A stretch of DNA of 50,415 nt from positions 1-50,415 of the forward strand of contig NZ_PVWF01000028.1 of NCBI RefSeq assembly GCF_003003995.1, read 5' to 3'. This document shows, piece after piece, positions 1 through 50,415 of this stretch. The notes beneath the pieces were generated by a model, which saw only the letters and a program-made list of their open reading frames with translations, ran no database searches and was not told the origin of the DNA. How positions within the stretch are numbered: position 1 is the first letter of the stretch; every line of letters begins with the position of its first letter. The DNA comes from Pleurocapsa sp. CCALA 161 (GTDB lineage Bacteria; Cyanobacteriota; Cyanobacteriia; Cyanobacteriales; Xenococcaceae). The position numbers and the translations under genes are program-made.

Positions 1-386
1 ATGCTCGTACCTCGCGGGGTCTTATATCCCCGCCCTCCGCTACGCTGCGGACGAGGTTTTACGACCCTTTCTATAAAGAAAGATCTAACATTTAAACTAA
101 ATTGTTGCTTAAAAACTTTTAACTCAAATTTCGACCAGAATTTATTGCTGAAAGTATTATGCAATAATGCATAAAATTAAATAAATGTAATTTGAGAATG
201 TAGCGATCGCCTAATAAATAACTTTCCAGAATTTATTTGTTAACAACATATTTCAACAATGTTTTCTGCTAACTTGTCCGATATATTGTTAAGAACAGAT
301 TGCAATTAGAGTGCTTAAAGCGGTAATTTGATTAGAAGTAATGATTGTTTTAATGATTTTACTGCTCTTTTGATTTTTAATAAGTT
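1..386. other. Gene-free left edge, leader of helicase gene
   Basis: No gene is visible here. The first 56 bases hold a GC-rich foldback repeat (separate entry). The rest is AT-rich with one HIP1 octamer at 203-210. The promoter of the helicase gene presumably lies here, but I cannot choose -35/-10 boxes with confidence, and no clear Shine-Dalgarno sequence precedes the ATG at 387. Confidence 0.6.
10..56. repeat. GC-rich foldback repeat, three-way-junction shape
   Basis: The outer arms CCTCG (10-14) and CGAGG (52-56) pair. Inside them are two hairpins: GCGGGG (14-19) with CCCCGC (28-33), and CCGC (37-40) with GCGG (47-50). This gives a small cloverleaf-like foldback typical of the short dispersed GC-rich repeats in cyanobacterial intergenic DNA. 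It is seen directly in the sequence; membership of a named family is not established. Confidence 0.5.
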
Positions 387-1877
387 ATGCCTCGATCGCC
401 GAAGCTAAAATTTGATCGCGGAACTTTGTTATTACATCCACCCCCAAAGGGGAGAGCATGGTTAGACTATGCTACCTGGGACGATCGCGTGGAAAAGTTT
501 CGCATTCCAGCTATTTACTATCGTTCACTAGTGGAAGCGCTTCAGGCAGATGATAAAAAAATTATTGATGAAGCTAAAGAATTTTATAGTCTAGAGCTAA
601 AATCTGTATCTCAATTTGAACCATACCCACATCAGGCAGAGGCATTACAAGCTTGGAAACAGTCGGGCAGAAAGGGAGTGGTAGTACTACCTACCGCAGC
701 AGGCAAAACCTATTTAGCCCAGTTGGCAATCCAGGCAACTCCCCGCACTACCCTAATAGTAGTGCCAACGTTAGATCTGATGCATCAGTGGTACGCTCAA
801 ATAGAATCTGCCTTTCCCAATACAGAGGTAGGTTTACTAGGAGGCGGTTCGCGCGATCGCACGCCGATTTTAATTGCCACTTATAACAGCGCAGCAATTC
901 ATGCTGAGACTTTAGGTAATCGTTATGCACTCCAGATTTTTGATGAGTGTCATCATTTACCCACCGACTTTTTCAAAGTTATTGCTGAATATGCGATCGC
1001 TCCCTATCGTTTAGGATTAACCGCTACCCCCGAACGCAGCGACGGTACTCATCGAGATTTAGATATCCTCATTGGTAAAATTATCTATCGTAAAACTCCT
1101 GAAGAACTTTCTGGAGGTACATTGGCAGATCATAAGATCGTACAGATGCGGGTTAAATTATCTGAGCAAGAACAGCTAAAATATGAACAGGCGATCGCTG
1201 TGCGCCGTAAATTTTTGAGAGAGTCGAATATCTCTTTAGGTAGTCTCGAAGGCTGGCAGCTATTTGTGCAAGCTAGTGCGCGATCGCCCCAAGGAAGAAA
1301 AGCAATGTTAGCCCATCGTGAAGCCAAAGAAATTGCTTTAGGTACAGATGCTAAACTCCGTATCTTAATTGATCTACTCAAAAAACATCAAACAGAGCGG
1401 ATCTTAATCTTTACCAACGACAACGCCACCGTATATCGTATTTCCCAGCAGTTTTTGATCCCTGCCATCACTTATCAAACAGTTGTTAAAGAGCGTCATG
1501 ATATTTTGACTAGATTCAAAGCTGGAGAATATAAAACCCTAGTTGCTTCCCACGTACTGAATGAAGGAGTTGATGTTCCCGATGCGCGAATTGCCATCAT
1601 TCTTTCAGGTACAGGTTCTACTAGAGAATATATTCAACGATTGGGTAGAGTTCTCAGGAAAGGCAATACAGCCAACAAACAGGCAATTCTCTACGAGGTT
1701 GTGACGGAAAACACCAGTGAAGAGAGAACTTCTGAACGTCGCCGAGGTGAACAAAATTATCAAAATCAACAGTCAGAATATCGACAGTTAAAGTTAATCC
1801 CCAATCAACCTAAACCAATCAAGAAACGAGAATTTAAAGTAGCCGAAGAATCTAAGCAATGGAATCAAGAAGAATAA
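387..1877 (+). CDS. DEAD/DEAH-box helicase, XPB/Ssl2-like
   Basis: Predicted superfamily 2 ATP-dependent helicase of the XPB/Ssl2-like (COG1061-type) group, acting on nucleic acid in the cytoplasm. The first RecA-like domain has a PHQ element (81-83), Walker A PTAAGKT (102-108), the DECH box (186-189) and motif III LTATPE (211-216). The second has a GVDVPDA motif near 394-400 and motif VI QRLGRVLR (417-424). The charged, glutamine-rich tail after about residue 440 has no recognised domain. The length of 496 residues fits the bacterial and archaeal members. In many genomes such helicases sit beside a Bax1-like nuclease (DUF790); none is present here. It converges with the LysR gene, with about 10 bases between the two stops. 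The family is secure; the substrate is unknown. Confidence 0.88.
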   Translation: MPRSPKLKFDRGTLLLHPPPKGRAWLDYATWDDRVEKFRIPAIYYRSLVEALQADDKKIIDEAKEFYSLELKSVSQFEPYPHQAEALQAWKQSGRKGVVVLPTAAGKTYLAQLAIQATPRTTLIVVPTLDLMHQWYAQIESAFPNTEVGLLGGGSRDRTPILIATYNSAAIHAETLGNRYALQIFDECHHLPTDFFKVIAEYAIAPYRLGLTATPERSDGTHRDLDILIGKIIYRKTPEELSGGTLADHKIVQMRVKLSEQEQLKYEQAIAVRRKFLRESNISLGSLEGWQLFVQASARSPQGRKAMLAHREAKEIALGTDAKLRILIDLLKKHQTERILIFTNDNATVYRISQQFLIPAITYQTVVKERHDILTRFKAGEYKTLVASHVLNEGVDVPDARIAIILSGTGSTREYIQRLGRVLRKGNTANKQAILYEVVTENTSEERTSERRRGEQNYQNQQSEYRQLKLIPNQPKPIKKREFKVAEESKQWNQEE

Positions 1878-1887
1878 ATTCGCAATT

Positions 1888-2802
1888 TTAAATATTTTGT
1901 GTCGCCTCAATAACTTGAGCGCGTAACCACTGATGTTGAGGACGATTAATATTGCGTTGATGCCAAATCATAGATACAGTAAAACCTTCAATTGTCATCG
2001 GTGGTGAGAGTAACTTTAAATCCATTGCTTTAGCACACTGCTGTGCCATCCGTCTGGGAAGCAACGCTACACAGTCTGAATTAGCTAATAAAAAAGGAAT
2101 TGCCATAAAGTGAGGTGTAGACCAAATCACCTGTCGAGATTGCTGTTGTTGTTCTAAAATTTCATCTACTTTTCCTTGAAAATCATCGCGCATGGAAACT
2201 AAAAGATGCGATCGCAACAGATAATCTTCCACAGACAACTCTGTTAGAGCATCATCGCTTTTCATCACACAAACAAACTCTTCTCGATATAAATCTTGCT
2301 CTACGTGCCAACTTTTGAGCGGTAATTTAGCACCAATAAGTAAATCGATACGGTTGTCGTCTATGGCATCCATCACAGTTTCTTTATTCAGATTAGTAAT
2401 GCGAATACGAATACCTGGTGCTTGACTACTTAGTTGCTGGATTAAATTAATGCCGATAGTAGCTTCAACATAATCACTGGCAGCAATTCTAAAAGTTGAT
2501 TGGGCAATAGCGGGGTTAAAAGTTGTTTGAGAAAGTAAAGTTGATTCAATGTCGATCAAAATTTGACGAACGCGATCGCTTATTTGACGGGCATAGGGAG
2601 TAACTTCCATCTCTCTAGAAGTCCGAATCAAAATGTCGTCGTTCAATATAGTTCGCAATCGTTTTAAGGCATGACTCATTGCCGATTGACTCATGTTCAG
2701 CTTGACCGCTGCTTTGGTGACACTAGCTTCTGCAATTAAAACATCCAGGGCGATTAATAAATTGAGATCGAGTTTACGGAGATTAGTGTAGTCGATATTC
2801 AC
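1888..2802 (-). CDS. LysR-family transcriptional regulator
   Basis: LysR-type regulator of 304 residues, the usual length. The winged helix-turn-helix occupies about residues 9-66 and includes the recognition-helix region MSQSAMSHALKRLR. The rest is the periplasmic-binding-protein-like effector domain, starting near residue 95 (FRIAASDYVE). The ligand cannot be read from sequence. The gene is transcribed away from the oxidoreductase operon that begins at 3095 or 3577, the classic arrangement for a LysR regulator controlling its divergent neighbour. An interrupted palindrome with a T-N11-A core lies 43 bases upstream of its start and is a plausible binding site. The family assignment is firm; the regulatory target is inferred. 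Confidence 0.9.
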   Translation of the reverse strand: MNIDYTNLRKLDLNLLIALDVLIAEASVTKAAVKLNMSQSAMSHALKRLRTILNDDILIRTSREMEVTPYARQISDRVRQILIDIESTLLSQTTFNPAIAQSTFRIAASDYVEATIGINLIQQLSSQAPGIRIRITNLNKETVMDAIDDNRIDLLIGAKLPLKSWHVEQDLYREEFVCVMKSDDALTELSVEDYLLRSHLLVSMRDDFQGKVDEILEQQQQSRQVIWSTPHFMAIPFLLANSDCVALLPRRMAQQCAKAMDLKLLSPPMTIEGFTVSMIWHQRNINRPQHQWLRAQVIEATQNI

Positions 2803-2844
2803 AAATAAAGCTGATTAAATCGATATTATTGATAGTTAGTATTT

Positions 2845-2869
2845 ATAATATTCATTTGACTAATATTAT
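2845..2869. promoter_or_regulatory. Candidate LysR operator (interrupted palindrome)
   Basis: A perfect 8-bp inverted repeat, ATAATATT and AATATTAT, is separated by 9 bases and contains the LysR-type signature T-N11-A (T at 2851, A at 2863). It lies between the LysR gene and the divergent gene relic and operon. The dyad is seen directly; use by this LysR protein is inferred from position and motif type. AT-rich DNA produces such dyads by chance more easily than GC-rich DNA. Confidence 0.5.
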
Positions 2870-2922
2870 CACTTTTATTATGGTGTAAATAGGCATTTAC
2901 AAGATAAAACTAAAAAATCAGC

Positions 2923-3074
2923 ATGAAAGTAGTAATTATCGGTGCTAGCGGTACAACGATAAAGTATCCGTTGTGGGAGAAGATCAAGCTGTTCTAAAAC
3001 GAATTGGCGATCGCTATCAAATTGCTTCTGCTGTTATGCGAATAATTTACTTTGATCTCGCTAACGGTTACTAA
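2923..3074 (+). pseudogene. Relic of a Rossmann-type oxidoreductase gene
   Basis: An ATG opens a frame reading MKVVIIGASGT, the start typical of an NAD(P)-binding short-chain dehydrogenase or epimerase, but the frame stops after 24 codons. From about 2951 a shifted frame runs about 40 codons to a stop at 3074 and looks like the C-terminal tail of a protein (VVGEDQAVLKRIGDRY). I read this as an N-terminal fragment joined out of frame to a C-terminal fragment after a large internal deletion. The first fragment's nature is a reasonable guess; I do not recognise the second, and the two may come from different genes. Confidence 0.4.
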
Positions 3075-3094
3075 TCAAATTTTGTTCAAAAGTA

Positions 3095-3448
3095 ATGACT
3101 GAAAATATAAATACCACCACGCTTGTTAATCGTTATTTTGAAGCTACTCAAAGCAATAATGCGTCAATTTGGGCTGCTTGTTTTGCTACTGATGCTACTG
3201 TTGACGATCCCGTAGGAAGTCCAGAAATTCAGGGAACTGATGCTATTTTAGAAAGAGGAAAAGAGTTTATGGCAAACTTTGAAACTGTAGGTTTATACCC
3301 AGAGTACGTTTCGGTAGATAATCTCAGGGCAGCAGCTAAATGGACTGGTCGAGGTGTCACCAAAGATAGTCGAATCGTTAAGTTCGAGGGAATTAATTTT
3401 TTTCAATTTGATCGCAGGGGAAAGATAGTCAACTTAGTCGGCTTCTAG
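3095..3448 (+). CDS. SnoaL/NTF2-like protein
   Basis: Small protein of 117 residues with the NTF2-like alpha+beta cone fold expected of SnoaL-like and ketosteroid-isomerase-like proteins. It has an N-terminal helix (LVNRYFEATQ), a FATDATVDDPVGSPEIQG segment lining the pocket, and a FEGINFFQFD strand followed by a glycine-ending tail. Members are isomerases, cyclases or binding subunits, so the reaction cannot be named. It could be the first gene of the operon downstream, but 128 bases separate it from the next start. A second, larger SnoaL-like gene lies in the same cluster at 5592. Confidence 0.75.
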   Translation: MTENINTTTLVNRYFEATQSNNASIWAACFATDATVDDPVGSPEIQGTDAILERGKEFMANFETVGLYPEYVSVDNLRAAAKWTGRGVTKDSRIVKFEGINFFQFDRRGKIVNLVGF

Positions 3449-3576
3449 AATCCTGCCGATATGATTGAAGTTCAATCCTAAATTGAATTCAATAGCTTAT
3501 TAGGTAGATGCGATCGCTATTTTTCTCCCAGTTAAAGCCATTACATCAATCAAAAATCAAGTATCAAAAGATAAAT

Positions 3577-4233
3577 ATGAAAATTGGATTTATTGGTTAC
3601 GGAAGCATGGCTGAAGCATTAGCCTCAAAGTGGGTTGCCAAACACTCACTTTTTATCGGTGGACGTAATATTGAAAAAGCTGAGAATTTAGCTAAAAAAC
3701 TGGGAAAAGATGTTGAATTTGGTTCGGAAAAAGAAGCTGCGACCTTTGGCGAGATTGTAGTTCTGGCAACTCGACACGAAGCAGTTTTTGAGGCGATTGA
3801 TGCTGCTGGTGGTAGTGATGCTTTAACTGGCAAAGTTTTACTAGATATTAATAATCCAGTAGATACATCTGATTTTTTAGCCAAAAGCTATGATGGTGTT
3901 TCTTTATCCGAAGAAATTGCTAAAGTTGTTCCCCACGCTCATGTAGTGAAGGCTTTTAATATGTGCCAAGCCTCAGTATGGCAGATGAATCCCCCAGTGT
4001 TTGACGCTCGCCCTTTAGTGGTAATGTATTGCGGAGATAATGAACAAGCTAAACAGCAAATTGCCATTTTGATTGAAGATGTTGGTTGTGAAGCTAAAGA
4101 CATTGGCGATCTAAAATATGCTCGAATGCTCGAACCTGCTGCTGCCATTGTCATTAAATTACTCTTTTCGGGACACGATCCTTTTACAGTGTTAAATCTC
4201 ATCCAGCCAGAAATCAAATCCATTCAAAATTGA
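3577..4233 (+). CDS. F420-reductase-like NAD(P)-binding oxidoreductase, paralogue 1
   Basis: Protein of 218 residues with an N-terminal Rossmann fold (KIGFIGYGSMAEAL) like NADPH-dependent F420 reductases and pyrroline-5-carboxylate reductases, and the family's VVKAFN segment near residue 125. It probably uses NAD(P)H as a hydride carrier; the electron partner is unknown, and few cyanobacteria are thought to use F420 itself in such reactions. I chose the ATG at 3577 because the Rossmann strand starts right there. An earlier in-frame ATG at 3508 would add 23 residues (RSLFFSQLKPLHQSK) with no family counterpart. The next gene follows after 14 bases. A paralogue lies at 6173. Confidence 0.8.
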   Translation: MKIGFIGYGSMAEALASKWVAKHSLFIGGRNIEKAENLAKKLGKDVEFGSEKEAATFGEIVVLATRHEAVFEAIDAAGGSDALTGKVLLDINNPVDTSDFLAKSYDGVSLSEEIAKVVPHAHVVKAFNMCQASVWQMNPPVFDARPLVVMYCGDNEQAKQQIAILIEDVGCEAKDIGDLKYARMLEPAAAIVIKLLFSGHDPFTVLNLIQPEIKSIQN

Positions 4234-4247
4234 AAGGTTATTAGATT

Positions 4248-4535
4248 ATGCAAGTTTTAGTAATCGCTCGTGTTAAGTCTGGAATTGCTGTTGAGAAAGT
4301 TCTACCTCTTGTCAGTCCTGAAGCTGCAAAAGCCTGGGAATTTTATGCTTCTGAACAAATTCGCCAAATGTATTACATTGCTGATATGAGTGGTGCTGTA
4401 ATGCTTTGGGAAGGCGAAAGCGTTGAATCTGTTACCAAAGAAGCGCAAAAGTTACCAATGTACGAGGCTGGTGTTCTCGATTTAGAAATTATGCCACTCA
4501 AGCCTTATACAGCCTACGCTTCACTTTTTAATTAA
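4248..4535 (+). CDS. Muconolactone-isomerase-like alpha/beta-barrel protein
   Basis: Protein of 95 residues, the size and pattern of dimeric ferredoxin-like alpha/beta-barrel proteins of the muconolactone delta-isomerase group. It has an N-terminal strand (MQVLVIARVK), a helix around residues 22-38, a strand AVMLWEG and a second helix-strand unit ending in LEIMPLKPY. Such proteins are isomerases, monooxygenases or stress proteins, so the reaction is not assigned. It sits inside the oxidoreductase operon, 14 bases after the first F420-reductase-like gene and 39 before the quinone-oxidoreductase gene. Confidence 0.6.
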   Translation: MQVLVIARVKSGIAVEKVLPLVSPEAAKAWEFYASEQIRQMYYIADMSGAVMLWEGESVESVTKEAQKLPMYEAGVLDLEIMPLKPYTAYASLFN

Positions 4536-4574
4536 TGTTGACATCGAAACTCTTAATAATAAGGAATTTAAATC

Positions 4575-5570
4575 ATGGTAAAAATTGTTCGTTTTCATCA
4601 ATTTGGCGATGCTGATGTACTTCAGCTAGATGAATTACCCTTAGCCGAACCAGGTAAAGGAGAAGTACGCTTAAAAGTCGAAGCGATCGGTTTAAATCGG
4701 GCAGAAGTTATGTTTCGCCAAGGGGCATATTTAGAACAACCTGATAGTTTTCCCTCGACTCTAGGATATGAAGCAGCAGGAGTTATCGATGCGGTTGGGG
4801 AAGGAGTTACTGAATTTAAGATTGGCGATCGCGTTTCGACTATTCCTGGTTTTTCGATGAAAAATTACGGTGTATATGGGGAAAGTGCGATCGCTCCTGT
4901 GACTATGGTTGCTAAATATCCTGAGAAGTTATCACCTCAAGAGGGAACGGCGATTTGGATGCAATATATAACTGCTTACGGGGCGTTGGTTGAATATGGA
5001 CAGATTAAATCGGGAGATTTTGTCTTAATTTCAGCAGCTATTAGTAGTGTGGGGAGTGCAGCGATTCAAATAACCAAAGCAGCAGGTGCAACTGCGATCG
5101 CTACTACTAGAGGAGCGAGTAAAAAACAAATGCTGTTAGATAAAGGTGCAGATTATGTAGTTGTCACCGATGAGGAAGATTTACCCAATAAAGTGATGGA
5201 AATTACTCAAGGACAAGGAGCAAACCTTATTTTCGATCCCGTAGCTGGTTCTTTTATCGAAACTCTGGCTAATGCAGCAGCCAAAGGAGCAACTATTATT
5301 GAGTATGGTGCATTAAGTTCGGAGGCGACACCTTTTCCACTGTTTGCTGCACTACAAAAAGGCTTAAAAATACAAGGCTATACTCTATTTGAAATTGCTG
5401 GCGATCCAGTCAAGCTAGAAAAAGCCAAACAATATATGTATGATGGTTTAGATTCTGGCAAACTCGTTCCGATAATCGATCGCAGTTTTCCCTTAGAACA
5501 AATCGTTGATGCTCATCGTTATATGGAATCCAATCAACAAAACGGCAAGATCATTGTCACTGTACCGTAA
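4575..5570 (+). CDS. Zinc-independent quinone oxidoreductase-like MDR protein
   Basis: Medium-chain dehydrogenase/reductase of 331 residues. The N-terminal GroES-like domain includes GLNRAEVMFRQGAY and the GYEAAGVIDAVGEGV segment. The NADPH-binding Rossmann domain follows (ISSVGSAAIQITKAAGA, near 155-171), then a GANLIFDPVAG stretch. The cysteine and histidine zinc ligands of alcohol dehydrogenases are absent, which points to the quinone oxidoreductase/zeta-crystallin branch. It likely reduces a quinone or enone with NADPH in the cytosol. An AAGGAA sequence precedes the ATG. A 21-base stretch inside the gene (5217-5237) recurs with one mismatch in the gap at 7364-7384. Confidence 0.85.
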   Translation: MVKIVRFHQFGDADVLQLDELPLAEPGKGEVRLKVEAIGLNRAEVMFRQGAYLEQPDSFPSTLGYEAAGVIDAVGEGVTEFKIGDRVSTIPGFSMKNYGVYGESAIAPVTMVAKYPEKLSPQEGTAIWMQYITAYGALVEYGQIKSGDFVLISAAISSVGSAAIQITKAAGATAIATTRGASKKQMLLDKGADYVVVTDEEDLPNKVMEITQGQGANLIFDPVAGSFIETLANAAAKGATIIEYGALSSEATPFPLFAALQKGLKIQGYTLFEIAGDPVKLEKAKQYMYDGLDSGKLVPIIDRSFPLEQIVDAHRYMESNQQNGKIIVTVP

Positions 5571-5591
5571 TTATTGCTTAGAGGTGAAGAT

Positions 5592-6170
5592 ATGCCATTT
5601 CATGACATTACTGAGTTGCCAGAAGAATTTTGCGAGCCAAAAACAGCTTTAGAGCAAGAATTATCAGTTGGCGATCGCATTCAAATTACAGAGTTACTCC
5701 ACCGCGTCTATTTATGTGAAGACAGTCGAGATTATGATGCACTAAAAAAAATTTTAGTAGATGATTATATCAATGAGCATCCTTTATTTGGGCGACATGA
5801 GAGCGCGAGTAGCTTTATTGAATGGTTTAAGAAGACTCCTGCTGGTTTCGATGGTATTCGACATAATTGTTTAAACTCCATAACTCGTGGAGTTAGTCAA
5901 GATGTAGCCGAATCAGTTAGTTATATCTTGGTACTTCAGCTTTTTCCAGCCAAATCCCGTAACGAGTCTCCCAATGAAGAGTTAGATTCGCTATTGCCTC
6001 GTACTATTGGTCATGGTGTTGTGTGCGATCGCTGGATACGTCAAAAAGGTAGTTGGTATTTACAACATCGAGTTTATCAACAGATGTCTATTAATGGTGA
6101 TTTCTTACCAGACAAAGTTATGCGCGAAAAAGCTTCTCAAACTTCTTACATTTTCAAAACAGAGGAGTAA
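5592..6170 (+). CDS. SnoaL-like domain protein (larger form)
   Basis: Protein of 192 residues with a SnoaL-like/NTF2 fold of the longer ring-hydroxylating-dioxygenase-beta-like type. It has a helix (DRIQITELLHRVYLCEDSRD), a pocket strand around DDYINEHPLFG, and a late strand WYLQHRVYQQMSINGD. The ATG at 5592 is preferred because GAGGTG lies 5 bases upstream; an earlier in-frame TTG at 5574 would place that ribosome-binding site inside the gene. It follows the MDR gene after 21 bases, and only two bases separate its stop from the next start, so translation is probably coupled. The substrate is unknown. Confidence 0.72.
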   Translation: MPFHDITELPEEFCEPKTALEQELSVGDRIQITELLHRVYLCEDSRDYDALKKILVDDYINEHPLFGRHESASSFIEWFKKTPAGFDGIRHNCLNSITRGVSQDVAESVSYILVLQLFPAKSRNESPNEELDSLLPRTIGHGVVCDRWIRQKGSWYLQHRVYQQMSINGDFLPDKVMREKASQTSYIFKTEE

Positions 6171-6172
6171 AA

Positions 6173-6853
6173 ATGAAAATTGGCATTCTTGGCAGTGGCA
6201 ATATGGGACGCTCTTTAGGTATTCTTTGGGCGGAACAAAAACACGAAGTATTTTTTGGCGCACGGACAGTAGAAAAAGGTAAAGCGATCGCTAAATCCGC
6301 TGAAAATAATACCCAAGGCGGTACAAATGAGCAAGCAGCAATTTTTGGTAATGTATTGTTATATACCATTCGTGGTATTAATCCAGCCGAAGTCCTTACC
6401 TCTATCGAGCTTTTGAACGGCAAAATTATAATCGATTGTAATAATTATGATATTCCCGAAAACTTTGCCTATCCGCCTATAGAGCTTTCTTTAGCCGAGA
6501 AACTAGCCTCCGAAGTTTCCCAAGCCAGAGTAGTAAAAGCATTTAATACAATGGCACAAGAAGTATTTGAACTGTCCCCACAACCGCTGAAAGAATATAA
6601 CGTTTCCGTGTTTGTCGCAGGTGATGATGCAGCAGCAAAAAAGACTGTAATGAATCTGGCTCAAGATATCGGTTTTGCACCAGTCGATTGCGGTGAATTA
6701 CGCTTTGCTCGTTTGCTTGAAGGACTAGGAGACTTTATTCGTTATCTAATGATTGGTCAAAATCTTGGTTCATACGCCACTATTTCTGTGGCAACTTTAC
6801 CTGAAGCTCAAAATCAGCGTTTGGGTGGAAGACAATCTTCCTCACTTTATTAA
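6173..6853 (+). CDS. F420-reductase-like NAD(P)-binding oxidoreductase, paralogue 2
   Basis: Protein of 226 residues with the same architecture as the gene at 3577: the N-terminal dinucleotide fold KIGILGSGNMGRSLG, a conserved VVKAFN motif near residue 122, and a C-terminal helical part. The GxGxMG loop is closer to classical F420-dependent NADP reductases than the loop of paralogue 1. A GAGG ribosome-binding site lies in the end of the preceding gene. Two diverged paralogues in one operon suggest either sequential reductions or a two-subunit enzyme; which of these is unknown. Confidence 0.8.
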   Translation: MKIGILGSGNMGRSLGILWAEQKHEVFFGARTVEKGKAIAKSAENNTQGGTNEQAAIFGNVLLYTIRGINPAEVLTSIELLNGKIIIDCNNYDIPENFAYPPIELSLAEKLASEVSQARVVKAFNTMAQEVFELSPQPLKEYNVSVFVAGDDAAAKKTVMNLAQDIGFAPVDCGELRFARLLEGLGDFIRYLMIGQNLGSYATISVATLPEAQNQRLGGRQSSSLY

Positions 6854-6878
6854 AATTTTGTTCAAAGGAGATAGAGCA

Positions 6879-7322
6879 ATGAAATGGCTGCTTGTACTTG
6901 TTGCTGCGATCGCTGGAGGACTTCTCCCAACTCAAGCTGGAATCAATGCTCAGTTAGCAAAGAATCTCGGTCATCCACTTTTAGCTGCTTCTGTTTCTTT
7001 CGGTATTGGTGCGATCGCTTTAATACTTTACACCATAGTTTTCCATATTTCATTGCCTCCATTGGGTCAAATCAAACAAATTCCTTGGTATTTATGGGTT
7101 GGAGGCATACTGGGAACAATCTATCTAACAACCACAATAGTGTTAGCTCCTTTACTTGGTGCTACCACAATGATTGGCTTGATTGTCGCTGGTCAAATGT
7201 TAGCGTCGATCGCTCTTGATAGTTTTGGCTTAGTAGGATTTCCAGTGCATCCTTTGAGTTTTTGGAGAGCTATAGGTGCAATTTTGCTAATAGTTGGTGT
7301 GGGTCTAATTCAAAGATTTTAG
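6879..7322 (+). CDS. YdcZ-like DMT-family membrane transporter
   Basis: Membrane protein of 147 residues with about five hydrophobic segments and the early motif GGLLPTQAGINAQLAKNLGHP, typical of the short YdcZ (DUF606) branch of the drug/metabolite transporter superfamily. These half-size proteins probably work as dimers. The start is the ATG at 6879, preceded by AAGGAGA; an upstream in-frame start at 6753 would run through the preceding gene. It is the last gene of the oxidoreductase operon, suggesting export or uptake of the compound the enzymes handle; this is inference. Confidence 0.78.
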   Translation: MKWLLVLVAAIAGGLLPTQAGINAQLAKNLGHPLLAASVSFGIGAIALILYTIVFHISLPPLGQIKQIPWYLWVGGILGTIYLTTTIVLAPLLGATTMIGLIVAGQMLASIALDSFGLVGFPVHPLSFWRAIGAILLIVGVGLIQRF

Positions 7323-7363
7323 AGCAATAGATTTTATTTTATCTGGAAATTACCAACGTAGAG

Positions 7364-7384
7364 GGAGCAAATCTTATTTTCGAT
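7364..7384 (+). repeat. Fragment echo of the MDR oxidoreductase gene
   Basis: Twenty of 21 bases match positions 5217-5237 inside the quinone-oxidoreductase-like gene, in the same orientation, encoding the GANLIFD region there. Here the match is followed at once by a stop. This looks like a remnant of a duplication or of a second, deleted MDR gene at the operon end. It is short, so chance cannot be fully excluded. Confidence 0.45.
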
Positions 7385-7402
7385 TAACTAATCATAAGGG
7401 CT

Positions 7403-7429
7403 AAAAAAAAGCTTAACTAATTTAAGCTT
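7403..7429 (-). terminator. Rho-independent terminator of rhomboid gene, overlapping its stop codon
   Basis: On the minus strand an 8-bp stem AAGCTTAA/TTAAGCTT (7429-7422 with 7416-7409) with a 5-base loop is followed by a run of eight T (7410-7403). The stem includes the TAA stop of the rhomboid gene. GC content in the stem is low, so efficiency may be modest. Confidence 0.6.
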
Positions 7430-8042
7430 CCTGTAAATTAAACTTAATAAACACCAGCACACTGCTAATTAAAAAGCCAATAATAAAACCAAATAAGTGA
7501 GCATGAAAACTAACCTGCGGAATTAAATGATCAAAAATAAATTGCACAATAACGATCAAAATAATTTGTTGTAATCGACGTTTAGCAGTAACCGAATGTC
7601 TTCTCTTTAACCAAATTTGCAAGAAAATAGCTAAAATTGCGCCAATTAAACCCATAATTGCTGCTGAAGCACCGACTAAAAAAACATTATTTAATCCCAA
7701 TCTAAAAGCTAATAGTGTAAAGGTTAACATTGAACCGATACCGCTAACTAAATAGATTGTTAAATAATACTTTGCTCCTAAACTCAACTCAATCAAGCGT
7801 CCCACAAAAAATAACGACAACATATTTGTTGCTAAATGAAATAAGCCGTAGTGGAGAAAATTAGCCCCAATCAATCGCCACCATTCTCCTGCTAAAACTT
7901 TTTCAGGAATCAAAGCTCCCAAACGTTCCAATACTGAAGAACTCTCGCTTCCCCCTAACTTAATCTCTAATCCGTAGATCAGTAAATTTAAGCCAATTAA
8001 TATATACGTCGTATAGGCTATCTTGTTACGGCTAATTTTCAT
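7422..8042 (-). CDS. Rhomboid-family intramembrane serine protease
   Basis: Integral membrane protease of 206 residues with six predicted membrane segments. The catalytic serine lies in VGASAAIMG (S126), and the partner histidine is H182 in the late helix AHLFGFIIGF. The NFLHYGLFHLATNM segment (61-74) supplies the conserved histidine and asparagine of the oxyanion region. It cleaves membrane-anchored substrates; which ones cannot be told. The C-terminus is short, with no extra domain. The gene stands alone, convergent with the oxidoreductase operon and divergent from the GTPase gene. Confidence 0.9.
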   Translation of the reverse strand: MKISRNKIAYTTYILIGLNLLIYGLEIKLGGSESSSVLERLGALIPEKVLAGEWWRLIGANFLHYGLFHLATNMLSLFFVGRLIELSLGAKYYLTIYLVSGIGSMLTFTLLAFRLGLNNVFLVGASAAIMGLIGAILAIFLQIWLKRRHSVTAKRRLQQIILIVIVQFIFDHLIPQVSFHAHLFGFIIGFLISSVLVFIKFNLQEA

Positions 8043-8402
8043 GCAAAATATTTGGATTTAATCGATTTATAGCTTTAGCAGTCTGAATTCAAACTGAAAA
8101 TTAAACTAATTAGCAACTAATTTAAGTAGTTAGTTCAAAACATTCAGGTTAAAAGATAGAAGTTACATTACAACTAATACGTGGGGTTATCATAGCGTTT
8201 TGTTCTACTCCAGTGAAACAAATATCATACTTTCATCATAGGCAAGTAATATTACTTAATTCTCGCTTAAGAATACAAAAGTTATCGCCAAGAAAAAATT
8301 TATCCTTTGCGGTCATTTTTTTAAGACTTAATTTTTAATCTAATTAAAATTAATCAAAGTCGTTAATATAGGTAAACTAACTTTGTTCTGCCAAACTGTA
8401 CC
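8043..8402. other. Divergent intergenic region, no gene
   Basis: AT-rich spacer of 360 bases between the divergent rhomboid and GTPase genes; no coding potential was seen on either strand. It must hold both promoters, but I see no convincing paired -35/-10 elements or repeat. No HIP1 site occurs in it. Confidence 0.6.
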
Positions 8403-10001
8403 ATGCCCCTATTTCGGATAGTAGCTCTATTCCTTGGTCTGAGCATAATTCTCGGACTATCGATTTGGTTGGTGACATCTCTATCTCACCTCTATATGCA
8501 GATCTCTTTTACTGCACCTATTCTGGCTAATCTACTACTGTTGTTAGTGATAGTTTTGATCGGCTCTTTGGTGGGCGGTTATATCTATTACATTAATAAA
8601 TATACGCGCCGAGGCTCTAGGGGTAAGCCAGGAAAACGTCGAGATAATCGGGTCAGAATACCAGCAGAAAAAACCCAGGTAGCAGCACAAAATCTTCAAG
8701 CGTTAAGACAACAAGTAGGGCAAATACAGGACAAAATTGCTCAAAAAGCTTTATTAGGTAGATCTCGACAAATTGAGGCAGATCTCCAACGGGGAGAAGT
8801 TAAAGTCGTGATCTTTGGCACAGGATCGGCAGGAAAAACTTCTTTAGTAAATGCCCTCGTCGGCGAAATTGTTGGGGAAACCAATCCGATCATGGGAACA
8901 ACTACTCAAGGACAAACCTATAGTCTGAAGCTGCGAGGTGTAGGCAGAGAAATCCTGATTATTGATACTCCTGGTATTTTAGAAGCGGGAATTGCGGGAA
9001 CAGAAAGAGAAAAAGTAGCCAAGCAGCTAGCCACTGAAGCCGACTTACTAGTATTTACTGTTGATAATGATTTGCGTCAGTCAGAATACGAGCCTTTAAA
9101 AACTTTAGCCGAAATTGGCAAGCGATCGCTTTTGGTGTTTAACAAAACAGATCTCTATACCGATGAAGATCGCGAAATGATTTTAGGCAGACTCAAAGAA
9201 AGAGTAAAATCCTTTATTGCGCCTGGTGATGTTACGGCTATTTGTGCTAACCCCCAACCAGTACAGTTAGCTACAGGAGAAATTATCGATCCACCAGTAG
9301 AAATCTTGCCGTTAATCAAAAGACTGGTGGCAGTGTTACGGGCAGAAGGAGAAGATTTAATTGCCGATAATATCTTGCTTCAGTCACACCGCTTAGGAGA
9401 AGAAGCCCGCACTATCATTGAAAATCAGCGACGTAGGGAGTCAGATAAAATCATTGATCGCTACCAGTGGATTAGCGCTGGGGTAATTGCCGTCACGCCT
9501 GTCCCTGTAGTAGATATGTTGGCCACGGCTGCGGTTAATGCTCAGATGGTCATTGAAATTGGCAGAATTTATAACATTGAACTAGATTTTGAACAGGGTA
9601 AGGAATTAGCTTTGTCGTTAGGAAAAACTCTGGTCAGTTTAGGAGTAGTTAAGGGTGCAGTAGATATCTTAGCCAAAGCCCTTCAGCTTAATTTTGCTAC
9701 CTATATCGTTGGCAAAGCCATTCAAGCTGTATCTGCGGCTTATTTAACTCGTATTGCTGGGAAAAGTTTTATTGAATACTTTAGGCGCAATCTAGATTGG
9801 GGGGACGGTGGGATAACAGAAGTGGTGCAGCAACAGTTTCAACTCAGTCGGCGAGATGAGTTTGTCAAATCTTTTGTGCAGGATGCAATTTCTAAAGTGG
9901 TGCAACCTCTATCAGAAGCCTGGGGAGATGAAGATCTAGAAGAAGAAGAGGAAGCTCAATTAGTGTCAAAAATGGTCGCGCAGTTAGAAGATGATTGGTA
10001 A
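8403..10001 (+). CDS. Membrane-associated GTPase with DUF697 domain
   Basis: Protein of 532 residues. Two hydrophobic segments (about 5-28 and 38-63) anchor it, followed by a basic stretch. The GTPase domain has G1 GTGSAGKTS (139-147), G3 DTPG (188-191) and G4 NKTD near residue 247. The C-terminal half carries a DUF697 region (AVTPVPVVDMLATAAVNAQ), which is helical and often membrane-associated, and ends with an acidic tail. This is the Era/Der-related cyanobacterial family often paired with DUF697; its role is not established. The family assignment is firm, the cellular function unknown. Confidence 0.85.
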   Translation: MPLFRIVALFLGLSIILGLSIWLVTSLSHLYMQISFTAPILANLLLLLVIVLIGSLVGGYIYYINKYTRRGSRGKPGKRRDNRVRIPAEKTQVAAQNLQALRQQVGQIQDKIAQKALLGRSRQIEADLQRGEVKVVIFGTGSAGKTSLVNALVGEIVGETNPIMGTTTQGQTYSLKLRGVGREILIIDTPGILEAGIAGTEREKVAKQLATEADLLVFTVDNDLRQSEYEPLKTLAEIGKRSLLVFNKTDLYTDEDREMILGRLKERVKSFIAPGDVTAICANPQPVQLATGEIIDPPVEILPLIKRLVAVLRAEGEDLIADNILLQSHRLGEEARTIIENQRRRESDKIIDRYQWISAGVIAVTPVPVVDMLATAAVNAQMVIEIGRIYNIELDFEQGKELALSLGKTLVSLGVVKGAVDILAKALQLNFATYIVGKAIQAVSAAYLTRIAGKSFIEYFRRNLDWGDGGITEVVQQQFQLSRRDEFVKSFVQDAISKVVQPLSEAWGDEDLEEEEEAQLVSKMVAQLEDDW

Positions 10002-10056
10002 TTTTAACTAAAATTAAATATAGCTAATAGCTAAGAGCCATTAGCTGATTCTAGTT

Positions 10057-11088
10057 CTAATCTTCGGCAAAGATATAACGGCGTAAATCGGCAGGATTAG
10101 GTTCAGGACTGCTTTCCGCAAATTTGACTGCCTCATCTACAGTAGCGGACACCTTTTTGTTAATCTCTTGCAGTTCTTCTGCTGTAGCCAAATTCTGCTC
10201 AATTAAATAGGTAGCAAATTTTTTAATCGGATCGCGCTTACCCCAAAATTCCTTCTCTTGAGGATCTCTAAGTTCATCAGGATCTGCTAGAGAATGACCT
10301 CGAAAGCGATAGGTCAAGGCTTCAATTAAGGTTGGACCTTCTCCTGCGCGGGCGCGTGCCACTGCCTCTTTAGCCAGGGTATTAACCGCTAACACGTCCA
10401 TGCCGTCAACCTCGTACCCTGCCATATTAAAGACGCTGGCTTTTTTATAGATTTCGGGTTGAGAAGTAGCGCGATCGTGAGCCATGCCGATCGCCCATTT
10501 GTTGTTTTCGACGACATAAATAATGGGTAATTGCCAAAGTGCTGCCATATTTAAACACTCAAAAAACTGCCCATTGTTACTAGCCCCATCACCAAAAAAA
10601 CATACCGCCACAGCATCAGAACTTTCATCACCCATGGCTTCGCGACGATATTTACTTTGAAAAGCAGCACCCGTAGCTACAGGAATTCCTTCAGCAACAA
10701 AAGCATAACCTCCCAAAAGCCCATGTTCTGCCGAGAACATGTGCATTGAACCACCGCGACCCTTGCTACAGCCTGTTTCTTTGCCAAATAATTCTGCCAT
10801 CACTTCCTTGGCAGGTACTCCCGCACTTAAAGCATGAACGTGATCTCGGTAAGTACTAGAAACATAGTCGCCCTTAGTTCTTAGAGCCTTAATTATTCCC
10901 GAAGATACCGCTTCTTGACCGTTGTAAAGGTGGACAAAACCAAACATTTTGCCTCGATAGTACATCTCAGCACACTTATCTTCAAATAAGCGTCCTAAAA
11001 CCATATCTTCATACAAAATGAATCCTTCTTCTTTAGTTATCTTGACAGAACTAGCATCAAATTTAGGTAAGGTTCTTTCAGCACACAT
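10057..11088 (-). CDS. pdhA: Pyruvate dehydrogenase E1 component subunit alpha
   Basis: Alpha subunit of the thiamine-diphosphate-dependent pyruvate dehydrogenase, which decarboxylates pyruvate and passes the acetyl group to E2 lipoate in the cytoplasm. The ThDP motif runs from GDG (166-168) to NN (195-196), spacing as in the family. Other E1 alpha signatures are the [13 protein letters not shown] segment (80-92), GRGGSMHMF (111-119) and the phosphorylation-loop equivalent [15 protein letters not shown]. The length of 343 residues is normal for cyanobacteria. The beta subunit gene is not adjacent, as is common in cyanobacteria. The gene lies 71 bases downstream of the sulfurtransferase gene on the same strand. 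Confidence 0.95.
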
Positions 11089-11159
11089 AAAGTAGTTTCA
11101 AAATAAAGGCGCAGATATATATTGAATCACAAAACTCCAGTGGACGGAAGTAGTAAGAT

Positions 11160-11990
11160 TTACTCCTCATCTCCTAGATAAGAACACCAATCGCTCCAAC
11201 CACCAGGATACAACTTAGCATGGTTGATTCCTGCCAAGCTGAGAGAAAATAAGTTAACACAGGCTGTCACTCCAGAACCGCAATAGACAATTATTTCTGC
11301 TGCTGAATAATCTTCCCATAACTGTTGATGTGCCTGCTGGGACTTGAGATATCCCGATTCATCACTCACCTGCTGCCAAGGAGAATTAACTGCACCTGAG
11401 ATACTTCCAGCAATCGGATCGATGGGTTCTGCTAATCCCAGATAGCGATCGCGATCGCGCGAATCAACAATCACTACACCATCATGGTTTTGAGCAGATC
11501 TAACTGCATCTATATTTACCAACCAATCTGAATGAGGTTGAGGTGAAAAACTTCCCAATCTCTTTGCTGCAACAGCGTTACTCACAGGATAATTATGTTT
11601 GAGCCAGTCATTCCAGCCACCATCGAGTAAAACTACCCCGTCATGTCCTAAGTAACGTAACAACCACCATAAACGCGCTGCAAAAGCAAACCGAGCATCA
11701 TCGTAAGCTACTACTAGGGTTTCATTTTTGATAATTCCCATGTCTGCCAACTTTTGACCCAGCAGCTCTAAATCTGGCAAAGGGTGTCTTCCTCCGTGGC
11801 GCTGTACTTTACTCGCTAAATCTCGGTCTAAACTCAAGTAGTATGCACCTTCAATATGACTAACGTAATATTGTTCTTCGCCCCAGTGGGGATCGGCTAG
11901 CCGAAAACGACAATCTACTATTACTACTTGGGGATTATCTAATTGAGAAATCAACCATTCGCTATCGACTAGATATTTTGTTTTTTTCAT
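11160..11990 (-). CDS. Thiosulfate/3-mercaptopyruvate sulfurtransferase
   Basis: Two-domain rhodanese of 276 residues. The N-terminal domain is catalytically silent; the C-terminal domain carries the active-site loop CGSGVTA with nucleophile C237. The CGSG form is the type found in 3-mercaptopyruvate and thiosulfate sulfurtransferases (SseA-like). It transfers sulfane sulfur to cyanide or another thiol acceptor. The interdomain region includes the DSRDRDRYLG segment (176-184), where the gene carries overlapping HIP1 sites. Its physiological donor cannot be set from sequence. Confidence 0.88.
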   Translation of the reverse strand: MKKTKYLVDSEWLISQLDNPQVVIVDCRFRLADPHWGEEQYYVSHIEGAYYLSLDRDLASKVQRHGGRHPLPDLELLGQKLADMGIIKNETLVVAYDDARFAFAARLWWLLRYLGHDGVVLLDGGWNDWLKHNYPVSNAVAAKRLGSFSPQPHSDWLVNIDAVRSAQNHDGVVIVDSRDRDRYLGLAEPIDPIAGSISGAVNSPWQQVSDESGYLKSQQAHQQLWEDYSAAEIIVYCGSGVTACVNLFSLSLAGINHAKLYPGGWSDWCSYLGDEE

Positions 11991-12051
11991 GAGTTATTTT
12001 TGACATGACTCAGATAGATTATCTTAAGACTCGATTTAGCTGATCAATATT

Positions 12052-15000
12052 TTATTTCGGGGCAAGAGGTTTTGTGGCTTTTTGCTGAGTAGATACAGGG
12101 AATCGCTTTTTACCCAAAACCCGATCTACCCAATCATGTAGCAAAATATAAAAACAAGGAATCAGAAACAAGGTTAATAGGGTTGCCAATGCCAACCCAG
12201 AAAAGACCACAATCCCTAATGGTTGCAAAAACTCTCCTCCTTGTCCTAAGCCCAATGCCAAAGGAAACATCCCGACTACAGTGGTGATAGTAGTCATTAG
12301 GATAGGACGCAATCTTTGGGGCGCTGCCTGTACAATTGCCGTGGCGCGATCGCATTTTTCTCGCTCTCGAATTTGATTGGCTAACTCGACCATAATAATC
12401 GCGTTGTTGACCACAATACCGACTAGTAAAACTGCTCCCACAATTACAGTTACACCAATCGCCGTTTGGGTAAGAAACAGCCCCCAAATTCCTCCTGCTA
12501 ATGCCAAAGGCAAGGTGAACATAATTACCAACGGATCGATCAAGGAATTGTACTGTACTGCCATGACTACAAAAACTAAAAATGCCGCCAGTCCGCCTAA
12601 AACAGCGAAAGTAGACTGAATTTCTTGATTGCTTTGGGCAGCAGCGCTGGGGAGGCGATTTACTCCTTGTGGCAGGTTAATCTCTTGAAAAATCTGCTCT
12701 AGTTCGGACAAAGCTGCTCCTAAATCTGCATCCTCATTGAGGCTGCCTGCGATGAGAAACACCTGTTGTTGGTTGATCCGCTGAATTTCTCCAGGTGCTT
12801 GCCCCTCTTCGATGCTAGTAATATCTCCTAAGCGAACTAAGCTATTACTATCTTCGATAAATAATGGGATTTGCTTTAGTTGAGAGGGACGACGAATTGC
12901 ATCATCTTTAAGCTCAACTCGTACGTCTACAAGACGCTCTCCCCGCTGTAGCTGTGTGGGAACTGAACCTTCGAGTGCAGTTTCTAAAGTATCGCCGATA
13001 TCTTGAACATTTAAGTTGAGATCCGCAGCGCGTTCTCGATCTAGGCGAATTTGAATTTCGGGCTGGCGAGGATCGGCATCGGGACGAAAGCTGGATAGAG
13101 TGGCTCTTTGTTCTAAGGTATCTAACACCTGTTGTCCTGCTTGTTCTAGTGCCTGAGAATTTTGCCCCTGAAGGATAATATCAACTTCCGCCCCCCGTAC
13201 TGGAGAGTTGTTTAAAACTAAGCCCCGCACTTCACCAGGACTAAGAAGCAGGCGAATATCAATTAAATTTAGCTTGTCGAATTCTGCCGTTACCCGCGAC
13301 ACAAAAGCCTCAACATCTGTATTTGGCTTGAGAGTTATAGTGCTAGAACCACGCAAGGGATTCTCGCTGGTATTGCTACCAAACAGATAGCCTCCAGATG
13401 TCGTAAAAACATATTCAGTCTCTGGCTGGGCTAATAAAATCTCATCCACTTTTGCCATAACTTGGCGATTAGTTTCTAGGGGTGTTCCTGGAGGAAATTG
13501 AGCCCGTAATTGAGCTTGTCCTGTATTGATTCGAGGCAAAATCTCTTGAGGAATTCGACCAATAACTAAAAGGCTACTGCCACCCAGCAGTAAAAAAGTT
13601 AAGCCAATTGCCAGCAACCGCCGTTGTAAAACCCGTTTAAGTATGATGCCGTACCATCTGGTAGCAGCTTCAAATTGGCGATTAAATGCCTGTAATAGCC
13701 AAAAAAGACCAATCTTACTCGATTTGCGGATTGCCAGCAAACGAGAAGCAAGCATTGGTACGACTGTTAAAGCTACTAAAACTGAGGCAGCTACAGCAAA
13801 GCTAACGGTCAAAACTAATTCATTAAACAGCAAGGCAATAAAACCACCGATGAGCAAAAAAGGCAACACGGCAACCAAATTGGTACTGGTAGAGGCAGCT
13901 AACGCCGATTCTACCTCTTGACTGCTAGAAATCGATCGCTCGATCAACTGACGAGAATTGAGTCGCGTCTGTGCATCTTTGCCTGGGGTCATCCCTGCAC
14001 CTTCGGCGATGTTCTCCAGCATGACAATAGAGTTATCGACGACAATCCCGACTCCTACTGCCAATCCGCCTAGGCTAAAGACATTGAGAGACAAGCCAAA
14101 CATTTTCATCAAAATAATTGCCATCAGTGTTGCCAGAGGAATTGCCGAGACGACGATCGCAGTTTGACGCAGTGAACCGAGAAAAAGCAAAACAGCGATC
14201 GCAGCTAGTCCTGCGCCAATCAGTCCAGAATTGGTAACGTTGCTAATGGCATTGCGAATAAAAATTGATTCATCTAGGGTAGCAACCAATTCCAGATCTT
14301 CGGGAACTATCCCTGTCTGTCTTAACTCCTCAATTCGCTGTTTAACTCCCTCGACTACCTCAATGGTATTGGCTTCGGGCTGCTTTTGAATACTGAGTTT
14401 TACCGCAGGTTGTTCGTTGAGAAACACAAAAACTCGCTGGTTGGCTTGACCATCGATTACCTGGGCAAAATCCCGCAGATATACGCGAGGGGGAGATGTT
14501 AAATTGTTTTCCGTTGCTGCTGTCGATTCTACTTCAAAAGAGAGATTGAGAATTTCCTGAGCATTTTGAAACCTTCCCACTACACGAGTCAAGGGTTCAT
14601 TAAGTTTCCCCAAAATTCGCCCTCCAGAAATATCCTGATTGGTTTCTTCTAATTCGGTCAGGACGTCATTTAAGCCTATGCCCAAAGCTTGAAGACGACT
14701 GAGATCGATTAAAACCCTTACCTCTTCCTCGACTCCACCAGAAACGTCTACTACCGCTACACCCTCAACAACTCCTAATTCTCGTGCCAGTTCTTCATCG
14801 GCAAGCACGCGCAATTGCAAAGGATCTAAAGATTGAGATGTCAATGCTAATTCGTATACGGGTAATTGAGAAGGATCGACTTTAAACAGTCTTGGTTCTT
14901 CGACCGTATCTGGTAGGTTAGATCTCGCCCGATTAAATGCAGCTGTGGCATCGTTTAAAGCGCGATCGAGATTGCCCCCTGGTTGAAAGTAAAGATCTAT

Positions 15001-15294
15001 ACTTACCTGTCCTTCACGAGTTTGCGAAAAAACCTGTACTACTCCTTCAGTGGCAGCCAGCCCTTCTTCTAAAGGTCGAGTCACTTCATCTACGGCAACT
15101 TCGGGAGAAATGCCAGGTACGTCAACTCTTAAACCAATGCGTGGATAGGTAATGGCAGGGAGTAAATCTACTTGGATATTAAATAGGAAAAATACGCCAA
15201 TCACAACTACCGCTAGAGTTAGCATCAGAGTACCGATGTGTTGGCGAATGGCAATAGTAGTGATACTAAAATTGGAGGCAGAAGAAGTTTTCAT
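12052..15294 (-). CDS. RND-family efflux permease (HAE-like)
   Basis: Inner-membrane proton-driven pump of 1080 residues, the usual length for the AcrB/HAE superfamily: an N-terminal membrane segment, a first large periplasmic loop, a six-helix bundle, and then the same layout repeated. The membrane helix 4 motif reads VVDNSIVMLENI, with one aspartate before N, as in the HAE branch found in cyanobacteria and Firmicutes, rather than the double aspartate of AcrB. The second bundle has NNAIIMVELANQ and RLRPILMTTITTVVGMFPLA. Its adaptor is encoded 43 bases upstream. No outer-membrane TolC-like gene is adjacent. Substrate is unknown. Confidence 0.92.
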   Translation of the reverse strand: MKTSSASNFSITTIAIRQHIGTLMLTLAVVVIGVFFLFNIQVDLLPAITYPRIGLRVDVPGISPEVAVDEVTRPLEEGLAATEGVVQVFSQTREGQVSIDLYFQPGGNLDRALNDATAAFNRARSNLPDTVEEPRLFKVDPSQLPVYELALTSQSLDPLQLRVLADEELARELGVVEGVAVVDVSGGVEEEVRVLIDLSRLQALGIGLNDVLTELEETNQDISGGRILGKLNEPLTRVVGRFQNAQEILNLSFEVESTAATENNLTSPPRVYLRDFAQVIDGQANQRVFVFLNEQPAVKLSIQKQPEANTIEVVEGVKQRIEELRQTGIVPEDLELVATLDESIFIRNAISNVTNSGLIGAGLAAIAVLLFLGSLRQTAIVVSAIPLATLMAIILMKMFGLSLNVFSLGGLAVGVGIVVDNSIVMLENIAEGAGMTPGKDAQTRLNSRQLIERSISSSQEVESALAASTSTNLVAVLPFLLIGGFIALLFNELVLTVSFAVAASVLVALTVVPMLASRLLAIRKSSKIGLFWLLQAFNRQFEAATRWYGIILKRVLQRRLLAIGLTFLLLGGSSLLVIGRIPQEILPRINTGQAQLRAQFPPGTPLETNRQVMAKVDEILLAQPETEYVFTTSGGYLFGSNTSENPLRGSSTITLKPNTDVEAFVSRVTAEFDKLNLIDIRLLLSPGEVRGLVLNNSPVRGAEVDIILQGQNSQALEQAGQQVLDTLEQRATLSSFRPDADPRQPEIQIRLDRERAADLNLNVQDIGDTLETALEGSVPTQLQRGERLVDVRVELKDDAIRRPSQLKQIPLFIEDSNSLVRLGDITSIEEGQAPGEIQRINQQQVFLIAGSLNEDADLGAALSELEQIFQEINLPQGVNRLPSAAAQSNQEIQSTFAVLGGLAAFLVFVVMAVQYNSLIDPLVIMFTLPLALAGGIWGLFLTQTAIGVTVIVGAVLLVGIVVNNAIIMVELANQIREREKCDRATAIVQAAPQRLRPILMTTITTVVGMFPLALGLGQGGEFLQPLGIVVFSGLALATLLTLFLIPCFYILLHDWVDRVLGKKRFPVSTQQKATKPLAPK

Positions 15295-15301
15295 CGTGGA
15301 G

Positions 15302-15321
15302 GGGCAAACGGCCGTTCGCCC
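15302..15321. repeat. Short palindromic repeat between adaptor and permease genes
   Basis: A 20-base near-perfect inverted repeat, GGGCAAACGG/CCGTTCGCCC with one mismatch pair, fills the 43-base gap between the two pump genes. The same kind of sequence (GGGGCGAACG arms) recurs in degenerate form between pqqC and pqqD. It resembles the dispersed palindromes of cyanobacterial genomes and could shape mRNA stability between the two genes. Confidence 0.55.
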
Positions 15322-15337
15322 TTACTGGAATTTTGTT

Positions 15338-16699
15338 TTATGATTCTGATGCTGATTCAGAGATAAAGCTGAGGCGAACCGAATCGCCATCCCGCAAATT
15401 GCCACTGCTAGCCACGACAAATTCTTCTCCTGGTTTTAGTCCAGAGAGAATTTCTACCTGCGAATTAGCGCGATCGCCTAATTTCACTTGACGGGCTGCA
15501 ACTGTTGCCTGTTTTCCTTCTCGTTTGAGGGTAAATATGGTTGCAGTATCTGATTGAGAATTATTTTGTTTTGCCCCTTCTGATGCCACCTGGACTGCTG
15601 TTTCAGGAATGACTACGCTCTGATTATTCTGCTGACCAAAATTTACCCGCGCCAGCAATCCTCGACCAATACGGCGATCGCGAAGCGTACCCTTCGGGTA
15701 TTCGCGATTTGGGATAGTTACCTCTACGGGAATCAAACGGGCAGTAGCATCGGCAGCCAAAGAAATTTGGGTTACTTCTCCTGTAAAGGTTTGCTCTGGT
15801 AATGCATCTAACTGTACTTGTGCCATCTGTCCTACCCTAACCCTTGCTAGTTCCAATTCAGAAATCTGCACCTGTACCTGGATCTGGCTAAAATCTCCTA
15901 ATCTCAGTACTTCATCGCCTGGTTGGGCTAAGTCTCCTGGTTCTAAAACCCGTTCTAATACCGAACCCGTCACGGGGGAAGTCAAAACGGTAAATGATTG
16001 TCTTTGTTGTTCTTGAGCAACTAATGCCTCTTGTGCTGCTACGCGCCTTTGGGCAGCTACTACTGCTGAGGAGCGATTGGCTACTTGCTGTTGAGCAGAG
16101 CGTAATCTTTGTTCTGCCGTCCCCACTGCCGTTCTATCTAATTCTGCTTCTTGCTCGGAAATCGCCCCCTGCTCAAAAAGTAGGTTCGTCCTGGCTGCAT
16201 CAGACTGTGCCTGCTTTAGTTCTAGCTGTGCTTGTTCAACTTGTGCGCGGGCATCGTTGACATCTGCTTCTAAACTGGCTACTTCTGACTGTAGGGCTGC
16301 AACCTCTGCTTCTGCTTCTCTCACCGTAGATGCTGAGATTGAATCATCGATTCGCGCTAATACTTGATCTTGCTCTACTCGATTCCCTACGTCTACTGTC
16401 ATATCCAGTATTTGTCCTTCAATGCGCGATCGCAAAGAAACTTCTCGTACTGGAAAAGTCGTACCTACATACTCGGTGTCTTTTTCTAATGACCCAAGAC
16501 TAGCTACTGCTATATCAACAGATAAAGATTTTTCTTGAGGACGAGAAGCTTCAGATTCACTTTGAGCATCTCCTGGGGGCAACAAATTGCAACCTGATGA
16601 AATCAATAGCAATACAGGTAAAAACAGCAACCAATGTGAAAATCTAGCTGAGTTTTGCGACCTAGCAGTATATTTAGTAACAGAAAATTTGACTGGCAT
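15338..16699 (-). CDS. RND periplasmic adaptor (membrane fusion) lipoprotein
   Basis: Adaptor of about 453 residues linking the RND permease to an outer-membrane channel. A signal peptide ends in a lipobox LISSGC, so it is probably a lipoprotein. The domain order is a lipoyl-like half-motif ([20 protein letters not shown]), a long alanine/glutamine-rich coiled-coil hairpin (about 110-240), the second lipoyl half, a beta-barrel and a membrane-proximal domain. The ATG at 16699 is preferred over an upstream TTG at 16735 because the signal peptide then starts properly. An intragenic palindromic repeat codes for residues 331-342, inserted in a loop of the beta-barrel. The 102-base gap to pqqE suggests a separate promoter. 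Confidence 0.88.
15674..15709. repeat. HIP1-associated hairpin repeat inside the adaptor gene
   Basis: Starts with HIP1 (15674-15681) and folds: TCGCGAA (15678-15684) pairs with TTCGCGA (15701-15707), and the inner arms TACCC (15688-15692) and GGGTA (15696-15700) pair around a TTC loop. It keeps the frame and codes for [11 protein letters not shown] on the minus strand. A related element with CTTCGGGTA is in the gap at 38587-38629. Confidence 0.6.
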
Positions 16700-16801
16700 A
16701 ATTTTACGAAACTGAAGCAGGCAGAGGTGATTCAATTTCGTTGGTATTGAATCAAACTAGATCGAAGTGATATTTTTAACAATTATTATATCAATCTTTT
16801 A

Positions 16802-17899
16802 TTAAGAACTGTTTAGGCGATCGCGGTATCTAAATGAAGAAGAATTATGGGATTGTCCCGATTCGCAAGCTTTAGTAATCAGATGATGTTGTGGTGATAA
16901 ATGACAGACAGGATCGGTAGCAGTTGCATCACCAGTTAACAACAGGGCTTGGCAACGACACCCCCCAAAGTCAACAGCTTTACGAGGGCAGCTACGACAC
17001 GGTTCTTCCATCCAGTCTGTGCCACGAAAGCGGTTAAAGGCTGCGGATTTAGACCAAATCCATTCTAAAGAGTGATCTCGAACGTTATCAAAATTCAGTT
17101 CGGGAATTGAAGCAGCCACCTGACAGGGTAGAACATCCCCATTGGGGGCAATTACCATCGTGCGCCGTCCCCAACCGCCCATACAGGGTTTGGGATACTG
17201 TTCGTAGTAATCGGGCAACACGTATACAACACCCATTGGGAAATACTTTTCTTGTTGGGCGATCGCTACTACTTGTTTGGCTCGTTCTAACTGTTCTAGC
17301 GTAGGTAATAGTGCATCTCGGTTAAGTAAAGCCCAGCCGTAATATTGTGTGTTAGCTAGTTCAACTCGATCTGCTTCTAAAGTTTTGCATAGTTCTAAAA
17401 TTTCTTCAATGCGATCTAGGTTATGGCGATGTAGCACCACATTAATAGTGAGAGGAAAATTCAACTGTTTGACTAAACGGGCTGCGGTAAGCTTTTGCTC
17501 GTAAGATGGAATTCCCGCAATATAGTTGAGTTTGTCTACTTGGCTATCTTGAAGACTAATCTGAATATGATCGAGTCCACAATCTCGTAGTTTGATTGCT
17601 CGATCTTTGGTGAAAAGAGTACCGGCGGTAATGAGAGTGGTATAAATACCCGTTGCTGTTGCGGTTTCTACCATCAACTCCAAATCTTGACGCAACATAG
17701 GTTCGCCACCTGTAAAGCCAAGCTGTAGAACACCCAGATTTGCAGCCTGTTTGATTAACTTTAGCCAGTATTCAGTAGTTAATTCTTGACGATATCTACT
17801 ACTATCGTAGTTAGTCGGATTAGAACAGTAAGGACAGCGCAATGGACAGCGATAGGTTAACTCAGCCATGAGGGTTAGAGGCAGATCTAGATCTATCAT
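16802..17899 (-). CDS. pqqE: PQQ biosynthesis radical SAM enzyme PqqE
   Basis: Radical S-adenosylmethionine enzyme that, with PqqD, forms the carbon-carbon cross-link between glutamate and tyrosine of PqqA, the first committed step of PQQ synthesis. The iron-sulfur motif CX3CX2C is at C18, C22 and C25 within TYRCPLRCPYCSNP, followed by the GGEP motif. The C-terminal SPASM region has CMGGWGRRTMVIAPNGD, then CRSCPRKA and CRCQ cysteines for auxiliary clusters. The length of 365 residues is normal. The start overlaps the pqqD stop by four bases (ATGA), so the two are translationally coupled. This is the last gene of the pqq run. Confidence 0.95.
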   Translation of the reverse strand: MIDLDLPLTLMAELTYRCPLRCPYCSNPTNYDSSRYRQELTTEYWLKLIKQAANLGVLQLGFTGGEPMLRQDLELMVETATATGIYTTLITAGTLFTKDRAIKLRDCGLDHIQISLQDSQVDKLNYIAGIPSYEQKLTAARLVKQLNFPLTINVVLHRHNLDRIEEILELCKTLEADRVELANTQYYGWALLNRDALLPTLEQLERAKQVVAIAQQEKYFPMGVVYVLPDYYEQYPKPCMGGWGRRTMVIAPNGDVLPCQVAASIPELNFDNVRDHSLEWIWSKSAAFNRFRGTDWMEEPCRSCPRKAVDFGGCRCQALLLTGDATATDPVCHLSPQHHLITKACESGQSHNSSSFRYRDRLNSS

Positions 17900-18183
17900 G
17901 GCGTTTTGTTAATCAACAATCCTCGTTTCAACATCTGTAATAACAAATTCTGCACCTGATTAATATCTACGTCGCAAAATTGACTTGATAAAATTTGCGA
18001 GATCGCAGTAAAAGAACGATAACCATCACAGATAGAAAGTATTGCTACCGCAGTAGGATTCAAAAACAACGCACCTTCAGGAAATAATAGCCAATGCTGC
18101 TGTCTAGCTGTACTCCAGTGTAAACGCACACCACTGGCAAAACCTAAATTGTCCAAATAATAAACTCGCTCTTCTTCGATCAT
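17896..18183 (-). CDS. pqqD: PQQ biosynthesis peptide chaperone PqqD
   Basis: Small protein of 95 residues of the PqqD/RRE fold, which binds the PqqA peptide and presents it to PqqE. Family signs are the GVRLHW segment, LLFPEGALFLNPTAVAIL with the PE and LN positions of PqqD, and the DGYRSF turn before the last helices. The stop codon overlaps the pqqE start. A 78-base gap with a palindromic repeat separates it from pqqC. Confidence 0.92.
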   Translation of the reverse strand: MIEEERVYYLDNLGFASGVRLHWSTARQQHWLLFPEGALFLNPTAVAILSICDGYRSFTAISQILSSQFCDVDINQVQNLLLQMLKRGLLINKTP

Positions 18184-18219
18184 TGTAGAAAAATTAAGTA
18201 ATTAGTTTACTTGCTACTT

Positions 18220-18247
18220 GTACGTGCGAACCGTCGTTCGCCCCTAC
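18220..18247. repeat. Degenerate palindromic repeat between pqqC and pqqD
   Basis: A 28-base stretch beginning GTACGTGCGAAC and ending GTTCGCCCCTAC is a worn inverted repeat of the GGGGCGAACG/CGTTCGCCCC type. The right half is intact and the left half has several changes. It sits inside the pqq run, where it may form an mRNA hairpin. It is related to the repeat at 15302-15321. Confidence 0.5.
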
Positions 18248-18261
18248 CTCTTACCTAATTG

Positions 18262-18978
18262 CTATTCAACAGGGCGAGTCTCACCTCGCTCAATTGCATC
18301 TAGCTGACTCCAGAGCAAATCGCATTTGAAGATTAATGCTCGAACGGCTTGTTCTTGACTGTTACGGGTTTGACAACGTTCTAAGACCAAGTTCAGGGCA
18401 TAACGAGCATCGCGGGGCGCTTGTTTTAAGCGTACTCGAAAGTATTCAAATCCAGCTGGATCGATCCAGAGGTAATGCTTTTCTAAAGCTGCTAACCTTA
18501 CCTGAATTGCACCAGGGCCAAACAATTCTGTCAAGGAAGAAGCGATCGCAATAATCCAAGGTTGAGTACGGCAAAAATTGATGTAAGCATCCACCGCATA
18601 GCGTATCCCAGGCAAAACATATCGTTCGTCTAATAGTTCTGTACGCTCAATCCCTGCCGCTTCACCCAATCTCAGCCAGGCTTCAATTCCCCCCTGATCT
18701 TCTCCTCGCCCATCATGGTCGATAATTCGCTCGATCCATTCTCTTCTTATTTCTCGTTCTGGACAATTGGCTAAAATAGCAGCATCTTTTAAAGGAATAC
18801 TTTTCTGGTAATAAAAGCGGTTTGCTGCCCACCGTCTTATTTCTGTTGGACTCAACAAGCCTTCATTCATTCGGCGATGAAAAGGATGAAGATCGTGATA
18901 TCGGAATTTTTGAGCATAAAGTCGGGCTGACAATTCCTCTACTGTCCAAGGTGGTTTTTGTTCTTCTACTCTTTGCAT
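18262..18978 (-). CDS. pqqC: Pyrroloquinoline-quinone synthase PqqC
   Basis: Cofactor-less oxidase that performs the last step of PQQ synthesis, ring closure and eight-electron oxidation of AHQQ. The helical-bundle fold shows strong family blocks: RWAANRFYYQKSIPLKDAAI, then IIDHDG with GGIEAWLRLGEA, and LPGIRYAVDAYINF, then SSLTELF. The length of about 238 residues from the ATG at 18978 is close to known PqqC (about 250). A TTG 42 bases upstream would add 14 residues with no family support. A 10-bp tandem repeat lies just upstream, and the 123-base gap from pqqB could hold an internal promoter. Confidence 0.94.
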   Translation of the reverse strand: MQRVEEQKPPWTVEELSARLYAQKFRYHDLHPFHRRMNEGLLSPTEIRRWAANRFYYQKSIPLKDAAILANCPEREIRREWIERIIDHDGRGEDQGGIEAWLRLGEAAGIERTELLDERYVLPGIRYAVDAYINFCRTQPWIIAIASSLTELFGPGAIQVRLAALEKHYLWIDPAGFEYFRVRLKQAPRDARYALNLVLERCQTRNSQEQAVRALIFKCDLLWSQLDAIERGETRPVE

Positions 18979-19000
18979 CTTGCTTGAGATAAATACAACA

Positions 19001-19040
19001 TTATTTCTAATTACTTCCAATTACTTCTAATTGCTTTACT
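19001..19040. repeat. 10-bp tandem repeat upstream of pqqC
   Basis: Four consecutive 10-base units on the plus strand, TTATTTCTAA, TTACTTCCAA, TTACTTCTAA and TTGCTTTACT; the first three differ from each other by one or two bases, the fourth is more degenerate. It lies 23-62 bases upstream of the pqqC ATG, in helical phase, as direct-repeat protein-binding sites often are. It may also be simple slippage in AT-rich DNA. Confidence 0.5.
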
Positions 19041-19101
19041 TGTTTATTAAAGGTATAGCCAATAACTGAACTTGCCTTCATTTAACTTTGTACGGCTATA
19101 A

Positions 19102-20016
19102 CTACAATTCAATAATTAATCCGTCATAACCAACTTCCATCCCTGCTGCTTCAACTAGTTGGCGTTGGGGTGAATTACCAATGAGAATTGGATTGGTGTT
19201 ATTAATATGAGTAAAAATTTTGCGCGACGAGGAAAGTTGAGATAGACGCTTGAGACTACCGCCCTCACTTGAAAGAGGTAAATGACCCATAGATAAAGCG
19301 GTGCGGTGTGACATTCCCAGTTTTACCAGTTCGTCATCTTGCCAAAAAGTACCATCTACCAAAATACAGTCACTCGACTCAAACCGAGCGATAATTGAGG
19401 GAGTCAATTCAGCTAATGCTGGTGCATAAGTAGCAACTCCACCAGTAGCGCGATCGCGGAAGGTAAACCCCACTACCCAATTACCCTCTGCCGAAGCTCG
19501 ATCTCGCATATACTTAGGCGGAGTACCAGTTAGTAAAAAGGCTTCTATTTCCAAGCTCGACTCTTTTTTGTCGCTAAAATCTATAACCGAACCTGGTTTG
19601 ATTTCCGACCATTCCACCCCACAGTAATTTTCTAGTATCCGCAGTAGAGAAAAACCTTCAGTCAATGCCCGTCTGATAGTATCCGTGCCGTAAATCTGAA
19701 GTGGTTCGTTGGACTCTCTCAAAATTATTAAACCTGCGGTATGGTCGATCTCAGCATCACTCAGCAGCACCCCTGCAATTGGACTAGAGCGAATTGAAGT
19801 AAAGGAGCGATCGCGAAGGCTTTCTAGTTGTTGACGCACATCGGGAGAGGCGTTGACCAACAACCAATCTCCCGAACTGCCACGAACCGCTAAAGATGAT
19901 TGAGTACGCTGATGTACTTCCTGTTCCCCTGTGCGAGTAGCCTGACAACCAGGACAGTTACAGTTCCACTGAGGAAATCCGCCCCCTGCTGCCGAACCCA
20001 AAATACGGATCTGCAT
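19102..20016 (-). CDS. pqqB: PQQ biosynthesis protein PqqB
   Basis: Metallo-beta-lactamase-fold protein of 304 residues that acts between PqqE and PqqC, with a proposed tyrosine/diol hydroxylation step. The start MQIRILGSAAGGGFPQWNCN is the family signature, with a CxCxxC zinc site at C19, C21 and C24; the SDAEIDHTAGL segment is the degenerate beta-lactamase metal motif. The ATG at 20016 shares its A with the TAA stop of pqqA (TAATG), so the two genes are translationally coupled; a longer frame from 20055 would read into pqqA. Confidence 0.94.
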   Translation of the reverse strand: MQIRILGSAAGGGFPQWNCNCPGCQATRTGEQEVHQRTQSSLAVRGSSGDWLLVNASPDVRQQLESLRDRSFTSIRSSPIAGVLLSDAEIDHTAGLIILRESNEPLQIYGTDTIRRALTEGFSLLRILENYCGVEWSEIKPGSVIDFSDKKESSLEIEAFLLTGTPPKYMRDRASAEGNWVVGFTFRDRATGGVATYAPALAELTPSIIARFESSDCILVDGTFWQDDELVKLGMSHRTALSMGHLPLSSEGGSLKRLSQLSSSRKIFTHINNTNPILIGNSPQRQLVEAAGMEVGYDGLIIEL

Positions 20017-20204
20017 TATTGCCACTGATGGACGTAAGCGGTTACTTCCATACAAAGATCAAACTCTTCAAACTCAGGTGACTCCCAGACGGCGATCGGT
20101 TTTCCCGTAGTAGAGAGGGCCGTATTTGTCGTATTTTTATTTCTATTGGCAGGATCTTTTTCTTTCTTAATAGAACCTAAATAATCTTTTGCTCGATCTA
20201 CCAT
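20016..20204 (-). CDS. pqqA: PQQ precursor peptide PqqA (62 residues, long leader)
   Basis: Peptide from which PQQ is made: PqqE links Glu and Tyr, later excised. The C-terminal 23 residues carry the PqqA pattern WxxPxFxE then EVTxY, here W40, P43, F45, with cross-link pair E53 and Y57. Known PqqA peptides are about 22-40 residues, with the core near the start; this one has about 39 residues in front, rich in K, N and T. I see no other start: the only internal Met is M52, inside the core. AGGAG lies ten bases before the ATG at 20204. The stop overlaps pqqB (TAATG), confirming the frame at this end. The core is certain; the long leader is likely but unproven. Confidence 0.88.
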   Translation of the reverse strand: MVDRAKDYLGSIKKEKDPANRNKNTTNTALSTTGKPIAVWESPEFEEFDLCMEVTAYVHQWQ

Positions 20205-20290
20205 TATATTTGTTACTCCTAATTGTTTACTGTGTTTTACTTTTAAAGTAGAGATTAATACCTATTACTAGTTCTCCTCGTCACCCAGTC

Positions 20291-21508
20291 TCAACCTTCA
20301 GGTTCAATACTAATCAAAGATCCATTCTGCTCGTCTGTTAAGACATATAGCATCCCGTCTGGACCTTGCCGTACATCCCGTACTCTTTGACCGATTGCAA
20401 TTGACTCTTCACCCAAAATATTCCCCTCTCCGTCGAGGTCGATATGACGAACATCACGAGAAACTAAGCCTCCGGCAAACAAATCTCCCTGCCATTGAGC
20501 AAAGCGATCGCTCGAATAAAATGCCAGTCCAGAAGGTGCAATTGATGGTGTCCAGATTAACTCTGGCTCTGGTACATCAGGACGAGAACTAATTTCTGCC
20601 ACTTTCCCCCCAGTGTATTCATCACTGTAGCTAACTTCAGGCCAACCATAGTTTTGCTTGGCTTTAATTATATTTACCTCATCGCCACCCCTCGAACCAT
20701 GTTCTGTTGCCCAAACACGTTTGGTAACAGGATCGATGGTCATTCCCTGAATATTACGGTGTCCATAACTCCAAATAGCCGAATTTGCGTCGGCATTATT
20801 AACAAAAGGATTGTCTTGAGGAATTGAACCATCATCGTTTAATCGCACCACCGAACCAAGATGAGAATTAAGATTTTGAGCCTGATTGCGGATCAAGTCG
20901 CCATTAAGCTGAATTGGCGGATTACCACCATCCCCTAACCCCACCAACATCGTATTATCGGGTAGCCAAACGATACGCGAACCAAAGTGTTGACCCTCTG
21001 GTTTGGTCGGATTGACTTCAAAAATATCCTCCCAATTTTGCAGACTAGTTCCATCAAAAGTAGCTCTGGCAACTTTGGTACGGTTCGCTTGGTTAGTACC
21101 ATCAGAATAGGTAAAGTAGACTAGCTGATTTTTAGCAAAATTAGGATGTAGGGAAATATCTAACAAACCCCCGTGATTGACGGCAAAGACTTCAGGAACT
21201 CCCGAAACAGGTTCTAAATCTAACTTTCCATCTCTGATAATTCTCAATCTTCCTGGTCGTTCGGTAATTAATATTGAGCCATCGGGCAGCCATGCCATCC
21301 CCCAGGGGCGCTCCAACCCTTGTGTGATAGTTGTCGTTCTAAAATTATTAGCAACCGCAACATTACTATCGGAGACAACGGGACTATTTGATGAGCCATT
21401 GGCAACCTTAGCAGAAGTAGATTCTTTAAGAACCGAACAACCCATAAAAGTTAAAAGAACGCTCGATAATAGTGCTGTTTTAATTTGACGTTTGATCATG
21501 CTATTCAT
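20291..21508 (-). CDS. PQQ-dependent soluble aldose dehydrogenase, lipoprotein
   Basis: Six-bladed beta-propeller of the soluble glucose/aldose sugar dehydrogenase (GDH-B/YliI) family, 405 residues. A signal peptide ends in lipobox LLTFMGC (C24), so it is probably anchored in the periplasm. The catalytic-base histidine is H113 in VNHGGLLDIS. Other blade signatures are GLERPWGMAW, GSRIVWLPDN, YGHRNIQGM (PQQ-binding arginine) and ATEHGSRGGDEVN. It oxidises aldoses to lactones with PQQ and calcium, passing electrons to a quinone or cytochrome. It lies 86 bases upstream of pqqA on the same strand, so enzyme and cofactor genes are probably cotranscribed. Two ATGs (21508, 21499) are possible. Confidence 0.92.
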   Translation of the reverse strand: MNSMIKRQIKTALLSSVLLTFMGCSVLKESTSAKVANGSSNSPVVSDSNVAVANNFRTTTITQGLERPWGMAWLPDGSILITERPGRLRIIRDGKLDLEPVSGVPEVFAVNHGGLLDISLHPNFAKNQLVYFTYSDGTNQANRTKVARATFDGTSLQNWEDIFEVNPTKPEGQHFGSRIVWLPDNTMLVGLGDGGNPPIQLNGDLIRNQAQNLNSHLGSVVRLNDDGSIPQDNPFVNNADANSAIWSYGHRNIQGMTIDPVTKRVWATEHGSRGGDEVNIIKAKQNYGWPEVSYSDEYTGGKVAEISSRPDVPEPELIWTPSIAPSGLAFYSSDRFAQWQGDLFAGGLVSRDVRHIDLDGEGNILGEESIAIGQRVRDVRQGPDGMLYVLTDEQNGSLISIEPEG

Positions 21509-21602
21509 GCTGCCCGAAATGCGATCGCTTTACGAAGATGTTTTCTCAAAGTATTTCGATAAAAATTCAAATTAGACCATATTTTTAGCTTAAAAGATAA
21601 AG

Positions 21603-21623
21603 ATGACAGAGAAATGACAGGAC
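21603..21623 (+). promoter_or_regulatory. 11-bp direct-repeat box in divergent promoter
   Basis: ATGACA at 21603 and again at 21614, an 11-base period, followed by GGAC. OmpR/PhoB-type response regulators bind tandem sites with this spacing. The box lies 79 bases before the response regulator start and 95 bases before the aldose dehydrogenase start. A nearly identical box (19 of 21 bases) in opposite orientation is at 22440-22460. Confidence 0.6.
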
Positions 21624-21701
21624 AGTCGGTTCAAGGCAGATCTCTTTATTGTTCACCAGCGATCGTTTATCATCTATTTTATTTAATCCTTAATAATTTA
21701 G

Positions 21702-22376
21702 ATGTTAATTTTATTGGTCGAGGACGATCCTGCACAGCTAGAACCTTTGCAGACAGCCCTATCACAGGTAGGACATATAGTTGATGCGGTAGAAGACGGC
21801 TCGACGGCGCAATGGCTGATTAAAGAAAAAAGCTATGACTTATTAATTTTAGACTGGATGTTACCCCAGGTAAGCGGAGTTAAACTATGTCGACAGTATC
21901 GCAACTTAGGTAATACTTCTCCAGTACTCATGCTTACTGCCAAAGACACTACCACCGATAAGGTTGATGGTTTAGATGCGGGGGCAGATGATTATATTGT
22001 TAAACCTGTAGATGTTTTAGAGTTATTAGCCAGAGTCAGAGCTTTAGGCAGGCGATCGCCTTTATGGACGGGGGATACCTTAACTTTAGGGGATTTACAG
22101 CTAGATTTAACTACCCTGAACTTGGCAAAAAGAGAAAAAAAGATACAGCTTTCAGTCAGAGAATTTCAACTGATGGAGTATCTGATACGCCATCCTCAAC
22201 AAGTACTATCCCGCGATCAGATCGAACAAGCACTTTGGAGTTGGGGAAGTGAACCTGAGAGTAATGCGGTGACAACTTTGGTGAGAAGGCTAAGACAGCG
22301 TTTGGCAACAGTTGGGGCAAAAGATTGCCTGGAAACAGTTTATGGTATGGGATATCGTTTAGATGTTCGAGATTAA
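21702..22376 (+). CDS. OmpR/PhoB-family response regulator
   Basis: Two-domain response regulator of 224 residues. The receiver domain has the acidic pair D8 and D9, phosphoacceptor D51 (LILDWMLP), T79 and K101 (IVKPVD). The C-terminal winged helix (about 125-222) has ESNAVTTLVRRLRQRL as recognition helix and the YGMGYRL wing. It resembles cyanobacterial RppA-type regulators. No histidine kinase gene lies beside it, so the signal is unknown. It is divergent from the dehydrogenase/pqq genes and upstream of NDH-2. The flanking 11-bp direct repeats are of the kind such proteins bind. Confidence 0.92.
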   Translation: MLILLVEDDPAQLEPLQTALSQVGHIVDAVEDGSTAQWLIKEKSYDLLILDWMLPQVSGVKLCRQYRNLGNTSPVLMLTAKDTTTDKVDGLDAGADDYIVKPVDVLELLARVRALGRRSPLWTGDTLTLGDLQLDLTTLNLAKREKKIQLSVREFQLMEYLIRHPQQVLSRDQIEQALWSWGSEPESNAVTTLVRRLRQRLATVGAKDCLETVYGMGYRLDVRD

Positions 22377-22439
22377 AATTAATTATTTACTATTAATTTA
22401 ATTTATTAGATTAGCTCGCCCGATCTTAGACACGGGATA

Positions 22440-22460
22440 GTCTTGTCATTTCTGTGTCAT
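22440..22460 (-). promoter_or_regulatory. Second 11-bp direct-repeat box, upstream of NDH-2
   Basis: On the minus strand it reads ATGACA, five bases, ATGACA, then AGAC. It is 19 of 21 bases identical to the box at 21603 and inverted relative to it. It lies about 137 bases before the NADH dehydrogenase start and 64 bases after the response regulator stop. The agreement in both half-sites and in the spacer makes chance unlikely. Confidence 0.6.
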
Positions 22461-22596
22461 ATTTTCTAGGTAACTATAAATAAATAAGAAACTTTGGCAG
22501 AAAGTCAGGCGATCATCGTTACAGGTGGAGATGGGTTTATGGATAAAGCTGCCGTGCAGGTGGTTGAGTAGTCAGTAGTCAGTAGAAATTGTAATT

Positions 22597-23919
22597 ATGC
22601 TAAAAGATAAACCTAATCACAAACCAAAGATAGTCATCATCGGGGCTGGTTTTGCAGGATTGAGAGCAGTAAAAAACTTAGCCAGAATTGATGCAGAGAT
22701 ATTATTAATAGATCGCAATAATTACCATACTTTTGTGCCATTACTTTATCAAGTAGCAACTGCTTTTATTCCGCCGAAAACTGTCGCCTATCCCTTACAT
22801 AAATACTTGCATTCTGCTGCTAACACACGTTTTTTTCAAGCAGAAGTTTTAGCAATAGATTTTGAGCGCAAATTTGTCACAAGCGATCGCGAAAATATTA
22901 TTTATGATTATTTGGTAATAGCTACGGGGAGTAAAACCAAGTTTCTCGGTGTCGATGGCGCACCGAAATACACTTATCCCTTGCGAACTTTTAATGATGC
23001 GATCGCTTTACGGGATCGCATTTTGGGTAACTTGGAACGTGCTGTTACCTGTACTGACTACGAAAAACGACAACAATTACTCACTTTTATCATAGTTGGT
23101 GGTGGGGCAACAGGAGTAGAATTAGCAGGGGCTTTGAGTGAGTTAATTCAAACTAGCTTGGTTGATAACTATCCCCAACTCGATCCCAGAGAAGTTAAAA
23201 TCATACTGATTCATTCTGGAACTAGATTACTGGCTGATTTTCCAGAGCGTTTAGGAGACTACACTGGTAAACAATTACGCCGTCGCGGAGTAAAAATTCA
23301 CTTCTCTACTCGTGTTCATTCGGTAATGCCTGGAGCGATAGAACTAGACGACGGGACAATAGTTAAAACCGCAACGATTATTTGGACAGCAGGAGTAGAG
23401 GCTAATCTTCCTGCCGATTCCGAGAACTTATCTACAGCTAAAAGCTCTAAAGAACTTCTAAAAAATATAGCTCCGCGTCGCGATCAAGCCTGCGTCAGCT
23501 CGACATTGCAACTATTAAATTACCCTGAAGTTTATGCGGTGGGAGATGTGGCATATGTAGAACAAGACGGTAAACCACTGTTAGGAATTGCACCAGAAGC
23601 TTTACAGCAGGGAACAGCAGTAGCTGGTAATCTTAAACGACAACTTCGAGGATTGCCCCCCAAATCTTTTAATTACTTTAATAAAGGAACAGCAGCCATA
23701 ATTGCTCGCAACGCAGGGGTTGCTTATCTGTTTGGCAAAATTCCCTTAAAAGGCTGGTTCGCTTGGCTGTTGTGGTTAGGCATTCATTTATATTATCTAC
23801 CTGGTTTATCCAATCGCTTAATAGTTTTTAAAAGCTGGGTTAGAAACTATTTCACAGGAAAACGTAATCTTCGCCAAATTGCCTCTAAATCTACCAAAAT
23901 CCCTGTTAACGGCGCATAA
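22597..23919 (+). CDS. Type II NAD(P)H:quinone oxidoreductase (NDH-2)
   Basis: Flavoprotein of 440 residues that passes electrons from NAD(P)H to the quinone pool without pumping protons. Two dinucleotide folds are visible: IIGAGFAGLRA (FAD, 15-25) and IIVGGGATGVELAG (NAD(P)H). AVGDVAYVEQ is the second FAD contact, and APEALQQGTAVAGNL corresponds to the quinone-site AQxAxQ motif. The C-terminal hydrophobic patch (AWLLWLGIHLYYLPGL) would sit on the membrane. The direct-repeat box and a 220-base leader precede it; the DoxX gene follows after 47 bases, probably in one transcript. Confidence 0.9.
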   Translation: MLKDKPNHKPKIVIIGAGFAGLRAVKNLARIDAEILLIDRNNYHTFVPLLYQVATAFIPPKTVAYPLHKYLHSAANTRFFQAEVLAIDFERKFVTSDRENIIYDYLVIATGSKTKFLGVDGAPKYTYPLRTFNDAIALRDRILGNLERAVTCTDYEKRQQLLTFIIVGGGATGVELAGALSELIQTSLVDNYPQLDPREVKIILIHSGTRLLADFPERLGDYTGKQLRRRGVKIHFSTRVHSVMPGAIELDDGTIVKTATIIWTAGVEANLPADSENLSTAKSSKELLKNIAPRRDQACVSSTLQLLNYPEVYAVGDVAYVEQDGKPLLGIAPEALQQGTAVAGNLKRQLRGLPPKSFNYFNKGTAAIIARNAGVAYLFGKIPLKGWFAWLLWLGIHLYYLPGLSNRLIVFKSWVRNYFTGKRNLRQIASKSTKIPVNGA

Positions 23920-23966
23920 TCTCAATAATCACAATCTTAATCTTATCAATAGGAGTTTATTGGAAA

Positions 23967-24380
23967 ATGAAATACATACCTTTAGCTGCCCGTATTTGTC
24001 TTTGCATCATCTTTATTCATTCAGGAATTGGTAAGATTTTCGGTTTTGCCAGTACTGCTGAAATGATGGCAAATCAAGGCTTACCTATTGCCAATGTGTT
24101 ATTAATCTTTACGATCGCTTTCCAATTACTTGGCGGTTTTTCTTTGCTGTTAGGCTATAAAGTCAAAATCGGCTCGATCTTGCTAATTTTATTTTTAATT
24201 CCTGCCACCCTAGTATTTCACAATCCCATTGCCAATCCTGATGAAATAAATTCTTTTCTCAAAAACATCGGTCTAATTGGCGGATTATTGATGGTTATCT
24301 ATGCAGGTGCTGGCGCATTAAGTATCGATAACTCTACACAAAGATCGCAACACCAACAAAAAATAACCTCCAACCACTAA
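23967..24380 (+). CDS. DoxX-family membrane protein
   Basis: Four-helix membrane protein of 137 residues with the DoxX start LAARICLCIIFIHSGIGKI and a GGFSLLLGY turn. DoxX proteins have been linked to quinone-dependent oxidation (thiosulfate:quinone oxidoreductase subunit in Acidianus) and redox stress, but most are uncharacterised. AGGAG precedes the start. It probably shares a transcript with NDH-2, which fits a quinone-related role; this is inference. Confidence 0.82.
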   Translation: MKYIPLAARICLCIIFIHSGIGKIFGFASTAEMMANQGLPIANVLLIFTIAFQLLGGFSLLLGYKVKIGSILLILFLIPATLVFHNPIANPDEINSFLKNIGLIGGLLMVIYAGAGALSIDNSTQRSQHQQKITSNH

Positions 24381-24516
24381 CCACTAACTATAAAATAATT
24401 AGTTTAATTAGAACTGCTGTTCGTTGGCAACACAGTACAAGGATATTATTTTGCCTCCTAACCTTATTTGGCATTTTAGATAAAATACAAACTAGCTAAT
24501 TTATCTCTGATGATAT

Positions 24517-24987
24517 TTAGCGATCGCGTTTGAGATCGTAAATAACTTTTTCGGCAATCCAGTTAGCCGAACGTCCAGGATGGCTATTTGAAGTACTATT
24601 CATTAAACGATTAACAGTCTGTTGATTATGAACCAGTCTTAATAACTCTCGACGTAGCTTAGGACTAGTGCGAGCGAGTAAGGTAACATTGCTGCTGTTA
24701 TTTATTCCAGGTAACAAGTTAACAAAAGATGGCTTATATGCCTTTCTCACATAATAGCCAACTACTCCCGTACCAAGGGCTAATCCAGTTAAGCCGATCA
24801 TATTTTTCAAACCGTCATCGGTTTCATTGTCATATGGAATATTACGATCATCAATCTGGCTCAAGATTAATTCTGCGTCCCTCGCTCTGACTAAATTAGC
24901 TTCATTAGCCTTTACAGGTAAAGCGACAACAGTACCTACAATACTCGTGCCAATTATAGTTGTCACAATGGTTTTTAAATTAAACAT
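24517..24987 (-). CDS. Secreted protein of unknown function
   Basis: Protein of 156 residues that I do not recognise. A signal peptide (MFNLKTIVTTIIGTSIVG) probably ends after PVKA. A second hydrophobic segment (GLTGLALGTGVVGYYVRKAY, about 65-84) could cross or touch the membrane. The C-terminal half has TSPKLRRELLRLVHNQQT and NWIAEKVIYDLKRDR, a helical, basic region. It stands alone between the DoxX gene and the ndh block, with its own leader of about 160 bases. Confidence 0.65.
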   Translation of the reverse strand: MFNLKTIVTTIIGTSIVGTVVALPVKANEANLVRARDAELILSQIDDRNIPYDNETDDGLKNMIGLTGLALGTGVVGYYVRKAYKPSFVNLLPGINNSSNVTLLARTSPKLRRELLRLVHNQQTVNRLMNSTSNSHPGRSANWIAEKVIYDLKRDR

Positions 24988-25090
24988 CTCGTTTCTCTAT
25001 TGTCATCTATCAGTTTTAATACTTATTGTGACGCTTAAATATGACAAGGAGGTGTCAATAGTTAAATGATTTGGCGATCGCTTTTTGCTC

Positions 25091-25122
25091 AAAAAAAATA
25101 GCCGAGGATTAACTCGGCTTTT
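25091..25122 (-). terminator. Terminator of ndh operon
   Basis: On the minus strand, AGCCGAG (25119-25113) pairs with CTCGGCT (25106-25100) around a six-base loop, followed by A then eight T. It lies 25 bases after the ndhE stop. The plus strand also has a T run after the stem, so it may work in both directions. Confidence 0.8.
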
Positions 25123-25146
25123 GTAGTTACTGTTGCTTTTAATTTG

Positions 25147-25452
25147 CTACCACTTCAATAAATTAAACTGCTCCATATCGATCGTGTTGCGGTTACGATA
25201 AATAGCTAACACAATTGCCAAACCAACCGCTGCTTCTGCTGCTGCTACAGTAATTACAAATACGGTAAATACCTGACCTCTAATATTTTCTGGATCTAAA
25301 TAATTAGAGAATCCTGCCAGATTTAGGTTGACCGCATTGAGCATCAACTCAATGGACATCAAAACTCGTACTGCATTACGGCTAGTAATTAAACCATAAA
25401 TTCCGATACAGAATAATGCTGCTGCAAGCAACAAAAAATATTCTAACTGCAC
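25147..25452 (-). CDS. ndhE: NDH-1 subunit NdhE (NuoK-like)
   Basis: Three-helix membrane subunit of the cyanobacterial NDH-1 complex, 101 residues, equivalent to NuoK. Conserved blocks are the glutamate-containing [14 protein letters not shown] helix and [18 protein letters not shown]. It is the last gene of the ndhA-ndhI-ndhG-ndhE order, the standard order in cyanobacteria and plastids. A terminator follows. Confidence 0.95.
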
Positions 25453-25502
25453 TGTATTTATCTCTCCTTATTTATTTGCTATCTAATTAACTAATACTAA
25501 TT

Positions 25503-26114
25503 CTACTTATCACTATCACCACTCAAAGTAGCAAACTCGCGAGGGCGTTCGGGTAAAGTTAGCTTAGTGCTAATCGTATCGTCAGTAACTAAGGATTCAG
25601 GAATTAAATCACGACGTGCCAAGATAATTGCTCCTACCATCGCCATCAAGAGCAATACTGAAGCCAGTTCAAACGGCAATAGATAATCGCTGAAGAAATG
25701 TTCACCTAGAGCTACAACTGTGTTTTCCACGGGAACAGAGACAGTATCAAGTGACCAAGGAGTTGCTAAGACCATTGTTCCTAATAGGGCAAACAGTCCA
25801 AAGCAGACTAGGGCAGTTGCTGCTTTGCGTATGATCCGCCCAGGAAGTTCAACATAATCTTCTTGCTTATTAACCAACATGATTGCGAACAAAATTAATA
25901 CGTTAACCGCACCGACATATACCAGAATTTGGGCCGCTGCAACAAAGTCGGCATTGAGCAGGATATATAAACCAGCAATACTAATAAACACTCCTGCTAG
26001 TAAAAAAGCAGAATGGACAATTTTTGGGAGTAGGACAACTCCCAAGGCTGTTCCAATCATCATTAAACCCAAAATTACCAAAGAAACTATCTGTACCCCT
26101 TCAGCTAAATTCAC
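25503..26114 (-). CDS. ndhG: NDH-1 subunit NdhG (NuoJ-like)
   Basis: Membrane subunit of NDH-1, 203 residues, five helices. The YVGAVNVLILFAIMLV helix is the family hallmark, as in NuoJ. The soluble tail after about residue 175 is longer than in NuoJ, typical of the cyanobacterial form. It lies between ndhI (42-base gap) and ndhE (50-base gap). Confidence 0.95.
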   Translation of the reverse strand: MNLAEGVQIVSLVILGLMMIGTALGVVLLPKIVHSAFLLAGVFISIAGLYILLNADFVAAAQILVYVGAVNVLILFAIMLVNKQEDYVELPGRIIRKAATALVCFGLFALLGTMVLATPWSLDTVSVPVENTVVALGEHFFSDYLLPFELASVLLLMAMVGAIILARRDLIPESLVTDDTISTKLTLPERPREFATLSGDSDK

Positions 26115-26156
26115 TCTTTTCTCCTCTTGCTAAGTTAGTCAATTAAAAATGTTTGT

Positions 26157-26774
26157 CTATCCTTCTGTTGCTGTTTCTTCTTTTGGTTTAGCAGCTTCAA
26201 TTTCTGCGAGAATTTCCTCTGGGCGTTTGCCGGCGCGTTGAGTTCCTTTGGGTAAACCATGAGGTTCTACTTCGCCTTTGGGTAGGTAAGCGAACTCTTT
26301 GAGAGGAGTTACCATTGGATCTTGAGTTACCTTGTAAGGTAAGCGTCCTAAAGCTACGTTATCGTAATTAAGCTCATGACGATCATAGGAGGCTAATTCA
26401 TATTCCTCGGTCATGGAAAGACAGTTGGTGGGACAATATTCGACGCAATTACCACAAAAGATGCAGACCCCAAAATCAATACTGTAATGGTTAAGCTTTT
26501 TCTTTTTGGCTACCTTGTCAAATTCCCAATCAACTACAGGGAGGTTAATCGGACAGACGCGAACACAGACTTCACAGGAAATACACTTATCAAATTCATA
26601 GTGAATTCTACCTCGATAGCGTTCGGAAGGAACTAGTTTTTCGTAAGGATATTGAACGGTGACAGGACGACGAGACATGTGATCGAAGGTAACGGAAAGA
26701 CCTTGACCAATATATTTAGCAGCCTGCCAACTTTCTTGGGCATAGTCTTGCACTTGTTTGAGGATATTAAACAT
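26157..26774 (-). CDS. ndhI: NDH-1 subunit NdhI (two 4Fe-4S clusters)
   Basis: Ferredoxin-like subunit that passes electrons inside the peripheral arm of NDH-1, 205 residues. Two 4Fe-4S motifs are clear: [12 protein letters not shown] and [12 protein letters not shown]. The N-terminal amphipathic helix anchors it at the membrane arm. The C-terminal acidic/proline-rich tail is typical of cyanobacterial NdhI. Confidence 0.96.
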
Positions 26775-26822
26775 GATGTTCGCTCTTGCTTTATTTTGTA
26801 AGTTAAATACTTTTTGCTTTAA

Positions 26823-27941
26823 TTAGCCACCAAAAGCTACGGGAAAAGATATTTTCAAAGCAGCAGTAATCAGTAGGTTGGCGAGAGAAATTGGTAAGAG
26901 AAATTTCCAGCCTAAGTCTAACAATTGGTCGATCCGCACACGGGGTACAGTCCAACGCAATAAGACGGCGATAAATACTAGGAAGTATGCTTTAACCAAA
27001 GTCATAATGATGCCTAATGAAGCAGTCAATACCTGTAGCCAGGGAGTAGTGTCGGCAACGCCAATCCAGTCTGCTAGACGATCTAAAGGAATAAAGAATT
27101 CCCACCCACCGAGATAGAGAACGGCAAAAACTAATGCCGATAAGACTAAGTTTACATAAGAACCTAGATAGAAAAGAGCAAATTTCATCCCTGCATACTC
27201 TGTCTGATAACCTGCAACTAGTTCTTCTTCTGCTTCAGGCAAATCGAAGGGGAGACGTTCACATTCAGCTAAGGCTGCAATCCAAAAAATAATAAAACCC
27301 ACGGGTTGTCGCCAAATATTCCAGCCCAAAATCCCATAGCCTGACTGTTGCTCGACAATATCGATGGTACTAAGACTATTAGACATCATCACGATCGCCA
27401 ACACGGATAAAGCTAAGGGAATCTCATAACTAATGGATTGGGCTGCGGCTCTCAATCCTCCTAATAAAGCGTACTTATTATTAGAAGCATAACCCGACAT
27501 TAATAGCCCAATTGGGGCAATGCTAGATAGTGAAATCCAGATAAAGATCCCTACGTTTAAATCTGTCACTACTAAGTTTTGTCCAAAGGGTACGATGAGA
27601 TAGGACAAAAATACGGGGATGACCACTAGGACAGGGCCAAGAGTAAATAACCAAGGATCTGCTTTAGCTGGAATAACGTCTTCTTTAAAAACTAGTTTGA
27701 TCCCATCAGCCACGGGCTGTAATACCCCTAACGGTCCTGCATATTCTGGACCGATGCGCTGTTGAGCGGCAGCCGAGATTTTTCGCTCTAGCCAAACTAC
27801 TACCAAAACTCCCACGGTTGCGCCAATAATCATTAACAACATTGGCAGAGGTAGCCAAATTGCTTTAGCTAAACCAAAGGGAAGTCCAAAATCCTGAAGA
27901 GTTTGAACAAAAGTTCCTTGTAAGTCAATTCCTGAATTCAT
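26823..27941 (-). CDS. ndhA: NDH-1 subunit NdhA (NuoH-like)
   Basis: Quinone-site membrane subunit of NDH-1, 372 residues, eight or nine helices. Signatures are the [19 protein letters not shown] loop and the acidic [18 protein letters not shown] loop, both near the quinone cavity. It is the first gene of the operon, and the carotenoid oxygenase gene begins 147 bases away on the other strand, so promoters overlap in that gap. Confidence 0.96.
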
Positions 27942-28088
27942 ATTTGTATATCGTATTGGATTTGGATTAAGCTAATCTCAGACTATAGCTAGAGTTTAGA
28001 CAATTTTCTATTCCTTATCATTGCTAGTATATCGTTGTCCGCTGTTCCCTAAATTTTGAATTAGTTATAAAACTTAATTAAGAGTCTG

Positions 28089-29513
28089 ATGATAACTACA
28101 TCTAAACAGAAAACCTGGTCAAACGCGATCGCCCGACCCGCGCCAGAATTTGATTTAACACCGCTATTAGTTATTTCTGGTGCAATACCCGCAGATTTAC
28201 GTGGCTCACTCTATCGTAATGGCCCTGCTAGGTTGTCTAGAGGCGGTAAACGAGTAGGACATTGGTTTGATGGCGATGGTGCTATTTTAGGGGTTCATTT
28301 TACGGATACAGGGGCAACTGGGGTCTATCGCTACGTACAGACTCAGGGATATCTAGATGAACAGTCGGCAGATGCCTATATTTATCCTAACTACGGTATG
28401 ACTGCTGCGGGAGCATTTTGGAACAATTGGTTTAAACCGATTAAAAACGCGGCTAATACTTCGGTTTTGGCTTTAAGCGACCGTTTGCTTGCTCTTTGGG
28501 AAGGGGGAAAGCCTCATGCTTTAGATTTAGAGACTTTGGCAACTATTGGTATTGATCCGCTATCTGCTCTTACAGACAAGCAACCTTTTTCCGCCCATCC
28601 AAAAGTTGACCCCATGACGGGGAATATTTTTAATTTCGGGGTTAGCAGTGGCGCAAATACTGTCCTAAATCTATACCGTTGCGCTCCTACAGGGGAGTTA
28701 GAACAGCAGAATTCTTTTCCGCTGGTGGGATTACCTTTGATTCATGACTTTTGTTTTGCAGGGCAATATTTAATCTTTTTGGTTTCTCCAGTAAGAGTTA
28801 GTATTCCCCCTGTAATGTTCGGACAAAAAAGCTACAGTGACTCCCTCGAATGGAAACCAGAATTAGGTACAGAAATTCTAATTTTTGATCGCGATGACTT
28901 ATCTTTAGTTAGTCGTGGTAAAACCGATCCTTGGTTTCAATGGCATTTTGTTAATGGTTATGTCGATCAAGACGGTAATATTGTGACTGAATTTACTCGC
29001 TATGAAAATTTTGCTACCAATCAGTATTTAAAAGAAGTCGCTTCTGGCTACAGCGAAACTAAAGCGCCAGGAACTTTGTGGTCACTTGTTATCGATCCAC
29101 AAACAGCAAAAGTAATTAGTAACCAGCCAATATTAAATGCTTGTAATGAATTTCCTTTAGTCTCTCCTGCCAAAGTAGGACAGAATTGGCGTTATACCTA
29201 TTTAAATGTACATCGCGATGGTGTAACTCATGGGTCAGAATTATTCCAGGCGATCGCTTGCTTTGATCGAGAAACTGGTACAATTGCGATCGCCGATCTA
29301 GGGGAAAATTGCTATCCTTCTGAACCAATTTTAGTTCCTCGTCAAGACAATCCCGAACAAGGTTGGTTGTTAACAGTAGTATTTGATGGTAATACCGATA
29401 GTAGCGAAGTCAGAATTTATCAAAGCGATCAATTGTCAGCAGTACCTGTATGTCGTTTAGCATTACCTTCTGTAATTCCTCCTGGTTTCCATGGCACTTG
29501 GAAGAGTAGTTAA
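28089..29513 (+). CDS. Carotenoid oxygenase (apocarotenal-type)
   Basis: Seven-bladed beta-propeller iron oxygenase of 474 residues. The four iron-binding histidines are in SAHPKVDP, LIHDFCF, FQWHFVNGY and the C-terminal FHGTWK. The early LRGSLYRNGPARL block is also typical. It resembles cyanobacterial apocarotenoid 15,15'-oxygenases, which cut apocarotenals to retinal; exact substrate cannot be read. It is divergent from ndhA. Confidence 0.9.
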   Translation: MITTSKQKTWSNAIARPAPEFDLTPLLVISGAIPADLRGSLYRNGPARLSRGGKRVGHWFDGDGAILGVHFTDTGATGVYRYVQTQGYLDEQSADAYIYPNYGMTAAGAFWNNWFKPIKNAANTSVLALSDRLLALWEGGKPHALDLETLATIGIDPLSALTDKQPFSAHPKVDPMTGNIFNFGVSSGANTVLNLYRCAPTGELEQQNSFPLVGLPLIHDFCFAGQYLIFLVSPVRVSIPPVMFGQKSYSDSLEWKPELGTEILIFDRDDLSLVSRGKTDPWFQWHFVNGYVDQDGNIVTEFTRYENFATNQYLKEVASGYSETKAPGTLWSLVIDPQTAKVISNQPILNACNEFPLVSPAKVGQNWRYTYLNVHRDGVTHGSELFQAIACFDRETGTIAIADLGENCYPSEPILVPRQDNPEQGWLLTVVFDGNTDSSEVRIYQSDQLSAVPVCRLALPSVIPPGFHGTWKSS

Positions 29514-29947
29514 TAACTGGAAGATAAGACATCAAAATAACGTCGCATTCGCTTTACACTGAACGTTTGACTCTGCGCCCATTGCTTTACTATGAAATTC
29601 AAAGATTGACCTTTAACTATTGATGTCCTCAAGACTATTGACGGTATTTATTGGATTAAAGCGATCGCCTTCAATCTATGTTGGGGATGAGTGCGGATCA
29701 TGCAACTAGCATTACGTCAAATTCTGCTGAAAATTATTAGAACCCATCCAGCTAAGTTAGGACGAAAAGACTCTTTTGGGCAGCGTTATACTTTAATTGC
29801 ATTTCGAGCCAACTTCCCCTAATTCTCAGCCTGAGATGATTACAGCCTAGATCTAACAAAATCAAATTTTCTAGTCGTCCGCGATCGCAAAGTATAAGTT
29901 AACGTCCAATCGCCGTCTTGATCTCTGGGAGAAATAGCAGTCTTTGA
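29514..29947. other. Gene-poor region with apparent coding relics
   Basis: No intact gene is supported. A 40-codon frame at 29700-29822 on the plus strand reads with protein-like composition (RTHPAKLGRKDSFGQRYTL) but ends early. On the minus strand a frame continues directly after the yoeB stop for about 34 codons (RDQDGDWTLTYTLRSRTT). Both look like remains of eroded genes. One HIP1 site is present near 29661. Confidence 0.45.
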
Positions 29948-30211
29948 TTAATAATGAAATCGACAAGAGATAATAGTTAGGTAGCGATCGCTGACTGCAT
30001 ACACAAGACGATTTGTATCGTCTATGCGACGCGACCATAAACCCGATAGATTTTCTTTTAAAGGTTCGGGTTTTCCAATGCCTGTAAAGGGTGTGCTTTT
30101 TGCAGCTTTAATTAGTTTGTTAATTCTCTTTAATTTCTTCTTATCCTGACTCTGCCAGTATACATAACTATCCCAGGCTTCATCAGTCCAGGCTAAAATC
30201 CGACTACTCAT
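29948..30211 (-). CDS. yoeB: Toxin YoeB (ribosome-dependent mRNA endoribonuclease)
   Basis: RelE-superfamily toxin of 87 residues, aligned with E. coli YoeB (84) with a three-residue offset. It cleaves mRNA on the ribosome and stops growth when free of antitoxin. The catalytic residues are present: E49 (KPEPL), R68 (NRLVYAV), and the C-terminal H86 and Y87 (SCRFHY). LSGLWSRRI is the family core. Its ATG lies 8 bases inside the yefM gene, typical of coupled translation. Confidence 0.95.
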   Translation of the reverse strand: MSSRILAWTDEAWDSYVYWQSQDKKKLKRINKLIKAAKSTPFTGIGKPEPLKENLSGLWSRRIDDTNRLVYAVSDRYLTIISCRFHY

Positions 30212-30461
30212 CCAACAAATCTTTTTCCGTCACTTGTCCCTGTTCATATTGGGCGATCGATCTGGCTAAATGAGCAGCATTTGCTGGAGATTTGAGTAAA
30301 TGAACTGTTTCCAGCAAACTATTAAAATAGTCCAGGGACATGACCACGGCATCATCAGCATCTCGCCTAGTGATTACGGTATAGTCTGCATCTTCAATTA
30401 CTCGATCTAAAATATTTTTGAGCTTGTTCCTTGCTTCAGTAAAGGTTACTATTTTCATCAC
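30204..30461 (-). CDS. yefM: Antitoxin YefM (Phd family)
   Basis: Antitoxin of 85 residues of the YefM/Phd family. The N-terminal DNA-binding part begins VTFTEARNKLKNILDRV, followed by the VITRRDADDAVVMSLDYFNSL block; the C-terminal part (from about 55) is the flexible YoeB-binding tail. It neutralises YoeB and represses its own promoter. A perfect palindrome with the TGTACA core lies 16 bases upstream. Confidence 0.95.
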   Translation of the reverse strand: MMKIVTFTEARNKLKNILDRVIEDADYTVITRRDADDAVVMSLDYFNSLLETVHLLKSPANAAHLARSIAQYEQGQVTEKDLLDE

Positions 30462-30476
30462 TTAAACCTGTCTTAG

Positions 30477-30490
30477 TACTTGTACAAGTA
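30477..30490. promoter_or_regulatory. YefM operator, TGTACA palindrome
   Basis: A perfect 14-bp palindrome, TACTTGTACAAGTA, just upstream of yefM. The E. coli yefM-yoeB operator is built on TGTACA palindromes, so this is very likely the binding site for YefM autorepression. Confidence 0.75.
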
Positions 30491-30548
30491 TACTGAATTA
30501 TTGTTAATTACTCAATAGCCTTTTTGACAAAATAATTTTGAGGTAAAC

Positions 30549-30665
30549 CTACAAATGACAACTAATAATATTCAACTCCTCGATCATTTGTTGAGTACCG
30601 ACAAACTCGGTTTTAAAGGTTATATCTTCATTCTCTAATAGCATTTCTATTACTTCCTTAAGCAT
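30549..30665 (-). other. Possible 38-residue open frame upstream of yefM
   Basis: A frame from ATG at 30665 codes for 38 residues (LKEVIEMLLENEDITFKT at the start) with protein-like composition, but has no ribosome-binding site and no recognised family. It may be a relic or a chance frame. Confidence 0.2.
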
Positions 30666-30749
30666 ATATATAGATGAATTACTAGTGCATTTAAAAAATA
30701 ATTTTGAATTTGATTTTAGATCATTTTTGCAATTATAAAAAACTTCAAA

Positions 30750-31940
30750 TTAAATAATATCAGGTACTTGCGCCACAATTTGTTTACCGATTTCAATCGA
30801 AGCAGTAGCAGCGGGGGATGGAGCATTACAAACATGGAGGGCGCGATCGCGACTGATAAACAGAAAATCGTCTACCATTGAGCCATCACTTTTTAAAGCC
30901 TGCGCTCGCACTCCTGCGGGGGTAGGTACTACATCTTGGGCTTGCACTTCAGGAATTAATCTTTGTAAACTACGGACAAAAATAGTCTTGCTGTAGGAGC
31001 GAATCATCTCCTGGATTCCTTCGCTATAAAATTTCCCTGCCAGCTTCCAAAACCCAGGATAGGTCATAGTATCCAAAAAGTCTTTTAGATCGAAATCGAA
31101 TTTATTATAAGCCTCTCGTTTAAAGCCTAATACTGCATTAGGCCCGGCATGGACACTACCATCAATTCCAGGGGTAAAATGGACTCCTAAAAAGGGAAAG
31201 TTAGGATTTGGAACGGGATAAATTGCCCCATTGACCAAATATTTTTTTTCAGGAGTTAACTCGTAATATTCGCCACGGAAAGGCACAATTTTGGCGGGAG
31301 CTTTGGCTTTGGCTAATTCCGTCAAGCGATCGCTATATAACCCTCCACAGTTAATTAAAAATTCTGTTTGATATTCTTCTTGATTGGTCTTAATTACATA
31401 ACCGTCTGTCATTGCTACAAGATCCTGGACACAGGTATTGTTGTATAAATCTACACCCTGTTTTTGAGCAATTTCAGCATATTTCAAACAAACTTGTTTA
31501 TAGTCAACAATTCCTGTAGATTTGACTCTAATTCCAGCTAAACAATTAACATGAGGCTCAATTTCTTGTACTTGCTCTTTAGTGATCTTTTTAATCTCAA
31601 GCTCATTAGCTAGTCCCCTGTCGTAGAGATTATCTAACAGAGGTAATTCATGCTCTTCTGTCGCCACGATAACTTTGCCACATATTTTATGATCGATATT
31701 GTGTTGAACGCAAAAATCTACCATTGAGCGATTACCATCACGGCAAAGTTTGGCTTTATAACTTCCTGGTTTGTAATAGATACCCGAATGAATTACACCA
31801 CTATTGTGTCCTGTCTGATGAGCAGCCCATGATGCTTCTTTTTCTAATAAAGCTATCTTAGCAGCAGGAAACCGCTGACTTAGCGCCATTGCCGTAGACA
31901 ACCCAACAATTCCACCACCGATGATAGTATAGTTATACAT
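30750..31940 (-). CDS. lhgO: L-2-hydroxyglutarate oxidase
   Basis: FAD-dependent oxidase of 396 residues that oxidises L-2-hydroxyglutarate to 2-oxoglutarate, passing electrons to oxygen or the quinone pool. The N-terminal FAD fold is YTIIGGGIVGLSTAMALSQR, followed by the GHNSGVIHSGIYYKPGS block that marks LhgO within the DAO superfamily. The C-terminal PTPAGVRAQA segment is also diagnostic. It lies at the end of the sugar-cluster strand but behind a terminator-like hairpin, so it is likely a separate unit. Confidence 0.9.
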   Translation of the reverse strand: MYNYTIIGGGIVGLSTAMALSQRFPAAKIALLEKEASWAAHQTGHNSGVIHSGIYYKPGSYKAKLCRDGNRSMVDFCVQHNIDHKICGKVIVATEEHELPLLDNLYDRGLANELEIKKITKEQVQEIEPHVNCLAGIRVKSTGIVDYKQVCLKYAEIAQKQGVDLYNNTCVQDLVAMTDGYVIKTNQEEYQTEFLINCGGLYSDRLTELAKAKAPAKIVPFRGEYYELTPEKKYLVNGAIYPVPNPNFPFLGVHFTPGIDGSVHAGPNAVLGFKREAYNKFDFDLKDFLDTMTYPGFWKLAGKFYSEGIQEMIRSYSKTIFVRSLQRLIPEVQAQDVVPTPAGVRAQALKSDGSMVDDFLFISRDRALHVCNAPSPAATASIEIGKQIVAQVPDII

Positions 31941-32006
31941 ATATGACTAAGTATTAATAATTAAGCTACGTTCAATCAATTCAAGCTTTAAACAAAACAC
32001 GAAATA

Positions 32007-32036
32007 AGGGATGAAGATTAATTCCTCCTCATCCCT
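32007..32036 (-). terminator. Terminator after methyltransferase gene
   Basis: On the minus strand AGGGATGA (32036-32029) pairs with TCATCCCT (32014-32007) around a 14-base loop, followed by a T-rich run (TTATTTCG). It lies 22 bases after the methyltransferase stop and would separate that gene from lhgO. The loop is large and the T run broken. Confidence 0.55.
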
Positions 32037-32058
32037 CATTATTGATCTCTAGATCCTG

Positions 32059-33285
32059 TTAAAGTGCCACTACTTCAGTTGATACACCCATGTTTTTCAG
32101 CATTTCGCTAATTTCTTGGGTATAAATGGCATTCATCACAATCACCTTATCTGGTTGATAGGTTTTGAGAAATTCAGGTGACATGATCTCTTTGCCCACC
32201 CCAGGAATATATTTGCCGTGACGATGGGGGTTAATATCGACAGCATATTGAATTTTGTCGATGGTTTTCAGGGTAGTTAAAAACGCTACACATTTTGAAC
32301 CAGAACCCCAAACTACAACTTTTTCTTGTTTAGCGTGAGCATCATCTAAATACTTTTTCCAATAATCTAGTTTGCCTGTAATCTTCTCTGTAAATAGCTG
32401 CACGTCTTGAGCGACATCTGATACGCTTTCTTCAAAAGGATGAATCTTATCTGAAGGCATAGCAACAGGTTTAGCTTCGATCAATAAATACTGATCGCCA
32501 TAATCGCAGTAAAGATCTGTTACTTCAAAACCACTGTCGCAGAATAAACGGGCTAATGTACCAGGACTAAAGTAAGAACAGTGTTCGTAGTAAATATCTT
32601 CAAAAGCTTGCTCTTTTAAAACTCTGGTATTGTCTGGTATTTCAAAGACGACTACAGTATCGCGATCGCCAATGGACTTACGCACTGTTTTGATAAACTC
32701 AGAGGTAGGCTGGACATGCTCTAAGGTATGACGGCAGCAAATAAAGTCACCCACATACTCGGAATGCTTTTCAGAATAATAATCTTGAATAAAGGTTACG
32801 CGGTCTGCTGCTTCACTTTCTACTCTTCCAGGTACGACGCTAGGGTCAATACCCACTCCACGGTTATTACCTAATTCACACAGAAGCAGTAAGAAATCTC
32901 CTTTGCTACAGCCAATTTCGATAATGTCTTTATTATGCAGATCGTATTTATCGATCAAGTGATTCGCTAGCTTGAGGGAAAACTTATTAAATGTGGGAGA
33001 ATAGCTTTGCTGATCTTCATAGTTTGGTGCGTAGGATGACCATTTAGCATCAAATTCGGTGTTGGTAATAAAACCACAGCGATCGCAAAATCCTAAAACC
33101 ACATCTCCACTAGGAAAATTAACCGCTTCTGATTGATCCGACATCATCAGGCAACTGTGAACGGGAACATCTCGAACTTCGTAAAAAACTTCAAGTTCAT
33201 GATGACCACAGTTAGGACATGTATGTTTAACTGTTTTAGTTTTGGTTTTTGAAGAACTTACATCGGAAATCATATCTCTCACCAT
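32059..33285 (-). CDS. Zinc-ribbon class I methyltransferase, sugar C-methyltransferase type
   Basis: About 408 residues. It has an N-terminal zinc ribbon (CPNCGHHE and CDRCGF), a SAM-binding Rossmann domain (IIEIGCSKGDFL) and a C-terminal domain like that of C-methyltransferases of the TylC3/NovU type (GSGSKCVAFLT). These add a methyl to a keto-sugar carbon. The ATG at 33285 is chosen because AGGAG lies 8 bases upstream; a GTG at 33294 would leave no spacing. It shares architecture with the next gene upstream, so the two are paralogues of different age. Confidence 0.8.
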   Translation of the reverse strand: MVRDMISDVSSSKTKTKTVKHTCPNCGHHELEVFYEVRDVPVHSCLMMSDQSEAVNFPSGDVVLGFCDRCGFITNTEFDAKWSSYAPNYEDQQSYSPTFNKFSLKLANHLIDKYDLHNKDIIEIGCSKGDFLLLLCELGNNRGVGIDPSVVPGRVESEAADRVTFIQDYYSEKHSEYVGDFICCRHTLEHVQPTSEFIKTVRKSIGDRDTVVVFEIPDNTRVLKEQAFEDIYYEHCSYFSPGTLARLFCDSGFEVTDLYCDYGDQYLLIEAKPVAMPSDKIHPFEESVSDVAQDVQLFTEKITGKLDYWKKYLDDAHAKQEKVVVWGSGSKCVAFLTTLKTIDKIQYAVDINPHRHGKYIPGVGKEIMSPEFLKTYQPDKVIVMNAIYTQEISEMLKNMGVSTEVVAL

Positions 33286-33431
33286 AACTGACACTCCTGG
33301 GTCAAATTTAAGTTTTTAAAAATGCTAATTACACTCTGATTTATGGTTAAGGCTTACTTGCTCTCAACAAAGCTTAAGGTTCTAACTTTTGCATCAGCTA
33401 GATTTAATCAGTTGGCAAATTAGCTAGGTGG

Positions 33432-34661
33432 TCAAACAATTCTGGGCTTAGGAATAGGAACAATAAATTTCCCTCCAGCCTGTTGATATTCTTGTTGCTG
33501 CTGCATGATTTCTTCGGCAAAATTCCAGGCCAAAATTAGTACATAATCGGGTTGATCTTCTAACAGCTTAGTAGGAGGAAAAATGGGTAGATGATTTACA
33601 CTCATATAGCGTCCGTGCTTAAAAGTGTTTAAGTCTACGATATAGTCCAGTAAAGTTTTATCAATTCCAAGATAACTAAGCATAGTAGTGGCTTTAGCAG
33701 CAGCACCATAGCCCACAACTCTTTTGCCTTGTTTTTTCAAATCCCACAGAATATCTAACAGAGAATGTTTGAAATCTGCTACTTTACTGGCAAAATCTTC
33801 GTAGTAAGTCATTTTGTCTACTTGTGCTACCTGTTCTGCTGCTAGTAAAGACTTAACTGAATCTTTTACCGCTTCTTTTGGTTCGACATCTAAACGCAAA
33901 GATCCACCATGGATTTTAGTATGTTCAATATCGTTTAAATATAAATTATGTCTTCTAAACAGCTTATCTAAGGCTGTTACGGAATAATAACAAAGATGTT
34001 GATGGTAAATTGTATCAAACTCGCAGTGTTCCACCAAATCTACAAGATAAGGAGCTTCAATTACTGCCACTCCCGTCTCTTTTAACAACAACGAAATTCC
34101 CTTTACAAAACCATTTAAGTCTGGCACGTGAGCCAAAACATTATTAGCTAAAAACACATCCGCTTGCTTGCCTTCATCTTTCAGCTTCTGAGCTAATTCT
34201 TGACCAAAGAAAGTACAGATTGAGTTAACTCCTTTTTCAATGGCTGCATTTACAGGACCAGAAGCTGGATCGATTCCCAACACAGAAATATTCTCATCGA
34301 CAAAGTTTTTCAGCATATAACCGTCATTACTGGCTGCTTCAATCACTAAGCTAGTCTGATCTAAATTTCTGGTTTTAATTAAATTTTTAGCGCTATCACC
34401 AAAATGCTTTAATAAGGATACTGATACAGATGAGAAATAAGGATAATCTTGACAGAAGAGAATTTCTGGAGGAACTATTTCTGTAATTTGCACCAGACTG
34501 CATTCAGGACAAAATACTAAATCTAAAGGAGCAGTGTATTCTGGGGAATCGAACTGTTCTTTAGTTAAAAGATTATCGGCAAGGGGAGTATAGCCAAAAG
34601 AAATAATTGATTTTAGGTCTGTGTTACCACAGGAAAGACAACTCGGCGGATGATTATTCAT
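33432..34661 (-). CDS. Sugar C-methyltransferase-like protein
   Basis: Protein of 409 residues: N-terminal zinc ribbon ([15 protein letters not shown]), SAM domain ([12 protein letters not shown]) and a C-terminal domain with [16 protein letters not shown], as in NDP-keto-sugar C-methyltransferases. The Y-H-Q-H-L segment (YHQHLCYYS) belongs to the catalytic face. It probably methylates a nucleotide-linked keto-deoxysugar supplied by the rfbF/epimerase pathway; the exact sugar is unknown. Confidence 0.85.
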
Positions 34662-34814
34662 AGTTAAGATTAGAGATTACTTAAGAACAAGAGGCTCAAA
34701 GGTAGATGAGAAAAATCAGGACAACTTTATAATTGCCCTAATTTTTTTGCTTAAATCTATGATTAACTTATTATTATCAAGTTATAAAGTAAGTTAACCA
34801 CTATGGAAGGGAAG

Positions 34815-35861
34815 CTATTCGATAGTCGCTAACTGTTCTTTACGCCAACGCAGCTCTCCATCAAGTAGATCATTGCCGATGAGATACTTAATATGAGCAA
34901 TTCTTTGATATTTGCTACCTTCAAATTCATCTAAAGTTAGCCCCACCTTTTGATACACTTCATATAGTTCTTCTGCTCCCTTGCGTGTATTCCATTGAGG
35001 CTGAAAACTAGGCAAAACTCGAGCAATTTTGCTACAGTCTACACGATAACAGCGTGTGTCAGGTCCCGCATCAGGTGCATACTCAATGCGACAGTTAGGC
35101 ACCGTTTCCTTGACTATTTCTGCTATTTCCCGAATCTGATAGTTGTCTTCATTACGACCAACGTTGAAGGCTTCATTATGAATTAGCTCTCTTGGTGCTT
35201 CTAAAACGGCAATAAAGGCACGAGAAATGTCTTCAATATGAACAATTGGTCGCCAAGGACTACCATCGCTTTTGATGTAGACTAAACCTTTAGTAAATGC
35301 CCAGGCAACTAAGTTGTTTAAAACTAAATCAAAGCGTAATCTTGGTGATACGCCATAAGCAGTGGCATTACGTAGAAATGTTGGACTAAAGTTATCATCG
35401 GCTAACTGACTTACTTCTTGCTCTACTTTAACTTTGGAAACTCCATAGGGAGTAACAGGATTAAAGGCTGACTGTTCATTCAACCAGTCATCGCCACCTG
35501 CTCCGTAATTACTACAGGAAGAAGAAAAAATAAAGCGACTGACTCCAGCTAGTTTTGCTAGTTTTGCTAGTTTAACTGAAGCCAGATAGTTAATTTCTTC
35601 CGTCAGTTGAGGATTCAGATTGCCCAATGGGTCGTTAGACAGACCAGCTAAGTGCAAGACTGCTTCAAATCCAGCTAAGTCCTCTAGCTCAACATCACGA
35701 ATGTCTTTAACTAGCTCAGGAATTTCAACTATTCCCTCCCCAAAAGTACTTCTAGCGTATAAATCTGTGTCTAAACCGACAACATCATATCCTTTCTCGA
35801 TCAGCATTGGAACCATGATTGTTCCGATGTAACCCTTGTGACCAGTTAGTAGTATTCTCAT
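34815..35861 (-). CDS. NAD-dependent sugar epimerase/dehydratase (extended SDR)
   Basis: Extended short-chain dehydrogenase of about 348 residues. The dinucleotide motif is RILLTGHKGYIG, with the catalytic YxxxK in TPYGVSKVK and the serine stretch FSSSCSNYG. It acts on a nucleotide sugar in the cytoplasm. The ATG at 35861 fits GGGAG about 10 bases upstream; another at 35870 is too close to it. It starts 77 bases inside the end of rfbF in another frame. A 9-bp triplication (35548-35574) codes for three KLA units, at the AKLAKLAKLAG stretch. Confidence 0.85.
   Translation of the reverse strand: MRILLTGHKGYIGTIMVPMLIEKGYDVVGLDTDLYARSTFGEGIVEIPELVKDIRDVELEDLAGFEAVLHLAGLSNDPLGNLNPQLTEEINYLASVKLAKLAKLAGVSRFIFSSSCSNYGAGGDDWLNEQSAFNPVTPYGVSKVKVEQEVSQLADDNFSPTFLRNATAYGVSPRLRFDLVLNNLVAWAFTKGLVYIKSDGSPWRPIVHIEDISRAFIAVLEAPRELIHNEAFNVGRNEDNYQIREIAEIVKETVPNCRIEYAPDAGPDTRCYRVDCSKIARVLPSFQPQWNTRKGAEELYEVYQKVGLTLDEFEGSKYQRIAHIKYLIGNDLLDGELRWRKEQLATIE
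35548..35574. repeat. 9-bp triplication inside epimerase gene
   Basis: Three consecutive copies of GCTAGTTTT (the last ends in A), in frame, coding for repeated Lys-Leu-Ala on the minus strand. Such short units can slip without breaking the frame, so copy number may vary between strains. Confidence 0.7.
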
Positions 35862-36639
35862 TTTTTTCATTCTCCCAAGTTTTCCAAGGTGCATTACCGC
35901 TAGCCCATAATGATTCCAAAAGGGTTTTATCGCGCAACGTATCCATACATTGCCAGAAACCATCGTGCTTATATGCCATAAGCTGACCGTCGCTAGCTAG
36001 TTTTTCTAATGGGCCTTTCTCCCACTGGGTGTCATCGCCATCAATGTAGTCAAAGATTTCAGGCTCTAGGACAAAGAAAGCACCATTAATCCAGCCTTCT
36101 TTTGTTTGAGGCTTCTCAGAAAATTCAGAGATTTGATCTCCTTTTAGATCTAAGTGACCAAAACGTGCGGGTGGTCGAACTGCTGTCAGGGTCGCCAGCT
36201 TGCCATGAGCGCGGTGAAACGCTAGTAACTCATGGAGATTGACATCGGACACGCCATCTCCCCAGGTTAGCATAAAGGTTTCTCTGCCAATATAGGGTGC
36301 TAGACGCTTAATCCGCCCCCCAGTATTAGTTGTCAGTCCCGTATCAATTAAATCTACGTTCCAATCTAGTTGATAGCCACCATGAGTTTTAATTTTACCG
36401 CTACCTAAATCAACGGTTAAGTTGCTGTTGAGGGCGCAATAGTCTACCATGTATTTCTTGATAGCCGCACCTTTATAACCCAAGGCAACTGTAAAATCTT
36501 TGAAGCCATATTTATAGTAATGCATCATGATGTGCCACAAAATTGGCTGTCCACCAATTTCAACCATTGGCTTGGGTTTATTTTCTGTTTCCTCGGAAAT
36601 TCTAGTTCCCAACCCACCAGCAAGAAATGCTACTTTCAT
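35785..36639 (-). CDS. rfbF: Glucose-1-phosphate cytidylyltransferase
   Basis: Makes CDP-glucose from CTP and glucose-1-phosphate, the entry to CDP-deoxysugars. The N-terminal signature KVAFLAGGLGTRISEE is the nucleotidyltransferase loop; TWGDGVSDVNL and GWINGAFFVLEPEIFDYI are RfbF-specific. Typical RfbF ends about residue 257 near PWKTW; here the frame runs about 27 residues further, overlapping the epimerase start. AGGAG precedes the ATG. The CDP-glucose 4,6-dehydratase (rfbG) expected next is not in the window. Confidence 0.93.
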   Translation of the reverse strand: MKVAFLAGGLGTRISEETENKPKPMVEIGGQPILWHIMMHYYKYGFKDFTVALGYKGAAIKKYMVDYCALNSNLTVDLGSGKIKTHGGYQLDWNVDLIDTGLTTNTGGRIKRLAPYIGRETFMLTWGDGVSDVNLHELLAFHRAHGKLATLTAVRPPARFGHLDLKGDQISEFSEKPQTKEGWINGAFFVLEPEIFDYIDGDDTQWEKGPLEKLASDGQLMAYKHDGFWQCMDTLRDKTLLESLWASGNAPWKTWENEKNENTTNWSQGLHRNNHGSNADRERI

Positions 36640-36910
36640 ATTTATTGTTGCTCCTTTTTTTGAGCTTATATAATAATTGCATTACGTTTGAATATTTTCG
36701 CTAATGCACCTAAGTGATTTTACTAGCGTTTAAAGCCTAGCCTTAATATCAATAAATTGTAAATATACTTAAGCTATTAAACTATAAAGTTTTGATGAAT
36801 TTAAAGTTGTAAACGCACATATATTATTCAAAGTTAATTCAAAAATATATTGATGTCAAGCACATAAGAAGAGAGTTTTGCTAATCAATTTAATTAGTTA
36901 ATTGCACTAT

Positions 36911-37687
36911 TTAGAAAGCTGATATTGGATTTAACCAAGCAATTAGTTCTCGGCTTAAATTCTGTAGATTGCGAGACATTCCTTGATTAAACCATTGCCC
37001 GATCGCATCAATTGGTGTAAATAAATTGCCTGTTTGCCACTGTATATTTTGAGACAAAGGAGTTAAGTGAGTTCCCATTAAAGTACGTAAAGTTATCATG
37101 TTGGGAAACCGATTTTGCAATACGCTGTTTAAAATTACTGTTTGATCTAATTCATCTTGAGTAAACTTAAGTAACAAGTTTCGGCGTACGTTATAGTGTT
37201 CGGCAATTAACTTTTCGGTTTCTGTGGGAGAAGGGGCAAATTCCACGTTCAGCATAGGAGTCACATTAAACTGTTCCATAAAAGGAACGGCTCGACTAGC
37301 AGGATAATTATTAAACGAAATGAGAATATTGCCTGCTCTTTCTACGTCATATAAACTACCAATGAGAAGATGCAGCTTGCAGCCCATACTGTGTCCGATG
37401 CCATATATTGGTAGATAACCTGTTCTTAACTGATTAGTTTTTTGTAATCTGGTAATTACGGTTTCAAAACGATTTAAGACTTCACGAGCGATCGCAAAAT
37501 GATCGAACGTATTGAGAAAAGGCGTAGCAATAATCGCAAAGCCAGCCTGACTCAGTTGTTCTAAAATAGAACGATAGGATACTTGAGGTGCGGTAGCCAC
37601 AAATGCGCCACCCAAAAAGTGAACAATACCTTTGACTTCCTGGCGAGGAAGATAAACCCAATTACCAGATACTTCTTGCCATTGCAT
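36911..37687 (-). CDS. DUF1350 family protein, alpha/beta-hydrolase-like
   Basis: Protein of 258 residues of the DUF1350 family, found in cyanobacteria and plastid-bearing eukaryotes. A GHSMG nucleophile-elbow sequence with S100 (YGIGHSMGCKLHLL) suggests an alpha/beta hydrolase fold. The KGIVHFLGGAFVATAPQVSY block (19-38) is diagnostic. The function is unknown. Confidence 0.85.
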   Translation of the reverse strand: MQWQEVSGNWVYLPRQEVKGIVHFLGGAFVATAPQVSYRSILEQLSQAGFAIIATPFLNTFDHFAIAREVLNRFETVITRLQKTNQLRTGYLPIYGIGHSMGCKLHLLIGSLYDVERAGNILISFNNYPASRAVPFMEQFNVTPMLNVEFAPSPTETEKLIAEHYNVRRNLLLKFTQDELDQTVILNSVLQNRFPNMITLRTLMGTHLTPLSQNIQWQTGNLFTPIDAIGQWFNQGMSRNLQNLSRELIAWLNPISAF

Positions 37688-37760
37688 ATAATGTGCCGTT
37701 TGAGTTAACTTCGTTTTCGGTAATACTTACAATTGATTTTAGCAAAATGCACTCTTTTAT

Positions 37761-38525
37761 ATGCCCGATCAAGATTTAATTCGCTTATCTCAAAGCCATC
37801 TTAATCTCCTGAGTATTTGTCCACCTAAATTTCAGCAGGTATACATCGACTGTTTAGGTTCTCTTTCCGCACCCAAACAACAAGATACTATGGAGTGGGG
37901 TAGTCGCTTTCACCTGTTGATGCAGCAAAGAGAATTGACTTTACCCATCGAACCTCTATTGGCTACTGATACAGAGCTAGATAGCTCGTTAAAAGCTTTG
38001 ATTCAAGCTGCACCTGAATTAGCACCAAATCCGCAAGTTTGGCGTTCAGCAGAACATTGTCGAACATTAAGCATGGGTAATTTTTTGTTTACCGTCATCT
38101 ATGATCTATTAATTGCGGAGAATGATCGGGCAGTAATTCTTGATTGGAAAACTTATCGCCAGCCAATAGGGATAAAAAAGCTCAAGCAAAATTGGCAAAC
38201 TCGCCTTTATCTTTATGTTTTGGTTGAAACTTCAGAATATAAGCCTGAACAAGTTCAAATGACTTATTGGTTTGTCAAATCTGGTCAGCCTAAAAATGTG
38301 ACCATTAAATATAGCCAGCAAGAACATCAACAAGCAGAACAAGAGCTAACAATTCTATTAAGCAATCTCGCAACATGGTTGCAAAATTATCGGGAGTTTC
38401 AAGCTGACTTTCCACACCGACCAGATTGTGAAACCACCTGTCGCTATTATCAAGATTTTGTAACAGCAGATGTTCAGCAGAAGATGCTTAAATCCATTGA
38501 AGACATTGAAGAAATATCGATTTAA
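37761..38525 (+). CDS. PD-(D/E)XK nuclease-family protein
   Basis: Protein of 254 residues with the RecB/Cas4-type nuclease core: H51 in WGSRFHLLMQ, D115 in IYDLLIA, and the DWK triad (D128, K130) in AVILDWKTY. Cysteines near the C-terminus (CETTC) and C20 might hold a cluster, but the full Cas4 pattern is not seen. No helicase or CRISPR genes are nearby. Likely a DNA repair or processing nuclease; role unknown. Confidence 0.78.
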   Translation: MPDQDLIRLSQSHLNLLSICPPKFQQVYIDCLGSLSAPKQQDTMEWGSRFHLLMQQRELTLPIEPLLATDTELDSSLKALIQAAPELAPNPQVWRSAEHCRTLSMGNFLFTVIYDLLIAENDRAVILDWKTYRQPIGIKKLKQNWQTRLYLYVLVETSEYKPEQVQMTYWFVKSGQPKNVTIKYSQQEHQQAEQELTILLSNLATWLQNYREFQADFPHRPDCETTCRYYQDFVTADVQQKMLKSIEDIEEISI

Positions 38526-38877
38526 TTGATTTAATTGCCATCAGTTTGCCAATTGGGGCAATATCTTATGCCTCTAGTTAACCTTCAAGGCGATCGCCTT
38601 CGGGTAGGCGAAGCCTAATACCGCTTCGCTTAAGTAACAAGTAACAAGTAGCCCTTTAGGGCTAGCCAGCTTTTCTATGGTAAGCTTCCCACAGAAAACG
38701 CGCCGTATCGCTTTGCATCGCAGTAGCAAGTTAGATATAATCAGGGTCTTAGGTTAACAAAATGGTGTCTTTACTTAAGCCTTCATCTACTCATCGCTGT
38801 TTCTCTTTCTGAATGAATGTAATCTATAACATATGCTTCTAACTGCTATGGTCAAAATTGTCTCCTAAATTTCTTCT
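38526..38877. other. Intergenic region with hairpin repeat cluster
   Basis: No gene seen. It holds a HIP1-centred palindrome AAGGCGATCGCCTT (38587-38600), a GCGAAGC/GCTTCGC hairpin (38608-38629), a short AAGTAAC tandem (from 38632), a TAGCCC/GGGCTA hairpin and an imperfect TTTTCTATGG/CCACAGAAAA hairpin. It appears to be a landing site for several repeat families between convergent genes. Confidence 0.6.
38587..38629. repeat. HIP1-linked hairpin repeat
   Basis: Perfect 14-bp palindrome containing HIP1, then CGCCT/AGGCG and GCGAAGC/GCTTCGC stems. The CTTCGGGTA part matches the element inside the RND adaptor gene at 15674-15709, so the two are related copies. Confidence 0.55.
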
Positions 38878-39573
38878 CTAAAGTCTCTGGAGAATATTAA
38901 GTCCGTGAGTATCAGTTCCGCAGGTACTATAAAGGTGATGGGTTGTTGCTAAAGCCTGAACTAGTTCGGTTTTTCCAGGGCTAGGTTGCCAAACTTGAGG
39001 GTTATTATAAGCGTAATAAGTTTCTACACCATCAATATTTAATTGGGCAGCAGCAGGAATTAACTGGCTCGCCGAGCGACGATAGCGTTCTGGATGAGCT
39101 AAAACCGCTAATCCACCAGCCTGATGAATGCTCTCAATCACTCGTTCAGCTTGAGCAGCTTTCTCTTGAGGTCTATCTCCTTGCAGATATGAGCTAATAG
39201 CTGAATGCTCAGGATTGAATCCATAACCTAAAATATGTACTTCTACTTCCAATAGTTGAGAAGTAATTTCTGTACCTGTCCATAGCTGGGGTAAGTTTTT
39301 TTGCTCTAAACTAATAGTGGCAAGATACGATTCGGCTTCTTTGAAGCCAGCTACAGAATGGTGATCCGTAATCGCCAAACCTTTTAATCCGATCGCGATC
39401 GCTTGCTCTATTAATTCTACTGGTGTGAGCTTACCGTCAGAAGCAATAGTATGTAAATGAAAGTTGTAGGAGAGAGGGCAACTAGCAGCATCAATCGTTT
39501 CCCAGACACTTTTTAAGTATCCAGTATCCTGTGCTGTGGGTTTAAGAGGATATGTAACAACCATAAGCGTCAA
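38878..39573 (-). CDS. PHP-domain phosphoesterase
   Basis: Protein of 231 residues of the polymerase and histidinol phosphatase (PHP) superfamily. Metal-binding motifs: FHLHTIASDG, ITDHHSVAG, LAHPERY and the final GTDTHG. Such single-domain members hydrolyse phosphoesters such as nucleoside 3',5'-bisphosphates or short RNA; substrate not set. Stands alone on the minus strand. Confidence 0.85.
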   Translation of the reverse strand: MTLMVVTYPLKPTAQDTGYLKSVWETIDAASCPLSYNFHLHTIASDGKLTPVELIEQAIAIGLKGLAITDHHSVAGFKEAESYLATISLEQKNLPQLWTGTEITSQLLEVEVHILGYGFNPEHSAISSYLQGDRPQEKAAQAERVIESIHQAGGLAVLAHPERYRRSASQLIPAAAQLNIDGVETYYAYNNPQVWQPSPGKTELVQALATTHHLYSTCGTDTHGLNILQRL

Positions 39574-39760
39574 GGAGTAACAGAGAAATGTTTCTAATTG
39601 TTACAAATACCATAGCAAAATAAAAGACCCCTTGGGAGAGCTTGAACTAGGAAATAACCACTAAGAAATTGTCAAATCTTTTGACAGATATGTTTTCAAG
39701 ACGCTCAAAAAAATAGATAGATTCCCAATAAAATATATAAAATTAGCTAATAATTTTTAG

Positions 39761-40660
39761 ATGACGACTTTGCTACCTGCTGTCCTCCCTGTGGGCTTGA
39801 TTATCTTGATTGGCTTTGTTGTCGGTCGTACTATTCCTCTTCAACGTTCAACCCTTTCTCAGTTATCCCTTTACGTTTTATCTCCCGCCTTAGTGATTAA
39901 TAGTTTATATCGTACTGAGTTGTCTTTAGATAGCTCCGCTAAACTATTGATTGGCTTTGCCTTAACATCTATGGGTATCTACGGGATTGTCACCGCCGTA
40001 AATCGTCTCTTAAGCCTTCGTGATCCTTTAAGCCGAGCTATTACCGCCGTGGTAATGTTTCCCAATAATGGCAACATGGGTTTACCCGTCGCCACTTTTG
40101 CTTTCGGTACAGCAGGATTGGATCGGGCAATTATTTATATGCTCGGTTCTGCTTTTTTGATGTTTTGCTTTGGACCAGCGATGCTTCAGGGAAAGGGGAT
40201 CACTGAAGGCTTTAAGCTAACTCTGAGGCTACCTCTGTTGTGGGCATTTTTATTGGGTTTAAGCCTTCATTTCACAGCACTAAAAATCCCTTGGGGATTA
40301 GATAAAGGGATTCAGCAGTTAGGCGCAGCAGATATCCCCATTGCTTTGATTTTGTTAGGAATTCAACTATCCCAGACTCGATTTCGACCAGAGATTAAAG
40401 AAATTATTTTAGCGATCGCTCGTTTGCTTGGTGCGCCGATGATTGCCTATATAATTGGCAGGCTACTTCAGTTAGAAACCCTCAACTTACAAATCCTGGT
40501 TTTGGAAAGTGGAATGCCCACTGCGGTTAGTTCTTTTGTGATTGTTAGTGAATTTGGAGGAGATCAAGATTTGGTCGCCAGGGCAATTGTTACTTCTACT
40601 TTATTGAGCTTTATTACTCTGCCGATTTTATTGTCGTTTTTGCTAGCTCTTAATTCTTAG
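39761..40660 (+). CDS. AEC-family transporter
   Basis: Membrane protein of 299 residues with about ten helices, of the auxin efflux carrier (AEC) family. The MFPNNGNMGLPVATFAFG segment is the family hallmark. Likely exports a carboxylate or similar; substrate unknown. The MATE gene follows 42 bases later on the same strand. Confidence 0.88.
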   Translation: MTTLLPAVLPVGLIILIGFVVGRTIPLQRSTLSQLSLYVLSPALVINSLYRTELSLDSSAKLLIGFALTSMGIYGIVTAVNRLLSLRDPLSRAITAVVMFPNNGNMGLPVATFAFGTAGLDRAIIYMLGSAFLMFCFGPAMLQGKGITEGFKLTLRLPLLWAFLLGLSLHFTALKIPWGLDKGIQQLGAADIPIALILLGIQLSQTRFRPEIKEIILAIARLLGAPMIAYIIGRLLQLETLNLQILVLESGMPTAVSSFVIVSEFGGDQDLVARAIVTSTLLSFITLPILLSFLLALNS

Positions 40661-40702
40661 TTCTTAGTTTATTCATGTACCAGAAGTAATTGGAAAAAAG
40701 TT

Positions 40703-42028
40703 TTGAATCATTATTCTTCGGCACTCGATCGCCAAAGACGTTTTTGGCAATTAGCAATCGTCAACGTGATTTCTAATCTCATGGTGCCAATGGCTAGTCT
40801 AGTTGATATGGCATTTTTGGGTCATTTGACGGAAATTAAGCATTTAGCGGGAGTGGCGATCGCCACAGTGTTGTTTAATTATATTTATTGGACGTTTGGG
40901 TTTCTCCGCATGGGGACGACAGGATTAACCGCCCAAGCTAGAGGTCGAGGAGATCGTGAAGTTGAGATACTTACTTTATTACGTAATAGTGCGATCGCTT
41001 TAGTCATTGGCATAATTATTCTTTTGCTACAGCAACCCTTAAGAGAAATTGGTTTTGTCTTACTACAAGCCGATCCTGAAGTACTTCAGGCAGGAAAAGC
41101 TTACTATAATGCCTTAATTTGGGGTGCGCCTGCCACTTTGCTCAACTTTGTCTTGTTGGGTTGGTTTTTGGGACGAGAACAAAAGCAAGGAGTGTTCCTA
41201 ATTTCTTTGATTAATAATGGCGCAAATATTATTTTAGATTATTTGTTTGTGGTGCGCTGGGGACAGGAGAGTGGAGGGGCGGGGGCTGCCACGGCCCTGA
41301 GTCAGTTAATCACTCTAATTGTTGGCTTAATTTTGGCAGATCGTCAACTTAGGGAAATATCTAGGCAGGAACAGCGATCGCTTAGACAATTGATTGGGCA
41401 AATTTGGGAAATATCCGCCTTCAAAGCTGCTTTTTCTCTAAATAAAGATATTTTAATCCGTACTTTGGCGCTAGTATCTACTTTTGCCTTATTTACTAAC
41501 CTCAGTGCGATGATGGGGACGACGACTTTAGCTGGGAATACTTTATTGTTGCAGGTGGTAACTCTGGCAGCCTATTTTATTGACGGGATTGCCTTCGCCA
41601 CCGAAAGTATGGCGGGTAATCTGCACGGACAGGGGGCGAAAGGGCAACTGCTGCCTTTACTGCAATTAGCGGGAAGTGTGAGCTTAATGTCTGGCTTGGG
41701 TTTTGCTGCTATGTTTAGCTTTTTCCCACTGCCTTTATTTGGTTTGTTAACTAGTCACCCTAAAGTAATTCAGCACATTGGGAGCTATCTTTGGTGGTTA
41801 TTTCCTGTGTTGGGCTTTGGTTCGATTGCCTACATGCTCGATGGCTATTTTTTAGGCTTAACCGCTGGAAAGATATTACGCCAGTCCACCTTAATTGCTG
41901 CGCTCATTGGTTTTGCTCCAATGGCGACCGCTGCTTGGTATTGGCAAATGAATCACCTACTCTGGCTGGCTTTAGCTTTATTTATGGCAACTCGAAGTAT
42001 TACTCTAGGGTGGAAAATTAATTATTAA
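40703..42028 (+). CDS. MATE-family efflux transporter (DinF-like)
   Basis: Twelve-helix Na+- or H+-coupled multidrug/organic-cation exporter of 441 residues. Early block PMASLVDMAFLGHL and GFLRMGTTGLTAQA are DinF-branch marks. It starts at TTG (40703): the conserved N-terminal part QLAIVNVISNL needs this start, and the next Met is residue 27, too late. A GGAAAAAAG run just before is a weak ribosome-binding site. Confidence 0.87.
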   Translation: MNHYSSALDRQRRFWQLAIVNVISNLMVPMASLVDMAFLGHLTEIKHLAGVAIATVLFNYIYWTFGFLRMGTTGLTAQARGRGDREVEILTLLRNSAIALVIGIIILLLQQPLREIGFVLLQADPEVLQAGKAYYNALIWGAPATLLNFVLLGWFLGREQKQGVFLISLINNGANIILDYLFVVRWGQESGGAGAATALSQLITLIVGLILADRQLREISRQEQRSLRQLIGQIWEISAFKAAFSLNKDILIRTLALVSTFALFTNLSAMMGTTTLAGNTLLLQVVTLAAYFIDGIAFATESMAGNLHGQGAKGQLLPLLQLAGSVSLMSGLGFAAMFSFFPLPLFGLLTSHPKVIQHIGSYLWWLFPVLGFGSIAYMLDGYFLGLTAGKILRQSTLIAALIGFAPMATAAWYWQMNHLLWLALALFMATRSITLGWKINY

Positions 42029-42087
42029 GCTACTACTACTTGTAAGCTAGATCAATAAAACTCAATAATATTGACGCGAGAAGTGCT

Positions 42088-43464
42088 ATGTTAGGCAAAA
42101 TATTGAAGAGTATTAGTTGGCTAGATCGTCATTGGTTATATGGTTTAATTTCTGGATTAATAGCAGTTTCGATTGTTTTCACCCAAACCTATGGGCTTAA
42201 ATCTCAAGCTGCATCATCGCAATTAGTTTCTGTAGCAGAACCAGAATTAGTAGATTTGGAGCAATTTTCTGATTTAGTTAGCAAGTTGGAGTCGAAATGG
42301 GAAAACAGTTACGAAAGATACTTTGACCGCGATTTTGCTCATCAGTCTAGTTCTGTCAATCAAATTGCCGAGCGTTTGCGAGCAGTTCAAGAGAAGACTA
42401 AGATTAATCCTGCGGTTATTTGGGCGATGCCAGCAGATGATTTTTTAGAATTAATTTTAGTTACTCCAGATGCACAGTTTGTAGTTAAAAAAATTCCTGG
42501 TGCAAACCGCGAGAGATTGACCAAGAGGATTGATGAATTAGGAATGGCAATTGGCGATCGCGACTCTCTCAAATATTATCCTCCCGCTAGATTAATTTAC
42601 AATTGGATCTTTAAACCTCTCGAACCTTATTTAGAAGCCGAGAACATCGACACATTATTGCTTTGCACTGGGCCTAAACTGCGTTCTCTTCCCTTTGCAG
42701 CGCTACATGATGGAGATAAGTTTATTGTCGAAAAATACAGCTTGGCTCTTATTCCTGCCTTTACCCTCACAGATACTAGCTATAATGCTCAGTCAGATCG
42801 GCAGGTTTTGGCAATGGGAACATCTAAGTTCAACAATTTGCCGTCACTGCCTGGAGTAGCAATTGAGCTAGAAACTATTGTGCCAAAGTTGTGGTCGGGA
42901 CGCAAAATAACCGATCAAGATTTTACGGTGACCAATCTGCAAGATGTTCATCAAAGAGAAGGCTTTGATATTATTCACATCGCTTCCCACTCTGAGTTTA
43001 ACCCTGGCTCTCCTGAAGATTCTTTTATTCAGTTTAGCGATCGCCGTTTAAGTTTAGCTCAAATTAACGAGTTAAATTTAAATTTACCCCTAGTTGATTT
43101 ATTGGTTTTGAGTGCTTGCCAAACTGCTTTAGGAGATGAAGATGCGGAGTATGGTTTTGCAGGGTTAGCAATGCAGGCAGGGGTGAAATCTGCTTTAGCC
43201 AGTCTTTGGTCAATTGATGACATGGGAACAGTTGTACTGATGAGTGACTTTTATCAGCAGTTAAAATCTACTCCTAGTAAATCAGCAGCATTAAGACAAG
43301 CCCAAGTTAATTTGCTGCAACGGAAAATTTTTGTTAAAAATGCTCAAATTCAAGGATTAGACTTCAAAGTTGATCTGACAGACATAATCTCAAAAGATCG
43401 AACTCAAGACTTCTCTCATCCCTATTATTGGGCGGGATTTACTCTGATCGGTAATCCTTGGTAG
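42088..43464 (+). CDS. CHAT-domain caspase-like protein, membrane-anchored
   Basis: Protein of 458 residues. A hydrophobic segment (about 16-34) puts it in or across the membrane; the middle part is helical; the C-terminal half is a CHAT domain with the caspase-like dyad H301 (HIASHSEF) and C344 (LSACQTALGD). The GFAGLAMQAGVKSALASLWS block is typical. CHAT proteases cut partner proteins in cell-death, stress or defence systems, but most cyanobacterial members are uncharacterised. No TPR or other partner gene lies next to it. Protease activity is likely, target unknown. Confidence 0.85.
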   Translation: MLGKILKSISWLDRHWLYGLISGLIAVSIVFTQTYGLKSQAASSQLVSVAEPELVDLEQFSDLVSKLESKWENSYERYFDRDFAHQSSSVNQIAERLRAVQEKTKINPAVIWAMPADDFLELILVTPDAQFVVKKIPGANRERLTKRIDELGMAIGDRDSLKYYPPARLIYNWIFKPLEPYLEAENIDTLLLCTGPKLRSLPFAALHDGDKFIVEKYSLALIPAFTLTDTSYNAQSDRQVLAMGTSKFNNLPSLPGVAIELETIVPKLWSGRKITDQDFTVTNLQDVHQREGFDIIHIASHSEFNPGSPEDSFIQFSDRRLSLAQINELNLNLPLVDLLVLSACQTALGDEDAEYGFAGLAMQAGVKSALASLWSIDDMGTVVLMSDFYQQLKSTPSKSAALRQAQVNLLQRKIFVKNAQIQGLDFKVDLTDIISKDRTQDFSHPYYWAGFTLIGNPW

Positions 43465-43530
43465 AGATTTTTAGCTATCCTCCTGCGAGGACTTAGTAAG
43501 CTCTAAGCCTTTTGATTAATTGGTTATGTT

Positions 43531-43579
43531 GGGGAAAAGGTTAAAAGGTTAAAAGATTAAACCCTTTCCCTTTTTCCCC
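43531..43579. repeat. Tandem GGTTAAAA and long imperfect hairpin
   Basis: GGGGAAAA (43531-43538) can pair with TTTTCCCC (43572-43579), enclosing two copies of GGTTAAAA and a third diverged copy. It sits between two convergent genes and may act as a weak two-way terminator. Confidence 0.4.
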
Positions 43580-43639
43580 TTGCCCTTTAACCTAACCTTA
43601 TAAATTAATTAGCACTCTTTAAACGAGAAATATTTAGTC

Positions 43640-44638
43640 CTAGGCTACTTTTGCCTGATTTAAGAGATTTTGTACTTCTGCGGTTTTCATTCGCGCTCCC
43701 AAGGTAGTAACTATTTGAGAAGATGCTAAAGACGCTAACTGCCCTGCCTCTGTATAACTCATGCCGTTAGTGATGCCGTAGAGAAAAGCACCTGCATACA
43801 TATCTCCTGCGCCCACAGTATCGATCGCTTTAACAGGAAACGGTTCGATTTTAATTAGCTGTTCACCATCAAAAACCACTGAACCCGATGCTCCGCGAGT
43901 AACCGCAAACCTTGTGGCTAAAGTTTTTAAATATTCAATTGCCTGGTCAAAATCTTGAGTTTCTGCAATCAATAAAGCTTCTCCTTCATTAGCAAACAGA
44001 AAATCTACTCCTGAACCAATAATTTCTAATAGTCCAGACTTAAAGAATTTGACCATATTTAAATCCGCCAGGGTAAACGCTACTTTGTTTCCCGCAGCTT
44101 GAGCAGTTTCTTTGGCTTTAATTGCTGCTTGTTTGCTGCTTTCACCACTGACTAAATAACCTTCAATATAAGTATATTCAGCATTCTTAATCGCCTCAGA
44201 GACTAGTTCTGCATCGCTAAATTCTCCAGAAATACCCAGAAAAGTATTCATCGTGCGATCGGCATCAGGAGTCACAAACACAAGACATTTCCCCGTCACT
44301 CCCGATTTTGCTACCTGGCTTTCTAGATTAGTGCTTACACCACAGTCAATTAAATCTTGAGTGTAAAACTTGCCTGGTTCATCATCTGCCACTTTGCAAG
44401 AATAAAACGCTTGACCGCCAAACTGAGCGATCGCAATCAAGGTATTAGCTGCCGAACCACCACAGGAGCGTTTTTGGTCATAGTTGGCTAAATTACTGAC
44501 AATTTTATCCTGACTTTCTTGGTCTAAGAGAGTCATGACACCCTTTTCAATTCCTAGATTTTGTAATACCTCTGGTGATACTTCAAATTCAATATCTAAT
44601 AAAGCATTACCCAAAGCGTATACATCATATTTCGCCAT
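43640..44638 (-). CDS. PfkB-family carbohydrate/adenosine kinase
   Basis: Kinase of 332 residues of the ribokinase/PfkB family. The first signature is CGGSAANTLIAIAQFGG (59-75), the second DTVGAGDMYAGAF with catalytic D279. The overall sequence is closest to the adenosine-kinase-like branch common in cyanobacteria. Phosphorylates a sugar or nucleoside; exact substrate not certain. Confidence 0.88.
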   Translation of the reverse strand: MAKYDVYALGNALLDIEFEVSPEVLQNLGIEKGVMTLLDQESQDKIVSNLANYDQKRSCGGSAANTLIAIAQFGGQAFYSCKVADDEPGKFYTQDLIDCGVSTNLESQVAKSGVTGKCLVFVTPDADRTMNTFLGISGEFSDAELVSEAIKNAEYTYIEGYLVSGESSKQAAIKAKETAQAAGNKVAFTLADLNMVKFFKSGLLEIIGSGVDFLFANEGEALLIAETQDFDQAIEYLKTLATRFAVTRGASGSVVFDGEQLIKIEPFPVKAIDTVGAGDMYAGAFLYGITNGMSYTEAGQLASLASSQIVTTLGARMKTAEVQNLLNQAKVA

Positions 44639-44875
44639 AAATTACCTCAAGTCACATAACACAATTAACTTTAAGCAAGATAGCACTATTAGCCTCTGAG
44701 TATCAGTAGCGATCGCAGTTATATTTGACTAGTTCTATTTTGATTTGCTCGCTTAAATTAGTTTTAAATTTTTGTGTGACACAACTGTATATCTAACATT
44801 TGATAGATTTAGGTTCATTATTTCTCAACAAATACACAATTTTATTTTACAATTTGTGAAATTCTAAAAATATTT

Positions 44876-45667
44876 ATGAACGAAAAAGAAATTAAAACTG
44901 CATTTGCAACAGATGGTTTTTTATTGTGCAAAGGACTTTTCTCTCAAGAGGAGATGCAAATTCTCCTGCAAGACATCAAGGATTCCCAGCGCAGATATGA
45001 GCAAGATGAATTAACCAAAGGTTCGATGGTCTTCAAAAGTAGTATTTTTTTTCATAGTCCAAAAATTCAACATTTCATCACTCAGCAGAAGATCATTGAT
45101 CTACTCAAAATTTTGATTGGACCTGACATCTGGGTACGTTGGGATCAGGCGGTTGCTAAAGGACCTAATTCAGATACTTTTCCTTGGCATCAAGATAACA
45201 ATTATAGCAAATTGAAAGATACTCACTATCAGTTTTGGGTGGCTTTGACCGAATCGAATGGCGATAATGGTGGTTTATTGTTGCAACCTGGTTCACATCT
45301 GCAAAGTCAACCTTATCGATATGAAGGATATGAAGTTGTTTATGACGGAATACCGCAAAACCCTATTTTAATTACCGCCGAACCTGGAGATGTAGTGATT
45401 TTTTCTTCGTTTACGCTTCATAGTACGACTCCCAATATTACTCAGGATACTAGATGGGCATATGTGATCGAATATATGTCTCTCGATCATTACGATCCTT
45501 ATATTGAGCCTCCTTATTTTGTCGCTGCTCGAAATGGTAAATCTAGCCCTGAATTTGTCCGTTCCTATCGTGGCAGTAATAATCCAATGTCTCGCTTAAA
45601 ATATTATATTCCTTACCTCAAACGATCTCAAAAAATACTTAACAAGTTAGCAAATTATAAGAATTAA
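44876..45667 (+). CDS. Phytanoyl-CoA dioxygenase (PhyH) family protein
   Basis: Iron(II)/2-oxoglutarate dioxygenase of 263 residues. The metal triad is H105 and D107 (WHQDNNY) with H182 (LHSTTPN), and R193 would bind 2-oxoglutarate. PhyH members hydroxylate lipids, amino acids or secondary-metabolite precursors. It lies upstream of the sugar aminotransferase, so it might modify a surface-glycan or natural-product intermediate; inference. Confidence 0.85.
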   Translation: MNEKEIKTAFATDGFLLCKGLFSQEEMQILLQDIKDSQRRYEQDELTKGSMVFKSSIFFHSPKIQHFITQQKIIDLLKILIGPDIWVRWDQAVAKGPNSDTFPWHQDNNYSKLKDTHYQFWVALTESNGDNGGLLLQPGSHLQSQPYRYEGYEVVYDGIPQNPILITAEPGDVVIFSSFTLHSTTPNITQDTRWAYVIEYMSLDHYDPYIEPPYFVAARNGKSSPEFVRSYRGSNNPMSRLKYYIPYLKRSQKILNKLANYKN

Positions 45668-45841
45668 TTTTGTATTATAAAATATAAGCTAAATGCAATA
45701 ATCAGTAATCAAGTATTTTTCTGACAATGCATTATATTCAATTTTTATTTGTATTACTGAATACTATTGGTTAGTGTTATCAATCAAAATCTCAATTTAT
45801 TTCAGCTACAAATTATTCTTTAAAATATTATCAAAACTGTT

Positions 45842-47026
45842 ATGCAAACTATTTCTCAGGGTAAATCTCCAATTCGTTCTCAAGAAGATTTTTTGGTATT
45901 TGGCTCTCCCTGTATTGAAATAGCAGAAATCAAAGAAGTTGTTGCCAGTATGACATCTGGTTGGTTAGGTACAGGGCCAAAAGTAGCAAGGTTTGAACAA
46001 GACTTTAGCAATTACAAAAAAGCGGATTATGCGGTTGCGGTCAATTCTTGTACAGCAGCCATACATTTAAGTATATTGGCTGCTGGAATAAAACCTGGTG
46101 ACGAGGTTATTACTACGCCTCTAACTTTTTGTGCCACTATCAACGCCATTCTTCATGCTGGTGGCAAGCCTGTATTAGCAGATATAGATCCAGTTACGAT
46201 GAATATTAATCCTGAGCAAATTGCATCGAAGATAACCGACAAAACTAAAGTGATATTGCCTGTTCATTTTGCTGGTCGTCCTTGTGATATGGATAGGATT
46301 TGTGCCTTAGTTGCAGACCACGATCTAAAATTGATTGAAGATTGCGCCCATGCTATTGAGACAGAATATAAAGGTCGCCAAGCTGGAACATTTGGTGATT
46401 TTGGCTCTTTTAGTTTTTATGTGACCAAAAACATTACCACAGGGGAAGGGGGAATGATCCTCACTAGCCAAAAATCGGCGGCGGCTCGGATTAAAACATT
46501 AGCATTGCATGGCATGAGTAAAGATGCATGGAAGCGTTTTGGTGATGATGGCTATAAACACTATTATGTGGAAGAGTGTGGCTACAAATATAATATGATG
46601 GATTTACAAGCTGCGATCGGAATTCATCAGCTAGCTAAGGTCAAGCAATATTGGCTGAAAAGAGAAGCAATTTGGCAAAGATATATTGAAGCTTTGAGCG
46701 ATTTGCCGATAAGTTTACCAGCAAGTCCAGAAGAAAATACCCAGCATGGTTATCACTTATTCACTATTCTTGTTGATGAAGCAAAAACAGGAATTAGTCG
46801 AGACAATTTTTTGAATGCAATGACAGCAGAAAATATTGGTTTGGGAGTACATTACTTAAGCATTCCTGAACATCCTTATTATCAAAAAACTTTTGGTTGG
46901 AAACCAGAAGACTATCCTCATGCCATGCGTATAGGAAGGCAAACAGTGAGCTTACCATTGTCACCCAAGTTGACCGATAAAGATGTTGAAGATGTTATCT
47001 TGGCGGTAAAACAAATATTAGGGTAA
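45842..47026 (+). CDS. DegT/DnrJ/EryC1 family sugar aminotransferase
   Basis: PLP-dependent enzyme of 394 residues that aminates a keto sugar, usually NDP-linked. K196 in FYVTKNITTGEGG forms the Schiff base; the NSCTAAIHLSILAAGI and LIEDCAHAIETEYKG blocks are family marks. It fits with surface polysaccharide or glycolipid synthesis together with the flippase and glycosyltransferase nearby. Confidence 0.9.
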   Translation: MQTISQGKSPIRSQEDFLVFGSPCIEIAEIKEVVASMTSGWLGTGPKVARFEQDFSNYKKADYAVAVNSCTAAIHLSILAAGIKPGDEVITTPLTFCATINAILHAGGKPVLADIDPVTMNINPEQIASKITDKTKVILPVHFAGRPCDMDRICALVADHDLKLIEDCAHAIETEYKGRQAGTFGDFGSFSFYVTKNITTGEGGMILTSQKSAAARIKTLALHGMSKDAWKRFGDDGYKHYYVEECGYKYNMMDLQAAIGIHQLAKVKQYWLKREAIWQRYIEALSDLPISLPASPEENTQHGYHLFTILVDEAKTGISRDNFLNAMTAENIGLGVHYLSIPEHPYYQKTFGWKPEDYPHAMRIGRQTVSLPLSPKLTDKDVEDVILAVKQILG

Positions 47027-47294
47027 ACAAGACATTTATAAAACTAGCTATTAATGTTTAATATAAGCTAATTCAAACATGAAGTAATAAACTGTGACAA
47101 GATTAGTTTGACAAAAATGAGTAGTGGTAACAAAACTATACTGGCTTTAGAATGACTTTTGGAAGCAATTTTTGTTGAAAAATTGTTATTGTTGACGATT
47201 TTAAATTATATTGCAGTAAAATTTATTAACTATACATTAAGCTCATTTTAATATATTCTTAGTTTAGTCGTAATTTTTTTATTATTTAGCTTTG

Positions 47295-47984
47295 ATGAAG
47301 CAGTTAATTTCATCGGTTTTTGATTCATTTAGTAAACAAATACATGGCTTAGGAAAAGTATACGTACCTATCTGCTCAATAATTTTTTCAGTATGGTTAA
47401 TCGAAAAATTTAGTAGAATTTCCGTGTATGAATTAGTCGCCGATTCTAATGAAATAGGTCGTATAGCGCCATACGCAGGAGCAGTTTCTAATTTTGGTCT
47501 ATTACTTCTATGTTGTGCTGCTAGCATTTGTTTTTTTAGCAGTTACTTAATTGATGCTAATAACAAGCATGATGAAAAATGGAAATTGTTCTTTAAATGC
47601 TCAGGATATTTTGTTCTTCTTTTATTAATTGATGATACATTTCAGCTTCACGAAAACTTCTCTACTTTGTTATTTGGCGCAGATGCCAATATAAGTGTAA
47701 CCGATCATAAGCTACAAAATATTTTAGAGGCAACTGTATTTACCCTTTATGTATCACTATTTTTTTTCTATGGGTTTTATTTTAGAAAATTAATATATCG
47801 TACAGAAATTTTGGTGCTTATACTAGCTTTGGTTTTCTTTTTTATGTCTCTAGTTGTTGATGTTTTGCCTGAAAATATGAAGGGGCATTATATTTTAGAA
47901 GAAGGATTTAAGTTATTAGGCATTGCCAGTTTGATGACCTATTACGTAAAAGCATGTTATCAAAAAGCTAAAAAATTATTGTAG
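47295..47984 (+). CDS. Unknown multi-pass membrane protein with acidic/His motif
   Basis: Protein of 229 residues with six or so membrane segments; I do not recognise the family. Notable are polar residues within or next to helices: LLIDDTFQLHE, a later VVDVLPE, and ILEEGFKLLG. The pattern of D-D, H-E, D and E-E suggests metal binding and possibly a membrane hydrolase, as in ceramidase-like (CREST) enzymes; that is a hypothesis. The ATG at 47295 is used rather than the TTG at 47292. No ribosome-binding site is seen. It lies between the aminotransferase and the flippase. Confidence 0.6.
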   Translation: MKQLISSVFDSFSKQIHGLGKVYVPICSIIFSVWLIEKFSRISVYELVADSNEIGRIAPYAGAVSNFGLLLLCCAASICFFSSYLIDANNKHDEKWKLFFKCSGYFVLLLLIDDTFQLHENFSTLLFGADANISVTDHKLQNILEATVFTLYVSLFFFYGFYFRKLIYRTEILVLILALVFFFMSLVVDVLPENMKGHYILEEGFKLLGIASLMTYYVKACYQKAKKLL

Positions 47985-48134
47985 TGTAATAATATTATGC
48001 TTATGCTAAATTTTGTTCTGTGTTTAGTTTTCAGGCGATCGCTATAAATAAAATCAATAAAATAGTTAATCTGAGGAGAGAGAAGGCAAATATACAAAGT
48101 TAATCTAGTAGATAATTTTATTATTAATTAATAT

Positions 48135-49388
48135 TTAAATTTTTTTAGCAAATATCATTTGGCTAGAATAAATACTAAAAGTCAAAGAAAATAAAAGATT
48201 AATTGCCAGCACGGTAATTGCAACGGCTAATATTCCTTGTTGCACAGAAATAAAAATTGCCAGAGCAAAAATAATTGTATAAATTAAGTCAAAATAAAGA
48301 GAGATGTGAGTTTGATCGATAGAATTTAATAATAAAGAAGCTGCATGTTTAAAAGTCATGGGTACAACAGAAAGGCAAATTAGAATTAAAATGGGAATGG
48401 CTTTAACCCATTTTTCACCAAAGATGATTGGTACATAAAATGGCGATAAAGCTGATTGAAGAATAACAATTGGAATTACGGTTAAGGAAATAGTTTTTAA
48501 GCTTTTAAAATAACGTTTCTTCAAGTCTTGGCGATCGCCTCTTGCACCACAAAGATGAGGAAATAAAGCTGACATCAAAGAATTAACTATATTATTTGTA
48601 ATTCCCGAACCAGCATTAAAAGCAAAATAGTATAATCCTAGTTGTTCTACTCCCAGAAATTTACCGACTATTAAATAGTCTAAATTGAGGCGTAATTTGG
48701 TTAATAATTCAACTCCAATTAAATTTTTACCATAATTAACTATCATTTGCCAATCTTCTAAACTAAACGATTTTGGTGGTCGCCACGTATGATTTCTCCA
48801 GCTAAAAATAAACCAAACTGGAACTGTTATTAACATTGGTATGACAATAGCCCAAATTCCCATACCCACAAGTGCAAAAATAACAGTAAAAATATTACTA
48901 ACAATTGACTGAGATGCTGTACACATAGCAATTATTTTCAACCTATTTTCTCGCTCAATTAAGGCACAGTGAGTTAGAAAAAAAGGATAAATTAAATACA
49001 TCAAGGATATAGCACAAATAGGTAAAATTAGCTTATTGTTATCATAAAATTGAGCGATCGGCCAAGCTGCCAGGCATTGAACCAAGAAAAGAGCAATACA
49101 TACTATCCAATTAAGCCAGTAAGAAGTACTGGCAATAGTGGCAACCTGTTCTTCTTCTGCTTGTATAACTTTAGCTCCAATACCACCTTTGAAGATAAAT
49201 ACAGTTACTAAATCAAAAATAGTATAAATTACAGCCATTAATCCATAGTCTTGCGGACTAAATACACGAGCTAAAGTAACTGTTGTACCTAATCTAAAAA
49301 CTCGATTGACTAGTTCTGATGCACCTAACCAACCAACATTGCGTAAAAATTGATTCGATAACGAGTTTTTTAGCTTGTTAATTAGCAT
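48135..49388 (-). CDS. Oligosaccharide/polysaccharide flippase (Wzx/MOP)
   Basis: Membrane protein of 417 residues of the MOP superfamily with 12 or so helices and the start FLRNVGWLGASELVNRVFRL, typical of WzxC-like lipid-linked sugar flippases. It moves lipid-linked glycan across the inner membrane. Its ATG overlaps the stop of the upstream glycosyltransferase gene by one base (TAATG), so they are coupled. Confidence 0.88.
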   Translation of the reverse strand: MLINKLKNSLSNQFLRNVGWLGASELVNRVFRLGTTVTLARVFSPQDYGLMAVIYTIFDLVTVFIFKGGIGAKVIQAEEEQVATIASTSYWLNWIVCIALFLVQCLAAWPIAQFYDNNKLILPICAISLMYLIYPFFLTHCALIERENRLKIIAMCTASQSIVSNIFTVIFALVGMGIWAIVIPMLITVPVWFIFSWRNHTWRPPKSFSLEDWQMIVNYGKNLIGVELLTKLRLNLDYLIVGKFLGVEQLGLYYFAFNAGSGITNNIVNSLMSALFPHLCGARGDRQDLKKRYFKSLKTISLTVIPIVILQSALSPFYVPIIFGEKWVKAIPILILICLSVVPMTFKHAASLLLNSIDQTHISLYFDLIYTIIFALAIFISVQQGILAVAITVLAINLLFSLTFSIYSSQMIFAKKI

Positions 49389-50305
49389 TAGTAATTTTTA
49401 ATTGATAATAATCTTTTCCAGCAAAATTTAACCAATGTTCTTTGAATATTTTTATTAAATAAACTTGGCGGGTAAAAGCGAATTGATATCCATAAATTTC
49501 GTCCAACTTGATTTATACTTTTGACATCTTTGCTTCGTTTTAAATATAATTCAGCAAAATAAAAATACAAATTACTCAAGTTTTTATTACGAGAAGATTT
49601 TAATTCTGCTGGTGCAATATAATACGCTTTTTCTAATACCGCACAGTTTTCTTGCATTAGAACTTCAATATTAGAAGACATACTGTTTGAACGTTGACGA
49701 TACAAAATTTGGTATTGAGGCACGACCACAAAAGAGCATTTAAAGGCTAATTTAAGATAAAAGTCCCAATCTGAGGCTACGGGAAAGTCGGTAGGAAAGC
49801 CACAAATTGATTCTATTGCTTCTCGGCGAACTAAAATATTTGAGCCATTTGACAAAAAATTCGTTTGCAATAGCTTTCCATAAACATTTCCCTCCCAAAT
49901 AGGACGAGTGCCTAAAAACAAAATTTTGCCTTGCTCGTCTATAGGGTTAGTCCAACTATAGGCAACTCCTGCTTGAGGATGATCTTTTAAAGCTTTTAGC
50001 TGCAATTCTAACTTATCTGGAGTCCAAAGATCGTCGGCATCTAATAGAGATATAAACTCTCCTTGAGCCAGCTCAATTCCTCTATTACGAGCAACTGCGA
50101 CTCCTGCGTTTTCGTAGCAGAAAATTTTTAGACGAGGTTCTAATTTGACAAGACTTTTAACCAATTCGATAGTACCATCTTGAGAACCGTCATCAATGAC
50201 AATTATCTCAAAATCACTAAAAGTTTGCTTTTGTACCGATTCAATTGTTTCTTGAATAGTAGTTTCGGAATTATATGTAGGGATAACGACAGAAATTGTA
50301 GGCAT
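49388..50305 (-). CDS. Family 2 glycosyltransferase
   Basis: Glycosyltransferase of 305 residues with the GT-A fold. It begins ISVVIPTYNSE, has the IDDGSQDGT loop, the LDADDLW metal-binding motif and a VASDWDFYLKL acceptor-side motif. It adds a sugar to a growing lipid-linked glycan; donor and acceptor unknown. It is translationally coupled to the flippase gene downstream. An intergenic end of about 110 bases follows to the window edge. Confidence 0.92.
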   Translation of the reverse strand: MPTISVVIPTYNSETTIQETIESVQKQTFSDFEIIVIDDGSQDGTIELVKSLVKLEPRLKIFCYENAGVAVARNRGIELAQGEFISLLDADDLWTPDKLELQLKALKDHPQAGVAYSWTNPIDEQGKILFLGTRPIWEGNVYGKLLQTNFLSNGSNILVRREAIESICGFPTDFPVASDWDFYLKLAFKCSFVVVPQYQILYRQRSNSMSSNIEVLMQENCAVLEKAYYIAPAELKSSRNKNLSNLYFYFAELYLKRSKDVKSINQVGRNLWISIRFYPPSLFNKNIQRTLVKFCWKRLLSIKNY

Positions 50306-50415
50306 AATTTAATTGAAAATTGTCAAAGGAATGCTTGGGTCAATTACTGCACCGACAAGCGGATGCAGCTTGTAACTACACCAAATGATGCGTTACGTTC
50401 GGACGATTGACAAGA

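What the first reader, a model, noticed from the sequence alone, without database searches (positions are those of the whole stretch)
16802..21508. Complete PQQ pathway clustered with a PQQ-dependent aldose dehydrogenase in a cyanobacterium
Seen: pqqA, B, C, D and E in order on the minus strand, led by a lipoprotein of the soluble PQQ aldose dehydrogenase family, with coupling at pqqA/pqqB (TAATG) and pqqD/pqqE (ATGA). Known: PQQ synthesis is best described in proteobacteria and, to my knowledge, is uncommon in cyanobacteria. Inference: this organism makes PQQ for periplasmic sugar oxidation feeding the quinone pool, perhaps in the dark or in heterotrophic growth.
Basis: partly seen in the sequence, partly recalled or inferred. 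Interest (0 to 1): 0.8.

Follow-up and report, generated by a model that had tools for sequence, protein, structure and literature searches.

The report
Cyanobacterial operon making cofactor PQQ
A cyanobacterium carries, in one run of genes, the core set for building the redox cofactor PQQ plus a sugar-oxidising enzyme that would use it, a set that few cyanobacteria have and that they appear to have acquired once from outside.

Summary
In detail: a lipoprotein of the soluble PQQ glucose/sorbosone dehydrogenase family (GSDH) followed by pqqA-B-C-D-E, all on the minus strand. PqqA-E each pass their curated NCBIfam cut-offs, the TAATG and ATGA junctions are real, and the genes are under purifying selection. 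It is not contamination. It is rare and patchy: PqqC passes cut-off in 1 of 386 genomes sampled from the phylum, 16 of 388 from the order and 5 of 27 in the family (a sixth shows GSDH, pqqA, pqqB and PqqE). PqqB+C+E of the cyanobacteria form one clade (100/100) beside Solirubrobacterales-type Actinomycetota, so one acquisition fits best. GSDH was probably recruited inside cyanobacteria: it precedes pqqA or sits between pqqA and pqqB in 13 of 20 cyanobacterial loci, and the arrangement follows the tree. It is the only PQQ-dehydrogenase candidate found in this genome. Variant traits: PqqA with a long N-terminal extension (62 aa here), no pqqF in the cluster, and Ile where Klebsiella PqqC has His154 (non-His in 78 of 100 rows, so not by itself a sign of a dead enzyme). 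Relatives often keep GSDH without pqq. PQQ production and the route of electrons are untested. A rare variant of a known pathway, not a new kind of system.

The parts
20291..21508 (-). GSDH: lipoprotein (signal judged by eye) of the glucose/sorbosone (aldose sugar) dehydrogenase family, 405 aa; likely PQQ client, first gene of the run
   Evidence: Pfam PF07995 436 bits; aligns to 2g8s, 7cdy and soluble glucose dehydrogenase 5min; His174, Arg251, Asn252, Arg377 in 29 of 29 GSDH rows
20016..20204 (-). pqqA: precursor peptide, 62 aa from the only ATG ahead of the core; core VWESPEFEEFDLCMEVTAYVHQWQ holds the Glu and Tyr (spacing E-x-x-x-Y)
   Evidence: TIGR02107 24.3 bits over cut-off 20; PF08042 31.6 over 21.1; start codons listed
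19102..20016 (-). pqqB: metallo-beta-lactamase-fold protein, 304 aa from the ATG that overlaps the pqqA stop (TAATG)
   Evidence: TIGR02108 379.6 bits; CxCxxC, D..DH and H.NN kept in 15 of 15 cyanobacterial rows
18262..18978 (-). pqqC: PQQ synthase, 238 aa from ATG (252 aa from TTG 19020)
   Evidence: TIGR02111 302.4 bits; alignment to Klebsiella PqqC 1otw and 3hml; active-site columns
17896..18183 (-). pqqD: peptide chaperone, 95 aa
   Evidence: TIGR03859 57.5 bits over cut-off 46
16802..17899 (-). pqqE: radical SAM/SPASM enzyme, 365 aa; start overlaps the pqqD stop (ATGA)
   Evidence: TIGR02109 512.7 bits; CxxxCxxC plus 7 Cys and 1 Asp of the auxiliary clusters in 93 of 93 rows
21603..21620 (-). 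exact direct repeat CTGTCAT-N4-CTGTCAT, 95-112 bases upstream of the GSDH start: possible site of an OmpR/PhoB-type regulator (hint only)
   Evidence: the regular-expression form matched upstream of GSDH in 2 of 26 loci (window, L038); no genome-wide enrichment
21702..22376 (+). divergent response regulator of the OmpR/PhoB type, no kinase beside it: candidate regulator of the run (inference)
   Evidence: Pfam Response_reg and Trans_reg_C; 69% identical regulator followed by a kinase-like gene in G396

Best explanation
A working PQQ biosynthesis operon joined to its client. PqqE with PqqD cross-links Glu and Tyr of PqqA; a general M16-type or other protease frees the cross-linked pair; PqqB hydroxylates it and PqqC makes PQQ (steps by homology to the known pathway, recalled). 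The cofactor, with calcium, loads the lipoprotein GSDH outside the cytoplasm, which oxidises aldose sugars. The set came into cyanobacteria once, from or beside a Solirubrobacterales-like actinobacterial line; GSDH was already common in the group and was drawn into the operon there; the set has since been lost or passed on patchily. Shown here: genes, order, motifs, selection, single clade, linkage. Inferred: enzyme activity, PQQ production, loading, substrate, direction of transfer. Unknown: protease, PQQ export, electron acceptor.
For: HMM hits over cut-off for all five pqq genes. Ligand columns kept and 13 of 14 listed PqqC positions kept in the window. dN/dS well under 1. Same module in relatives: GSDH-A-B-C-D-E in G388, G395, G407 and Richelia UBA3308, GSDH-A-B visible in G390; A-GSDH-B-C-D-E in six others and A-GSDH-B visible in G593. 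GSDH beside pqq in 13 of 20 distinct cyanobacterial loci but in 2 of 78 other loci. One clade of 15 cyanobacterial rows, 100/100, sister to four Actinomycetota rows, 100/99; arrangement types need only 2 changes on that tree. GSDH is the only PF07995 match in the own genome; no TIGR03075 match there. M16 peptidase matches on five contigs of the own genome.
Against: No expression or PQQ measurement. PqqC has Ile172 where Klebsiella has His154. No pqqF in the run. Three of 16 PqqC-bearing genomes have no high-scoring GSDH, and 6 of 20 loci have no GSDH of this type beside pqq with one more unresolved, so GSDH is not always the client. Nine family genomes with a high-scoring GSDH show no PqqC, so GSDH may live on scavenged PQQ or do something else. 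The GSDH tree mixes linked and unlinked copies.
Confidence: 0.82

Rival explanations
1. The operon makes PQQ, but its main use is acid release of phosphate or minerals, or supply of PQQ to neighbours, rather than energy from sugar.
For: PMC7367855 (passages) proposes phosphate release by related dehydrogenases in a cyanobacterium and PQQ as a public good from proteobacteria. The repeat upstream of GSDH resembles the E. coli Pho box (recalled).
Against: No phosphate gene in the operon.
Confidence: 0.3
2. The cluster is a relict on the way out: genes still readable but the pathway no longer used, as GSDH alone persists in many relatives.
For: G387 keeps pqqA and GSDH but shows no PqqC or PqqE match in its genome. 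GSDH without pqq is common in the family.
Against: In the window all six frames are intact with low dN/dS and the metal ligands are kept.
Confidence: 0.08
3. The PQQ set was gained several times by separate transfers from outside cyanobacteria.
For: Patchy presence, 16 of 388 genomes in the order sample; different neighbours in G395, G407 and G389.
Against: All 15 cyanobacterial rows form one clade in 100% of 200 bootstrap trees. Spread between cyanobacteria is still possible: Richelia groups with the window's family. The outside rows are only the best 80 of a capped scan plus four plasmid loci.
Confidence: 0.05
4. The contig is contamination from another bacterium.
For: GC of the run is 43-45%, above most of the window outside 9-21 kb (mostly 34-42%, with lower values near the end). 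The genome is rated 2.13% contaminated.
Against: Flanking genes, among them NuoH, are 96-99.5% identical to those of same-genus G388; G388 has the same run with the same pump downstream; G395 has the run inside a 6.4-Mb contig. The pump region, present in relatives without pqq, has similar GC.
Confidence: 0.01

Closest known systems
pqqABCDE(F) operons of Pseudomonadota (Klebsiella, Rahnella, Burkholderia)
   Same: Gene content A-E and order; PqqE, PqqB and most PqqC residues
   Different: No pqqF here (Rahnella has it next to pqqE); GSDH leads the run; PqqA 62 aa against 23-24 aa (annotated CDS lengths); PqqC His154 replaced by Ile
pqq clusters of Solirubrobacterales-type Actinomycetota (L120, L121, L122, L137; labels as given by submitters)
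   Same: Nearest non-cyanobacterial relatives in the tree; PqqC 67-68% identical; Ile at the His154 position
   Different: PqqA 24 aa where seen (L121, L122); no GSDH match in the fetched stretch
Aldose sugar dehydrogenase / GSDH family (2g8s, 7cdy, soluble glucose dehydrogenase 5min)
   Same: PF07995 domain; His, Arg and Asn taken as catalytic and PQQ-contact residues align (roles recalled)
   Different: Lipoprotein-type signal; encoded in the same run as the PQQ genes
GSDH of cyanobacteria without pqq (G409, G401, G399, G412)
   Same: 61-80% identical to the window's, same key residues
   Different: No pqq gene near and no PqqC in the genome (G409 is 81% complete): would depend on outside PQQ

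Membership tests
PQQ biosynthesis operon pqqABCDE | All of PqqA, B, C, D, E present over curated cut-offs | tested here: met
PQQ biosynthesis operon pqqABCDE | PqqA with Glu and Tyr spaced E-x-x-x-Y in the W-P-F-E core | tested here: met
PQQ biosynthesis operon pqqABCDE | PqqA a short peptide (usually some 22-29 aa, recalled; not strictly a defining feature) | tested here: inconclusive
   62 aa from the only ATG ahead of the core, longer than usual; a non-standard start giving a short form is not excluded
PQQ biosynthesis operon pqqABCDE | PqqE radical-SAM and auxiliary cluster ligands | tested here: met
   11 positions kept in 93 of 93 rows; ligand names recalled
PQQ biosynthesis operon pqqABCDE | PqqC active site as in Klebsiella | tested here: inconclusive
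   13 of 14 listed positions kept in the window; His154 is Ile; the place is fixed by the difference between 1otw and 3hml
PQQ biosynthesis operon pqqABCDE | A protease (PqqF or substitute) | tested here: inconclusive
   no pqqF in the run; M16 matches on five contigs elsewhere, role untested; PMC2294125 (passages) notes Acinetobacter needs only four genes
PQQ biosynthesis operon pqqABCDE | Makes PQQ | not testable with these tools
   needs LC-MS
Soluble GSDH / aldose sugar dehydrogenase | PF07995 domain with catalytic His and PQQ-binding Arg, Asn | tested here: met
NCBIfam TIGR03606 subfamily (glucose/sorbosone PQQ dehydrogenase) | Score over the curated cut-off | tested here: not met
   148.4 of 434.55 bits: a relative, not a member of that subfamily
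Soluble GSDH / aldose sugar dehydrogenase | Oxidises sugars with PQQ | not testable with these tools
   needs assay

The most novel reading that the evidence does not exclude
Cyanobacteria hold a distinct PQQ system: acquired once from an actinobacterial-like source, with a precursor that carries a long N-terminal extension, a synthase that works without the His154 held (recalled) to be part of the oxygen site, and its dehydrogenase recruited into the operon twice or moved once. Cyanobacteria with it would supply themselves, and perhaps their mats, with a cofactor that others must scavenge, under a regulator that also controls the neighbouring type-II NADH dehydrogenase.
Probability: 0.4. Interest if true: 0.62.

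Novelty: new variant of a known kind. Interest (0 to 1): 0.5.

Why it matters
[quoted passage not shown] Named strains that carry pqq genes of the clade described here (Calothrix sp. NIES-4105, Mastigocoleus testarum BC008, Pleurocapsales LEGE 10410) make the self-supply question directly testable. The absence of His154 in many PqqC proteins outside the proteobacterial group tests how far the oxygen-site model of PqqC (recalled) holds.

Tried and rejected
Contamination was rejected (flanks and relatives). Ancient vertical inheritance from the root of Cyanobacteriota is not supported: the one Obscuribacterales row (L156) falls with other Actinomycetota and Bacillota, not with the cyanobacteria (long branch, so its place is unsure). 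A read of G496 and G505 as broken clusters was withdrawn: both have PqqE elsewhere in the genome. The idea that the downstream RND pump is a PQQ exporter was dropped as a specific claim: at six relatives' pump sites no pqq gene stands beside it. A regulon defined by the CTGTCAT repeat was tested in the whole own genome and gave no enrichment: 31 matches at up to 2 mismatches against 38 for the reversed control; two of the 31 are exact, one of them the site before GSDH, the other on contig C57 before an unrelated gene. No Rfam match at gathering thresholds in the window. Promoter and terminator scans were at chance level. A paper on the distribution of pqq genes that I recalled is not held. Prior print: ten library searches listed no paper whose title or abstract start reports a cyanobacterial pqq operon; I read passages of two papers only, lists were capped, and subscription journals are mostly missing, so absence from print is not shown.
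Full report
What is there. On the minus strand from 21508 down to 16802 lie a lipoprotein of the glucose/sorbosone dehydrogenase family (GSDH), pqqA, pqqB, pqqC, pqqD and pqqE. PqqA-E each pass the curated NCBIfam cut-off, and GSDH scores 436 bits with PF07995. pqqA/pqqB overlap as TAATG and pqqD/pqqE as ATGA; GSDH and pqqA are 86 bases apart with no terminator-like site listed between them. An RND efflux pair follows 66 bases after pqqE in the same direction, counted to its listed TTG start. pqqF is absent from the run; the genome has M16 peptidase matches on contigs C83, C120, C63, C64 and C13 that could do its work, which is untested.

Are the genes sound? Between the window and the near relative G388 dN/dS is 0.18 (GSDH), 0.45 (pqqA), 0.23 (B), 0.12 (C), 0.35 (D), 0.20 (E); against G395 it is 0.10, 0.20, 0.12, 0.09, 0.20 and 0.10 (simple Nei-Gojobori counts; synonymous change against G395 is high, 0.9 to 1.7, so those ratios are rough). 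The three radical-SAM cysteines and eight auxiliary-cluster ligands of PqqE are kept in 93 of 93 rows, 17 of 17 cyanobacterial; the PqqB CxCxxC, D..DH and H.NN positions in 15 of 15 cyanobacterial rows (names of ligands recalled, positions from the alignments). In PqqC, 13 of 14 listed positions are the usual residue in the window (labels recalled), but the place of Klebsiella His154 is Ile. That place is fixed, where the entries 1otw (His) and 3hml (Ser) differ. Over 100 rows it is I in 39, M in 29, H in 22, V in 7, L in 3; all 22 cyanobacterial rows (19 distinct loci) have I. The rows are the nearest relatives of a capped scan plus my own picks, not a balanced sample. The His rows are mostly Pseudomonadota but include single rows from Binataceae, Methylacidiphilaceae, Entotheonella and Vicinamibacteria. 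PMC2294125 (passages) says His154 moves into the active site on substrate binding. Since many rows with an otherwise ordinary pqq cluster lack it, I read this as natural variation, not loss of function; activity is untested.

PqqA is unusual. The only ATG codons in the window's frame give 62 aa or start inside the core. Of 16 distinct cyanobacterial PqqA frames in that listing, 12 have no ATG, GTG or TTG that would give a peptide shorter than 54 aa with its core; L038, L097, L100 and L101 could start nearer (30, 34, 25 and 29 aa), and so could the one of G387. The Actinomycetota sister rows L121 and L122 have 24 aa. The extension is in frame but less constrained than the core (dN/dS 0.66 and 0.31 against 0.0 and 0.09, on few sites), as expected for a loose leader, or for a stretch that is not always translated.

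How rare is it? TIGR02111 over cut-off: 1 of 386 genomes drawn from the phylum (the other 12 genomes with a match score at most 65 bits against a cut-off of 240 and were not classified), 16 of 388 drawn from the order, in 8 of 149 genera, and 5 of 27 in the family. The draws overlap. G390, 82% complete, was missed by PqqC but has GSDH, pqqA and a cut pqqB at a contig end and a PqqE, so at least 6 of 27.

Where did it come from? A tree of PqqB+C+E on 84 rows (of 100 loci; 3 duplicates and 13 with a missing or short gene dropped, among them cyanobacterial L039, L098, L103 and L104) puts all 15 cyanobacterial rows in one clade, 100/100, and these with four rows labelled Actinomycetota (two SZAS MAGs, two Solirubrobacterales), 100/99. 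Direction is inferred from rarity in cyanobacteria; the tree alone gives kinship. Richelia UBA3308, a Nostocaceae, groups with the window's family, so spread within cyanobacteria is likely.

GSDH and the operon. Of 20 distinct cyanobacterial loci, 6 show GSDH before pqqA (window, G388, G395, G407, G390, Richelia), 7 show it between pqqA and pqqB (L097, L101, L106, L107, L116, L118, G593), 5 have none in the fetched stretch (L099, L102-L105), L100 has only a 23% relative on the other strand, and G389 is cut by contig ends. G390 and G593 are themselves cut by contig ends after pqqB. Of 78 other loci, 2 have a match (L165 a fragment, L180 at 38%). On the tree the three arrangements (GSDH first, GSDH second, none of this type) fall into three clades (100/100, 100/99, 100/99) with 2 changes. 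GSDH itself looks older in the group: 26 of 27 family genomes have a PF07995 match and 15 of 27 one above 425 bits, 9 of these without PqqC and not G390, though three of the nine genomes are under 90% complete; linked and unlinked copies are mixed in its tree. The nine unlinked copies of the same type from these genomes keep the seven positions checked; three distant copies differ at three of them. G387 (40 contigs, rated 100% complete) keeps an intact-looking pqqA and GSDH with no PqqC or PqqE match in the genome: probably a remnant of loss.

The site. At six relatives' pump loci (G070, G387, G393, G396, G391, G389) the RND pair stands without pqq beside it, and DNA similarity to the window stops at 16735-16814, that is, about the end of pqqE. 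In four of these (L108, L109, L111, L112) a small PadR-like gene (named from memory) lies there instead. G388 has the same run and the same pump as the window.

Client and function. The own genome has one PF07995 match and no TIGR03075 match; other quinoprotein models were not searched. Among 16 PqqC-bearing genomes 13 have a GSDH above 430 bits; G522, G624 and G658 do not. So GSDH is the likely client here, but not everywhere. Its acceptor is unknown.

Regulation, a hint only. An exact CTGTCAT-N4-CTGTCAT lies 95-112 bases before GSDH and a 2-mismatch copy at 22443-22460 before the type-II NADH dehydrogenase gene; 3 of 100 shuffles of the window reach two such matches. The second copy is identical before the same gene in G388, where the upstream gene differs, and is not seen in G401 or G390. 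Before GSDH the repeat matched in 2 of 26 loci (window, G407), with looser forms by eye in G388, G389, G390 and G395. The divergent response regulator between the two sites lacks a kinase; a kinase-like gene 48% identical to the one that follows its G396 relative stands on own contig C124, with no match to the regulator in the 18 kb around it, next to another RND system with a 2-mismatch repeat. Genome-wide the pattern is not enriched (31 against 38 control).

Verdict. The pathway is of a known kind; the cyanobacterial version is a distinct branch with its own arrangement and precursor. Interest 0.5.

Noticed in passing
window 21702-22376 and own contig C124 about 90884-92170: Response regulator without a kinase beside the operon; a matching kinase-like gene without a regulator lies on C124 beside an RND system, as if the pair had been split.
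   Followed up: partly
window 22597-24380: Type-II NADH dehydrogenase followed by a DoxX-family gene; in G401 and G390 this pair is followed by an RND-like gene (L018, L019).
   Followed up: partly
L226 5874-7246 (G387:C36): pqqA and GSDH kept together in a genome with no PqqC or PqqE match: a remnant, or a peptide with another use.
   Followed up: partly
L104 (G496), L103 (G505): pqq genes are dispersed: only pqqB and pqqC matched in L104 and pqqA-D in L103, while PqqE lies elsewhere in each genome.
   Followed up: partly
L037 5961-7202 (G395): A transposase-like ORF (TnpB-like, by eye) stands just before the GSDH-pqq run, a possible means of movement.
   Followed up: no
window 40703-42028: MATE transporter scoring over the NCBIfam cut-off for the guanitoxin-cluster transporter (561.6/525); no other genes of that pathway were looked for.
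   Followed up: no
window 387-1877: Helicase-like protein matching XPB and DNA phosphorothioation restriction models, below both cut-offs.
   Followed up: no
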